NCBI GenBank assembly: GCA_029204225.1
Contig: CM055095.1
Location: 43,052,223-43,116,222, forward strand
Direction of reading: 5' to 3'
From: Diphasiastrum complanatum
Lineage: Eukaryota > Streptophyta > Lycopodiopsida > Lycopodiales > Lycopodiaceae
Length of the DNA stretch: 64,000 bases
Notes under the pieces: model-generated
Databases searched by the model: none
What the model saw: the letters and a program-made list of their open reading frames with translations, nothing else
What the model was told of the DNA's origin: nothing
Program-made: the position numbers and the translations under genes
Shown: in pieces, positions 1 through 64,000 of the stretch
Layout of the letters: every line of letters starts with the position of its first letter
How positions within the stretch are numbered: position 1 is the first letter of the stretch

Positions 1-280
1 TTCTTAACAAAAATTATTTTATGCACCCTATTAAAATTATGTCCTCCAAGAAAATGAGATAGTGCCATGATTGTCATCATCATTGTATCACCATGTTGAT
101 GAAACTTTGAATGGACACTTATCTCATTATTCTTGAAGAACTTCGGATAATCCCCAATGCATGATCTCTGGAAAATTCTCCAGCGGATTTTTGCCCACCT
201 CGACGAATTGCAAAATCATTAAGAAAAATTGTTTCTTGAAATGAAAAAATGCAAAGTAAACTCCAGTATAAAATCTAACA
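1..280. other. Start of window, no gene seen
   Basis: AT-rich sequence with no convincing reading frame. It lies just downstream (on the minus strand) of a strong splice donor, so it may hold intron sequence of the next feature. Confidence 0.4.
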
Positions 281-823
281 TTACGGATCTATTAGTACAA
301 GATAAGATACAAAACTTACGCATTCAGCTTTGTCTTTCTGAATTACTTCCTCTCCATCAATATTATGTCCACCTTTCGATGCCAATAAGGTTGGTGAATA
401 AATAGTTGGTTTTGGAAAACCGAGCTGACTTTGAAATCTAAGGAACTCCTTGTTAGAAGGAAGATCATTTTCTGTTTGACACATTTCCTCCACATCCATT
501 TTCAAGCAATCTTTCCCTGAATATAACTCATCATTATTTACATCGTCAACACTAGGGAGAAGATTATCAGCATCATAATCAATTATATCTGAAAATTCAT
601 GAAGCTCTTTGCACAAAATGCAAAGAGTCTTGGCCTCTGTGAAATCAAAAAGATCCGATATATCCGATAGTGTCAAAAAAGAATTATTATCTATATTATA
701 AGTAGGCAATGTGATAAGAAATTTATTAGAAAGAAAAAGGGTATTAGTGATTCTAGGGCCTATAAACGATGCCCTATTTTGTGCACGATCAAAATTTGTA
801 TAATCATCTAAACTAACGCTCAT
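281..823 (-). pseudogene. Exon of unknown acidic protein, minus strand
   Basis: Open frame of 180 codons beginning MSVSLDDY. It is acidic and Asp/Ser-rich and matches no family I recognise. The sequence GC|GTAAGTTTTG, read on the minus strand across positions 320-310, is a strong 5' splice donor. The true exon probably ends at 320, after the residues DKAEC, and the last 13 codons would be intron. A diverged second copy lies at 58316-58640 and keeps the GTAAG donor at the same place. This supports a real spliced gene rather than a chance frame. Upstream it may continue into the 936-1385 frame, because the two are separated only by homopolymer runs (A10 and a T-rich run) that look like frameshifts. 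Function unknown. Confidence 0.45.
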
Positions 824-935
824 GTCAATAAAATTTTTTTTTTAATATCTACAGTCTTCGACTTTTCAGATTTTGTACTGTTGTAAGAAGCAGCTTCATA
901 ATTTAAAAGGCCAGCCTCTGAATCGTCAGAAATAT

Positions 936-1385
936 TTAACAAAAGAAAAAAAAAACAAAAGTAGACTGAAACTCTACAAATGTACATTTTTTCTTGTGAA
1001 TTGGACAATCATCTACAGACTTGAAATCATTATGTAACTTGGTGAACATTCTATCAAGCTTAGCTTTATAGTTATGCTTGTCGAGTGTCACCAGGTCTTG
1101 ATAATGACTCATGTCCTTATCATGAGATTTGAACAAGGGAGTACTGAGCAGAGACTTAAATCTGAGATAAATCTCTGAAAAAGCTTCCACACCAGGACCC
1201 TCACTAATAGAAGGAAGAACAAAAAGAAAAGGAGAAAAAAGAGATTTGAAATACTCCATATTATCACTTATACCAAATTCATGAAAAAAGGATAGCAAAC
1301 TAGAATCGAAATTAGACATTTCAACAAAAAAAATACAAAAAGAAAGATTTTGAATATTGGACTCAGACGCAAAATGCAAGTTCAA
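936..1385 (-). pseudogene. Upstream exon or frame of the same unknown gene
   Basis: Open frame of 149 codons; a plausible internal start MSNFDSS lies at 1319. The middle part is rich in Phe, Leu and Ser, with no motif I recognise. It ends in a Phe run encoded by a T homopolymer. Just beyond, a shifted frame (820-1008) carries Ser/Asp-rich sequence that leads into the 281-823 exon. I infer one gene broken by homopolymer indels, or one whose introns I cannot place. The function is unknown. Confidence 0.35.
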
Positions 1386-2639
1386 ACAAAACTACAACGT
1401 CCTATGTGTTCGAAAGAGATATCAGAAAACCGAGTATCAGATCCGAGTGCGAGTATGAAAAATAAGAAAAATCGACAAGTAAGGTGTGCTTAAGAGCAAT
1501 ATCGGACCAGACAGCAGTATCGATTTTAGGTGCAAATGTATAAATAGATGTGGAGCAGTGGCAAGTGTGCACTTGAAATCGATATCCGGCGTAGAAATCA
1601 GAATTTTTTTGTGAAAATCAGCACCGGAAATGATAAATTTATAAAAGAAATTCGCATGTATGAATGAGATCCGAAAGAACACGTGTCGTTGCCTGATTGG
1701 TCGAGAATATTTCGATGTATAGAGAATGATTGATCTGACATTTGTCACGTGTAGAAGACACATGTCATATTCACCCGTTAGACTGGTTTGCAATAGTGAC
1801 GTGATAGTGTTTGAAATGCTTTATTATTATATTGCAACATCTAAAAACCTTCAAGACTCATTACTGCTGAAAATGACAAGAAGTTGGGTATAGATCGATC
1901 AACAAGTAGTGTTTTTTGTGAGAGTGAAGCCAGAAAATATAAAAAACTTTTTATGGTATGAGTTATTAAGTCAAGCACTGCCAATGCATCGGGAGTGACA
2001 GTTATGTATGCTACAAAACTGGTGGGTCATCATTCATTCAATGAGGTTTTGTTGTGCATTTATCAGTTTTTTTTGAGTCATTTTGTGCCATAAATGATTT
2101 TGTAGCATAGGGAGGATATGAAATAGCAACAAGAAGATTCAGAGCAATTGTACAACAAAAAAATATCATTGAGCCAATAAACACTCAGCTGGCTACTTTT
2201 TGCCAAAGATTTACAAACAGCTTCCTAGCTACTCATGTCTACAAAAGCACGAAGGATTGCTAGGGATTTCGGCCTCAAAAAGATCGTCGATAGAGGTGAA
2301 ACCAGAAAATTGGTCCAACACCTCCTATCCAAGGAAAAAGATGTGTTTCTTACGCCCAAGTCGTTATTTATTCAATTTAGATAAGGTCATCTGTTTCTTA
2401 ACGTGATGCTTAACATAGGCACTCGAAAGCTTTGTTCTATTGTTGATTGCTTCAGACCTTTGTTATAAGACTTGTCCTTGGATAGGCCCCTTAGGGACAC
2501 AATTAAAGAATGTAAAGCGAATTATTGTCCTTTAAACGTTGGAGGTTTCATTCTTGGAAGGAGGATCTATAAAATAGGACTCAAAATGGGCCTTCATTTC
2601 TATTGTTGACAATTGCCTTCGTTACTCAGCATAAGTGCT
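1386..2639. other. Intergenic, nothing recognised
   Basis: AT-rich DNA. A minus-strand frame at 1437-1793 and a plus-strand frame at 2200-2406 are short, have odd composition and match nothing, so I do not call them genes. A TATAAATAG string is at about 1538. Confidence 0.4.
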
Positions 2640-2942
2640 CATTAGACTTATGTTATCACTAGACCTATGCCAACATAACTTCTCTCACGGCCTATGCTCG
2701 GCATAAGTCCTCCCTCGACCTATGCTCAGCATAAGTCCTCACTGGACCTATGCTTAGCATAGGTCCTCAACATAAGTCGAGAGAGGACCTATGCTCAACA
2801 TAGGTCCTCTCGCGACCTATGTTGAGCATAGGTCCTCTCTCTACCTATGCTCAGCATAAATCTTCCCTCGACCTATGTTGAGCATAGGTCCTCTCTCAAC
2901 TTATGTTGAGCATAGGTCCTCCTCGCATAGGTCCTCGACTAT
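2640..2942. repeat. Tandem array of palindromic 28-29 bp units
   Basis: About nine imperfect copies of a unit whose core is ACCTATGCTCAGCATAGGT. This core is itself a 9-bp inverted repeat around one base. The cores are separated by short pyrimidine-rich spacers (TCCTCTCTCG). One or two units are partial, and one spacer is inverted (near 2776-2790). Confidence 0.8.
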
Positions 2943-3760
2943 GTTTATCTTTCTTTTCTTTCTTTTTTTTACAATTTTTAAAATTTTTGATGTTTTTAAA
3001 TTTTTTAATATTTTTTAAAATTTTAAAATTTTAGAATCTTAGAATTTTTTAAATGTTAAAATATCAACATTAAATTACGTGTAAGCTTTTAAATTTATAT
3101 CAAAATCTTTCAAATTGCACTTTGAAAATAAAATTAAAAAAATAAGCTTTTTAAAATTTTAAACTCACCTAATTTAACAATTATTAGTCATAATAATAGA
3201 TTGCACACAATTAATATTTGTATTTTCTTGGCAATTTGAATATAAAATATTTTGTGTCACTTAGTCCAAATTTAAAATATGTGCAAAATACAACATCTTA
3301 CAAATAACTCATTAATTTTTAAATTTAAGATTCAAAATTTACATGAATTACTAGAAAATTGTAAGGGCCTGAAAAAAATGGGTCCTCCGCCATTTTCCAT
3401 TTCAAAACATTTCGTGTTCATTGCATTTGCTCGCATGGGATCATAATATTGATCAGGATTATTGCATAAACATGACTGTCATACAAAGGATCCGGTTTTT
3501 TCATAAAGAATATATGAGAGTCTCCAAAGCTGGAGATGTAAATCAATTGGAGCTGTAGGCACTTTGTGCTCAAGAGACAGGCCTGTCGTTTGATTCAAAA
3601 AATCATACGTAGGGCCTCACAAAATATGATCATTTTTTCAACTTGCTTTCCTTAGTGGCCAGATAATTTTTCTTGCTATGCTTGCCATGCAATTGCTCGC
3701 TCTTTAAATGCTTGCTCTCTTTTTTTTTGAATATTTTTGTCACATACACGAGCAATTAAG
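2943..3760. other. AT-rich spacer
   Basis: Runs of T and A with no coding signal. Homopolymer-rich from 2943 to about 3360; nothing recognisable after that. Confidence 0.4.
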
Positions 3761-3761
3761 A

Positions 3762-3881
3762 GAATACTACCCTAAATCTTAATCAAAACACACACACACA
3801 CACACACACACACTCTCTTTATAATCTTAAATTCAAAATGCAAGATACAATACATACACACTTCTTCTCTCTTCTCTCCAC

Positions 3882-3963
<82 letters not shown>

Positions 3964-4490
3964 TATTTAATCTTAAATCTATGTAAAATGCTAAACATGT
4001 TGACAAAAACACACACACACACACACACACACTCTCTCTCTCTCTCTCTCTCTTCCTCATCTATCATTCTTAGTCCTAAATAAATATAAATCTAACAATC
4101 TATTACTACCATAGACTATGTATTTATCTATAATCTTATATTTTAAATCAATGCAAAATATTAAACACACACACACACACACACATCTTTTTTTTTTCTC
4201 TCTCTCTCTCACACACACATTATAAATTTAACAATCTATTACTACCCAATACTATCTATATCTATTTGTCTATTAACCTAAATTATAGATCAATGCAAAA
4301 TTCAAAACACATACACATCCTCTCAGACACACACATGCACTATCTTAAATAATTCTAACAATCTATTGTAAACAATTTTTATAATTTTCTATCAAACACT
4401 ATTTATTTATCTATCACTTTTAAATACACTAAACTAATGCATAATACAAAACACACACACACACACACACACACACAATCTATTCATCTA
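3762..4490. repeat. Microsatellite module, copy 1
   Basis: Begins at CTACCCTAAATCTTAATC and contains (CA)n at 3786-3813, (CT)n at about 3885-3958, (AC)n-(TC)n at 4010-4053, (AC)n at about 4165 and 4450. These are linked by unique text that includes TCTAACAATCTATTACTACC. The linker text recurs in the next module, so this is a duplicated compound module and not scattered simple repeats. Confidence 0.8.
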
Positions 4491-6489
<1,999 letters not shown>

Positions 6490-6740
6490 TTGGATATCCA
6501 AATGAATTTCTCTCTCTTTCTCTCTCACAAATTACAAATCTAATTATATATTATTACCAAACTATCCTAAATAATACCAATAATCTATTACAAGACCATT
6601 CAAAACCATATTCATACTAACAATATTCAAAACCATTTTCAATCAATGCAAAATTTAAAAACACATACACATATAATACACACACACTCTCTCTATCTCT
6701 TTCTATCTTTCACACTCTCTATCTCTTCTCAAAACAAACA
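6490..6740. repeat. Diverged third microsatellite module
   Basis: CT-rich and CA-rich tracts are joined by text resembling the linkers of the two upstream modules (AATCAATGCAAAATT, acacatacacata). It is shorter and more decayed. Confidence 0.55.
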
Positions 6741-6799
6741 AGCAAACACCAACCTCAAACAAACAAACAAAAAGCTAAACAAATAAAAATCAAGCACAA

Positions 6800-6885
6800 A
6801 CCTCAAACACTGATCTTCAATCGCCCTCAAACACTGATCTTCAAGCCCTCAGGCACTGATCTTCAATCGCCCTCAATCGCTCCAA
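6800..6885. repeat. Short tandem repeat, about 25 bp by 3
   Basis: Three close copies of CACTGATCTTCAA followed by TCGCCCTCA-like text. Confidence 0.6.
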
Positions 6886-7222
6886 AGATGCTTCAACCTA
6901 CAAAAACAAGTAGCAAATAGGAGACAATTGACTTATCCACAAAAAAAGCCGAACACAAAGCGTTATGCTCAGCCATGTAGCAATATGGTTGAGAAGAATT
7001 TTAGAAGATATTGGCATTCCACAAAGTAAGCCCACCATGATCAGGTGTGACATCCAAAGCGCTATCTAGCTAGCGAAGAATTTTGAATTTCATGCACACA
7101 AGATGGACATAAAAATTAAATATCATTTCATTAGATAGAAGTTGCTATCTAGTGAAATAGTCGTGGTGCATTGCAGGATAGAAGACCAACTAGCAACATA
7201 TTTACTAGACCTTTAACTGTTG

Positions 7223-7350
7223 ACAAGATGCTAAAAATGGCAGTACTGGTCAAGTGTGCAGATAAACTAGGACTTAAGAGAGACTCTTGAAATAGATATG
7301 TCTAGTTTATTTGAACACTTGACCAGTACTGCCATTTTTAGCATCTTGTT
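7223..7350. repeat. Hairpin with near-perfect 48-bp arms
   Basis: The left arm at 7223-7270 is the reverse complement of the right arm at 7303-7350 with about three mismatches. The loop is about 32 bases and holds a small palindrome of its own (AAGAG-AGA-CTCTT). It may be a small foldback element or an inverted-repeat transcript able to form dsRNA. I see no flanking reading frame. Confidence 0.8.
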
Positions 7351-7869
7351 ATATGTCATTTTCACTTTTACAATATGAGCTAGTTTGTGGGTAGTGAGTC
7401 AGGACACACGTCCCCCATTTTTTCATAACAAGGACTAAACTTCCATGCAACGGTACTCTCCAAAATATAGGCTATTTATAGGTACTCTACTTTCTCTTCT
7501 ATGAATAACACTTGCATGCGAGCTTCTTGGCCAAATTGGTGTGTGCTCAGCAGACAAATTCTTGCTGCCTTAAGCTGTCGAAGAGGCCATTACATCAATT
7601 TCAAGTCATGCACCTGCTTCATTCCAATTATTGCAAAATGTCAAAACTCTATTACATTGTGGGTTTTATAAATGTTTTTGGCATGATCTATTCATTGCTT
7701 ATCAATGAATGCCACAATGTCTTCAACTCTATTCTCATAGTTCCTTTCCTAGTCACAATACAACTTCAACAAAATTGCATAAGTCAAATGAATATGATTT
7801 GAAATACTAGTATACAAGGAATTATAGTTCTCGATACCCAAGATTTAAATTCAGCTCGTTGTCTAATGG
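7351..7869. other. Spacer, nothing recognised
   Basis: A 96-codon plus-strand frame (7512-7802) has no family signal and I do not call it. Confidence 0.3.
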
Positions 7870-8860
7870 TTTAAAAATGTACAATATTATGAATAGAACA
7901 ATACTTCTCCATACCATACACATATTGCAACGCGAATAAAATTGTACTTTCTACAAGAATCTCAAAGCCTTCAAAAAATTTTGGAAAGCAATATGCCCTT
8001 GTAAAATGGCCCATGCTAAAACTCCCTGAGATTTAACGTTCAAATCTTGCCAAAAATTAACAACCAAGGTTGCAATGTCTTGTACAAATTCATTACCTCT
8101 CTCTCCAACATCAACCTTTGTTGTTTATACCGCTTATTCTTTGGAACTGAAATAGCGTCATCAACTACCACTGAGTTTGTAGGGCTCATCTATATCCTCT
8201 GTTGAATAGCTTTTGCATACACTACATTGGTGGCCTTAACTTGATCCTTTGATAATCTCACCACATCTGCTTGTAAATATTCTACTTCATTCTACAAATT
8301 ATGACATGCAACCTCCTTATTCTACAAATCTTCCTATATAGCAGCCATTTCTTCTAGAGTAGTATGTAAGTCAACTATCAGATTGGCTTGTTCATGCACA
8401 GATTTTGAATGCCATAACCAATTCTCGCATCGCATTGGAACTGGTAAATAGTTGTATGTCTTCTCATCGGCATTGGCATCACAGTCGGATGATGGCGCTA
8501 GAGGGTTCATTTGTTCGGGTGCCACTAGACACGTGACTAGGAAGCGTGATTGCTTTGGGAACTTCTCTCCAATCTATGATGGGGAGAAATACACATAGGC
8601 CAATGGGGAAGACTGTCAAATTGATCAAAAGAAATCTTGCCCTACTATTTTTACACCATGCAAAGCAGTATGGATCAATGCAAATGACTTAACAAACATG
8701 TTGTGCTCTATTTGCCTTCCAAAAATTACATGATTAATCCATTTGCAGAGATACTCTAATGTAGAGAATTTACACATTCTTAACCAATAGCCTTGATCCT
8801 TAGCTTGAGCTTCAAGAGGAAAAAATTCAGACATTACATCCATAGGAACCTCTGGCTCTA
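7870..8860 (-). pseudogene. Decayed minus-strand ORF of unknown family
   Basis: Reading leftward from 8843 (MDVMSEFF), the frame covers 8843-8625. After a break it resumes at 8525-8334 and then continues, through further stop codons, into a heptad-like stretch down to about 8080 (LQADVVRLSKDQVKATNV). The last part suggests a coiled coil. The order, an alpha-helical region then a coiled coil, resembles retroelement Gag or accessory ORFs, but I cannot place it in a family. Several stops and frame changes make it a pseudogene. Confidence 0.3.
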
Positions 8861-9080
8861 GAAATCCAAAAAGGTAGTTCCAAAACCTTGTAGTACACCT
8901 CTTCAGTTATCACCATGTGACAGCCTCGACTTGTTGTATACAAAGCTCCATCCTTACCAAAATGGTCAACGACAAGACAACAATCTTGGATTGCCTTGAT
9001 TGAGACACCCTACCAATTTTGGGTTTAGATTCAATGTACCCAACTTATTCAAATTGAATCTACTCAAACTCGCATTCTAT

Positions 9081-9235
9081 CTTTCCCACACTTTCAAAAA
9101 GTGTTTATTCAAATGAAACTTAGACTAATGAACTTTGAAAAGTCTACCTCTAAGTCTAAAACAAGTTTTGGCCTCAATATGCCAAATATGGAAATATTGC
9201 AAAATGTGATGAAACTAGTTGAATCTTTCACAAAA
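9081..9235. repeat. Dispersed repeat, inverted copy of 25373-25515
   Basis: Reverse-complemented, this segment matches 25373-25515 over about 140 bp with scattered changes. Shared strings include CAACTAGTTT, TTTCCATATTT and TTCAAAGTTCATTAGTCTAA. In both places it lies close to Ty3/gypsy pol sequence. Confidence 0.75.
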
Positions 9236-9300
9236 CAAATTTTCTTAACTCTGTCATAGCAGATCTTCTTTCCAAATTTTTTGTGGTACATCGCAAAAGT

Positions 9301-9870
9301 TTCCCATACTATCCACGATACAATGGCCAAGCAGAATCCACAAATAAAATCCTATGTGGCATTCTCACCAAAACCGTCGAATCTAGCTGATCTGATTGGG
9401 AACTCAAACTCCTTGCTGCTCTCTGGGTTTATCGCACTACCCCAAAACGAGCTATAGGCTTAACCCCCTTCCAGCTCACATATGGTCAAGAAGCCATTAT
9501 GCCTGTGGAATTCCATATTCCCTCCCTTCGAGTAGCCTACAACCTTGAGCTCGATACTCCTCAGAATCTAGCAAATAGGTTATTCCATCTGGAGCAACTA
9601 TGTGAAACACGATGGATCAGCATCCATGCTCAACAAGTCCACAAACGACGACAAAAAGCATGGCATGATCGATCATTGAAACTTAGAGATTTCCAGGTGG
9701 GCGATAAGGTCCTGCTATACTAGGCCAAAGCCTTCAAAGACAAACTGAAATTTTCAGGCCAAGGACCTTACGTCATAAAAAAAAGCTTTGCCTCTGGATA
9801 TGTTCAACTCCAGACCCTTCAAGGTGATGTCCTCGACACTGTGGTCAATGCGAGTTGACTGAGAAAGTAC
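9301..9870 (+). pseudogene. Ty3/gypsy integrase, C-terminal part
   Basis: Translation shows the end of the integrase core (YYPRYNGQAEST, the usual NGQ-E motif), then WVYRTTPKRAIGLTPFQLTY and GQEAIMPVEF, as in plant Ty3/gypsy integrases. A C-terminal region with FQVGDKVLLY and GPYVI (GPY/F module) follows. The catalytic Asp residues would lie upstream and are missing; the homology starts abruptly near 9301. In-frame stops fall after VESS, after VLLY and near the end. On family knowledge this would integrate element cDNA. The extra ORF that follows suggests a Tat-like lineage. Confidence 0.85.
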
Positions 9871-10129
9871 AATGAACCCTGTTTTTATCTTGATATGTAT
9901 TAGCTGTTTTTTCTCTACTATTTATTTTTTTTTTCTTCTTCTCCATTTTTATTATTTGTATGCCATTTTGACACCATTTTTTGCTGTGATTTGTTGTTCC
10001 ACCCATCAAGATACTATCAGATCAGTCTTCTTTGAGAAAACCACAAAAGTCGTTAGTTTCAGACAAAATGTTTTCACATCATCTCAGATAGAATTCACCT
10101 GACCCCCTTCTTACAGAGAATGATTCATT

Positions 10130-10470
10130 TTTGGCCTCCGCGAATTCTGTCTCAGAGGAAAAATGTCAAAAAAATCAACAAAATGGAGTTTTCTTCATCA
10201 GATATCCATGTTCAGAATTCGCAGACAATTCGCGGGAGCTCATATTGATCCTCATGATTTCTCTATTACCTCCGCGAATTCTGATCAGATACATTTTTGC
10301 ACTATCAAACATTTTCTCTCTTTTGGCCAACACAAATCACTTACAGAAATTCGTGGGCCCTCTAAATGATGCCTCAAAATTCGCGACCATCATTACCAAA
10401 TCGTGGACACTGAGGATAAATTCTGGGTGAAGTTGCGAATTCCTGTCCAAAAAGGTCTATATATAGGTCT
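10130..10470 (+). promoter_or_regulatory. Promoter-like spacer before the extra ORF
   Basis: At least six copies of a CGCGAATTC or AATTCGCG-like motif occur in both orientations between 10136 and 10440. A TATA-like CTATATATAGG follows at 10457-10467, about 110 bp before the ATG of the next ORF. That spacing suits a plant TATA box and 5' leader, so it may be an internal promoter. This is inference. Confidence 0.4.
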
Positions 10471-10574
10471 CCACTCTTTCTCCACGAGTTCATTTTAGAT
10501 TGCTGCTCTTGAGTTCATGCCAAATTTTTTCAAAATTTTCAAAATTCTCAGAGCAATCTAAAATCACTACTGCC

Positions 10575-12751
10575 ATGGCTTCCCGTGATTCCTCATCGAG
10601 CTTGCACCGCCGTAAGCCCCCTCGTCCTTATTCAGGGGATATAATCATGATCTCTCTTAAGAATTACACTGAGCAGCTCACACTGGCCAAGGATATTCTC
10701 ACCAACCTTGGTTTTGATCTAACACTTTTCCGGGACCAACAGAGCGAGAGCCTCATCCGAGCTACGACCTATTCAGATGAGTTCCAAAATTTCCGACTTA
10801 CAACCAAGACTGGCAGTTATTCTATTATCAACGTCTCTCCGGCGGATCTTCAGAGTGTTGGCTTTCCTAATCTCGGAGAGACAATCCATGGCAAGGGCAC
10901 CAGTTATGATGCCAAGTACTTCACCAAGTTTCTGACAGACGACGACAAAACCATTGTCCAAACCAACGACGGGATCGCTATCTGACTCATCACGGATCCC
11001 CATCTATGGGCCGCCTCAGAGATCATCGTCACCATGATTGCAGTACATACCACCAAGATGGATCGCATCCCACCGAGCGATCTCTTCTCTCTAACCCTCA
11101 CCATGGACGACCCCACTCAAAATTATAAGTGGGCTGAGAAGGTAGCGGAGAAGCTGTGCGGAGCCCTGAAAGCCCGCAAATCAACTACCAAATGTGGGTA
11201 TCTCCTCCACATGTTGGTCACCAAGCAATTGGGGTCTAAGGCGGCTGCTTCCATCAAGGAGCTGGATGCTGTTTATCCAAGCACAAAAAAACGAGCCACC
11301 CCCGAATCGACAGCAGAACCAATCTCACCAGCCCCACCTACTAAGAAGCAGAAAGGGAAGGCAGTCAGTACCGAAGCAAATGTCCCACAAGACATTCTAT
11401 CCAGCGACATCGGGGTAGAATATGCAGAATCCGGAGAGAGCCTTAAACCATCTCAGGTCCCAAAGGAGGTCCTAGAGCAGCAGGCGGCCTTACTTCACCA
11501 GGCCCAATGTCGAAAAGCAGCAACAGCAGCAGTAGGCAGCTCCGGAACGGCAAGCACTTCTGGCTCTAATCCTATGCGCGTGATTCCGTCCACACAGGCA
11601 ATATCCTCTCCATCACTTGCTCTCACAATCCCACCACCACCTCCACCATTTACTATCACCTCCACACCCTCATTAACTCTCAACACGAGCTTCTCTTCCA
11701 CACTTTCACGAAAGCCCTCGAATGTACAAATCTCCACCCTACTTGACTCCACAGTTAACGTAGATGATTTTGCCTTACAAGTACTAACTGCACTCCCATC
11801 AACCACTGTCACAACTAACCCAATCACCCATGTACTCTCTCCCCACCCCTCAATCCATAATCACCCCTCCCTATCTTTCCTACACCTCCGTCTAGCCCTA
11901 CTCCTAATTTTCTACCATTTAACCCCATGTCGTATCCTAACTACACACGCAACCTCCCTGACATTGGTCCTTGGGAGCAGCTACCCCTTACAGCCCAAAA
12001 AGCGATATGGTTGGTGAATGAGCTCCAATACAATATATTCGGCACCCTAGGGGGACAACACACTATGCGGCAATTTGACGATGATGCTATGGCGGGCCTT
12101 CAGAAAGAAAAAACAAGGCTAGAGGAGGAAACCAAAAAACAGCAGCTACAGATCCAAAACCTCACGAATTACAATCAACAACAGCAGCATATGCTAATCC
12201 ATCTCCAGAACCAGCTGCAACTGAAGGTATCCAACATGCAGCAAACCATCGATACCCTCAAAGCCGAGAAGGATGAGGCTGTAGCAGATTCACAAGCAGC
12301 ACGTTTCGCTATGAAGGAACAATTGGAAATGGTGGACTTCAGCGACTTCGCACCACCAGCTATCCCTGAGGGAACTGTCATTCCAGTGGTGACCTATCAA
12401 ACTCTGGCCCAAAAGCTAAAAGCCATGACGGAGCAACATGCAAAATTACAACAATCATACATTGCTTCCGTCGAGGCCCTAAACCAGCACGTAGCCACCT
12501 TGGAAGAACGCTGAAAGGCTGCTGCCCAGTCGGCACCGTCAGTTCATGCAGATCATGCCCAATTTCATGATTCGGGGCACCACTTTGATGGACCTGATGG
12601 TGGAGATGGCGCAGGATTTCAACAGCCTCCTCTTGCAACTCAAGGCTCCGCATTTCAAAGCCAACCCCTAGGGCAAGGAGCTCAAACACCAACCAATCCA
12701 TCGGGCTCTGGGGGTACCGAGATTCAGATCACTTGGTGCATCCACATTGTA
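10575..12751 (+). pseudogene. Extra ORF of a Ty3/gypsy (Tat-like) element
   Basis: Begins MASRDSSSSLHRRKPPRPYS and stays in one frame to 12017, apart from a stop (TGA) at 10983-10985. It then shifts frame near 11900 and continues 11927-12514, with a further stop at 12512 and coding-like sequence to about 12751. Seen in order: a conserved-looking N-terminal globular part; a basic patch with PPTKKQKGKA, possibly a nuclear signal; a Pro/Ser/Thr-rich linker; and a coiled coil at about 12090-12300 rich in Glu, Lys and Gln. The tail is Gly/Gln-rich. Its position just after the integrase end fits the extra ORF some Tat-lineage elements carry between pol and the 3' LTR. A sister copy is probably at 22210-23606. 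Biochemical role unknown. Confidence 0.55.
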
Positions 12752-13381
12752 TAGAACATATAGAATAGGGTGCAAATTTTGCATTTGCATTTCACCTTAT
12801 TATAAAGGGGTAGCAAGCTCGTAATAACCCTCAAATATTGAGAGTTTTGTGTCCTGCATTGATTTTAAATTTCCCTTTACTCCCTTTTTAATACTTTGTT
12901 CCAAAAATAACACAATAACACACAATTTGTGTTCTGCCATGAGGGTGGCTAGGTGGTGCCACACCAATGTAGTGATGTAACTTGAACTGATCGACTCAAT
13001 ATTATCAAAAATGTACAATGTGGGACTCTCCCAAGCAAATGAATGAACGACCATGAAGTTCGATTCGTCAACCCCACCGCAAATCGCTTCATTTCCTTTG
13101 GAGGTCTTCATTTATAAAAATATCTCCAGGAAGTGTCGGCCCTGCTCCTCGCATAACTCTGTCTCTGATTTAGTTTTTCTTTTATTTTTCCAACATATTG
13201 GGTTTAAATGAGGGTGGTATATTAGTCTACAGCTTCGATAATATGCTTTTGCTGCTGCTTCTAGACGGTCGAATCCAATCATAAGAAAAAATTTTGTTAA
13301 TAGATGGGGATAGGCACTTTATTGTCTCTTTGTCATACTGCACATCCGCTGGCAGATCATTGTTCAAAGAAATCAAAAATT
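12752..13381. other. Spacer after the extra ORF, possibly LTR remnant
   Basis: No convincing gene. Some text (AATGTGGGACTCTCCC) is of a kind often seen in plant LTRs and intergenic repeats. No LTR boundaries could be fixed. Confidence 0.25.
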
Positions 13382-14253
13382 TTACAATGTGCAAAGTTGT
13401 CGTTTCCTTGACAATTGTCGCCACACCATCTTCAATGTATTTTTCTCTATTTTTTTACCAAAATATAATTGGCCCTCCAAGATTTTTTTGCATACCTTGT
13501 TACAAATTGGGTTCGGCAAGTACCACGACGATCTGAAAAATCTGATAGTGAGTGGAATGGTCTTTTGACGTTGAGGTGCAAACTCTGACTCATCATATGG
13601 AAGAGACCTGACCATATAACGCTTCACAATTTCCAACAAGTTATCAAACGAGGCATCCAAACGCAAGAAGATTATGGTATACTCCTCAAATGTTTGATAC
13701 AAAGTCTTCAAGGGAAACCTTCCCTTCAACGTTCCAACGAGCTGACTACCGAGAATGCCTAACAATCCCTGATAAAATTGGGCCATTCATTTACTCGTCT
13801 TTTAATCTAGCTTCACCCCTTTGATGTACCATGGCCTGTCCAACAAGATCCAAAGCTCTCGTGCACGTTGCATTATTTCTGTCAGGTTGCTCCTCTTATG
13901 TTTGCTCTCTGGTTCACAATTCAACTTGTTGGACTCCAATATGTAGCGGAGTGTGCTTTTACATATACAAATATACAAATACACATATGCAAACAGCCGT
14001 ATATTTGGCTATAAAGTTTATCGACTCGCACTATAGTCAATGCTATTTTGGTACAGACACAACAAAAATGCTGACCATCAATAGATTCAAAAGAACAATG
14101 AGATAAGAATCTAATTTTACATAGCCCATCCAATCTAGAACCCTCATTGGTGTCCTTCTCTTTTGGATACATCTCTAAATACAATTGTATTGCTTCCACC
14201 ATATCCATACCTCCAAATCTCATGTCAGTCACATCAATCCAAGTTGGCTCCAT
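13382..14253 (-). pseudogene. Decayed ORF series of unknown origin, part 2
   Basis: Minus-strand frames at 14253-13921, 13984-13802 and 13786-13382 follow one another with stops and frame changes. The text looks coding: MEPTWIDVTDMRFGGMDMVE, then MAQFYQGLLGILGSQLVGTL. It appears to continue part 1. A short tract near 13940-13990 encodes an unlikely Ile/Cys/Tyr run and may be intron or insertion. No family recognised. Confidence 0.3.
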
Positions 14254-14933
14254 TGAACGTCTTCTAAGGCTTGTCCAATTGGCTTGGCTATCCTTCGAAC
14301 AACATTAATTTCATCTTCAGGGTGGCGTTGCTTTGAAGCAACTTTTTATCGTGCTTGTTTTCTACCTCCAGATGGAGTTGGAGCTGAGGATGTTGTCGGT
14401 TGTGTCTCAGAAAATAATACGAATTCTGTTCATGCCAGCTCGCTAACTACAGCCATGGCAATTTCAGTTGTCTCCATCATTGTTTCTTCACGTTCTCGTA
14501 TCATTTCATGCAAGTTATACAGTGCAATCATCCCATTGAGTAAATTCCCATGATATCTATATAATGCACCAATTGAGTCATGAATTTCAGGTGCCTCAGT
14601 ATAATGAACTGTATCTGGACAAAATACAACAAAATGGCGTTCTTCACCATTAGAACCCCAGGTCATAAATTCAACCCTTTCAATCACAATCGTTTCCGGC
14701 ATTATAATTGCTCGGACCACACCTATAGTTTGAACATCTTTCATCGAGAAACCAGACTCACCAACAAATACCTTGGAAACAACAACAAAGACTTTCATGT
14801 ACTGCCCACTGGGACTAGGCTTCTGAACAATTTTCCATGCCTTTGTAAAAAGAATTGGATTCACATCACCAACAGGCATGAGGACCGTTTCTTTTGCTGT
14901 GTAGAATGCCTGCACACGTTCATTAATAAACAA
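14254..14933 (-). pseudogene. Decayed ORF series of unknown origin, part 1
   Basis: A clean 167-codon frame (14933-14430) starts MFINERVQAFYTAKET and has ordinary amino-acid composition. Past its stop the same frame continues to read like protein (SETQPTTSSAPTPSGGRKQA, then a Lys/Arg-rich stretch), interrupted by two stops. It looks like an old gene or transposon ORF that decayed together with part 2. The basic, Ser/Pro-rich linker resembles that of DNA-binding proteins, but I make no function call. Confidence 0.35.
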
Positions 14934-15005
14934 TATTAGTATGAGAAGATGACAATACCAAGTTTTAAATATATGATGATATATATCTACTCAAAAAACA
15001 AATCA

Positions 15006-15059
15006 AGAGCCCACCCGTGACACCCTCACCTTTGTTTTTTTTTTAGTGAAAAGAAAACA

Positions 15060-15116
<57 letters not shown>

Positions 15117-15174
15117 CATATATATGTATACATATATGTATACATATATATGTGTATATATGTGTGTATATATA

Positions 15175-15230
<56 letters not shown>

Positions 15231-15328
15231 TACATATACGTATATATATATACGTATATGTATATATGTATATATATATATATACGTTATATGTATATAT
15301 GTGTATATATATATATACGTATATGTAT

Positions 15329-15367
<39 letters not shown>

Positions 15368-15391
15368 CGTATATGTATATATGTGTATATA

Positions 15392-15432
<41 letters not shown>

Positions 15433-15575
15433 TAAAAATAACAAATCTAAGGAGCCTCCCCGTCGCGGCAGGTGGGCTCCTCTTCTTTTTCTCTTGTTAA
15501 AATATATATCTATCTCATATATATATATATATATATATATATCTCCAGGCAAGTTTAAAAGTTTAAAAAAATTTA
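15006..15575. repeat. Compound (TA)n/(TG)n/(TATG)n microsatellite with GC-rich flanks
   Basis: A 380-bp tract of TG, TA and TATACG-like repeats (15060-15430) lies between GAGCCCACCCG at 15008 and CCCCGTCGCGGCAGGTGGGC near 15459-15478. A second (TA)n is at 15518-15541. The flanking GC-rich motifs are inverted relative to each other and belong to the motif family seen at 16.5-18.1 kb. Long open frames here are only Tyr-Ile or Cys-Val repeats and are not genes. Confidence 0.75.
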
Positions 15576-16190
15576 CCATTTGTCAAAAACGTGAAAATCA
15601 AGAAAGTTGCAAGATTTTTTAAATCTACAATCCAAAGCAATGTGAATTTTTTTGGTAAGTGAGAGAGTTATCATATAGATATGGGCTGTGTTAAAAACTA
15701 ACAATATGCTATGGGATTATGTGAAAAATCCACATGTCGTCGTTACATATCAGCATATTTCTTCTATACATTTCTGGTTTTTGGTATTTTGGTAGCCGCC
15801 CACTAATTCCATTCCCGCCGTAGGCTTAGTTGAGAAAGATTCAGAGACAACTACTACAATCTAAAAACGTGAACAAACCAAAATAAACAGTGTGTATATA
15901 GAGACTTGCCATGTCATCAATCCAAGACAGATGCATAAACAAAACAGATTAATGACATGGAAGAGACAAAATACAAAATAGATCTTTGTCACTAGGATTG
16001 ATGAGCTGTTTCACGAAATATAAACATGGATTGCTGACTTGTAACACCAGGGAGTCAAAACAAAACGATTTTACAAGGATTGATGACCTGGACAAAGGCC
16101 ATTTAAACTCTATAAAATGAGGTTCAACTCGAGTTTCGTTTCTTAGAATAAAATTTTAGAACCACCTTCCGGAAGCTCAAAATGCTCACT
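15576..16190. other. Spacer, nothing recognised
   Basis: AT-rich DNA with no reading frame of note. Confidence 0.35.
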
Positions 16191-16853
<663 letters not shown>

Positions 16854-16900
16854 ATATAAATCTTATATCTTATATATATATATATATATATATAGGTAAT

Positions 16901-17806
16901 GAGACAGCCCACCCGCCACGGCGGGGGGCCTTGGCATTTTGCGAGTTTTACGAGTTTCTTTCTTGCCATCATTCAACAAAAAGATAGCACATGGTGTGCT
17001 ACCCTTTTTATGCTACTACTTCGATGTTTATTGTTAAGAATGTGTTTTGGTACATACTTAAAGATCCCACCAAGTAAAAAAAGTTTTCAAATTAAATTGA
17101 ATTTTTGCAGCCAACCCAGATAGCTCGTCGGCATCCTATCTGGGTTGGCTGCAAAAAAAATTTCTCATTTCATATAGCACGCCGGTGTGCTATCTTGGTT
17201 GGTTGCAAAAAAAATTTCTCATTTCATACAGCACGTCGGCGTGGTATCTTTATATGCTGTAAAAAAAAAAATTAGTTGTTTTACTTAGCACGTCGGCTTA
17301 TTATGTTGGGAGATTTAAATAAATATTCTGAAATAATGTTTTTACTCAAAATTTGGTTCTCAAATGTGTCAAAATAGCTTTTCTATTTTATAATTTACTT
17401 GGCTAGCACACCAGCATGCTAGCCGAATCAGCTCCAAAAAGAAATCTATTTTTTCAAAAAGTTCTTCAAAAAAACTGCACGTTTTTTAAATAAAAAATTT
17501 GCAGGCTAGCACATCGGCATGCTAACTTTTACAGCTTGAAGGACAGTTTTTTTTAAATGAAAGTGAACTTGTATTTATAGAAAAACAAAGTATTTTGTGA
17601 TGGACCTATCTAGAATTTGATGGATAGTCACATTTTTAAGGATGCATCAAACAATCATTCTTATTTTTAAAAAATCATGTAGTGGCATAGAAAGAACAGC
17701 ACACCATGTGCTATCATTTTGTTGGAGCATAAACTCGCAATAAATTTACTCGCGGAATGTCAAAACATTGTGGCAGGTGGGATGTCTCCTTTTTTTTTTT
17801 AAGAAT

Positions 17807-17862
<56 letters not shown>

Positions 17863-18078
17863 AAAATTTTATACATATTTTTTTTTATATATATATAGAT
17901 ACATTTTTAAGGATGCATCAAACAATCATTCTTGTTTTTTAAAAATCATGTAGTGGCATAGAAAGAGTAGCACACCATGTGCTATCATTTTGTTGAAGCA
18001 TGTCATGAAATAAATTCGCAAAACTTGCAATAAATTTAATTGTAGAATGTCAAAACATCGTGGTGGGTGGGCTGTCTC
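16901..18078. mobile_element. 1.18-kb element with about 110-bp terminal inverted repeats
   Basis: The left end (16901: GAGACAGCCCACCCGCC) and right end (GGTGGGTGGGCTGTCTC at 18062-18078) are inverted copies. Homology extends inward to AGCACATGGTGTGCT at about 16987 and AGCACACCATGTGCT at about 17970. Both ends sit beside (TA)n. There is no transposase frame, so it would be non-autonomous. Inside are about six copies of a TAGCACGTCGGCGTGCTA-like palindrome (about 17121, 17177, 17228, 17285, 17403, 17506), which could be protein-binding sites. Superfamily not assigned. Confidence 0.55.
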
Positions 18079-18132
18079 TTTTTTTTTTAATGAATCTTAT
18101 ATATACATGCCCAATCTTATATATATCATATA

Positions 18133-18180
<48 letters not shown>
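17630..18180. repeat. Tandem duplication of 271 bp
   Basis: 17630-17900 and 17901-18180 both start ACATTTTTAAGGATGCATCA and run through the GC-rich motif, a poly(T) run and a (TA)n tract. The right end of the inverted-repeat element is therefore present twice. Confidence 0.85.
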
Positions 18181-18182
<2 letters not shown>

Positions 18183-18284
18183 TAAAGTGTGTCTGTCATT
18201 AACAGGCAATGGAGGCCAATCTAGGTGGCAGCCGATGATTTGGATGATGGTCGATCTCGCACATCTCGCATCTCAAATATCTAG

Positions 18285-18865
18285 CATTTGAGTCTTTAGA
18301 AAATTCGAGACTTTCAAAAAACTCGAGTCTTTGGAAAAATTCTAGTCTTTGAAAAAAATCGAGGACTCTTAGGAAAAAAATCAAATCTTCAAAAAAATTC
18401 AAGTCTTCTGAAAAATTCGAGTCTTTTGAAAAGTTTGACTTGACAGTACAAAGGGTCCTTCGATCCTTTGGAAAATTTGAGTTGACAATTTGATTCTTTG
18501 GAAAAATCCGAGTCTTTGGAAAAATTTGATCCATTGGAAAAATTCGAGTCTTTCTAAAAATATGAGTCGTCCAAAAAATTTGAGTCATCGAAAAAATTTG
18601 AGTCATCGAAAAAAATCGAGTCGTTCAAAAAAATTCGAGTCGTTCGAAAAAATTCAAGTCTTTGGAAAAAAATTGAGTCTTCAGAAAAATTCGAGTCTTT
18701 CGAAAAAATTCGAGTCTTCAAAAAAATTCGAGTCTTTTGGAAAAATTTGAGTCTTCGGAAAAAGTCGAGCCTTTGGAAGAAGTTGTCTTCCAAGAAATTT
18801 GAGTCTTCAGAGAAATTCGAAACTTCTGAAAAATTCGAGTCTTATGAAATTCGAGCCAAAATTTG
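18285..18865. repeat. 18-19 bp minisatellite
   Basis: About 30 degenerate copies of GAAAAATTCGAGTCTTTG. Because the unit is near 18 bp, long frames appear on both strands with repeats such as FFQRLEFFQRLEF. I regard these as by-products and not genes. Confidence 0.8.
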
Positions 18866-19997
18866 ATTGGCCAATTTTTCTTTTTTTTTTGGAGGGAGAG
18901 ATGTTTTGTGTGGATCGGAGAGAGGGGAGGGGAGGGGACGAGTGGAGTGTGAGTATATTTGCTGATGGCATTTTTTTTGGGCGGGCCAGCAAGGGAAGGT
19001 TGAATACATAGGGTGGGTGGAGTGAGGGTATGCCCGTCGTTTTGCCTGTCGTTTACGGATGGCCCCGACAATTTGGGTGGCGGCTTGTGGTCGAGACATG
19101 TGGATGATGCTCATTGTAGACGATTGATGATCTACTTAGCCATCCGCCCCCTCCCCGTGGTCTATGGCACAACATTCTTTCTATTTTCTAAACCATGCAG
19201 GCTTGGGGTTTTGCCACGTGGCAAGCCACATAGGCCTATCATAGGCTTTGTGTAGTAGGCTTTGGTGTTATAATGATCGCTAGAGATAGACAGCTGTATT
19301 ACTCAGTAAAAAAATAATAATGATAAAATTGAATAATGACATGTATTCTCTCCTAGATTCCGATGTTATATTAAAGAACTAAGCTCCCACCCTTTGGTTT
19401 TGTTAATGTTTCCTTATTATCATGTTTATAAAGATGGGCTTGCTATCTCGAATAGTGACCACCATCTTGTCACAAACAATAGTAGCTCTTGTTATTTACA
19501 GGAATTTGATTGATATTGTTGTTTTACATGCTCTTGCATCTACTTATTTATATGTCTAACCACCCAACACTTGAATTAGCACTTGAATAGGTCAAAATCT
19601 TATATAATGTGTTTGAGGTTTGAGAATGATATGATACCTATGATTGAATTGAAATTAAAAACATTGCACCCGAATATTTGAACAAAGAAATCTTATCTCA
19701 TATTCTCAACATCTAAAGAAAGTTAACACCTTGGCTTGCAATATAGTGCTTCCAGCTTTGGCTTATGATAGTGAATTGTCTTCACTAAAGTGTGGATCTT
19801 ATGTGTGAGTGATGGCTATTTACATGAAGTGCAAGTACAAATCTTGCCATACCAAAACTTGGCATACAAAAAAATCCTCAGGAAATAAAACGATTTGAAC
19901 ATCAAAATGGCAGGAGTTATACTAACAGTTGCAAAAACCTTAGATAGATACAAAAATAACGACAAGAAAGAAACACAAAACATACAAAAAAAAAGTC
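18866..19997. other. Spacer, nothing firmly recognised
   Basis: A G-rich patch (about 18920-19100) gives small overlapping frames on both strands. The rest is AT-rich with no supported gene. Confidence 0.3.
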
Positions 19998-20272
19998 AAG
20001 GTCTAGGGGCTAAGGGCTAAGGGCGAAGGGCTAGGTTTAAGGACCAAAGTGTTAAGGGTTAAGGGGTAAGGGCTGAGGGCCAAGGGCTAAGGGTTAAGGG
20101 CCAAGTGCTAAGGCTAAGGGCCTAGGGCCAAGGGTCAAGGGCTAAAAGTTAAGGGCAAAGTGCTAAGGCTAAGGGTCGAGGGTTAAGAGCCTAGGGGCAA
20201 GGGCCAAGTGCCAACGGCTAACGGTTATGGGCTAAGGGCCACTAGCTAAGGGCCAAGAGCTAAGGGCTAAGG
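19998..20272. repeat. Telomere-like 7-bp degenerate array
   Basis: About 275 bp built on GGGCTAA with variants GGGTTAA, GGGCCAA and GGGCGAA. It has the 7-bp period and G3 run of the plant telomere repeat (GGGTTTA) but a different base pattern. It is strand-asymmetric, with G on the plus strand. Confidence 0.75.
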
Positions 20273-20398
20273 TTTCATAATTTTGTTACAGCCTCATAAT
20301 TTTACTAATTATACTTTTATTGCAGTTTCATAATTTTGCTAATTATACCTTCAATAGCATTGCAAATCCTAACATAAAGTGTACTTTTTTTTTTCCAG

Positions 20399-20870
20399 GG
20401 TCACTACTGTAACATGGACTGCTCAAGAGAAGATGTTCAGTTGCTTTATTTTTTCGAGAATAAGTGGTTGCATTTGGAAATGTCTTAACTGCTGAATCAA
20501 ATGGAACATGTTTCTTCAGAGAAGTTGGTACGAATACTAATTTCAAAGAGGCTTAAAATGGATTGTTCTTTGCCATACCCTCACGATGATTTTGATCGCC
20601 TAGGAGACATTTACGGCTCTCGTTCTTGCCAACTGTTCATTATTATACAACATTGATGATATTGTCGATTGTATGGATTTTGAAGGGATAGCAGTTTTCA
20701 CTGCTAAATTTAAAGGCATCCCAGTGAAAAAAAACTTGTTTGTTATTGTGAAGTTGACTTCAATTACAATAGAAGGAAATATTGTGAATGTCATGACGAA
20801 AACTCTTTCTACATGCAAAATCAAACACTGATTTGGTGTTTGTCAAAATTGTCTTTGCACTCTAAAAAGA
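20399..20870 (+). pseudogene. Decayed acyl-CoA thioesterase-like (hotdog) exon
   Basis: A T-rich tract ending CCAG at 20398 looks like a 3' splice site. Downstream, pieces in different frames resemble the plant ACOT13-like thioesterase order. One piece has KMDCSLPYPHDDFDRLGDIY, like the CS-VP-L-D--G segment. The next has IDDIVDCM, then FTAKFKGIPVKKNLFVIV and LTSITIEGNIVNVMTKTL, like the hotdog helix and strands. A short shifted piece (TDLVFVKIVFAL) matches the following strand. Intact family members hydrolyse acyl-CoA. Here several frameshifts and stops rule out function. The call rests on remembered family pattern, not on a search. Confidence 0.4.
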
Positions 20871-21313
20871 GAAAATATGTATCATTTACTGAACCATTAA
20901 GTGAGTGCTTTACGTATTATTCAAAACGTTCAATTATGAACAACATCAAAAAAATGTTCCATCCTCGTGGTTCAAAAAGAGGTAGCATCCAAAAAATGTC
21001 GACAAGATCAATAGATGCTGAAAACAAATCCACAAGATCAAGTAACTATAACTCGGATATCTTGACAGGAATCGAAGATATTTCTCATGGTCGTAATATG
21101 TCAAGATCAATTAACTATAACTCATATATCTTAACAAGAATTTAAGATATTTCTCATGATCGTAATATGTCAAGAACAAATAACTATAACTCGGATATCT
21201 TGACAGGAATTGTAGATATTTCTCATGATCGTAATATGTCAAGATCAAGTAACTATAACTTGGATATCTTGATAGGAATCAAAGATATTGTCAAAAATAG
21301 GCTTGGAAAGTAA
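20813..21313 (+). pseudogene. ORF with four 23-residue repeats
   Basis: The frame starts MQNQTLIWCLSK. It overlaps the thioesterase-like region in another frame and enters a 69-bp tandem repeat from about 21020 to 21296. Each unit encodes a 23-residue repeat of the type SNYNSDILTGIEDIS-HGRNMS. The second unit has a stop (GAA to TAA at about 21143). Beyond it the frame stays open through the fourth unit to a TAA at 21311-21313. The repeat unit is a multiple of three, so it keeps frame. Function unknown. Confidence 0.45.
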
Positions 21314-21319
21314 AAACAA

Positions 21320-21925
21320 AATTTTTCCTACTTCAAGTGCATGACTACGCCTATCAATATTGAACAAAACATTAGTGATGGAAATTACGTTCAATCTTTA
21401 GCAACTAGCCTTGAAATCGTTAGAAACTACGTGATTACGTAGCCAAACATAAAACATTGAATTCTCAGATAATTTCTATCAGTTACAAAACATTACATAG
21501 ATGCATACATTCTGATACATACTGAGCGTCATAAGAAATTTGATTGATTTCGTAAGAAAATAAATCAGATGCAAATGAGCACAAGTAATAGTGGATCGAA
21601 ACCGTGCACTCTAAGCTATCTCTGAGTAACTAAGAATAAGTCTGAAATAAGCAACTCTGCTAACAAGTAGTAGCGCAATAGCAATTCTAAAATAAACTCT
21701 AAAGACTAAAATAGAATGCTCAAGAGAGTTCAAGCTTGGAAGCTTGATAGAGAGCTAACTACAATACTTCTGATCGTGATAATGATCTTCTTGACAAAAG
21801 CGCTAGAAGCGTTGTGTATAACATCCTCTTCCTGATCTGATTATTGTGGAAATATGAATAGCTATTTATACTAAGCAATTAGGTCATCAAATGCAACTGT
21901 CAGTTGGCATTCACTTTGCATAAGG
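21320..21925 (-). repeat. Diverged LTR relic of copia family B
   Basis: Matches 27965-28550 of the family-B LTR in the same orientation with many changes. Shared landmarks are GCATGACTACGCCTATCAAT, GATTACGTAGCC and CTCTAAGCTAT. Both ends are ragged. Confidence 0.75.
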
Positions 21926-22209
21926 GAACGTAAACTATCATCAGAAAAAATGACAGTGCAAAAAGACGATAGTGTCAGCTTTTTGTGAGAAATGCGACAA
22001 TGTTGCAAAATCTCATTTTTTTAATATTTGGGGTAGCCCCACGCTTTGCCAAAGTCATTTTCTTAATATTTGAGTCACTTTGAAAAATTCAAAAAATGTG
22101 ACTAAATTTTTACACGCAATTCTTGGCAGACAAAAAATATGAAAAAGATGACACTACATTATATCAGATTTGACGTAGCTAGGTGACTATAAGAAGGATT
22201 ATCCTATAC
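21926..22209. other. Spacer
   Basis: AT-rich junction between the LTR relic and the gypsy fragment. Nothing recognised. Confidence 0.3.
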
Positions 22210-23606
22210 GATTTGCAAGAGACAGCTTACAGATCCAAAAAAAAAAGTTGGCCCAGCAACAAGCTGATCACTTGGAAGACTACATCAGCTCCCTACAAAA
22301 CTCCCTGACATCCGCACATGATCAGGTGGATAAGACCATGCAAGATGCAAAGCAACAGGTGCAACTGCTGAAGGGTCAATTATAGATGGCCAAACAAGAT
22401 CGCATGAGGCTTCAAGTGAATTGGATGTGACCACTCTTGAACGCGATATGTATCTTCAAACACAAATACCAGATCATCTGGTCACACCGACGGAGATTGC
22501 GTATTTGTTCAAGAAAGTGGAGACATACAAAGTGGCCCTTTAGGGATTTCAAGGCCGCTTTGACAGGTTCAAAGGAGTAACTTCAACCGAGTTGGCAAAG
22601 GCTAAGGAGACCATCACCTCCTATGAAAAAGCAGCCACTCAAGTGTTGGAAGCCGGACCACAAATCCCCGTACCGGTCATACCGCAATTCTCCCCTCCGC
22701 GCCAAGAAGCTATACCAATGGATACAGGGGTAGATTCGAGCAAGGACCAGGGGGAGCTCCAGATATAGCCGAACAACCGCCAATCTTACCGTCAATACAA
22801 GCAGGTCCATCCTCATCAAGGACCACACCTATATTCAGAAGTCCCATCAATGTCGAGGATCAGATCCAGACCTTCTTAAAGCAACATCCGCACGAGTCCT
22901 CGTGTGGTGGATGGGTTCTGAAGTTTAACACCTCTGAGATAGAGGCTGACAAAGAGTTGGATAAAATACCTGTATTGGGACAGCAGCCAACATGGAGAAT
23001 CACTATTTTTGAAAAAACTCCAGAATCTATTAGGAGTTAACGTCACCAGCCCTCGCCAATTGCAGGTAGATCCCTATTACGTGCCAATGCCACGAAGAAA
23101 TATATGGAAAGATTTGGGGTTGGCTATGGACAAGATCACCATCCATAATCTCCAATTGGCCAATCATCCATCAGTCCTACAACTGGACAATCTCAATGGA
23201 TTTCCACCATGCCTTACAAGCCTATCAAAGAGAATATGTCCACTCTCCAGATCCAATGGTGCGACAATCGGCAGTGTTTGCTAAAGATCTAACTCTGTTG
23301 GCGTCAGTGGCAACCAGATGGGACGATTGTCTCCCTCCTCTGGCATTCGATCCAAATAAGTCGATGGCCTCAGAGCAAATCAAAGATCAACTGCCGATTG
23401 CTCATTTATATTTCCGTGCGGCAATGATGGGAGGCTCTTGGGAATCAGGCTTCACATCATGGACAACCTCCAAGTGGATTTTCGGAGCCCACCATTGTTT
23501 TCTGCCACACAATTTGGATTTTAATATTGCACGCCTTGACTTTATGGAGAAGGTGCAATACCATTTAATCGAGATTCAGTGCAAAGCCAATAAAAGTCCC
23601 CCATAA
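22210..23606 (+). pseudogene. Second Ty3/gypsy extra ORF, decayed
   Basis: A coiled-coil-like stretch comes first (QQQADHLEDYISSLQNSL, then KTMQDAKQQVQLLKGQL). Later pieces follow in changing frames, including 23009-23284 and an open 23196-23606 frame (MDFHHALQAYQREYVHSP). It lies directly before a polypurine tract and an LTR start, the same place as the extra ORF at 10575-12751, with a similar coiled-coil plus linker plan. I therefore read it as a cousin of that ORF. Role unknown. Confidence 0.5.
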
Positions 23607-23639
23607 CTGCATATTGCAGGTGTCATGGGACCGCCACCA

Positions 23640-24370
23640 GGTTTGGTGGGGGATACTGTTGGAGGGTTTGCGGATCCCAAGGCAACCCTAACCCTAGTTA
23701 ATAAGTGAGAGGGATTTGGCACCCTATGTGTGTAAGTCCAACCCGATGATCACATAGTTATTTTATTGATTAGTTAAAAGTCAATAAAAGCAATTTAGGC
23801 CTTTTTGCGGGACTTTTAATGTCGCAGGGCCTAAATGTCAAGTTAGTGAATAAAGTTGGGTTTCCCTCCAATTTTGATGGTTCTCACACTTTTTTAAGTT
23901 TGAATAAAAAGAGAGGCAAGACTGGAGCAATAAGATTCAGAGGTCAGGGTCCTCCTCTCTACTGTAAGAAGGGACCAACTCGAGTTGCTCCTCATGTTCA
24001 TTTCCTCATTTCAATTAAGCAGATTGGTTCTCTTCAGAAATGGATTGATGAATGTCCTTGCTCTTCTTCTTTCCTTCTCCATATCTCATGCTTTCTTTGG
24101 ATTTTGCTAATTATTGGATCTGAATGTTATTGGGATTGAGTGTTATTATACTTTTTATGAGAGAGAAAGAGAGAGAGAGAAAGAGTAAGCTATCTTTGTT
24201 GTGGATTGTAGTGTTAATGGATCTTAGTGTTAATGAGTAGGGTTAATGGATGTAGAGTTAGATTTAGATCTTCCATTCATGCTAAAATCTAAACTAAACT
24301 ATCGCTCTCATGGGAACGAACCTATGCGTGACAACTAACTCTGTCTCTATGATGCTAGATTGACTAGATC
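23640..24370 (+). repeat. Polypurine tract and 3' LTR of a Ty3/gypsy element
   Basis: GGTTTGGTGGGGGATAC at 23640-23656 is a polypurine tract, followed at 23657 by TGTTGGAGGG, a typical LTR start. The LTR's right edge is not visible; it appears cut off before the copia fragment at about 24394. Inside is a GA-rich run near 24163-24185. Confidence 0.6.
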
Positions 24371-24393
24371 TTGGATTTAGGTTAGGCAAGGAG

Positions 24394-25123
24394 AGAAACC
24401 CACTACAATCTTCCATCCCCTGATAGTAGCTAAAGCAATGATAGTATGAATAGTAGTTATTCTAGCTGTGGGAGCAAAGGTTTCCTGAAAATCAAAACCT
24501 TCAACTTGTGAAAATCCTTGCGCAACAAGCCTAGATTTATACCTCTCAAGAGTGCCATCAGATTTGTACTTAAATCTCCAAATCCACTTGTTGCCAACAA
24601 TTTTTCTATTATGAGGCCGGTCCACAAGCTCCCAAGTATGATTTTTGATAATGCTATCATACTCAACTTGCATGGACTCCTTCCATTCTGGACTAGCCAT
24701 AGTCTCATGTACTTTTGTTGGCTCATGTATCTTCGTAATTTCATCCATTAGTGCCAAGTTCACGACATGTCCAGATGCCCTCAATTGCTCCTCTATTCTC
24801 TTTGACCTTCGGGGCCCATCTGTTGGTGATTCAGGTATCGTGAGAATGTAATTCCCTTCGTCAAAGAGCCATCTAGCCCACAATGGAGGTGGCTTTCCTT
24901 ACGGTGCTGTGACACACTTGTTATCTATTTTCTCCTCCTCAATCTTTGAGGTATCCTCCTCCTTCAAAGGAATACTAGCCATTGGGTAAGGCACCTGGTG
25001 AGCTATTTTTTTGTTTGATGATAAAGTGGCATGACTATCTCCTGCCACTGAATGTGGTTCATCTACATCAACACTTTCTTCCTTTGGCCATTCTTCATCG
25101 AAACATGGCATTCTCATCGGCAA
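24394..25123 (-). pseudogene. Ty1/copia fragment: linker and start of reverse transcriptase
   Basis: Minus-strand frames read SKRIEEQLRA, then SPEWKESMQVEYDSIIKNHT, WELVDRP, GNKWIWRFKYKSDGTLERYK, SRLVAQGFSQ and ETFAPTARITTI. This is the N-terminal block of copia RT, preceded by an acidic linker that starts near 25123. The YVDD catalytic block and everything downstream are missing. One frame break lies near 24890. Confidence 0.85.
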
Positions 25124-25372
25124 TTTCCTAGATTACTTGAAGCCAACTTTATTTACTAAATTGAACATCCGGAATGGGTTTCTCCAATTGTCATCGTTCC
25201 TAATAAGAATGGGAAGATGCAAATTTGTGTGAATCTCAAGGCTTTGAACAAAGTGACATGAAAGGATCACTTTTCGTTACCCTTTACTGAAAGCATATTG
25301 GATCCTCTTGCTGGAGCAGAAGCCTACAATTTTTTGAATGGATTTAGTGGTTACTATCAAGTCAAGGTCATG
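25124..25372 (+). pseudogene. Ty3/gypsy reverse transcriptase fragment
   Basis: Reads HPEWVSPIVIVPNKNGKMQI, CVNLKALNKVT, then a stop, then LPFTESILDPLAGAEAYNFL and NGFSGYYQVKV. These are RT motifs 1-3 of plant Ty3/gypsy elements. It is only about 80 residues long and lacks the YxDD motif. Confidence 0.85.
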
Positions 25373-25515
25373 TGAAAGATTCAACTAGTTTGATCATATT
25401 TGCTACATTTCCATATTTAGCAAATTGAGGCCAACTTTGTTTTAGACTTTGAGTTTGACTTTTCAAAGTTCATTAGTCTAAACTTCATTTGACACTTTTT
25501 GAAAGTGTGGGAAAG
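25373..25515. repeat. Dispersed repeat, partner of 9081-9235
   Basis: Inverted relative to the other copy. Here it joins the gypsy RT fragment to the Gag end of copia H. Confidence 0.75.
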
Positions 25516-27861
25516 CACAAAAGGAAGGATAGATCAAAGCTCAAGTGCTTCTATTGTGGCATCAAAGGACACTTTGCAGGTGAGTGCTAAAAGAAGAAGA
25601 GAGATCAAGGAGACAAGCAAGGTAATCTTACTCTTGATGAGGATGCTTTGGATGTTCAAGATGCAAATGATGATGCTTTTGTGATGTCTTCATGTAAGCT
25701 TGCTAATGATGGAGATCTAGATCCTTGGTGGATTGATAATGGAGAAAGTTCACACATGATTTTTCACAAAGAGTATTTCACTTCTTTGTTGGCATATGGA
25801 GATGACAAGAGGGTGATCTACACGGCCAATGATGGTGAGTGTGCAATCAAAGGGATTGGCACAATTCCTATTTCTCTCTCTACAAATAGGAATGTTCATT
25901 TTGAAGGATGTCTTGTTTATTCGATCTATTACCAAGAATTTGCCTAGTGTAAGTCAAATGCTAAGTAAAGGCCTCAAGGTTGAGTTTGATGGAGATGCTT
26001 GTATGATCAAAAGAAAGGATGTCTTGGTTGAAAAAGGTAAAAGACAAGGGAAGTTGTTCAAACTAGATGCTTCTGTTATTGCTAACCAAGTTGGACGTGT
26101 TGCAAGAGAGAAAATACCTATTCAAGATGTTTGGCAGAGAAGTATGGGACACCTCAACTTCAAGTCATTGGAGGTAATGGGAACAAGGTTGTGATTGGTC
26201 TTCCAAGTTCCTTAAGCAGGATCAATCATGTTTGTGAGTCTTGTGCTTTGTCAAAAGTCACATAGACTACCTTATAATAGATCTACATCTAGATCTACAA
26301 AGCCTTTTCAACTTGTACATTCGGATCTTCATGGTTTTACTACAACTAGCAATAGTGGAGCTAAAATGTATGTAACTTTCATTGATGATTTTAGTAGATT
26401 TTGTTCGATCTATCTACTAAAGAGCAAGGATGAAGTGTATGATGTTTTTATCGAGTTCAAGAATGCAAGGGAGAACTAATTTTTCACAAAGATCAAGTGC
26501 TTAAGAAGTGACAATGGTGGTGAGTACATATCTACCAAGTTCAAGGCCCCACAACAAAATGGAGTGGCTAAAAGGAAGAATAGGACTTTATGTGAAAGTG
26601 CCAAAGCCATGAGGTTAAGTGCTAAACTTGATAAGTCATTTTAGGATCGAGCATTGTTGTGTGCCAATTTCTTGTGCAATAGGTGGCCAGGTGCTATTTT
26701 GGATGGAAGGACACTTTTTGAGATGCTATGCAAGAGGAGGCCAAGTGTCAACTTTCTAAGAACTTTTGGATGCACATGCTATGTCAACATTACTCTTGAT
26801 GATACGACCAAGGACAATCCATCTTCAAGAAGAGGTGTTTTTGTTGGATATATTGAGGTGAGTAAAGCCTATAAGATTTACATTCCTTCTACTAACAAAG
26901 TGTTTGTTAGTAGAGATGTCATTTTTTATGAGGGGAACATTCCAAAAGTGTCTTCAAGCATGATTGTTAAAGGTGTGGATGGATCTAACATTCTTGATGT
27001 TGATGTAAAGGATCCTACTTTAGATGGTGATGATGATGGACCTTCATCAAGTCAAAAGCCAAGGAGAACATCAAGGGAAAGGCAAGCACCTTCAAGGCTC
27101 ACATATGATGAAAATGGTAAGCAAATAGTTTCTGAAAATTATGCTGCTTTCCTTACCTCTTTTGATGAACCTACAAGTGTAGATGAAGCAAGGAAAGAAG
27201 AGGAGTGGATTCAAGCAATGGATCTTGAGTATCAAGCTATTATGAAGAATGGAACATGGAGATTGGTGGAGTTATCTAAGGACAAGAAAACTATTGGATG
27301 CAAATGGATCTTCAAGGTGAAGATAAACCAAGATGGATCTATCAACAAGTACAAGACAAGGATAGTGGCAAAAGAAAATGCTCAACAACAACAGATTGAC
27401 TATGATGAGACCTTTGCACCCGTGGCAAAGATGGTAAGCATTCGAGTCATCATCTCACTTGCTACACTTTATGGATGGGATCTATGACACATGGACATTA
27501 CAAATGCATTCTTGAATGGTGGTCTTGAGGAGGAAGTGTACATGGAGCAACCCAAGAGCTACTTTTCATCAACAAATCCAAATCATGTGTGTCTACTACA
27601 AAAGAGTTTGTATGGCCTTAAACAAGCACCAAGGAGTTGTATGCTAAGCTTAACACTTTTTACTCTCTTAGGGCTTTGTTATGAGTGAGTATGATCATTC
27701 ACTTTAATATAGATTTGCTGGAAATGATGTTACCATCTTGCTAATCTATGTGGATGATATCATCTTAAGTGGTGGAGACAATCAAGATGTGGAGGATATC
27801 AAGAGTGCTCTTAACAAGGAGTTTGAGGTGCATGATTTTGGTAATTCGCATTACATTTTGG
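25505..27861 (+). pseudogene. Copia H: 5'-truncated gag-pol
   Basis: Starts in the Gag zinc knuckle (CFYCGIKGHFAGEC, CX2CX4HX4C). Protease follows with WWIDNGESSHMI, where DNG replaces the usual DSG. Integrase begins with the pre-integrase region (MGHLNFKSLE) and CESCALSKSHRLPY, then DLHGFTTTSNSG, FIDDFSRF, RSDNGGEYISTKF and QNGVAKRKNRTL. After a Ser/Arg-rich linker, RT has GCKWIFKVKINQDGSINKYK and, near 27750, YVDD (LIYVDDIILSGGDNQ). It is cut at 27861 by the LTR of element B. Stops and frameshifts at about 25587, 25945, 26190, 26478, 26642, 27485 and 27640 make it dead. Confidence 0.9.
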
Positions 27862-28841
27862 TGTTGGAAAGAGGTGTGTAAAAGATAGGTTGAAAAGAAG
27901 CGAATAAAAGGAATTCAAATGATAGGAAAGAAAACTTATCGTACGCAGTGGAATAAACTATCTTCCTCTTTCTCTATGCATGATTACGCCTATCAATTTT
28001 GAGCAAATCAATAGTGATAGAAATCATGATCTTATAGTAACTAGTTTTGAAATCATCAGTACTATAGTAATTACGTAGCCGAACATTTAAGCATTGAATT
28101 ATCAGACAAATAATCAATCGCAAAGAATTATAGAAATGCATACATTTTGAGACAAACTTGAATGCAATAAACAAATAGTATTGATTTAGTATGAAACGAA
28201 ATAGATGTAAATGAGTACAACAAGTTTGCAGTTCGAAACTGCATACTCTAAGCTATTTTTGAATGACTAAACATAATTCTGAATTAAGCACAATGCTGGT
28301 AAGCAGTACGACAATAGCAATCTCTAATCAACTCTAAATAATTGAGCTAGAATGCTCGAGTGTTCAAGCTCGCAGGCTTGAGAGAGAACGCTAACTATTC
28401 AATACTTGATGACCTAAGATCATTGATTATGCTCTAAGATCAACACTAAAACTATAGAAATACGAGCAGCTATTTATACTTAAGCAAATGCAACAACATC
28501 CAATAGTAGGATAACTAGTTTGGTCGTCAATCATAATGGATAGTGAGCTGGCATCCATCCAAGGTGAGTTGGCATCCATCCAATTGAATCTTCCCAAAAA
28601 TTTTGTAGCTTCAATTAAAGCAAACAATAAACTATCTTTCACCCGACAAGATATTCGTCGAACTATGCCCAATGAATGTCAATATGTTAGATGATGTCCG
28701 ATAAGTTGGATCCACCTGTGAATGATTCTCGAGTACTTATGCAGACAATGTAGAAACACGAAGAAAAACTGCAGGTCTGGATAATGATTTGAAGGAAGAT
28801 TAAAATGTCGATTAGTCGATTAGTAGGATAATAATCCAACA
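27862..28841 (-). repeat. 3' LTR of copia B, 980 bp
   Basis: On the minus strand it starts TGTTGGATTATTATCC and ends CTCTTTCCAACA, with 5-bp inverted ends TGTTGG and CCAACA. A polypurine tract (TTAGGAGGGAG on the minus strand) abuts it at 28842-28852. It is inserted into copia H at 27861. Confidence 0.9.
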
Positions 28842-29460
28842 CTCCCTCCTAATCTGAATTTATGAATGCCTTGACCTTTAAACTTAGTTCTGCACAAAAC
28901 TTCATGTGTGCATCCAAGCTTAATGCTTTAGTAAAAATATCTGTTGTTATATCTTGCGTTCAATAGTACTGCAATCTGACCTCTTTGTCGAGAACTTTGT
29001 TTCTGACATAGTAATACTTGAGTTCAATGTGCTTACTCCTAGAATGAAATCTAGGGTTGGCTGACAAGGCTATGGCACTTTGATTATCACAAAATAGTAA
29101 TGTCGGAGCATATTGATTCAGACTACTATTTGAAAGTAAGTTTCTCAACCATATTGCTTCCTTTGTAACTTGTGAGGCTGCGATATACTCTGATTATGTA
29201 GAAGATACAGCTATCGAAGATTGCTTTTGACTATTCCAAGAAATAGGACCATTGTTGAGGCAGAATGTAAATCCAGAAGTTGATTTACGAGTGTACATCT
29301 CTTGCCCAACTTGCATCTGTGTAACCAATGAGTAAATTGAGTTTGTCGTTGTCGACTGCTCCATAACAAATGCAAAGTTCCATAGTAGCTTGAAGATATC
29401 TCATGACTTTAATATAGCCTTGCAATGTGTCATACCAGGGGTAGTCATATACTGACTTCT
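28842..29460 (-). pseudogene. Copia B RNase H end
   Basis: Reading leftward: YDYPWYDTLQGYIKVMRYLQ, then GYTDASWARD, a broken stretch, then EAIWLRNLLS, LLFCDNQSAIALSANPRFHS, RSKHIELKYYYVRNKV and TKALSLDAHMKF. These are the copia RNase H blocks in order, with catalytic-type Asp in TDASWARD and CDNQSA. The upstream side stops at 29460, where truncated element C begins. Several stops. Confidence 0.85.
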
Positions 29461-29563
29461 TAGAAGAAAGACGGCCCGATAATTCTAAAACCAAGCACAC
29501 GTGGTGCCATCGAAATAAGAAAGCACTGTATAAATCGATCATTGCTATTTTAACTCTCTCCCT
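29461..29563 (-). repeat. Truncated 3' LTR of copia C
   Basis: About 103 bp match the first part of the LTR at 35214-35318, including GAATTATCGGGCCGTC. The rest of the LTR is missing and copia B sequence follows directly. A purine-rich tract (GAGGGAGAG on the minus strand, about 29564-29572) precedes it. Confidence 0.7.
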
Positions 29564-29646
29564 CAATGATCAATGTCTCTCTTTATTTTAGAGTTTACTC
29601 TATTCGTGGAACATACCTCCATAATAGTGTTACAAGTAAAGGCTTT

Positions 29647-30485
29647 TTACATAACCAGATCCAAGCCAAGTTTGGCTCTAAAAGTCCCAAACTTTTCTTT
29701 ACTTAAAGCTTTCTTAAATATATCAGCAACTTGTAACAACGTAGAACAGTGTACAATACTTATATGTTCAGATTTTAGCTTCTCATGCACAAAGTGATAT
29801 TTTACCTCAATACATCTTTTCCTTGCGTGAAAGACAAGATTTTTAGTCAATTGTATTCCACTTTGACTGTCACAAAAAATCATAGTAGGGTTTACCTGCT
29901 TCATGCCAATCTCACGTAACAACTTACGTAGCCAATAGCTTCCTGGGTAGCAGAACTTAACGCTTTATATTCGACTTCTATAGAAGAAAGAGAAATAGTA
30001 TCTTGCTTCTTGCTAGACCATGAGAAACAACTGCTACCAAAATTGAAGGCATAACCTGTTGTTGACTTTCTATCATCTATACTTCCTGCCCAATCAGCGT
30101 CAACATAACCTTGCAACTTAGGTAAAACACTTTCTCTTTTGTAGATTAGGCCAAGGTTAGGTGTACCTTTCACATGCCTCAAAGTCTTTTTTGTAGCTTT
30201 CCAATGGTCCATAGTGGGTGATGACATGAATTGGCTAATCAAACTTACAACATAGCAGATATCAGGACGTGTAGTCATAAGATATATCAAACTCCCAACT
30301 AGCTGACAAAATAGAGTAGCGTCAACATGTGCACTATCATCAATACGAGATAATTTCTTACCAGCTTCGCAAGGAGTGATGGAAGGTTTGCACTCGGTCA
30401 TGTGAAATCTCTCCAATGCCTTGCCCACATACTTGTTTTGACATAACTTGATATCATTGCCAGTTTGCCATACTTCAACACCCAA
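29647..30485 (-). pseudogene. Copia C: RT thumb and RNase H
   Basis: Reads LGVEVWQTGNDIKLCQNKYV and GKALERFHM, then LVGSLIYLMTTRPDICYVVS, KATKKTLRHVKGTPNLGLIY, YVDADWAGSIDDRKSTTGYA and EAIGYV. A frame change follows near 29910, then FCDSQSGIQLTKNLVFHARK, IEVKYHFVHEKL and VADIFKKALS. These are the conserved copia RNase H blocks in order. The element would have used this domain to degrade its genomic RNA during reverse transcription. Confidence 0.9.
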
Positions 30486-30521
30486 GCATTAGTGCATAAG
30501 GTCTAAATTTGTCATCTCAAA

Positions 30522-30782
30522 CTACTTGCATAAGTTGGCTTTGATAGAATGAGTGAGGTCCTCATCATTGCCCGTGATAATGATATCATCAACATAAAGT
30601 ACAATCAAGGCAATGCTATCATCGTTTATAAGAACATAAAGATTTGGATCTGAATTTGTTCTTACAAACCCATGAGAAAGAAAGTAATTGTCAATGCGTC
30701 CATACCATGCGCGTGGTGCTTGCTTAAGGCCATAAAGTGCTTTGTGTAGTTTACATACCTTCTGTTCTTGTCCTTTTGCCAT
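30522..30782 (-). pseudogene. Copia C: RT catalytic block
   Basis: Reads [20 protein letters not shown], then VLYVDDIIITGND with the YVDD catalytic motif intact. It ends at a stop after KANLCK. It is separated from the upstream RT piece by a stop at about 30786 and from RNase H by a frame change near 30500. Confidence 0.9.
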
Positions 30783-30788
30783 GAAGCC

Positions 30789-32606
30789 CTACGGTTGGAC
30801 CATGTAAACTTCTTCCTCTAAGTCACCATTCAAAAATGTGGACTTCACATCCATTTGATGGATCTTCCACCCAAAATGAGATGCTAGGGCAACGATAAGA
30901 CGTAGCGTAGTCCACTTAGCCACTGGAGTAAATGTCTCTTCATAGTCAATTCCTTTGCTTTTCTCATAACCCTTCACTACTAGGCATGCCTTATGCTTTG
31001 CTATTGTGCCATCCGCATGAAACTTTGTTCTAAACACCCATTTGTTGTCAATGGATTTCTTTCCAAGTGGTAGATCAACCAACTCCCATGTATCATACCT
31101 ATGGATGGATTCTATCTCCTCTTCCATTGCCCTTTGCCACTCTTTGTGATCTTTTGTCTCATCAAAGGCTGATGGCTCTCGACACTTCAAAATGTCACTC
31201 ATTGGGGCATAGTTCACATGATAACGATCGGGAGACTTCCTTTCCCGCGTTGACCTTCTCATTTCTCCTTGTGTGCTAGATCCTGGTTGATTTAGCTTTG
31301 CGTCTTTCATGATCTTTTCATACCATTTTGGTATCTTAGATTCAAGTGATACACTACGTGGAGAGTATGTATCCCCAGGAGTGTCTAAGTAATGTCTCTT
31401 ACCTCCAACCGGTTTCTCCTTTATTGCTCCTATTGGTAAGTACCTCCCCCTAGGCTCTTGAATAGGTGGTGTCCTTTCATACTCACCCTCTTGACTCTCG
31501 TCTCCACGTACATCATCTTGTGGAGCATCTTCTTCTTTTTCTTCATCCAAAATTGTGGGAAGTCTTTTGATGCTTTCACCACTTGCATGGTCTTCATCTT
31601 CATACCTATGCGTCTCATCAAAGATCACATCTTTGCTAATGTAAATCTTTTTCATTACAGGATCAAAACACCTGTATGCCTTCATTCTCTCGTCATAACC
31701 GACGAAGATACACTTGATTGCTTTGGCATCAAGTTTCTTTCGCTCCTCCTTTGGCACATGTACATAGGCTTTACATCTAATGACACAAAACTTGTCGATT
31801 TTTGGCTTTATTCCTGTAAATGCTTCTTCAGGAGTCACATTTGGAATCGCAATTGTAAGACTCCTGTTTTGCAAGAACGTTGCCGCACTACACACTTCTG
31901 ACCAAAGTGAATTGGTCAAGCTCATTTGCTTCATCATGGAGCATGCACTCTTCATAATAGTCTTGTTTTTCCTTTCAGCTATGCCATTACTATGCAGCAT
32001 GTGTGATTGTGTGAATTGTCTTTTGATGTCGTGTTTCTTGCAAAAGTCTTCAAAATTATCAGCTTTGTATTTGCCCCCTCTATCAGATCTTAGCACTTTG
32101 ATGCGTGCATCCAGTTGGTTCTCTACCAAAGTCTTGAACTCCTTGAAGCGAGCAAAAGCATCAAATTTCTTCTTCAAGAAATAAATCCATGTCCTCCTAG
32201 AGTAATCATCTATGAAAGTCATAAAATAATATGCTTTCTCCAACGACATGGTCTTCATTGGGCCGTACAGGTCGCTGTGAATAAATTCTAGCAGTTTCTT
32301 AGCTTTTGCAGCTCCACCTTTCTTGAATGTCTCCTTGTGATGCTTTTCCATGACGCATCCTTCACATATTGCATGATGATCATTCTGCAATGCCGGTAAC
32401 CCTATTACCATCTTTAGCTTCGCCATCAATCTCAAGCTCCCATAGTTCAAATGACCAAGTCTTTTGTGCCACAACTCAGATTGAGATGTTGTAGAGATAG
32501 CCAAACCATATTCTCCTGGTTTTGCAGCATCCAATTTATAAAGGCCACAGTTACTATCTCTATAGTCCTTCACCAGCACTTTATAATTGTGGTTCATATC
32601 CCTCAT
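30789..32606 (-). pseudogene. Copia C: integrase and N-terminal RT
   Basis: A 605-codon open frame. The HHCC zinc module lies at residues 47-84 (WHKRLGHLNYGS, CEGCVMEKHH). Catalytic-type acidic residues follow: D112 in SDLYGPM, D175 in RSDRGGKY and E211 in AERKNKT, with D-X35-E spacing. A Ser/Glu/Pro-rich linker covers about residues 340-480. RT starts near 500 with WELVDLPLGKKS, VFRTKFHADGTIAKHKACLV and QMDVKSTFLNGDLEEEVYMV. The frame is unusually long and intact for a dead element, but it is flanked by stops on both sides. Confidence 0.92.
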
Positions 32607-32628
32607 AAGGCAACCATCCTTGACAAAT

Positions 32629-33162
32629 TCAACCCAAGATGTTGATTTGCCAATACACTAGCAGAAAGCAAACTCTTTTTGAGTTCAAGAACATAAAGCA
32701 CATTAGGGATGTTCTTGATTTTACCATCAGGAAACTGCACAGGTACATTGCCCACGCCCTGTATATGGCATTCCTCTCCATTGGCTTGATGACCTTATCC
32801 CCATCATGGATTGGTGAGAATTTCTCAAACCAATCATGTTTTTTGGTCATATGCCTTGTGGCGCCTAAATCTATGAACCATCTGGCACCATCATCAACCT
32901 GGGATGCCAATGCCAATGAGAAGACACTTGTCTCGTCATCTTCTCCATCATCTTTGGCAATGTTGCCTTGTTGAGTCACTTTTCCCGCCTTCATGTCCAC
33001 TTTCTTCTTGTAACACTCGCGTGCCCAATGACCCGGATTGTGGCAATAGTAACATTTGTCTTTCTTCTTCTTTTTCTCTTTTGATGACGACTCTCCCTCG
33101 TCATCATTATCCTTGGATTTTATTGGGAACCCTTTTCCATCCTTGCTGCTTGCCTTTAGCAA
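32629..33162 (-). pseudogene. Copia C: zinc knuckle and protease
   Basis: A Lys-rich stretch leads to CYYCHNPGHWAREC (CX2CX4HX4C). The protease block WFIDLGATRHMTKKHDWF follows, where DLG replaces the DSG expected at the active site. The frame then degrades before the integrase piece. It overlaps the Gag frame by a few bases, in another frame. Confidence 0.88.
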
Positions 33163-33785
33163 GCAAGGCTTGATCCTCCTGTGGGGTTTGCCTTGACTTC
33201 ACTACTTCGCGACGCTTCTTGCAACATGATTCCGTGGAAGTCTTCAAAAGTAGGCAATCTCTCCCTCGAAGCAATGCCGCTCACAAACATCTGTAGCCCT
33301 TCTGAGACACCGCTCATTGTGGTATGTACCAATTCAACATCCCTGATTGGTTCTCCAATCACAACAAATTGATTTCTCAGTTCCTTTATCCTGGTGAAGA
33401 AAGATCCCACTGATTCACTTTCTTCCATCCTTACTGCGTTCAATCTCGAATTCAAGGACATGGCCCGAGCTGCATTGCAAGTTTGAAATTGCATTCTAAG
33501 AGCTTCCCAAGCTCCCCTAGCTGTCGTGGCATCACTTATATGAGTGATCACATGGTCTTTCACTGAAAGATTGATCAAGGACAATGCTCTCTGCACCTTT
33601 TTATCAAAGGCCCTCATGTCACCTGGAGTGGTATTTGGCCGGACTTCAATACCTACCACGATCTCCCATAACTCTTTCTCCATCAAAATGCTCTTCATTT
33701 TGAATTTCCAGATGTTGTAGTTAGAAGCCCCATCAAGTTTGCTTGCATCGCCCAAAATTGCCTCATTGATATTTGCCATCTCCAA
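33156..33785 (-). pseudogene. Copia C: Gag
   Basis: A 209-codon frame starting MEMANINEAILGDASKLDG, then NYNIWKFKMKSILMEKELWE, ALSLINLSVKDHVI, RGAWEALRMQFQ and RTTMSG-like text: the usual copia Gag (UBN2-type) order. It ends with a stop before the zinc knuckle, which lies in the next frame. Gag would form the virus-like particle in the cytoplasm. Confidence 0.88.
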
Positions 33786-35053
33786 ACTGCTTGAAACTCC
33801 ACCTGTAGGCTATAAAGTGTATGCCAAAGCCAACCGTGATGTCAGAAGTCCAAAATAATGACCTGCAATTTTTGGCTTACCAGACCACCTGCCGCTCTTT
33901 CGCCAAAATGAAAGCCAAACTGGCGTCGCTTTCCGAAATGCTTCTCGTCACCAACTCCCAGCTACCTGCTCAATGGAATGGTGAAATCACTTCTGGCACG
34001 CTTTGATTACTTTCTCCATGTGAATCACTCTATTTTGGTGTACCGTACTTGCAGGTACAGTCAGGGTGCCCTTCGTTTGGAGGCTATGGCCTTTCGTTTG
34101 GCCAAAACAGGCTAAAGGAGGTGAAAATAAGGGCAATTTGGATTTTTGAACTGTTTCTTCAGTGTGAAGAAACTTCATCCTTAAAAAACTTGGGACCCAA
34201 CAATTTTTTTCAGTTTGAAGATTTTTAATGAAGTTGCAATGCACTTTGCACTTCAGACCCCTTCAGGCTTTTTCACATGCATCCCAATGGTGGCCCTTGA
34301 TCCTACAACCTATATTCCTCCATTTTCCATCATAGATTTCCAATAGACATGACCCGATGGTCCAGCTTCCTTCAACACACTGAAATGGACTCCAAGCTCC
34401 CCTGGCTATGGCCTCCTCATGGGTTTTCTGGCTGCTAATTCCGATCCAGCTCTCTATCTGATCCACGACCTTCCACGGCCTCTTACAACTCAGGTCGCAC
34501 TGCCAAAACGCCCAGCCATTCACAGCTTCCAAAAGCATTGCATGGTGCGAGAGATTTCAAGAGTTTTGATTTGAAACCCTTGTTGTGAGAAAGCTTCAAA
34601 AAGCAAACTACTCTTCCCATGCATCATGGCTGACCATGGCCTTTTAGCCACTCCTTGGCAGCACTAGGGTGCCCTCCATCATGCACTTATAGTGCCTGAA
34701 ATGATCTCCTACAACCAAAGATCCATAGTTTAATGCCTGTAAATCCTAGTCATGAAAGAAGAAAAACTTCTTGAGCTATGCTCAGGTTTTTCTCTGAGCC
34801 ACTTTTTGCAGCCTTCTACTGCACTCAGGTTGCCCTACAATCAGCCATCACCTGCTTCAAACAGATCTTCAATTGGCTTCAAATTGAATCCACACTAGGC
34901 AACCTTTCTACAAAGTTCTTTGCTTCCGTTTAGCTTCTTACAATTTCAAGCTATCCCACGAATCTCCACAGACTCGGTTTTGTGCTTCCTAGCCAACAAA
35001 CCATCGTGAATTCGCAGTTCTCTGTTCTTTTTCGGTGATTCGAGCCACCAGGG
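33786..35053 (-). other. Copia C 5' leader, unusually long
   Basis: About 1.27 kb between the primer site and gag ATG. It includes a 91-codon minus-strand frame (34538-34263) starting MLLEAVNGWAFWQCDL that I do not recognise. The rest has no coding signal. Confidence 0.5.
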
Positions 35054-35065
35054 GCTCTAATACCA
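35054..35065 (-). promoter_or_regulatory. Copia C tRNA primer-binding site
   Basis: The minus strand reads TGGTATTAGAGC, one base from TGGTATCAGAGC, the usual initiator-Met tRNA site of plant copia elements. It abuts the LTR end. Confidence 0.8.
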
Positions 35066-35318
35066 AATTATTAAGAAAACAATTTAAACACCCAACCAGA
35101 TCGATCTCCTCAGCACAACATCAAGTGCAACAAGACGACAATAGAATTGCTCTCCACAAACTGTATATTCAACTGACTTGCAAGTACAAAGATAAAGTTG
35201 CTTAAAAGCACTCAAAGGGCTCGTAAAAGAAAGACGGCCCGATAATTCTAGAACTAAGCACACGTGGTGTTGTCGAAATAAGAAAGCACTGTATAAGTCG
35301 ATCATTGCTATTTTAACT
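35066..35318 (-). repeat. 5' LTR of copia C
   Basis: About 252 bp. It starts near AGTTAAAATAGC and ends TTAATAATT on the minus strand; neither end shows the standard TG...CA. The first 103 bp recur at 29461-29563. Confidence 0.65.
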
Positions 35319-35942
35319 ATTTTGCCTAGGCCTCCCAAGCAAAACTTTAGAGAGAGAGACACACACACATCTGTAGATGAGGTTCATTATTTAAAATTAA
35401 GGCTGAGCTCACTTAATCAAAGCTCAAGTGCTGGAGTGTTAGCACTTACTCGAACTTTTATATACTTTGTTAGAATAATATTAATTTGTGTTGGGTTTGA
35501 TAAAAATACAAATGTGTTCAGAAACACTTGACTAATTAAGTGAGATCGTTGTAGTTTGAGAAAGACCATGCAAGTTGTCATTTATGGGTGTTCAATTAGG
35601 TGTCATCATGTCATGATCAAGTGAAAATTTTGGCCTTCATGATTTATGTTGGTCATTGGCAACAATTATTAGATTTTTTAAACAAATACTAAGCACAATT
35701 CTAAATCTATAGGCATATAAAGACTCGAATCATAGTCAAAATAAAGTGATTCACAACTTTATCCACTAAGGTATCTGACTTTGATAACATTTGGCTGTTT
35801 TAATAGTACATGAAACAAATTCAAAATACTTAAGAAGATTCCTAATTTATATATATTTGGTTTTAAGAAGTCTCAAATCATGAATATAGTCTCAATTTAC
35901 TTGAATTTGTGTTTAGTGCTCCTTAAATTCGGTAGAGATGTA
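35319..35942. other. Junction region, unassigned
   Basis: AT-rich, with an imperfect inverted pair (CTCACTTAAT near 35408 and ATTAAGTGAG near 35536). The last 15-20 bp encode, on the minus strand, STEFKEH, a continuation of copia B integrase. The rest is not recognised. Confidence 0.35.
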
Positions 35943-35947
35943 TTCTC

Positions 35948-36769
35948 TGTTGAATTTCACACGTGTGGACTGTCCACTACATGTACTTGTGATCTCCTAA
36001 GGTGTGTAGATGCACCAAGATCAAGACTAGATTGAGATTCAAGATCAATCTTGTATCCTATGGCAAAAACACACTACTACATGCATTCAATCACTTCCAA
36101 CTCTCACTCACACGTGTGGGAAGTGTTCCAAAAGTATTCTAAGTAAAAACAAGCTGCTCTCCTCGGGTAGAGAGAGAAAAACCATCAAGAGCTCTCGGGT
36201 AGAGAGAGAAAGCTAGAAATTCAATGACACTCAAAATCCACTCAATCTCAAAATCAATTAGATCCAAAAGGAGGAGTACAATGATACTAATAGATTCATG
36301 AGCTACCACTATGTTTAACTATGATTGGATCACACTTTGCCACCTCTTAATCCTATTGGACTATTGATCTATGCACCTCTAAATTCTATTGGACTATATT
36401 CAAGCACACCTCAATTTTCTATTGGACCTCACAAGGTTCCACCTCTAAATCCTATTGGAGCTCTTAAGCTTCATCAAACAAAAGCATGACACTTGTCTAC
36501 ACTCTAATTGGCACAAGTTTGGCTCTATTTTGGCTCAATATTGGCATTACAAGTGGAAATGGATAATTTGCCATCTATGCCAAATTTGACCCTATCAACA
36601 TCCTACACCTACATGCTTGACTATGAAATTCTATGAGACCCCTATATCAAACATTTTGATTTACTTTACAATTCTCCACACATGGGAACATCCTCCACAC
36701 ATGTGAGATTCACTTACAAACTTCTATCATTAAAAAAATACCAAGCTAGATTTTTGCCAATTTCTCACA
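35948..36769 (-). mobile_element. Solo LTR D with 5-bp target duplication
   Basis: 822 bp from TGTTGAATTTCACACG to AATTTCTCACA, flanked by TTCTC at 35943-35947 and 36770-36774. Removing it joins the copia B integrase reading RSDNGGE directly to YISTEFKEH in frame, so the boundaries are exact. Its minus-strand start (TGTGAGAAATTGG) resembles the LTR starts of elements E and F. CACACGTGTG is at 35958-35967. Confidence 0.9.
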
Positions 36770-37699
36770 TTCTCCCCCATTGTCGGACCTTGGCACTTTG
36801 ATTCTTTTGTCAGTTTGATTTTCTGCATGCTTTTTGAATTATTTGAACTTAATGAAAGCTTCTGATTTATGCTTGATGATGTAGACAGCTGTTCTTTCGA
36901 ATAATTCGTCAATAAAGGTATTGAAATACTTTGCATCTAGTAATGATGGAGTTTGCATAGGTCCACATATATCTGAATGAACAACATCTAACATACCTTT
37001 TGCTGCATGTCTATGACTTGATCTAAAATAAATCCTAGTCTGCTTTCCAAGGATGCAGCTATGGCAGACAGGGAGATCAACTTTGCTAGAATGATAGTCG
37101 AGATCAAGTGCCAAGGATTGTCTGGACATGTTTGAAACAAATGCATAATTCAAGTGTCCTGAGCAATGATGCTATAGTAATGCTTAATTGACAAGAATAG
37201 ACGTTTTCAAGGCTTGACTAGAATCAAAATAACAATGTGCCAATCTATATAAGTATCCATGCCTCTTGCCGAGTGCAAGGATCTTATTATTCCTATCAAT
37301 AATTCTGCATTGATCAGACTCAAATTCCACCTTATGACCTAAACTCGTAATTCTACTTATTGATAACATATTTGTAGAGAGTTTAGGAGCATACAAGACT
37401 TTTGACAGTAGTTTGAATTGATCATGCTGGAACCTTAATCTTATAGTACCTTCACCTTCGATAGTGTGAGTGCTATCATCACCAAGATGAACATACTTCT
37501 TTGTGTTGTAAGTCATATAGAAATGAAAAATCTCACAATGATTGTTCATATGTTGAGTAGCTCCAGAATAAAAAAAATACGAATCATTCGAATTCGTATA
37601 TTTGTCTTTGACCATAAAAGTGCCTTCATCCATTTCGACTTCGGGAGATTCTGTAACTGTATTTTCTTGTTGATTAGGTTGCTTAGCTACATTCTTCAC
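36770..37699 (-). pseudogene. Copia B: protease and integrase
   Basis: The protease region reads YFFYSGATQHMNNHCEIFHF, with YSG where DSG is expected. Then come VLYAPKLSTNMLSISRI and GKRHGYLYRLA. After a break, integrase continues with CSGHLNYAFVS, VCHSCILGKQTRIYF, VHSDICGPMQTPSL and RSDNGGE, where the solo LTR D interrupts it. Stops lie near 37185 and 36836. The frame resumes for a few codons at 35943. The RT of this element is missing, lost where element C lies. Confidence 0.88.
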
Positions 37700-38469
37700 T
37701 TTGAGAATTCAACAATCATGGATCTCATGGTTATTGAGCTTGCAATACCTGCAAAACATCTTCTTCTTCAACGAATGTGGATTCAATGATTGTTCTTGAG
37801 TCTGTATTTTATTTGATGTAGACTGCTTGAAGCTTTTCTGCTTCTGTCGTTTCAAGCCCTTGTTGACATATAGAGCATGAGACGAATAGGTAGACAAAGT
37901 ATCTTGAAATCTTTGATTATCTTCTTGCAGCAACATAGTGATAACTCTGATAAGAGTTAAATTTGAGTGTGTCATGATGATCATCACCCAGTTTTCATAT
38001 GTAGAGGGCAAGCTTGAAAGCAATGTCATAATTGTGTCTTGATCATCTATGATTGATCTAACAGTGGCCATCTATTGTAAGAGATTTTTAAAGTGGTTAA
38101 TAGGATTCTAAAGAGAATCATTATTCGACATCTTGAGTGTGAAGAATTTCTTTTGAAGATGTAACTTGGTAGTTACGTCTCTCACATCATATAGTGAGCT
38201 CAAAATATCCCAAACTTCTTTCGAAGTTTTGGCTTCAGCTACGTGGCCAATTTGAGTATCTGATATATTGAGGATAATAAGCGCGAAAGCTTTACCATCT
38301 TTCAATTTCCATTTTGAATCGTGTTGTCGTTAGGCTTCACTTCAATACCTGTAACAACATCCCACAACTCATTGGCGATTAGCAAGGTCTTCATCTTAAA
38401 TTTCCATAAACGATAATTGGATCCATTTAGCTTGTATGCAATAAGACTGACTTTACTTTGAGAATCCAT
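37700..38469 (-). pseudogene. Copia B: Gag with zinc knuckle
   Basis: Starts MDSQSKVSLIAYKLNGSNYR at 38469, then LWKFKMKTLLIANELWDVV. A frame break comes near 38325, then AEAKTSKEVWDILSSLYDV, LLSSLPSTYENWVMII, and a zinc knuckle CRYCKLNNHEIHDC (CX2CX4HX4C) ending near 37710. Two or three breaks. Copia-type Gag in its usual order. Confidence 0.85.
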
Positions 38470-38636
38470 CTGAAAATTTAGTTTATCGACGTTAAGAGAG
38501 ATGCCGTGCTATGGAAATCAATTCTCTGATACCGAAACAAATTGATTTGAACTGAAGAATAATTTAATATTATGAAATATATCAAGTATAAGAGCTTGCG
38601 CTCTGATATAGTATTAGGCCTTGAAGAAGAATCAAT

Positions 38637-38648
38637 GCTCTAATACCA
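38637..38648 (-). promoter_or_regulatory. Copia B tRNA primer-binding site
   Basis: TGGTATTAGAGC on the minus strand, adjoining the 5' LTR end: an initiator-Met type site with one change. Confidence 0.8.
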
Positions 38649-39062
38649 TATTGGAAAGAGGTGTGTAAAAGATAGGTAAAAAAAGAATTGAATAAAAAGA
38701 ATTTGAATGACAAGAAAGAAAACTTATTGTGTGCAACGGAATAAACTATCTTCGTCTTTCTCTATGCATGACTACGCCTATCAATTTCAAACAAATCAAT
38801 AGTGATAGAAATCATGTTCAATCTTATAGTAACTAACTTTGAAATCATCAGTACTATAGTGATTATGTAGCCAAACATTTAAGCATTGAATTATCAGACA
38901 AATAATCAATCACAAAAAATTACATAAATGCATACATTCTGAGACAAACCTGAATGCAATAAAAAGATAGTATTAATTCAGTATGAAACGAAATAGATGT
39001 AAATGAGTACAACAAGTTTGCGGTTTGAAGCTGCGTACTCTAAGCTATTTATGAACGACTAA
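38649..39062 (-). repeat. Truncated 5' LTR of copia B
   Basis: 414 bp matching 27862-28272 of the 980-bp LTR. It stops abruptly at 39062, where CACTA-region DNA begins, so the element's 5' end is lost. Confidence 0.88.
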
Positions 39063-39305
39063 TCAAGAAGGAGCAAGCCTCAATGTCAAGCATCTACATA
39101 AAAATTGGAAGGAATCAATTTTGGAGGTGCTAGGAAGGTGCAAGGCTCTCAAGTTCATCAAAGAAGTCAACATCAAGGAGGCACTATCATGGATATGGTG
39201 ATCTCAGATCTTCATCAAACTCATTGGTTGATCTTCACACCTATGAACCTGCAATGATCAGTCTTAAGTGTTATAAATACATGTACCATATAACTATCAA
39301 GTTAG
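39063..39305. other. Junction DNA
   Basis: Short unassigned segment between the truncated LTR and the first SET-like copy. Confidence 0.3.
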
Positions 39306-39719
39306 TTTGATGCCATATGCAGGACCTCAATACAATTGGGGTGATTGGCATGTTTTGTGTCATCACCAATGGAGGATGCAAGTATATGGCTTGAATTCAA
39401 ATGCTTGTTCTTTAGAGGAGCAACACATGCAAGGAGACAACATCTCAAGGGCAAATCGTAGATACATTGATGGACGTCCAGATGTGCATGGAAACATTGC
39501 TGCATATATAAATAGTTCCATTGGCCACCCTCTATTGATGAATTGTAATTTTGAAGAACGCACCAATCGAAAAGAAGAATATTTACTAGGAATGCAAAGG
39601 GCACTTATGTAATGGTCTGTGCCACTAGATCTATCAGGTTTGGGGAGAAATTGTTCATCAAGTATAGTTTCAACCATCCTCTACCCAAATGTTTGCAAAA
39701 GACAATAAGTCAAATGTGA
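39306..39719 (+). pseudogene. SET-domain-like ORF, copy 1 (N-terminus missing)
   Basis: Starts inside the domain at MPYAGPQYNWGDW, then YGLNSNACSLEEQ, YIDGRPDVHGNIAAYINSS and NCNFEER. After a frame change near 39580 it reads GTYVMVCATRSIRFGEKLFI. This is the SET order: a Tyr-Gly-like segment, the G-I-AA-YINSS stretch in the place of the NH(S) motif, an NC segment, and the A-R-I--GE-L---Y end. The His and Cys of NHSC are replaced, so methyltransferase activity is doubtful. Ends at a TGA at 39717. Confidence 0.6.
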
Positions 39720-40157
39720 AGATTTAAATTTTGTTGATATGCAGAGATCGTATAATCCATGCATCTTGATTGTATTTGGTTTGTGTCATTAAATATGTCA
39801 AATATTAGAAACATTATTTGTCATTTGCCTAGATGTTTCCATAAGATAATAAGTGAAAGCTAATGAATGTGAAATTCATAAATATGTAAATATGTAGAAG
39901 CGTGCAATTCTTTGAGTTTATTGAATGTTAATAAGTTGAAAAGAAAAATGGTCTAATAGATACATTGGTATGTTCATACTTTTTAAACAAAGAGGTAATT
40001 TATATTCATATGCAACATTTAGATCTATCAAGTATTGGGAGGAAATGTTTATCAAGCAGTGTTTCAGCCTACTTCTTGTTATTTTGGTATATAGGATTCT
40101 TCATCCTCATTTAGCGTTGGAGACAATAATCCTCGTAATGGTCGACGTAGACAACAA
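39720..40157. other. Spacer between SET-like ORF and Tnp2
   Basis: AT-rich, repeated almost exactly at 42443-42879. No reading frame; probably untranslated or intron sequence. Confidence 0.45.
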
Positions 40158-40610
40158 ATGCAATACAATGGTCCTCATATAAAGCAATTACCTCGTTGTC
40201 TACGTCAAGGCTTAAAAGAGATGATGGAAATTGATGAGCGCATCAATCAAGAGACTAATGCATCTGAATATAGCTCATCTAGATCTACTTCTTCGCAAAC
40301 AAGCTACAATGATGAAAATGAGCTTCCAATGAATGATGAATTTGAAGTCATGGGAGACATGTTGGATGATATGTACGAGAATAATAGTGCAGCTAGACAC
40401 AATGAACAAGATGAGGAGGCACTTTTGTCTAATAAAGAAAAGAAATTGCGAGAAGAATCAAAGACCGCATTGTATCCTGGAGCAAAGACATCTCGTTTGG
40501 CGACTTCTCTACTTCTATTAAATCTTCAAGCCAAATATAGATGGAAAGCCTCACATCATTATTTGAGTAAATTTTTTTTTCATCTACTTGTCATTTTTGC
40601 TTTGAAATAA
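40158..40610 (+). pseudogene. CACTA Tnp2 transposase N-terminal part, unit 1
   Basis: Reads GLKEMMEIDERINQ, then an acidic Ser-rich region, MGDMLDDMYENN, and KKLREESKTALYPGAKTSRL. This corresponds to the acidic segment and the LYPG-- motif that precede the tnp2 core in plant CACTA transposases. The following exon starts near 40674 after an acceptor-like TGTACAG. I could not fix the donor. The whole unit recurs at 42880. Confidence 0.7.
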
Positions 40611-40673
40611 AATTTATAATTTGGACATCCAGTGATAATTTTTTTACAATAACTTCTTTTGTCATGTACAGAC

Positions 40674-41404
40674 TATTGAAAAACAAAATTATCCCAGAAT
40701 GGAATGTCATGCCTGAGACAAGAGATGAGGCATGGAAGATGTTGTCTAACATCAAGATGGACTACAAGCAATATCATGCATGTCCAGAAGATTGTATTTT
40801 ATATCAAGAAAGGTACGAATCACTCAAGAAATGTCCCATTTGTGATACTCCTCGATATAGAGATGATTTGCAAGGGGCAACCATTCCGTGCAAAGTCTTA
40901 CGACCTTTTCCAGTAATTTTATGATTGCAACATTTATTTCGTTGTAAATCTCTTGCACAACTTCTGGACTGACATGCACACCATACCTCTACGGATGGGA
41001 TGATGAGGGTATCTTCAGATTCACCTGCATGGAAATACATCAACAAAGATTATCCAAGCTTTGCCAATGAGTCAACAAATGTGAGATTTGGTCTTGCAAC
41101 AGATGGTGTGAACCCCTTTGGTGTACGAGCAACTACGTGGTCCATTTGGTCTATTTGCTTGGTAAATTATAATATTCCTCTTTGGTTGAGTACAAAAAAG
41201 GGACAATTTATATTGACACTTCTAATTCCTGGCAAATGCAAGGTAAAGAACATGGATGTGTATCTTGAGCCGGTTATTGACGAGTTGGAAGATTTGTGGA
41301 AGGGGATAAATGCTTTTTGCATCCCTTACATGAGAGGGAGATTACACTACATGCCATTGTAATGTGGACAATGCATGACTATCCAGGATTAGGTGAATGC
41401 TCAG
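40674..41404 (+). pseudogene. CACTA Tnp2 core exon, unit 1
   Basis: RLLKNKIIPEWNVMPETRDE, then YHACPEDCILYQERYESL and CPICDTPRYRDD (the Cys-rich CP--C block). After a stop near 40921 it continues SPAWKYINKDYPSFANES, NVRFGLATDGVNPFGV, then LVNYNIPLWLSTKKGQFILT, LLIPGKCKVKNMDVYLEPVI and DELEDLWKGI. The exon ends GECSG at a GT donor at 41405. Matches the Transposase_21 (tnp2) family. It would bind and cut the CACTA ends. Stops at about 40921, 40969 and 41360. Confidence 0.9.
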
Positions 41405-41566
41405 GTAATCATTCAAACAATGTCTATCTTGTGTACATAGGAGTTTGTTTGTAGTTACATACAACTAGTAATTCTTGACATTTACATGATATACTACAAT
41501 GGCTATAATTATTCTTTGACATATACTTTTTTAAGTACTGATTGATAGTATCCATTTGTTGGGCAG
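41405..41566 (+). other. Tnp2 intron, unit 1
   Basis: GTAATC...GGGCAG, 162 bp. Removing it joins CSG to FQTAGKN in frame. The intron sits at the same place in all three copies (44106-44267 and 49693-49854). Confidence 0.85.
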
Positions 41567-41880
41567 GCTTTCAAACGGCAGGAAAAAATGCTTGTTTTTT
41601 GTGCGGGCCAAATCTTGTTGAAAGATACTCTTATAGTCTCAAAAAAGTGGTCTGTGAAAGTCATCGTAAATACTTGCATGAAGGCCATCCATTCAAAGAC
41701 ACTCATAGAAGAGGTTTGGAGGAAGAGTTGAGAGAAAGATGCCTCCAAAGAGGATGATTGAATATGTTGCAGATGGATGTGTTCAAAAGAAATCCGTGAG
41801 TTGGATCTTCGCAAGAGACATGAGCATATGGTGGAGATTGTGTGCATGTTTGAGAGATTTGTGTGCATATTCGTGTTGGC
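41567..41880 (+). pseudogene. CACTA Tnp2 next exon, unit 1
   Basis: Reads FQTAGKNACFLCGPNLVERY, then LKKVVCESHRKYLHEGHPFK, like the C--C...HRR-L---H-F block of tnp2. Beyond about 41750 another frame reads EIRELDLRKRHEHMVEIVCM, which belongs to the much later C-terminal tnp2 region (compare 55620). This means an internal deletion. It then joins SET-like sequence at about 41870. Confidence 0.8.
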
Positions 41881-41908
41881 CACTCCAATCACCATTACCA
41901 TTAAATGA

Positions 41909-42442
41909 AGCACCATTTATGTATTGGGGTCAAATATACATGATCATGCCTAGTGAACACTTTCCTGAGGCTAATTTGGGCCTTTTTGCATTGAGTAGTA
42001 TTGAGGCGCCTCTAAATAGTGTTGTGACATTGATGCCATATGCAGGACCTCAATACAATTGGGGTGATTGACATGCTTTGTGTCGTCACCAATGGAGGAT
42101 GCAAGTATATGGCTTGAATTCAAATGCTTGTTCTTTAGAGGAGCAACGCATGCAAGGAGGCAACATCTCAAGGGCAAATCGTACATACATTGATGGACAT
42201 CCAGATGTGCATGGAAACATTGCTGCATATATAAATAGTTCCATTGGCCACCCTCTATTGATGAATTGTGATTTTGAAGAATGCACCAATCGAAAAGAAG
42301 AATATTTACTAGGAATGCAAAGGGCACTTATGTAATGGTCTGCGCCACTAGATCTATCAGGTTTGGGGAGGAATTGTTCATCAAGTATAGTTTCAACCAT
42401 CGTCTACCCAAATGTTTGCAAAAGACAATAAGTCAAATGTGA
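41909..42442 (+). pseudogene. SET-domain-like ORF, copy 2 (most complete)
   Basis: Reads APFMYWGQIYMIMPSEHF, then NLGLFALSSIEAPLNSVVTL (the G-G-FA---I-----V motif that opens SET domains), MPYAGPQYNWGD, a stop (TGG to TGA) at 42069, then YIDGHPDVHGNIAAYINSS and NCDFEECTNRKEE. After the same frame change as copy 1 it continues GTYVMVCATRSIRFGEELFI and KYSFNHRLPK. Opening, middle and GEEL--Y closing motifs are all present in order. SET proteins normally methylate lysines in histones or other proteins. Here the NHSC core is altered and the frame is broken. Confidence 0.65.
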
Positions 42443-42879
42443 AGATTTACATTTTGTTGATATGCAGAGATAGTATAATCCATGCATCTTGATTGTATTT
42501 GGTTTGGTCATTAAATATGTCAAATATTAGAAGCATTATTTGTCATTTGCCTAGATGTTTACATAAGATAATAAGTGAAAGCTAATGAATGTGAAATTCA
42601 TAAATATGTAAATATGTAGAAGCGTGCAATTCTTTGAGTTCATTGAATGTTAATAAGTTGAAAAGAAAAATGGTCTAATAGATACATTGGTATGTTCATA
42701 CTTTTTAAACAAAGAGGTAATTTATATTCATATGCAACATTTAGATCTATCAAGTATTGGGAGGAAATGTTTATCAAGCAGTGTTTCAGCCTACTTCTTG
42801 TTATTTTGGTATATAGGATTCTTCATCCTCATTTAGCGTTGGAGACAATAATCCTCGTAATGGTCGACGTAGACAACAA
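42443..42879. other. Spacer, duplicate of 39720-40157
   Basis: Near-identical to the unit-1 spacer. No reading frame. Confidence 0.5.
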
Positions 42880-43313
42880 ATGCAATACAATGGTCCTCAT
42901 ATAAAGCCATTTTTACCTCGTCATCTACATCAAGGCTTAAAAGAGATGATAGAAATTGATGAGCGCATTAATCAAGAGACTAATGCATATGAATCTAGCT
43001 CATCTAGATCTACTTCTTCACAAACAAGTTGCATCGATGAAAATGAGCTTCCAATGATGATGAATTTGAAGTCATGGGAGACATGTTCGATGATATGTAC
43101 GAGAACAATAGTGCAGCTAGAACAATGAACAAGATGAGGAGGCACGTTTGTCTAAAGAAGAAAAGAAATTGCAAGCTGAATAAAAGACAACTTCTCTACT
43201 TCTATCAAAGCTTCAAGCCAAATATAGATGGAGTAACGAAAGCCTCACATCATTATTTGAGTAAAATTTTTTTTCATCTACTTGTCATTTTTGCTTTGAG
43301 ACAAAATTTATAA
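42880..43313 (+). pseudogene. CACTA Tnp2 N-terminal part, unit 2
   Basis: Same as 40158-40610 but with a frame change near 43065 (ENELPMMMNLK against MNDEFEVMGD) and a deletion of about 28 bp that removes the LYPG motif. It is the more damaged of the two copies. Confidence 0.7.
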
Positions 43314-43366
43314 TTTGGACATCCAGTGATAATTTTTTTACAATAACTTCTTTTGTCATGTACAGA

Positions 43367-44105
43367 CTATTGAAAAACAAAATTCTCCCAGAAGAGAATG
43401 TCATGCCTGAGACAAGGGATGAGGCACGAAAGATGTTGTCTAACATCGAGATGGACTACAAGCAATATCATGCATGTCCAAAAGATTGTATTTTATATCA
43501 AGGAAGGTACGAATCACTCGAGAAATGTCCCATTTGTGATACTCCTCGACATAGAGATGATTTGCAGGGGGAAACCATTCCGTGCAAAGTCTTACGACAT
43601 TTTCCAGTAAATTTACGATTGCAACGTTTATTTTGTTGTAAATCTCTTGCACAACTTATGGACTGGCAAGAACACCATACCTCTACGGATGGGATGATGA
43701 GGGTACCTTCAGATTCACCTGCATAAAAACACATCAACAAAGAGTATCCAAGCTTTGCCAATAAGTCAAGAAATGTGAGATTTGGTCTTGCAACAGAGGG
43801 TGTGAACCCCTTTGGTGTATGAGCAACTACGTGGTCCATTTGGTCTCTTTTCTTGGTAAATTATAATATTTCTCTTTGGTTGAGTACAAAAAAGGGACAC
43901 ATTATATTGGCACTTCTAATTCCTGGCCAACGCAAGGTTAAGAACATGGATGTGTATCTTGAGCCGCTTATTGACGAGTTGGAAGATTTGTGGAAGGGGA
44001 TAAATGCATATGACATTTCGCACCTCTTACATGAGAGGGAGTTTACACTACATGCCATTGTAATGTGGACAATGCATGACTATCCAAGATTATGTGAATG
44101 CTCAG
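43367..44105 (+). pseudogene. CACTA Tnp2 core exon, unit 2
   Basis: RLLKNKILPEENVMPETRDE, then YHACPKDCILYQGRYESL, CPICDTPRHRDDLQGET, PVNLRLQRLFCCKSLAQLMD, SPA with a stop near 43726, then NVRFGLATEGVNPFGV, LALLIPGQRKVKNMDVYLEP and DELEDLWKGINAYDISHLL. It ends CECSG at the GT donor at 44106. It keeps the segment around 43600-43700 that is broken in unit 1, so the two copies decayed independently. Confidence 0.9.
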
Positions 44106-44267
44106 GTAATCATTCAAACAATGTCCATCTTGTGTAAATAGGAGTTTGTTTACAGTTACATACAACTAGTAATTCTTGACATTTACATGATATACTACAA
44201 TGGCTATAATTATTCTTTGACATATACTTTTTTTAATAGTGATTAATAGTATCCATTTGTTGGGCAG
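44106..44267 (+). other. Tnp2 intron, unit 2
   Basis: GT...CAG, 162 bp, same position as in unit 1. Confidence 0.85.
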
Positions 44268-44925
44268 GCTTTCAAACGGCTGAAAAAAGTGCTTGTTTTT
44301 TGTGCGGGCCAAATCTTGTTGAAAGATACTCTTATAGTCTCAAAAAAGTGGTTTATGAAAATCATCGTAAATACCTGCATGAAGGTCATTCATTCAGAGA
44401 CACTCATAGAAGAGGTTTGGAGGAAGAATTGAGAGAGAGATGCCTCCAAAGAGGATGTCTTTGAAAGATTGGCGAAAACTATGGGAGGAATCTCAAGCAA
44501 AGCCAATCGATGGTATGAAAAGATTACCTATATTTCATCGTTTGGAATATTGGAATAAACTTTTTATTAATCACCTACTTGATCCCATGCACATCTATCT
44601 GGAAACACTTGATTGGTGAAAAAGATATTATTGCTGCAAGGCACGATCTAAAAGAATCAAACACCAAAAAAGAATATTGGATAACGGATGGTGAAGATCA
44701 TGCTCCAAAAGTACCTTGGACATTCACTAAGGAGGAGCTTAATCATGTGCGCTCCATTATTCATGACATTAGGACACCAACTAGTTTTGCCCATTCTCTA
44801 CGGTCATCATTCACAGTGGACGGAAAGTTGCAAAGTCTCAAATCTCATGAATGGCTAAAGATGATTCAATTCATCTATCCATTGTCAATTCGTGGGTGCT
44901 TGTCAATGATTCTTGTAATTCTAAA
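44268..44925 (+). pseudogene. CACTA Tnp2 middle region, unit 2
   Basis: After FQTAEKSACFLCGPNLVERY it continues, with shifts, through the LPIFHRLEYWNKLFINHLLD-type stretch and MHIYLETLDW, corresponding to the tnp2 LDVMHI motif. A frame then reads HDLKESNTKKEYWI, PWTFTKEELNHVRSII and LKSHEWLKMIQFIYPLSIRG, matching the LKSHD-----L-LP--IRG motif. Homology stops at about 44925. Confidence 0.85.
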
Positions 44926-44931
44926 TAAAAA

Positions 44932-44996
44932 TTGATTATTGCAATTCTGAATGAAATTGATTCTTGCAATGCTTTCAAATGATTGTTATTTAGCCA
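44932..44996. repeat. 65-bp repeat shared with 56993-57065
   Basis: Both contain AAAAATTGATTATTGCAATT and TTGCAATGCTTTCAAATGAT and end TTATTTAGCCAA. It follows Tnp2 sequence in both places and may mark the 3' side of the CACTA gene. Confidence 0.75.
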
Positions 44997-44997
44997 A

Positions 44998-45545
44998 GGT
45001 GGCCAATGGAACTATTTATATATGCAGCAATGTTTCCATGCACATCTGGACGTCCATCAATGTATGTACAATTTGCCCTTGAGATGTTGCCTCCTTGCAT
45101 GCGTTGCTCCTCTAAAGAACAAGCATTTGAATTCAAGCCATATACTTGCATCCTCCATTGGTGAGGACATAAAGCATGCCAATCACCCCAATTGTATTGA
45201 GGTCCTGCATATGGCATCAATGTCACAACACTATTTAGAGGGACCTCAATACTACTCAATGCAAAAAGGCCCAAATCAGCCTCAGGAAAGTGTTCACTAC
45301 GCATGATCATGTATATTCGACCCCAATACATAAATGGTGTTCCATTTAATGGTCATGGTGATTGGAGTGGCCAACACGAATATCTACTTCTAATGAAGTT
45401 TTTACCTATGGTTGCAAGCTAGGTGGAAGAGGAAGGTCAGACAAAGAACCTAGAATGTCTTTTGACACATCAACAGTGTGTAGTACGTTGTAATTATCTT
45501 TCAAACTAGTCATAATACATCCAAGACATGTTCTCTTTTCTAAAG
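44998..45545 (-). pseudogene. SET-domain-like ORF, copy 3, inverted
   Basis: Minus strand: MYWGRIYMIMRSEHFPEADL, then GLFALSSIEVPLNSVVTLMP, GDWHALCPHQWRMQ and GNIAAYINSSIGH. It is cut at 44998 before the NC segment. It keeps the Trp that is a stop in copy 2. Upstream (45400-45545) the strand still reads like protein (KDNYNVLHTVDVSKDILGSL), so more of the N-terminal region may survive here than in the other copies. Confidence 0.6.
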
Positions 45546-46425
45546 AGGTGGTCAAGTTTGTGGAATCCACATGGAGTATCGTGGAGGACTCATGTGCAAT
45601 ATCCAGGATAGGTGTGGTTGGGTGTAGGGAACGTTCTAGTTATTTGGAGACATGGATTGAATCACAAGGTATTGATGAACTAACTATATCATGCAAGGGG
45701 TCATCATCAACAAGAGCATCATCTAAGTTCAAAGATGATCCAAAATCAATATTCATGTGATTTATCCTATCAATATTCATGTGATTTATCCTATCCCTTG
45801 GAACTCTCATGCTTTGAGGCTGATCCTCAAGATCTTCCTCCTTTTGATGCTCCTCCTCAATGCTAGCAAGATCACACTTTGCCAAGATCTCCTCTTGAGT
45901 GATCTCCTCTTTTGCCAAGCTCATTCTTTCAAAAGCAACACTAGCTTCCAACTTAAACAATCTTCCATGCTTAAATCCCTTTGCAATGCAAACATCATTC
46001 TTCAAGATGAAACAAACACCATGCTTAAAGTGGACATCCAAACCACTTTCTAAGAGTAAACCAACACTAAGCATATTCTTGGTGATTGATGGTACATAAA
46101 GGACATTTTCTAGATCCATGCATTTTGAGGATTCTAGACACAAAGAGATGGTGCCAACACCATCTATCCTATACTCTTCATCATTTGCAGTAAAGACAAA
46201 CTTTTTAGCATCATTGAATGAGTGTAAGGTTGAGAAAAAGTCCTTTTCACAAGACATGTGGGAGCTAGCCCCACTGTCAATCCACCAATTTTCTCTTGAA
46301 TTGCTATTGCTTGTTGGTGAGGATGTAGATGCCATCAAAAATACATCTACTTCATCCTCCTCCTCTCCTTTGCAAGGTTTCCTTGTTTGTCCTCCTCCAC
46401 TTGTGCTCTTAGCCTCTTGTAGCAT
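45546..46425 (-). pseudogene. Copia E: protease, fused to linker, integrase missing
   Basis: Opens MLQEAKSTSGGGQTRKPCKG in a shifted frame overlapping the end of Gag. Protease reads NWWIDSGASSHMSCEKDFFS with DSG intact, then VLYVPSITKNMLSVGLLLES and the pre-integrase end GFKHGRLFKLEASV. Directly after KEEITQEEILAK the same frame continues into an acidic linker (IEEEHQKEEDLEDQPQSM), so integrase is absent without a frame break. A 27-bp duplication gives DRINHMNID twice. RT and RNase H are also absent. Truncated at about 45546. Confidence 0.85.
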
Positions 46426-47222
46426 TTAGATGCATAATGCCCCTTCTTTCCACAAAAGAAGCATTTTTGCTTTGACTTGTCCTTTGAGCTTGATGCATCA
46501 TCCTCTTCTTTGGCCTCCTTTGGATGCTTCTTCTTTCCATTGGTCTTCTTTTTGCCCTTGAATGAGAAATTGGCTTTCTCATCACCATCCTGCAAAGACA
46601 AGGAACTCATCCTAGATTTTGCATGGAGCATCCTACACTCTTCAGCCACTAATACACTGTGAAGTTTTTCTATAGTTGGCAAAGCGTCTTGGATGGCAAA
46701 ACTTTGGAGCAGATTTGCAAAGTCATCTCCTAGACCATTGAGGACAATTTGTACAAGCTCTCCATAATGAATCTTCTCTCCAATGGAAGCCAACTCCCTA
46801 TTTAGAGACTTGATTCTGAGTACATAATCTTGTGCACTCTCCTCACTTCTCCTCATGCTTTGCAAAATTTGATTTCTAAGCATAAGAACTCTAGAAGTGT
46901 TGCTAGACTCATAGATTGATTTTAAAGACTCCCAAGCCTCTTTAGCATTAGTACAAGCTGATACTTCTCTCAACAAATCATTGCTCACATTCATCTTCAC
47001 ACAATGAAGTGCAAGCCTAGATCTCTTCTTGTATCTAGCTAACTCATGTGCACCTAGAGGTTCATCTTCATCTTCAATCAAGAACTCATAAAGGTTTTGG
47101 AGAACTAAGAGTGACTCCATTCTAACCTTCCAAATAGCATAATTTGTAGAATTCAACCTCTCACTAGCTTCTAGAAGGTATGCTCCAGTAGATGCCATCT
47201 TACTAGTGACTTCTACAAACAA
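46347..47222 (-). pseudogene. Copia E: Gag
   Basis: A 291-codon frame. The likely start is MASTGAYLLEASERLNSTNY at about 47198. It has the usual copia Gag order: WKVRMESLLVLQNLYEF, ALHCVKMNVSNDLLREVS, KEAWESLKSIYESSNTSRVL, RSEESAQDYVLRIKSLN, VLNGLGDDFANLLQSFAIQ, then a Lys-rich tail and zinc knuckle CFFCGKKGHYASKC. It is clearly related to the Gag of element F along its length. The frame is intact; a frameshift is needed to reach protease. Confidence 0.9.
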
Positions 47223-48003
47223 GAAATAGATTTGATTGACTTGAAACTCACAAAGGTCTCACACTTGTAGTGTTTCACTCAAATTTGATTTCTAATCCAA
47301 CAAATGGACTTATAATCACAGTTCTATCACTCCCTCACAAAGCTGGAATGAAGATAAGATGAAGTGAAAACTACTTTCAAACAAATCTTGCCAAGAAATG
47401 GATTTGATTGTCTCTAGAAACTCACTAAGGTCTCTCTCTTGTAGTTTTTCACTCAAATTAGATTTCTAATCCAAAAAATGGACTTATAATCTCAGTTCTA
47501 GCACTCCCTCACAAAGTTGGAATGAAGATAAGATGATGTGAAATCTACTTACAATCAAATCTTGCCAAATTTGGCTATTTTTGGACAAAAAAATGACTTA
47601 ATCTCTTTCTTCCTTCTTGGTGTACTTTCAAGACCTGTTTTTAACCTTAATAGGACTTGATCTCAGCCTAGGTTAATTAGATTCCATGAAACAAATTCAA
47701 ATCTAATCAATGGCAAATGATCTTGGTAGATTATCCTAGGATCTCCACCAAAAATTACACCAATAGCTCACAAATTGAATTTTTTTGGATCAAATGAATA
47801 CCATGCATTAAATGCAGGTTCAGAGGTGCCCACACATGTGGATAGTATGGATTTGGACCCCTACCAAGTTTGGGATCAAATCTCCTCACCAAAATCAAGA
47901 TTCTAGCTTGCCCTCTCAATACTAGTTTTTAGCACCAAAACTTGCTAAAAATGGATTTGCATTAGATCAATGGCTTATGCTCTTGTACTTGGATCTGATA
48001 CCA
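47223..48003 (-). other. Copia E leader and primer site
   Basis: About 780 bp without a gene. A duplicated segment (47225-47370 and 47395-47540) shares GATTTGATTG, CTCACTAAGGTCTC and CACTCCCTCACAAAG. The primer-binding site TGGTATCAGATCC on the minus strand is at 47991-48003. Confidence 0.6.
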
Positions 48004-48704
48004 TGTGAAAGTACTGTAATTTAGGACCATAAATGGATCTACAAAAGATCCACAAGAGTGATTGGATGCTTGCTTAACAATCTATCAAAAAACTAGACAC
48101 AAAAAAGTTGATCTAGATTGGCAATTTGACAAACAACAAGCATTAACAATCAAAAGCATTGATAAACATTGAAATCCGAGCCCACACGTGTGTACTACAG
48201 GCTATAGTACGGCTTTCAACCTGAGAAACAAGTAGAAATTGATTTGGTTTCATTTGGATCACAAAAACTCAATGTACATAGTGAACTAGCTTGAGATTGC
48301 CAATGAGCTCCAAAAATTTTCTATCTTCTCACTATGGAGAGAGGGAATACATAGCAAATTCGACTTCCTTCTTGAAGTTAGGTGGATTCCCAGCATGTAA
48401 TAAGGAAGTTAACTCACTCTCCTTGACCTAAAATGAAACCCTAGTCTATTTCCTAGAGTTATGCTTGGTAGATAGCTAGTTGGTCAAATTTTCACCTTAA
48501 ACTTAGGTGTAGGTCCTATAAAGTAGGGATGACCACCAAATAGACATGACCAACTCTCTTGACTTGACCTAACCTACATTAGGATGGGTTTCCCATGTGG
48601 CATCATGGCCTCACATGTGTGGGACCCACTTGTGTACACAATTTACACTATTCTACATGGTTTTTGATCAAGCTAGATTTGCCAATTTTTGGCAATTCTT
48701 CACA
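48004..48704 (-). repeat. 5' LTR of copia E, 701 bp
   Basis: On the minus strand it starts TGTGAAGAATTGCC and ends GTACTTTCACA, directly before the primer site. CACACGTGTG is at 48183-48192. Its 3' partner is not in the window. Confidence 0.88.
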
Positions 48705-49610
48705 GGAATGATCAAAATCAAACAATCAGTCATATACTCAATTGATTCATTGCCCACTCAATCACTCATTTGATTAATTTTGAATGGTCCATGTTATTTT
48801 TGGGGTAGCTTGGGATATAGCTTCATTTTGCCCTTTTTTTTTAGTTTTCTCTTCTCAAACTTAAGGAGAACTAAGTCTCCTTCCTCATACTTGACTGCCC
48901 TGTGACATGAATTTGCGCTCTTTTCTTGCTTCTGTTGTGCTTTAGCAATGGATTGTTGAACTTTTGAATAAGTGTCTTGATAATCCTCCACAATTTCATC
49001 TGAAGCAAAAATGTTTACTTTAGTCTTCAATATAGGAGGTAAGATAGGCTTTCCATACATGATTTCAAAGGGTGCTTTGCCTAAAGAGCTCTCCAAAAGT
49101 TACTCGTGAATTTCTTATCCCTATTAGATACAATACTCTTTGGTAAACCATGAAGCTTAAAAATATGATGAATAAATAAATGAGCAGCTTCAAGTCCTTT
49201 AAGGTTCTTCTTACATGGAATGAAATGGGCTTGCTTGCTAAATCTATCAATGATAGTCCTAATCATTTCATTTTTGTTCTTCGGCTTAGGTAACCCTGAG
49301 ACAAAATCCATAATAATGTGTTCCCATGGGGATTCGGGAATGGGTAAAGGATGAAGTAGTCCTGGAGTTTTCAATCCTCATTCATCCTTAGTATGTTGGC
49401 ATACTAAACATGCATTTACATAATGTCTTGTATCTGGATTCATGGTAGGCCAATAGAAGAACCTCTTGATAGCTTCAAGAGTGGAAGGTATTCCTCTATG
49501 TCCAACATAAGGGGGATTATGAAACATTTTCCTTTCCATGGTTGTCTTGCCGCACTACTCCTAGGCGAAGTGTACTCATGTAGGAGTGTGGAATCTCATT
49601 CTACATAGTG
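48705..49610 (-). pseudogene. Ty3/gypsy integrase fragment
   Basis: H2C2 zinc-binding region at about 49500-49380 (GHRGIPSTLEAIKRFFYWPT, then CLVCQHTKDE). After a stop comes the core: PIPESPWEHIIMDFVSGLPK, RTIIDRFSKQAHFIPCKKNL, then LHGLPKSIVSNRDKKFTSNF. In another frame APFEIMYGKPILPP and EEGDLVLLKFEKRKLKKKGK follow. These are the standard gypsy integrase motifs, with D in IIMDFV and D in SNRDKKF. Stops and one frameshift near 49090. Both ends are cut by other elements. Confidence 0.88.
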
Positions 49611-49991
49611 ACCTTACATGAGAGGGAGATTACACTACATGCCATTGTAATGTGGACAATGTATGACTATCCATGATTAGGTGAATGCTCAGGTAATCAT
49701 TCAAACAATGTCTATCTTGTGTACATATGAGTTTGTTTACAGTTACATACAACTAGTAATTCTTGACATTTACATGATATACTACAATGGCTATAATTAT
49801 TCTTTGACATATACTTTTTTTAATAGTGATTAATAGTATCCATTTGTTGGGCAGGCTTTCAAACGGTTGGAAAAAATGCTTGTTTTTTGTGCGGGCCAAA
49901 TCTTGTTGAAAGATACTCTTATAGTCTCAAAAAAGTGGTTTATGAAAATCATCGTAAATACTTGCATGAAGGTCATTCATTCAGAGACACT
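49611..49991 (+). pseudogene. CACTA Tnp2, copy 3, before the F insertion
   Basis: Matches 41332-41700: the end of the core exon (LHAIVMWTM type), the GT-AG intron at 49693-49854, and the FQTVGKNACFLCGPNLVERY exon. It breaks off at ACACT (49987-49991), where element F is inserted, and resumes at 55563. Confidence 0.88.
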
Positions 49992-50638
49992 TGTGAAAAT
50001 TGTCAACATTTCCTTGTCTAGTTTTAGGCCAAAATTGCTAAAAATGGCACATAGTTTAGGATCTGACTTTTCACACGTGTGAAAAAGGTCTAGATATTTT
50101 TAGTAAGTGTATTTTTTCAGTATGAAGAAGTGTCAAACTTCAAGACCTTCGAAATGAGTCCATTTTCATGTATTTTGGACATATATGCCAATTTTACCTA
50201 TATAGGGCATATTTTAGGTAAGGAGGGTCTAGAGAGAGGAGAGAGAGTCATCTCTCTCAGCTATATATAGCAGGTAGGCCGTGGAGAAACAGGTTGGAGC
50301 AGATCCATTGTATTCATTTGCTTAATGAGAGATTTTTCTATTGGGTTCTCCTTCCATTGTTGGCATTGTGTAGTGATTGAGTTCAAGCTTTGTGTGTATG
50401 ATCTTAGGTGCTTTCCAAAAGTGGTAGGCTGATGTATTATGGACTGTATAATGCTATTTTGGGCCGCACTTGATGTTTATGGAAGTTTCCATTTGTGATA
50501 AATGCTTTTTGATCAAGTTCTTTGCATTCTAGGTAGCATAGAATGTGTTGCCAATTCCTAGCTTATGTAGTTTGGAGTGCAAGCATTCAAGCCAATGATC
50601 TTGGAGTTTAGATCCACTTAGGATCTGTATTTTTCACA
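49992..50638 (+). repeat. 5' LTR of copia F
   Basis: Starts TGTGAAAATTG and ends GTATTTTTCACA. A palindromic G-box TCACACGTGTGA lies at 50071-50082 and a TATA-like CTATATATAG at 50261-50270. Transcription probably starts about 30 bp downstream of the latter. Confidence 0.93.
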
Positions 50639-50650
50639 TGGTATCAGAGC
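50639..50650 (+). promoter_or_regulatory. Copia F tRNA primer-binding site
   Basis: TGGTATCAGAGC, the exact initiator-Met type site, directly after the LTR. Confidence 0.92.
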
Positions 50651-51809
50651 TGGTTGGCTTCTATTTACAGTAAGTATTCCATTTTTGGTGATATTTGGAT
50701 GTTTGATCAAGTTCTAGCATGATTTTGCATTGCTTTGTTGATCAAATCTTACTAACCTTTGTTTTGTGAGTTGAACTTGTGGATCAAAAGCATATTTCAG
50801 GTCTATTGAAGATCAGAGGCTGAAAAGAAACTATTTTGGATCAGATCATAACACCTAATCATTTGTGATTGTGAGCTTGTGCATATTCAATACTAACAAT
50901 GTTCTTTTCAATCCTATTGTTGACAATCTCCATTCTTGGATGAACACTCTCCTTAAGTGGATGAAACTTCTCCTTAAGTGGATGACAAATGCTCTTTTGA
51001 GTGAGTTGTAATTCTCCTAAAGGCTGAGCAAAGCTCCCATTTGGATGAAAGATCCCCTTTTTTGGGTGAACATATTGTAAGCTCCATTGTGAAGAGCATA
51101 TTGTAAAGATTGTCATCAATTTTGGCATAAATTTTGGTGTACTTTGTTGAGCATGTAAGTAACTCTCCTTATGTAATTTGATTGGAGCATTTGCTGGAAG
51201 GTGTTAACCATTATGCAAGTGTGTTTTCAGGTTCTTAACAGGTTGAGGAACATTCTCATGTGAAGTGATCTTAGATCTACATCTAAACACCAAGATTTGA
51301 CAAGATAGTGAAGCTAGTCTTGTGATTCACTAAGTGTGCTCATTCATTCACCTCTAAATCTTGTATTTATCACTTGCTGGAGTTTATAAACTTTTAGAAG
51401 TGTGGTTTACATGTGGTTTTACAGGTTGAATCAATATCTTAGTGTGTTGATCATATGTTGATCAAGTTTGTTCATTACTAGGTAATCTTGGCATCCTAGT
51501 TTTGGGTATTTTCTAAGAATGCAAGTAACTCTTCACACCATAACTTGATTTGGTCACTTGCTGGAAAGTTTGAGAGCTTAAGCAAGAGTGTGTTCAGGTT
51601 GGTTTGATTTTGTAATCCATTCTTAGTGTGTGCAAAGTGTTGCATGTGTTTCAATCTTCCTTTCTATGCTTGGAAACCATCTAGGTTCAAGATAGAAGTG
51701 TTTTAGGGTCCTAAATCTTCATAGATCTCTTTATCTATCATTTGTTGAGAGAAAAGTGAGTGCTAAGTGCTTTAGGACAGAACCTAAAAGTTGAAGAAAC
51801 ATTAGAATC
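50651..51809 (+). other. Copia F leader
   Basis: About 1.16 kb with no plus-strand gene. CAGTAAGTATT at about 50669 could act as a splice donor, and several TTTACAGG or TTCAGG strings downstream could act as acceptors. Weak tandem repeats of CTCCTTAAGTGGATGAA lie at about 50950-51075. Nearly identical to the leader of element G. Confidence 0.6.
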
Positions 51810-54800
51810 ATGGCTTCCAATGGTGGGATCATGCTAGAGTCTAGTGAAAGGTTGAGTTCATCAAACTACTCTACTTGGAAAGTGAGGATGGAGTCCTTAC
51901 TTGAGTTGAATGAACTCATGGACATAGTTGCAGAAATTGAAGAGAGACCTCTCACACTTCAAGAGCAACAAAGGTTTGATAAGAAGGCCAAAAGGGCTCT
52001 TCATATCATTAAAATGAATGTTACAAATGAACTTCTCAAGGAAGTTGGAAAGTGTCAAAGTGCAAGTGAGGCATGGAATGCCTTAAAGAAGCTCTTTGAA
52101 TCAAAGTCCACATCTAGGGTATTGACCCTAAGGAGACAAATATTTTCTAGTAGGCAAAGAGAGGGTGAAAGTGCTCATGCATTTATCTTGAGAGTTAAGT
52201 CCCTAAGTGATGATTTAGCATGCATTGATGAGAACATAAAAGATGGTGAAATAGTCCAAGTTATGTTGAATGGTTTGCTAAATGAACATGCTAACCTTGT
52301 GCAAAGTTTTGCCATTCAAAGAGTCTTGCCAAGTGTGGTTGACTTGCAAGAAATCTTATTGGCTGAAGAACATAGGTTGCAATCAAAGCTTGATGGTGCA
52401 TCCTTGCAAGGTGGAGGTGAAGAGGCTTTCTTCACAAAAGGCAAATTCAAGGGCAAAGGTAAAGGCAAAGGGAAATGGTCCAAAGGTGGTAACTTTGATC
52501 ATGATGATCACTCTTCCTCTTCCTCTTCTACTAAGAACAATAAGTCAAAGTTCAAGTACTTTTATTGTGGGATAAAAGGACATTTTGCAAATGAATGCCA
52601 TAAGAAACAAAATGCTAGATCTAGGTTGAGATCTAATGTACTTCTTGGAGATGATAATTGTTGTGCTAACTTGGCAAGCTTTGGTGAATCTATGGTCAAT
52701 TTTTTGGATCCATTGGATCTTGAAGATGCACTAGTGTTACCTACTAGTCATATGGAGTCATGTGGAGCTAAATTAGCATCATGTTTGTACTCTTCTACTC
52801 ATGGACTTCCAAGGCTTGGTGGTTCTTCAATGGTGCTAGATGGCAAGTGCAAAAATGGAAAAGGTAAGGAAGGAGCTAACTTCATCAATGGAGTTGATGA
52901 AGATTCTTCTTTGGAAGTGATTGTTGCTAATGACTTGTTTGTTCATATGGAAAAAGATGGAGATGCTAAGTGTCATTCTTTGCAAGAAGATGGTTGTTCT
53001 TCTAATTCTTTTCATATTGATGTATGTAATCATGTGGGAAAAGATGATGGTGCTTTGAGCATGCTTGAAGGAAATGGTTCTTTTACATCTTTTTGTGATA
53101 AAGTCATTTGTGCAACAAGTGATGTCACATTTCTTCATAAAAAGAGTAGATCAAAGGTTTCTATCATGAGACTTGGTGAGGGAGATCACAAGTCAAAAGG
53201 AAGAGAAGTATGTGAAGTGTTCAAAGTAGGATGTACTTTGAATGATGTTTTTATGAACGATAGTGAGGAAGAATCATTATCATATGACTCATTATCTAAA
53301 TCATTGAGTAGAAGTTCATGTTTGAAAAGAGAGAGTACTTCAATCACTCTTATGTTGAAGGTACTAAGGATTCTTTTCTTGGCTTCTAATATTCAAGAGT
53401 CTTCTACTTCTTATGGTGCAACTATCAAGAGGGAGGTTTCTAACTTTTGTGGTGCTAGCATTAAGAGGGAGTCTTGTGAAGGAAAGGGCAATGGAAGAGT
53501 GGTTCTTGGGAAGATCCAAAGCATGGATCTAACATCTCTTCATCAACTCAAAGCATTCTATGATTGTGGTGGATTGTTCATTCATGGTCAAGATGGCAAA
53601 AGGTTGGTTGAAGAAGACTACATGGAGCAACTCAAGTGGCAACTTCTTCAAGGCAAGGGAGATATCATTGGTGAGCTTATTGAGGTTTGTTATGAACTCA
53701 AGAGGGCTGTTTTGATTAGGTTTGATACTCATCTTCACCTACTCTACTTCATGTTAAATGGAAATGTTGGAATCTATCTTTTGGTTTATGATGGTGGCAT
53801 TGTTTTCACTAACTATAGTGAAGGGTCAAATTTGATCATTGATGAGATCTTGTGGGATCTTAATCATGTGTTTGAGAGGGAGTATCTTCAGAGTTTTAGA
53901 TCTGAAGATGTTCACATATGCAAGATCTTTGATGTCTTATTGGAAGATCAAGAGGTTGATCTTGGATTGCTTCATCAACACCAAGAGACAAGTGGCAATT
54001 CGAAGCTAGTGAAAAGCATCAAAGAAGAGACAAATGGTCAAGGCATTTTGGATCTGTTTTTACAGGTTCTTGAAGGTTCAAGTAAGGTCTTTGGAGCTGC
54101 AAGGAAGTGTCTTCTTACTCTACCTCACTTGCCTAATCTCATGTATGAACATTGTTATGTCAATGTGTTGAAATTGTCAAATTTCAATAAAACTAGTTCC
54201 ATAGTTTTGCATCCTTTGGATCTTGGAGATGGAATAGTTATCATTGCTGGTTTGTATGATCAAGTACATGAATTCATTCAGATCTTGAAAGGTATTGAAG
54301 TGGTCAATATGTTTTCTTTTGAACAAAGTTCAAGATCTAGTATTCTAGTGTTGGCAAATTGGCAACTTGTTGACATTGTAGGATCAAGCGTTGTGTGCAA
54401 ATCTTGTGGAGGTACTTCAAGTATTTCAAGTTCAGGTTTTGGTCATTCAAATGGAGTAGGGAACACATCTTTTTGGCATTCATTCACTCAAAGGCTTTCA
54501 TGGATTGAAGATCTACAAAGGCAAGGTGGTGATGGAAGTTCATTCATGGAGATACATGTTGCATTCACTATATGTATAGTGAAATGTGGAGGAGGCATGC
54601 AAACACTTGTTGATCACTTTCATTTACAACTTGTTTGCTGCTATTTTACAGAGAAACCAGAGATGGATACATGGAGGAATTCATTAATTGAGATTCTATG
54701 TTCTTTTACATGTACCATTTTTATGATTCTATGTAAAATTGATGTAAGAAATAGTGAAGCATCCTATATGGACACTATTATCTATATCAATTATGTTGTG

Positions 54801-54902
54801 TCCTATTTTGTACATATTAGGATCCTTGAGAAGAGATCTATTCTGATGATGGAGATCATTCTTAAGTTGGAACAAAGTAGTGTTGTAAAACTAGCAAGTT
54901 AA
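51810..54902 (+). CDS. Copia F: Gag fused to a long unrecognised region
   Basis: 1030 codons, uninterrupted, starting MASNGGIMLESSERLSSSNY. Residues 1-200 are copia Gag (WKVRMESLLELNELMDIV, ALHIIKMNVTNELLKEVGK, AWNALKKLFESKSTSRVLTL, FILRVKSLSDDLACI, VMLNGLLNEHANLVQSFAIQ). A Gly/Lys-rich stretch follows, then a knuckle at 250-263 reading YFYCGIKGHFANEC, whose first Cys is Tyr (TAC). Residues from about 265 to 1030 match nothing I know: Ser-rich and acidic at first, then better-folded-looking text (GQDGKRLVEEDYMEQLKWQL, LWDLNHVFEREYLQ) and hydrophobic segments near the end (LIEILCSFTCTIFMILCKI). No DSG, HHCC, DDE or YVDD motif. Cytoplasmic particle protein inferred for the Gag part; the rest is unknown. 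Confidence 0.85.
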   Translation: MASNGGIMLESSERLSSSNYSTWKVRMESLLELNELMDIVAEIEERPLTLQEQQRFDKKAKRALHIIKMNVTNELLKEVGKCQSASEAWNALKKLFESKSTSRVLTLRRQIFSSRQREGESAHAFILRVKSLSDDLACIDENIKDGEIVQVMLNGLLNEHANLVQSFAIQRVLPSVVDLQEILLAEEHRLQSKLDGASLQGGGEEAFFTKGKFKGKGKGKGKWSKGGNFDHDDHSSSSSSTKNNKSKFKYFYCGIKGHFANECHKKQNARSRLRSNVLLGDDNCCANLASFGESMVNFLDPLDLEDALVLPTSHMESCGAKLASCLYSSTHGLPRLGGSSMVLDGKCKNGKGKEGANFINGVDEDSSLEVIVANDLFVHMEKDGDAKCHSLQEDGCSSNSFHIDVCNHVGKDDGALSMLEGNGSFTSFCDKVICATSDVTFLHKKSRSKVSIMRLGEGDHKSKGREVCEVFKVGCTLNDVFMNDSEEESLSYDSLSKSLSRSSCLKRESTSITLMLKVLRILFLASNIQESSTSYGATIKREVSNFCGASIKRESCEGKGNGRVVLGKIQSMDLTSLHQLKAFYDCGGLFIHGQDGKRLVEEDYMEQLKWQLLQGKGDIIGELIEVCYELKRAVLIRFDTHLHLLYFMLNGNVGIYLLVYDGGIVFTNYSEGSNLIIDEILWDLNHVFEREYLQSFRSEDVHICKIFDVLLEDQEVDLGLLHQHQETSGNSKLVKSIKEETNGQGILDLFLQVLEGSSKVFGAARKCLLTLPHLPNLMYEHCYVNVLKLSNFNKTSSIVLHPLDLGDGIVIIAGLYDQVHEFIQILKGIEVVNMFSFEQSSRSSILVLANWQLVDIVGSSVVCKSCGGTSSISSSGFGHSNGVGNTSFWHSFTQRLSWIEDLQRQGGDGSSFMEIHVAFTICIVKCGGGMQTLVDHFHLQLVCCYFTEKPEMDTWRNSLIEILCSFTCTIFMILCKIDVRNSEASYMDTIIYINYVVSYFVHIRILEKRSILMMEIILKLEQSSVVKLAS

Positions 54903-54915
54903 GTTGAAGAGGGAG
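54903..54915 (+). promoter_or_regulatory. Copia F polypurine tract
   Basis: GTTGAAGAGGGAG, immediately before the 3' LTR: the expected plus-strand primer. Confidence 0.88.
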
Positions 54916-55562
54916 TGTGAAAATTGTCAACATTTCCTTGTCTAGTTTTAGGCCAAAATTGCTAAAAATGGCACATAGTTTAGGATCTGACTTTTTACAC
55001 GTGTGAAACAGGTCTAGATATTTTTAGTAAGTGTATTTTTTCAGTATGAAGAAGTGTCAAACTTCAAGACCTTCGAAATGAGTCCATTTTCATGTATTTT
55101 GGACATATATGCCAATTTTACCTATATAGGGCATATTTTAGGTAGGGAGGGTCTAGAGAGAGGAGAGAGAGTCATCTCTCTCAGCTATATATAGCAGGTA
55201 GGCCGTGGAGAAACAGGTTGGAGCAGATCCATTGTATTCATTTGCTTAATGAGAGATTTTTCTATTGGGTTCTCCTTCCATTGTTGGCATTGTGTAGTGA
55301 TTGAGTTCAAGCTTTGTGTGTATGATCTTAGGTGCTTTCCAAAAGTGGTAGGCTGATGTATTATGGACTGTATAATGCTATTTTGGGCCGCACTTGATGT
55401 TTATGGAAGTTTCCATTTGTGATAAATGCTTTTTGATCAAGTTCTTTGCATTCTAGGTAGCATAGAATGTGTTGCCAATTCCTAGCTTATGTAGTTTGGA
55501 GTGCAAGCATTCAAGCCAATGATCTTGGAGTTTAGATCCACTTAGGATCTGTATTTTTCACA
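54916..55562 (+). repeat. 3' LTR of copia F
   Basis: 647 bp, differing from the 5' copy at three bases. One change breaks the outer base pair of the G-box palindrome. Confidence 0.93.
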
Positions 55563-55810
55563 ACACTCATAGAAGAGGTTTGGAGGAAGAATTGAGAGAG
55601 AGATGCCTCCAAAGAGGATGATTGAATATGTTGCAGATGGATGTGTTCAAAAGAAATCCGTGAGCTGGATCTTCACAAGAGACATGAGGATATGGTGGAG
55701 ATTGTGTGCATGTTTGAGAGATATTTTCCGACTTCCATTATGGAATCACACGTGCATTTATTGGTGCACTTGGTTGAATAAGTTTCTATTGCTGGTCCAG
55801 TGCACACTAG
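55563..55810 (+). pseudogene. CACTA Tnp2 C-terminal region, copy 3 after F
   Basis: Resumes with the same text as 41697-41860 and, unlike copy 1, continues in tnp2: LRKRHEDMVEIVCMFERYFP, then TSIMESHVHLLVHL and a GPVHTR end. This matches the family's IV-TLCKLER-FPPAFFD-M-HL--HL motif. Intron donor at 55811. Confidence 0.85.
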
Positions 55811-55915
55811 GTATAAGTGCATAAATTTTCTTTTGCATCTGTATTTAGACTAAATCAATTGATATATAAACTCATTAAATAAAACCCTTATTTTTAACCA
55901 TTTGTGACTTTTTAG
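55811..55915 (+). other. Tnp2 intron, late
   Basis: GTATAAG...TTTTTAG, 105 bp. Splicing creates GPVHTR-WMFFMERYMN, the expected G-V--RWMYP-ER motif. Confidence 0.88.
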
Positions 55916-56410
55916 GTGGATGTTCTTTATGGAAAGATACATGAATGTCTTAAAAGATTTTGTTTGTCAAAAGGCAAGGCCTGAAGGTAGCATGTCAGAG
56001 GGATGGTTAGTACATGAATCTCTCTTTTATGTTACTGAAATTTTGCACCAACTACATCCATCTACTCCACTATTGTGGCATGATGAGGAAGTCGAAGAGG
56101 TAACTAGTGGAAAACCTCAAGGGATGGGAAAGGTCCATAGGTTGGCACCCTTCCAACGAGAAAACATTTATACATTCATGCTTTATAATTGTGTAGTTGT
56201 GGATAAATGGTTAGACCTATATGAAAAACTAGAAAGCGCCAACGATAGAATAGAGGTAGACACATGGCCTCAAGTTCACATGATCTTGAGCCATTGCCCA
56301 AGCAATGCACTATAGAGTGGATGCATGACACACTACAAAAAGCAACAAAGAGGGACAAAAATATCGAACGCAAAATGAGACTTTGCAAGAGGATGCAAAT
56401 GGAAGGTATT
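55916..56410 (+). pseudogene. CACTA Tnp2 C-terminal exon (DUF4218-like)
   Basis: WMFFMERYMNVLKDFVCQKA, then RPEGSMSEGWLVHESLFYV, the RPEGSI-EG----E motif. Next come HRLAPFQRENIYTFMLYNCV and VDKWLDLYEK. A frameshift near 56265 leads to EPLPKQCTIEWMHDTLQKA and KRDKNIERKMRLCKRMQM, ending at a GT donor near 56407. Confidence 0.85.
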
Positions 56411-56539
56411 ATTCTTTAAATACTTTATTATTAAAAAATTCTTGTTTATAGCAAATTTGTTTGATCATTTTGAAACACCATGTTCATTCACAATGATTAT
56501 TTATGAGATTCATGTTTGTCATGTGGTAGTGCAAAATAT

Positions 56540-56957
56540 AGAATGCTATATGGGCTTTTGGTTTCCACTTTCGTGTGGAAAGAATTGATAACAAGAGAGT
56601 CACACATGATTGTGGTGTAATAGTATCTTTTTCCAACAAGAAAGTCAAAGCAGTGCATGAGATCGGAATCCCATCTCAGGAGACATAGAATACGTAGGAA
56701 CTATAGAAAATATTTATGATGTGTCATTTGGTGAAAGTGGACACTATTTTTTATTTGATGTGAAATGGTTCAAGGTAGTTTGTAGAGGGCCAAATGCAAC
56801 CGTAAAATCGGATCCAAGTGGATTTTTTGCGATTGATTCATCAAAAACATTGAACATGGAGTCCTTTGACACATTAGTGTTGCCTCTTCACTGTGAGCAG
56901 GTGCACATGCTATGCTATCATGTTTTTCACTTTATTGCAAGTGACTTCAGTATTTGA
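56540..56957 (+). pseudogene. CACTA C-terminal DUF4216-like region
   Basis: RIDNKRVTHDCGVIVSFSNK, then in another frame EYVGTIENIYDVSFGESGHY, FLFDVKWFKVV and SDPSGFFAIDSS. These match the DUF4216 pattern (YGVI--I-ELDY---FK--LFKC-W, then a D--GF motif). Ends near 56957. One frame change at about 56690. Confidence 0.75.
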
Positions 56958-56992
56958 GTTTTCAATATGTTCTAAAATAGTGATTTTTGCAG

Positions 56993-57065
56993 ATAAAAAT
57001 TGATTATTGCAATTTTAAATAAAATTGATTCTTGCAATGCTTTCAAATGATTGTTATTTAGCCAA
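56993..57065. repeat. Repeat shared with 44932-44996
   Basis: See the earlier copy. Here too it follows Tnp2-derived sequence. Confidence 0.75.
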
Positions 57066-57240
57066 AATAGAATCTCATTTATGGTCAACTAAGTGAAAAG
57101 AATAGACATAGTTTGACTTTAATCCCATTTTTTTGGAGATAGTGTCGGTGAAGATAGATGTATGGCTTCATGTTCCAAGAAAATTCTCATTTTTTAACAA
57201 ATATTGCAAAGGTAGTAAATCACTAAAAGTATGTGAGTTA
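57066..57240. other. Spacer
   Basis: No gene recognised between the CACTA remnant and the copia fragment. Confidence 0.3.
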
Positions 57241-57545
57241 ATGAAATCACTACCACAAACTATGACAAAATCAAGTGTTTCATCATAGTCAATCCCCTTG
57301 AATTGAGCATATCCCTTGGCAACTAGTCTTGTTTTATAATTGTTCACACTACCATCTTGATTAAGCTTGATCTTAAAGACCCATTTGCAAACAATAACAT
57401 TTCGTATCTTTGATGGAGGATCAATAATTTTACAAGTATCTCAAACAATGCATCATATACTCACTTTTCATTACATCAAATCACTCTTTTGTTGCTACAG
57501 TTTCATTCACACTTGAAGAAACATCATCAAACTTAAGGTAGTAAT
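57241..57545 (-). pseudogene. Copia RT N-terminal fragment
   Basis: Minus strand: [20 protein letters not shown], then [18 protein letters not shown], the first copia RT block. It is preceded by SSVNETVATKE and FDVMKSEYDALFE. It is about 100 residues long and ends after DET. The family matches the upstream linker-to-RT region of H. Confidence 0.85.
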
Positions 57546-57857
57546 AAGGGCAATAAAAATTAAACCATCATGAACTTGTAATTGCTTCTCTCTTCCTTGT
57601 ATTTGAGTCTTAATGGTTGCATTTGGGCTCTGATACCATGTTGATATCAGAGGTTATGAACCTCATTTGGGTACTAAAACATTGAAAAGGCATCAAAGGT
57701 TAAGGGCAATAAAAATTAAACCATCATGAACTTGTAATTGCTTCTCTCTTCCTTGTATTTGAGTCTTAATGGTTGCATTTGGGCTCTGATACCATGTTGA
57801 TATCAGAGGTTATGAACCTCATTTGGGTACTAAAACATTGAAAAGGCATCAAAGGTT
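57546..57857. repeat. 156-bp tandem duplication holding a primer site and LTR end
   Basis: 57546-57701 and 57702-57857 are essentially identical. Each contains, on the minus strand, GATATCAACA followed by TGGTATCAGAGCCC: the end of a copia LTR and its primer-binding site. Sequence right of the second copy continues as LTR-like DNA. Confidence 0.85.
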
Positions 57858-58315
57858 TCACTTATATCTAATAGATAGAAAACTAATACACAATTCAACT
57901 ATTTTGCATCTAATTGGCAAGAGCTTTTGAACACCACAATAAAACTAGAAATAATTGATCTTCGCATCATGTCACACAAGTGGAAAGTATAATACTTTGT
58001 TCAGATTTAGATCTATTCATTAGACACAAAAATTATCAATCTACCAATCATAATCCTCTCTTATGGTTTAGGTATATCCTAGAATCTGAGTTTAAGATTC
58101 AACAATCCCAACTCTCCAGATTCCCGAAACCATACCACATCATAAGAGTACATCATGAGAATACATTACAATTCTTAAAAGACACATGAGTTGTTCACAA
58201 AGTCTTTTCCATCTGGAAAGTTCCAGACTTTTACAACTCACACACGATGCCAATATAAGGATTGTAATCTAAACTTACTTTAGACATGGCACAAATTGTC
58301 ATTCCAAAGCTTACG
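57858..58315. other. LTR-like remnant and spacer
   Basis: Continuation of the LTR at 57790, with no right boundary visible. The 69-codon frame at 57980-58189 has no recognisable content. Confidence 0.4.
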
Positions 58316-58640
58316 CATTCAACTTTGTCTTCCTCAATTATTGCCTCTCCATCAATGTTATGTCCACCTTTCATTGTCAATAAGATTGGTGAATAGATAG
58401 TTGGTTTTGAAAACCAAGCTAACTTTGAAATTTGAGGAACTCCTCGTCAGAAGGAAGATCATTTTTTTTGGCGCATTTCCTCTGCATCCATTTTCAAGCA
58501 ATCTTTCTTAGAATAAAACTCATCCTTATTTACATCGTCAACACCAGGAAGAAGATCATCATCATCATAATCGATTATATCTTAAAATTCATGAAGCTCT
58601 TTGTTCAAAATGCAAAGAGTCTTGACCTCTTCGCCGAAAG
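58316..58640 (-). pseudogene. Second copy of the unknown exon at 281-823
   Basis: Aligns with about 321-640 of the first copy over roughly 310 bp, with the same order of text (TGAATAGATAGTTGG, GGAAGATCATTTT, TTTACATCGTCAACAC, ATTCATGAAGCTCTTTG). It keeps the GTAAG splice donor beside 58315. Frameshifts and a TAA near 58580 break it. It ends where the two copies diverge, near 58625-58640. Confidence 0.75.
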
Positions 58641-59076
58641 TGATGATAACCCGGGCGGAGCTTAACAAAATAATTCAAAAATCTGTAGATATTTTGTCTA
58701 CATCTCTTTCTCTACCTGCACATATTTTTTTTGTCAAAGGGGAGAGGATTTCTACCTTCTTAAATGCACCAAGACGATGTACCAGGCAGCGACATCATAG
58801 AAGGATGGATGGCACAATAGAATTGTTAGAGGAGGGAGAGTAGTTGAAGGCCTATACTATGGCCAAGTTGAAGACATGATAAATACATACAACCTTCTAG
58901 ACCAGACACAATCAGTAATGGTTTATTCACACCTGGTGAGAGCAATCCAATTTCCCATGGAGCCTATCCCTGGATATCATGACATGTTCCGATTATCCAC
59001 CGATGTGTATGAAAACATATACAACAACATGTCGTACGAAGATGACATTGATCAAGAAGACTTTCTTAATGTTTGA
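58641..59076 (+). other. Short unrecognised frames
   Basis: 58601-58843 and 58876-59076 give small open frames. The second, MINTYNLLDQTQSVMVYSHL, has ordinary composition and an acidic end. No family recognised, and I do not claim a gene. Confidence 0.2.
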
Positions 59077-59124
59077 AATCAGAATGCAAGTAACCTTTCT
59101 GTCTTAGATTGATTCATTTGGTAC

Positions 59125-59415
59125 TTTCATAGTACTCATTTTGATAAGTACCAATTTGGTACTTTAGATCACTTATCTATCAGTATTCTGAAATTTTTAT
59201 TTATAAATTCAAGCTATGCTTTTTGGTACTATCGGAGTCTCAATCATAATGCTTTTGGTATTGACTGAAAGTGACTTTTCCATTCGAAAAACAAATATTG
59301 CTTGTTTAAAACTCCAAAGTACTTGTTCATAAATTATAGATTTTCTGTTCGGTACTTGAGTACCAAATTTGGTACTATCTAAGTACCAATTCTGGTACAT
59401 TTGTAACCGTCTGAA
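59125..59415. repeat. Cluster of GGTACT/AGTACC motifs, left
   Basis: About ten GGTACT, AGTACC or AGTACT motifs in both orientations within 290 bp. A similar cluster is at 61615-61775. Confidence 0.6.
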
Positions 59416-59882
59416 ATTGCACTTAAGTCTCAAAAACAGATACTTCATGTGGAGTCTTTAACACTATATTCATCTTTAACACCTTTAATACCCCTTCACT
59501 CTTAAGCATGAACTAAAAACCATCCAAGGAGCACAAACTGTAACTTTAATAAACTCCACCCATACGATCATTTGTAGATCATGCTAAAATATGCATGTGA
59601 ACACATAAATACCAGTAATGTTGCAAGGAGCACAAACCCTAACATCAAGTTCTCCTACCCTATCTGTGACTCAAAAAATCATGCTGAAATCTGGTTGTGA
59701 ACATTTACAAGCACCAACATACGATTTATAGGTTGAAGAATGCCTCAGCCTTTCAACCTTCATCCCAATAGATCAGGAAGCTGCAAATGAAACTCAAAGC
59801 CGCTCAAGAATGAAATAGCCATTCAAATCTATGCAGTATATCATATATTGATGTTTTGTATATGTAACATGTACAAAAAAAA
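59416..59882. other. Spacer
   Basis: No gene recognised. GAGCACAAAC occurs twice, about 90 bp apart. Confidence 0.3.
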
Positions 59883-60149
59883 TTGGTTGCATGGGGGGTC
59901 GAAGCGGTACGAGTGCCCTTCGACCTCAACAAAGTAGTTCACAACAAGAGGGGACATATCGTCCTCACAGTTGAACAAAGGGTTTCTTCTAGTAAAGGCA
60001 ATAGGGATTCGCGCATGGAACTAACCCATGAGCCATGGGTACAGAGTTTCCTTCACATACCAGAGGGCCATTTCAGCATTGCACTCTACGGAAGGGTCGA
60101 AAGATTTTATGGCCAAGCAGTTCTCGTAGTTATTTTTAATGACTTGTAA
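59883..60149 (+). other. Unrecognised 88-codon frame
   Basis: MVAWGVEAVRVPFDLNKVVH, then HEPWVQSFLHIPEGHFSIAL. Good composition and it could be an exon, but it matches no family I know. It ends three bases before the end of the convergent phosphatase-like frame. Confidence 0.25.
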
Positions 60150-60152
60150 TGT

Positions 60153-60677
60153 TTATCGTCTACAAGTATGGTGTTTGATGCGTCTAACTCTGGTCATAAT
60201 TTTCATACCTCCCACAGGTTCTTCATAAATACTGGCACCCCCAGTTAATGTGTAAAATAGTGAGCTACCTTTGAAAATTATTTGTTGCATTTCTTCATGG
60301 AAACAGGGACGCAGTATTTTCATGACCTTCGAATATCTCATGCTGCTCCATATAATGATTTGCACTCCCGCTTCAGCTAGTTTTTGGAAAAACACATTAG
60401 CCCCATGCCTCAAAAAATAGTAACAATGTGCGTGCACTCGAATTACGTTTCTTTTGAAGCAATTTACAAAAGGGCCATTTGGAAATGTTCGGTAAGTGTT
60501 TAGCAACACCCTGTTTATATCGAGCATGACCAACCTACCAGCCCTAGCTGGAATGTCATTAGCATGGGTGGCCCTGGTCGACATTGGATTCTCGTCTTTT
60601 ATCCACCAAGGGGTATGTGCTACAAACACATAAGAACAATAAGATGACATCACCATAATGAGATTCACAGTGTGCAA
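60153..60677 (-). pseudogene. NIF/FCP1-type phosphatase-like exon
   Basis: Reads RAGRLVMLDINRVLLNTYRT, then the region FFQKLAEAGVQIIIWSSMRY and SKVMKILRPCF. This is the HAD/NIF layout: a first strand ending LDINxxLL and a second strand with IWSS. In active members the first motif is DLD(E/G)T; here it is LDINRVLL, so one catalytic Asp is replaced, as in several plant NIF-like proteins. A TTTGTAG at about 60622 on the minus strand may be the 3' splice site, putting the exon start at CACATACCCC. Intact relatives dephosphorylate the RNA polymerase II tail. Activity here is doubtful. Confidence 0.6.
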
Positions 60678-60833
60678 TAGAAAAAAGAAATGTCTTGTTT
60701 CCCTTTTAATAATAACAAGTGTCTTCTTAACATATCAGATAGCGGTGACACTGATCACTCAGTGAATTTAGTCACACTTCATAACACGATAGGTAGCACT
60801 ATTCTACTTCTAGTGTAATAGAGTGTGCACGTG

Positions 60834-61500
60834 TTATATCTTGCTTGCAGGAATTATGTTATATGTTCTGGAGCGCTTTATCTTTTTAAAAGGATATAAC
60901 TCTAATAACAGAGTATCGTCGCACCGGTCTTCAATTGTTTTAGATTCAGAAGTGTGCAAAGTTTCACCTTTCTCAGGCCTGGCTTCCTCCCCTATTGTTT
61001 CCTCTTTTTGGGGCTCTTCAGCTTCATCACCTGCCCCTTCATTTTTCACATCCACATACACATCCACCTGTTCTTCCTCCTATTGGTCCCGTGCTGTCTG
61101 GTGGTCCTGCTGTGCCCAAACTTTCTGCTCTCGGTCTTGCTACTGCTCTTGCTGGTCTTGTTGTGTCTGGTCTTGTTGTTGCTCTTGCTGGTCTTGTTAT
61201 GCATAGTCTTGATGTTGGTCCTGCTCTTGATGCTCCTGCTGGTCCCGCTCGTCTTCCATATCTTCATCCAACTCGTCTATGTTAATAGTAATTTTTGCCT
61301 TGTCTGTTTTGCCCTTTGTTGTCTGATGGTGAGGCTACACTGTTGTGGAGGAGTCTATATCATCCTTGAACTTTAAAAGTTCTTCCAGTACTTCATTTAT
61401 CGTTGAATCCATGTCTAGGTCCTTGTTCAATTGCTGGTCTTCATGCACGAAACTGCCCACAGGGGGGTTCTTAGTCAGCATACTGCAATCTATACCTGAA
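60834..61500 (-). pseudogene. Gln/Glu-rich N-terminal region, probably same gene
   Basis: Reading leftward: NKDLDMDSTINEVLEELLKF, then an acidic DEDMEDERDQQEHQEQDQH, a Gln-rich stretch (QDQQEQQQD), then VDVYVDVKNEGAGDEAEEPQ and KEETIGEEARPEKGE. Four in-frame stops (TAG or TAA) sit where Gln would fit. It lies upstream of the phosphatase-like exon on the same strand, so I infer one gene with an intron around 60680-60830. The Ser/Cys-rich plus-strand frames here are shadows. Confidence 0.4.
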
Positions 61501-62297
61501 TATGCAAGGTCAGAGAAGTAAAATGATAGATTTCAGAGTTTAGCTCAGTAGTGTCAGATTTCAGATTTCAGCTCAATTTCGGTAAGTCTTTATCGAGATG
61601 ACTAAGACAACAACCATTAGTACTAATTTCAGTACTTCAGTAGAACAAAAAAGTACCTCGAACACAAAAAAAATACTAGAACCAAGAACAAAAAGTTCCT
61701 GGAGTAACACGAACAGGAAAGTACCGACAACCAGCAAAACTTTGGTACTCCAGGAGAACCAAAAGTACCAAAAACCTCCAAGAATGAAAGAAATAGAAAG
61801 AAAACATGAAGAGTGTTAGTCAAAATTCTCGAACCATATGGTTGTATGCTATTCCAAAATGTCACCACAATGCTCCCTCCCATCAGCATGGCCTTCCTTG
61901 TGGATGTTTCAAGTTCAACAAAGAACCATTTATGATACAATGCATTCAACAGGGAAAAAACAAGGGCTACACCCCTCCCTAAAATTAGGTGTGTTGACTA
62001 TCTTTAACTCCACCGAAAACTCTCTCTCTTTTTCTTTCTCAAACAACTTGCATACAAACTAACATTGTTGAATTAATACTTTCCATTGAATTTCCGTATA
62101 TCCCAAACATGGGAGTAAAAGAGACACAAATTGTGCTAATAAACACACATGTTCAACTCAATAGTGTTGAAAAAAAAGTGCCAAAAGTATCAAAATGGGA
62201 TTCATGCACACATACAATACTACCAAATTTGAAGCAAAATAGTTTCAAATATGTCAAATTTGAGCTCTCAAAATAAGGGAAGAACCAAAAGTCCCAA
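61501..62297. other. Spacer with right GTACC motif cluster
   Basis: At 61615-61775, AGTACT, AGTACC and GGTACT motifs recur as at 59.2 kb. The rest is AT-rich with no supported gene. Confidence 0.45.
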
Positions 62298-64000
62298 TGT
62301 GAAAATTGTCAACATTTCCTAGCTAGTTTGAGGCCTAAATTGGCTAAAATTGTAAATAGTTTTGGTTCTGGAGTTTCACACGTGTGAACCAGGCCACAAT
62401 GTTTTTATTTACTATATTTTTTCAGTATGATGAAGTGTCAAACTTCATACCCTTCAAAATGAGACCATTTTGATGTATTTTGGTCATATAAGCCATTTTT
62501 AGCTATTTTTCCTATATAGGGAATATCTAGGGTCAAGTACCTTCTAGAGAGAGGAGAGAGAGTCATCTTCCTCATCCATAAATAGTAGGGAAGTCGTGGA
62601 GAATAGGTTGGAGAAACCTTTTGTATGCTTCATTGAGATCAATAGATCATTGTCATTGTTTCTTCCTCCATTGAGAGCATTGTTGTGTGTATTGTCTTCA
62701 AGCTATTGTGTATGATCTTAGGTGCTTTCCAAAAGTGGTAGGCTGATGTATTATGGACTGTATAATGCTATTTTGGGCCGCACTTGATGTTTATGGAAGT
62801 TTCCATTTGTGATAAATGCTTTTTGATCAAGTTCTTTGCATTCTAGGTAGCATAGAATGTGTTGCCAATTCCTAGCTTATGTAGTTTGGAGTGCAAGCAT
62901 TCAAGCCAATGATCTTGGAGTTTAGATCCACTTAGGATCTGTATTTTTCACATGGTATCAGAGCTGGTTGGCTTCTATTTACAGTAAGTATTCCATTTTT
63001 GGTGATATTTGGATGTTTGATCAAGTTCTAGCATGATTTTGCATTGCTTTGTTGATCAAATCTTACTAACCTTTGTTTTGTGAGTTGAACTTGTGGATCA
63101 AAAGCATATTTCAGGTCTATTGAAGATCAGAGGCTGAAAAGAAACTATTTTGGATCAGATCATAACACCTAATCATTTGTGATTGTGAGGCTTGTGCATA
63201 TTCAATACTAACAATGTTCTTTTCAATCCTATTGTTGACAATCTCCATTCTTGGATGAACACTCTCCTTAAGTGGATGAAACTTCTCCTTAAGTGGATGA
63301 CAAATGCTCTTTTGAGTGAGTTGTAATTCTCCTAAAGGCTGAGCAAAGCTCCCATTTGGATGAAAGATCCCCTTTTTTGGGTGAACATATTGTAAGCTCC
63401 ATTGTGAAGAGCATATTGTAAAGATTGTCATCAATTTTGGCATAATTTTTGGTGTACTTTGTTGAGCATGTAAGTAACTCTCCTTATGTAATTTGATTGG
63501 AGCATTTGCTGGAAGGTGTTAACCATTATGCAAGTGTGTTTTCAGGTTCTTAACAGGTTGAGGAACATTCTCATGTGAAGTGATCTTAGATCTACATCTA
63601 AACACCAAGATTTGACAAGATAGTGAAGCTAGTCTTGTGATTCACTAAGTGTGCTCATTCATTCACCTCTAAATCTTGTATTTATCACTTGCTGGAGTTT
63701 ATAAACTTTTAGAAGTGTGGTTTACATGTGGTTTTACAGGTTGAATCAATATCTTAGTGTGTTGATCATATGTTGATCAAGTTTGTTCATTACTAGGTAA
63801 TCTTGGCATCCTAGTTTTGGGTATTTTCTAAGAATGCAAGTAACTCTTCACACCATAACTTGATTTGGTCACTTGCTGGAAAGTTTGAGAGCTTAAGCAA
63901 GAGTGTGTTCAGGTTGGTTTGATTTTGTAATCCATTCTTAGTGTGTGCAAAGTGTTGCATGTGTTTCAATCTTCCTTTCTATGCTTGGAAACCATCTAGG
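62298..64000 (+). mobile_element. Copia G: 5' LTR and leader, cut by window end
   Basis: The LTR at 62298-62952 (655 bp, TGTGAAAATTG to TTTTTCACA) is followed by TGGTATCAGAGC at 62953-62964. The leader runs to the window edge; by comparison with F, gag would start about 125 bp further on. The first 410 bp of the LTR are clearly diverged from F. From about 62711 to 64000 the match to F is almost exact, with two differences noticed. A 14-bp palindrome TTCACACGTGTGAA is at 62375-62388. Confidence 0.9.

Follow-up and report, generated by a model that had tools for sequence, protein, structure and literature searches.

TR-GAG elements are short non-autonomous LTR elements that code for Gag only, and LARDs are non-autonomous, helper-dependent elements with a long non-coding interior. 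In soybean, Du et al. reportedly found an autonomous-nonautonomous partnership in which LTRs were swapped between the partners. The closest system to the present locus that we found is the wheat pair RLG_Quinta and RLG_Cereba. In the available part of its description, RLG_Quinta combines Gag with DUF1, a domain of unknown function, and has neither RT nor integrase; its PBS and LTR ends are common to its autonomous partner RLG_Cereba, and its A and B lineages carry divergent gags that have been swapped between otherwise similar elements (PMC11302176). The same partial text reads conservation in the second LTR half as an indication that the partners are co-expressed. RLG_Sabrina, RLG_WHAM and RLG_Wilma are presented, in the accessible portion of another report, as semi-autonomous makers of Gag with an autonomous partner, and variants of Sabrina have other coding stretches in place of the gag-protease region (PMC9744471). 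For the Arabidopsis copia element ONSEN, the available text describes bursts in which templates were switched both in R and within coding sequence, most LTR recombinants fitting a first template switch in R (PMC5668417).

Here we analyse element F, which lies in a 64,000-nucleotide stretch of Diphasiastrum complanatum DNA (the window, meaning the whole stretch that was analysed). Like RLG_Quinta as far as described, F has a Gag ORF without RT or INT, a PBS and LTR termini identical to those of an autonomous family, here represented by element G, and a second LTR half conserved with that partner (R/U5 100%, U3 73%). It differs in being copia, whereas RLG_Quinta is a centromeric Gypsy element whose origin from Cereba the available text places 28-35 million years ago (PMC11302176). 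It differs further in that one of its gags, type 1, is nearly identical to that of the helper, in that two gags and their mosaics occur among very young copies, and in that part of its extension is traceable to pol. RLG_Sabrina, RLG_WHAM and RLG_Wilma, in the portion consulted, are Gypsy elements with Gag-protease and with partner homology down to a few motifs, and the recombination described for ONSEN is within one family rather than between a helper and a semi-autonomous partner. F is a Gag-only LTR element comparable to TR-GAG elements, but its Gag is fused in frame to a 765-codon extension, and its interior, open over 1030 codons, is unlike the non-coding interior of a LARD. Judged by titles and the beginnings of abstracts, a survey that does not prove absence, we recognized no copia case with these features in the literature. 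Together, F and G would be the copia equivalent of Cereba and Quinta in wheat. The explanation that we regard as probable is that F belongs to a semi-autonomous copia family that uses G-type enzymes, is of recombinant origin and carries an extension held open as a frame.

Structure of element F

Element F spans positions 49992-55562, and most of its interior is occupied by a single plus-strand ORF (51810-54902; 1030 codons, from ATG to TAA). The two LTRs (49992-50638 and 54916-55562) have 3 mismatches in 647 positions, the element ends in TG...CA, and an ACACT duplication flanks both sides. The marks by which the initial annotation had recognized a fresh insertion, namely the 5-bp duplication and the near-identical LTRs, were confirmed, as was the unbroken ORF. 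The primer binding site, TGGTATCAGAGC, is one that we take to be of the initiator-tRNA-Met type. The target of the insertion is a repeat, paralogous copies of which at 41324-41858 and 44026-44457 are uninterrupted and lack the insert.

Table 1. Positions of features of elements F and G, counted from the first letter of the window.
Feature	Position	Strand	Basis or remark
Target-site duplication ACACT	left 49987..49991, right 55563-55567		sequence
U3 part of 5' LTR, F-family type	49992..50392	+	helper U3 73% identical, gap columns counted
R/U5 part of 5' LTR	50393..50638	+	identical to helper G; first recombination junction at left edge; U3/R boundary putative
Primer binding site TGGTATCAGAGC	50639..50650	+	directly after 5' LTR
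5' leader, helper type in element F	50651..51809	+	comparison with helpers
gag, helper type (type 1)	51810..52604	+	zinc knuckle without first Cys in F; crossover to extension within 52574-52580
Extension	52605..54902	+	765 codons and stop; open in 10 of 10 copies read
Block B, common to elements F and H	52716..52826	+	F/H comparison
Diverged piece of copia reverse transcriptase	53562..53888	+	YDGG where G has YVDD
Block A, common to elements F and H	53928..54260	+	substitutions even over codon positions
Block C, common to elements F and H	54486..54893	+	F/H comparison
Purine tract GAAGAGGGAG	54906..54915	+	directly 5' of 3' LTR; helper has same tract
3' LTR of element F	54916..55562	+	LTR alignment
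Element G, autonomous helper type	62298..64000, continues outside the window (L009:121-6551)	+	part in window is only LTR and leader; gag-pol 1317 codons open

The ORF begins with a copia-type Gag (Pfam Retrotran_gag_2 at residues 27-192, E 1e-22). With this gag, TG..CA LTRs, a 5-bp duplication, a PBS and a PPT, F is a Ty1/copia element. Pfam detected none of the pol domains of the PR-INT-RT-RH order in F, and F is therefore a non-autonomous derivative rather than a complete copia. The first cysteine of the zinc knuckle is gone in F (TAC instead of TGC at 52558), but it is present in G and in all six copies checked at the end of gag (L030-L035). Because all six keep it, we dropped the idea that the loss marks an old F lineage.

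An autonomous helper-type element

Followed past the end of the window, element G is 6431 bp long, its LTRs have 2 differences in 655 positions, and it is flanked by the duplication CCCAA. Its gag-pol frame, 1317 codons without a stop, contains RVT_2 (E 4e-78), the rve integrase core, a pre-integrase domain and Retrotran_gag_2, with integrase preceding RT. The earlier statement that every enzyme-bearing copia here is dead is contradicted by this open frame with its copia RT and integrase domains. G had also been read as a second member of the family of F; because G is, beyond the window edge, an intact autonomous copia, it is not a second F but the helper type, and the further members of the F family lie elsewhere in the genome (see below). 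The region C4:42952223-43224390 (272,168 bp) holds four full-length, near-identical (99.6%) G-type copies with 5-bp duplications; in three of them the gag-pol frame is interrupted early by a stop (codons 564, 685 and 1047), and G alone is fully open. A decayed copia at 25522-27869, with about 61% protein identity to G, served as a pol reference.

The presence of an intact G about 7 kb from F bears out the idea of a young Gag-only family with a candidate helper. From the shared ends, PBS and leader we infer that F is mobilized in trans: the F family would make Gag and no enzymes, and would be copied by the protease, RT and integrase of G-type autonomous copia elements.

Recombinant composition of element F

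Compared with four helpers, F has a single private difference between 50393 and 52557, a 1-base gap at 50874. Within the LTR, its identity to G is 73% to the left of 50393 (U3) and 100% to the right. This difference is not a peculiarity of G, as the other helpers share the U3 type of G, and F is thus the odd one in U3. After gag, F carries the extension where helpers carry pol, the junction being placed between 52574 and 52580 by comparison with other copies, and the purine tract and the start of the 3' LTR again match the helper. By these alignments F is a recombinant of helper-type and F-family sequence. The junctions are seen in the sequence, and the mechanism that we infer from them is template switching: two co-packaged RNAs would have been reverse transcribed together, the helper RNA giving F its R-U5, leader and gag and an older family RNA giving the extension and U3; the template would have been switched once within the LTR and once more at the gag/extension junction. 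A pattern of one LTR junction and one interior junction is expected when strands are transferred between two RNAs packaged together.

Young copies and gag exchange

A genome-wide search identified the extension at full length, stop-free and 99-100% identical in all 60 places scored, F included. These were the best 60 of 19,146 first-look candidates, ranked by protein, so that broken copies are under-represented and the result means that many intact young copies exist without giving the intact fraction. The F family has at least 59 members besides F. The stop-to-stop frames at the 60 places, tallied by eye, measure 1035 codons in 36, 1053 in 16, 1057 in 2, 1059 in 1, 1036 in 1 and 765-991 in 4, the last four having a broken gag part.

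We compared ten copies (F and L030-L038), nine of which could be assigned by gag. F was typed by direct comparison with helpers, and L031-L035 on the 223 columns that separate helper gag (reference G2) from L030 gag; L036-L038 were handled likewise, except that L038, whose 5' part reads N and whose extension is open, was left out of the typing. Five of the nine have the helper gag, type 1 (F, L031, L033, L035 and L037), one has a second gag (L030, itself the reference for type 2) and three have a mosaic, switching near 52166 in L034 and near 52417 in L032 and L036. The two gag types have 80% protein identity and differ at 35, 30 and 102 sites by codon position (omega 0.12). Each of the nine copies is flanked by a 5-bp duplication, and its LTRs differ at 0-4 sites. 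L032 and L036 carry the same mosaic between different duplications (TCTGA and TTCAT), with 0 and 1 LTR differences, and the recombinant has therefore itself been copied. Not every copy is intact, as a 1-base deletion separates gag from the extension in L033 and the open gag frame of L035 is shortened. In the extension, seven copies show 5 silent and 4 replacement changes, in a sample biased by the ranking on protein. Among very young copies, the F-family core has also been combined with the second gag and with mosaics of the two types. Helper type and partner lie close together and gags were exchanged this recently, so that the steps of the partnership can be ordered.

The identity of gag and leader between F-family and helper elements could instead have arisen by gene conversion between integrated copies, which is likewise expected to leave clean blocks. 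We consider this very unlikely, because the positions of the junctions, one within the LTR and the others within gag, are those that strand transfer predicts, and because the recombinants have perfect 5-bp duplications and few LTR differences, one mosaic class being present at two sites. Template switching remains the mechanism that we favour.

Content and origin of the extension

Pfam gave no match for residues 281-1030, and none at E up to 10 when the extension was divided into four pieces; if the extension were a captured host gene, a match to a host protein family would be expected, and Pfam showed no such family. Rfam and viral contigs gave none for the extension, copia profiles of PR, INT, RT and RH did not recognize it, and among PDB sequences there were only weak Ma2 matches (E 0.11-0.15), which fall on the gag part and not on the extension. 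AlphaFold2, run on the extension alone without an alignment, returned a mean pLDDT of 32.

One part of the extension does resemble pol. Residues 585-689 of the ORF (105 residues) can be aligned with G's RT at a blastp E of 2e-5. The Smith-Waterman score of this block against G is 87, where 200 shuffles reached no more than 65; the margins are narrower when scored in two alternative ways (94 against 88, and 104 against 89). At the DNA level the score is 402, and the highest among 100 shuffles was 345. A profile of five copia RTs, however, misses the block (0.6 bits, where 500 shuffles reach 5.7). In a windowed DNA comparison of the extension with five pol references, z exceeded 3.5 in 11 of 110 window-by-reference comparisons, 2 of them off the pol diagonal, with reverse-strand controls ranging from -2.8 to 2.8; one window was placed differently by two references, and the windows overlap and hence are not independent. 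We conclude with good confidence that the RT block derives from pol, and the stretch just before it is possibly pol-derived. The idea that the extension is colinear with pol throughout was weakened, as the RT block alone is firm, the preceding stretch is suggestive and the RNase H part is unconvincing. In our reading the extension descends, at least partly, from a pol whose catalytic residues have been lost. The earlier observation that no protease, integrase, RT or RNase H motif follows Gag holds for Pfam and profile matches, but it overlooked this diverged RT piece without YVDD.

The openness of the extension is not due to chance. When the extension was simulated 500 times with a first-order Markov model, the longest open stretch averaged 81 codons and reached at most 176, against 760 in the real sequence, and 36-58 stops would be expected where 0 are observed. 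The 765 open codons also show a codon-like phase bias.

Frame and amino acids of the extension

Element H (L010-L011) is a copia relative whose protein is 64% identical to that of G in residues 1-825. Extension-like blocks follow at the place of RT, then RNase H, then an LTR, and H continues as a tandem array sharing LTRs. The array (C4:43129248 on) consists of partial units that share four LTRs, of which LTRs 2 and 3 are identical.

The initial annotation had proposed that dN/dS be computed separately for the Gag and extension parts. The F/H extension blocks, which cover 279 codons, differ at 79, 76 and 66 sites at positions 1, 2 and 3 (omega 1.06, bootstrap 0.75-1.55), whereas gag is constrained: F and H differ there at 64, 48 and 127 sites by codon position (omega 0.14, with synonymous sites near saturation), in line with the value between the two gag types. 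For pol of G and H, omega is 0.19. Over 251 ungapped codons, a single stop interrupts H in the frame of F, against 9 and 26 in the other two frames. Reshuffling the observed substitutions yields a mean of 10.5 stops (P 0.0002), and reshuffling half of them a mean of 5.7 (P 0.016); the deficit is modest if stops could accumulate on the H branch alone. The F/H comparison involves one relative and 251-279 of 765 codons, a third of the extension, and its blocks come from tblastn and hence are free of frameshifts by construction. Blocks B and C of H lie outside its open frame, shifts of 1-2 bases occur, and there are many stops beyond the shared blocks. An omega of about 1 together with the stop deficit in H means that the frame looks kept and the amino acids do not; in this comparison the extension appears to be held open as a frame without preservation of its amino acids.

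The initial annotation had suggested that an extension kept open is a protein in use. The extension is indeed long, fused and open, but in the third of it that can be compared with H its amino acids are not conserved. If it is a working protein, it could be a Gag tail for packaging, for particle targeting or for the capture of helper enzymes, either fast-evolving or selected for structure. The phase bias over the open codons, the 60 of 60 best-scoring copies that are open and near-identical, the constancy of the extension among the nine assigned copies while gag varies, and the shortage of stops in H all fit such a role. Yet young copies are identical because they are young, the extension belongs to no Pfam family and is predicted with low pLDDT, its sole recognizable piece is a dead RT, and the lower bound of omega over the 279 codons, 0.75, exceeds the value of about 0.57 that we estimate for an F branch constrained like gag and a free H branch. 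We therefore regard a working protein as possible but doubtful.

Two outcomes had been named as speaking against a used protein, and each came out in part. Copies with the extension full of stops and dN/dS near 1 are represented by the H relic, with its omega of about 1 and its stops outside the blocks, but not by the 60 best scorers, and stops within the blocks are few. A decayed pol is represented by the RT block, but in-frame stops in the H blocks are fewer than expected. The second outcome, in its plain form, is that the extension is decayed pol and filler, spread in a burst from one copy that was open by chance, so that its openness has no role. The RT-derived block without catalytic residues, the omega near 1 and the stops and shifts of the H relic outside the shared blocks agree with this account; the absence of the 36-58 expected stops, the simulated maximum far short of the real frame, and the stop deficit in H as well make it unlikely.

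Possible reasons for an open frame

We thus return to an extension held open as a frame in a semi-autonomous family. Were the frame to end after gag, about 2.3 kb of interior and the LTR would lie untranslated downstream, and the genomic RNA could become a target of decay, either nonsense-mediated or linked to silencing. That an open frame shields the packaged RNA is, tentatively, the likeliest reason for the openness. For the Arabidopsis element EVD, the available text reports that siRNAs map to the short spliced gag RNA and not to the full-length unspliced RNA, and also that the full-length RNA is retained in the nucleus and little translated (PMC8892269). The latter speaks against a need for shielding during translation, and we take shielding as a pointer only.

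A stricter version, which we consider rather improbable, is that the extension is a frame without a message: its 765 codons would be kept open by selection against stops alone, while the amino acids drift and the translated RNA escapes decay or silencing. If true, such ORFs would mimic genes and would be met again in further elements of the Gag-plus-DUF kind, Quinta among them. The openness of a frame and the use of its protein, which are usually taken together, are separated here, and the question of why Gag-only elements carry long extensions becomes testable.

Other repeats in the window

Two further repeats were noted. At 57545-57856, 156 bp are duplicated in perfect tandem, and at 47240-47568 a 155-bp repeat is present twice, with copies 91% alike, adjoining a minus-strand copia gag ORF of 291 codons.
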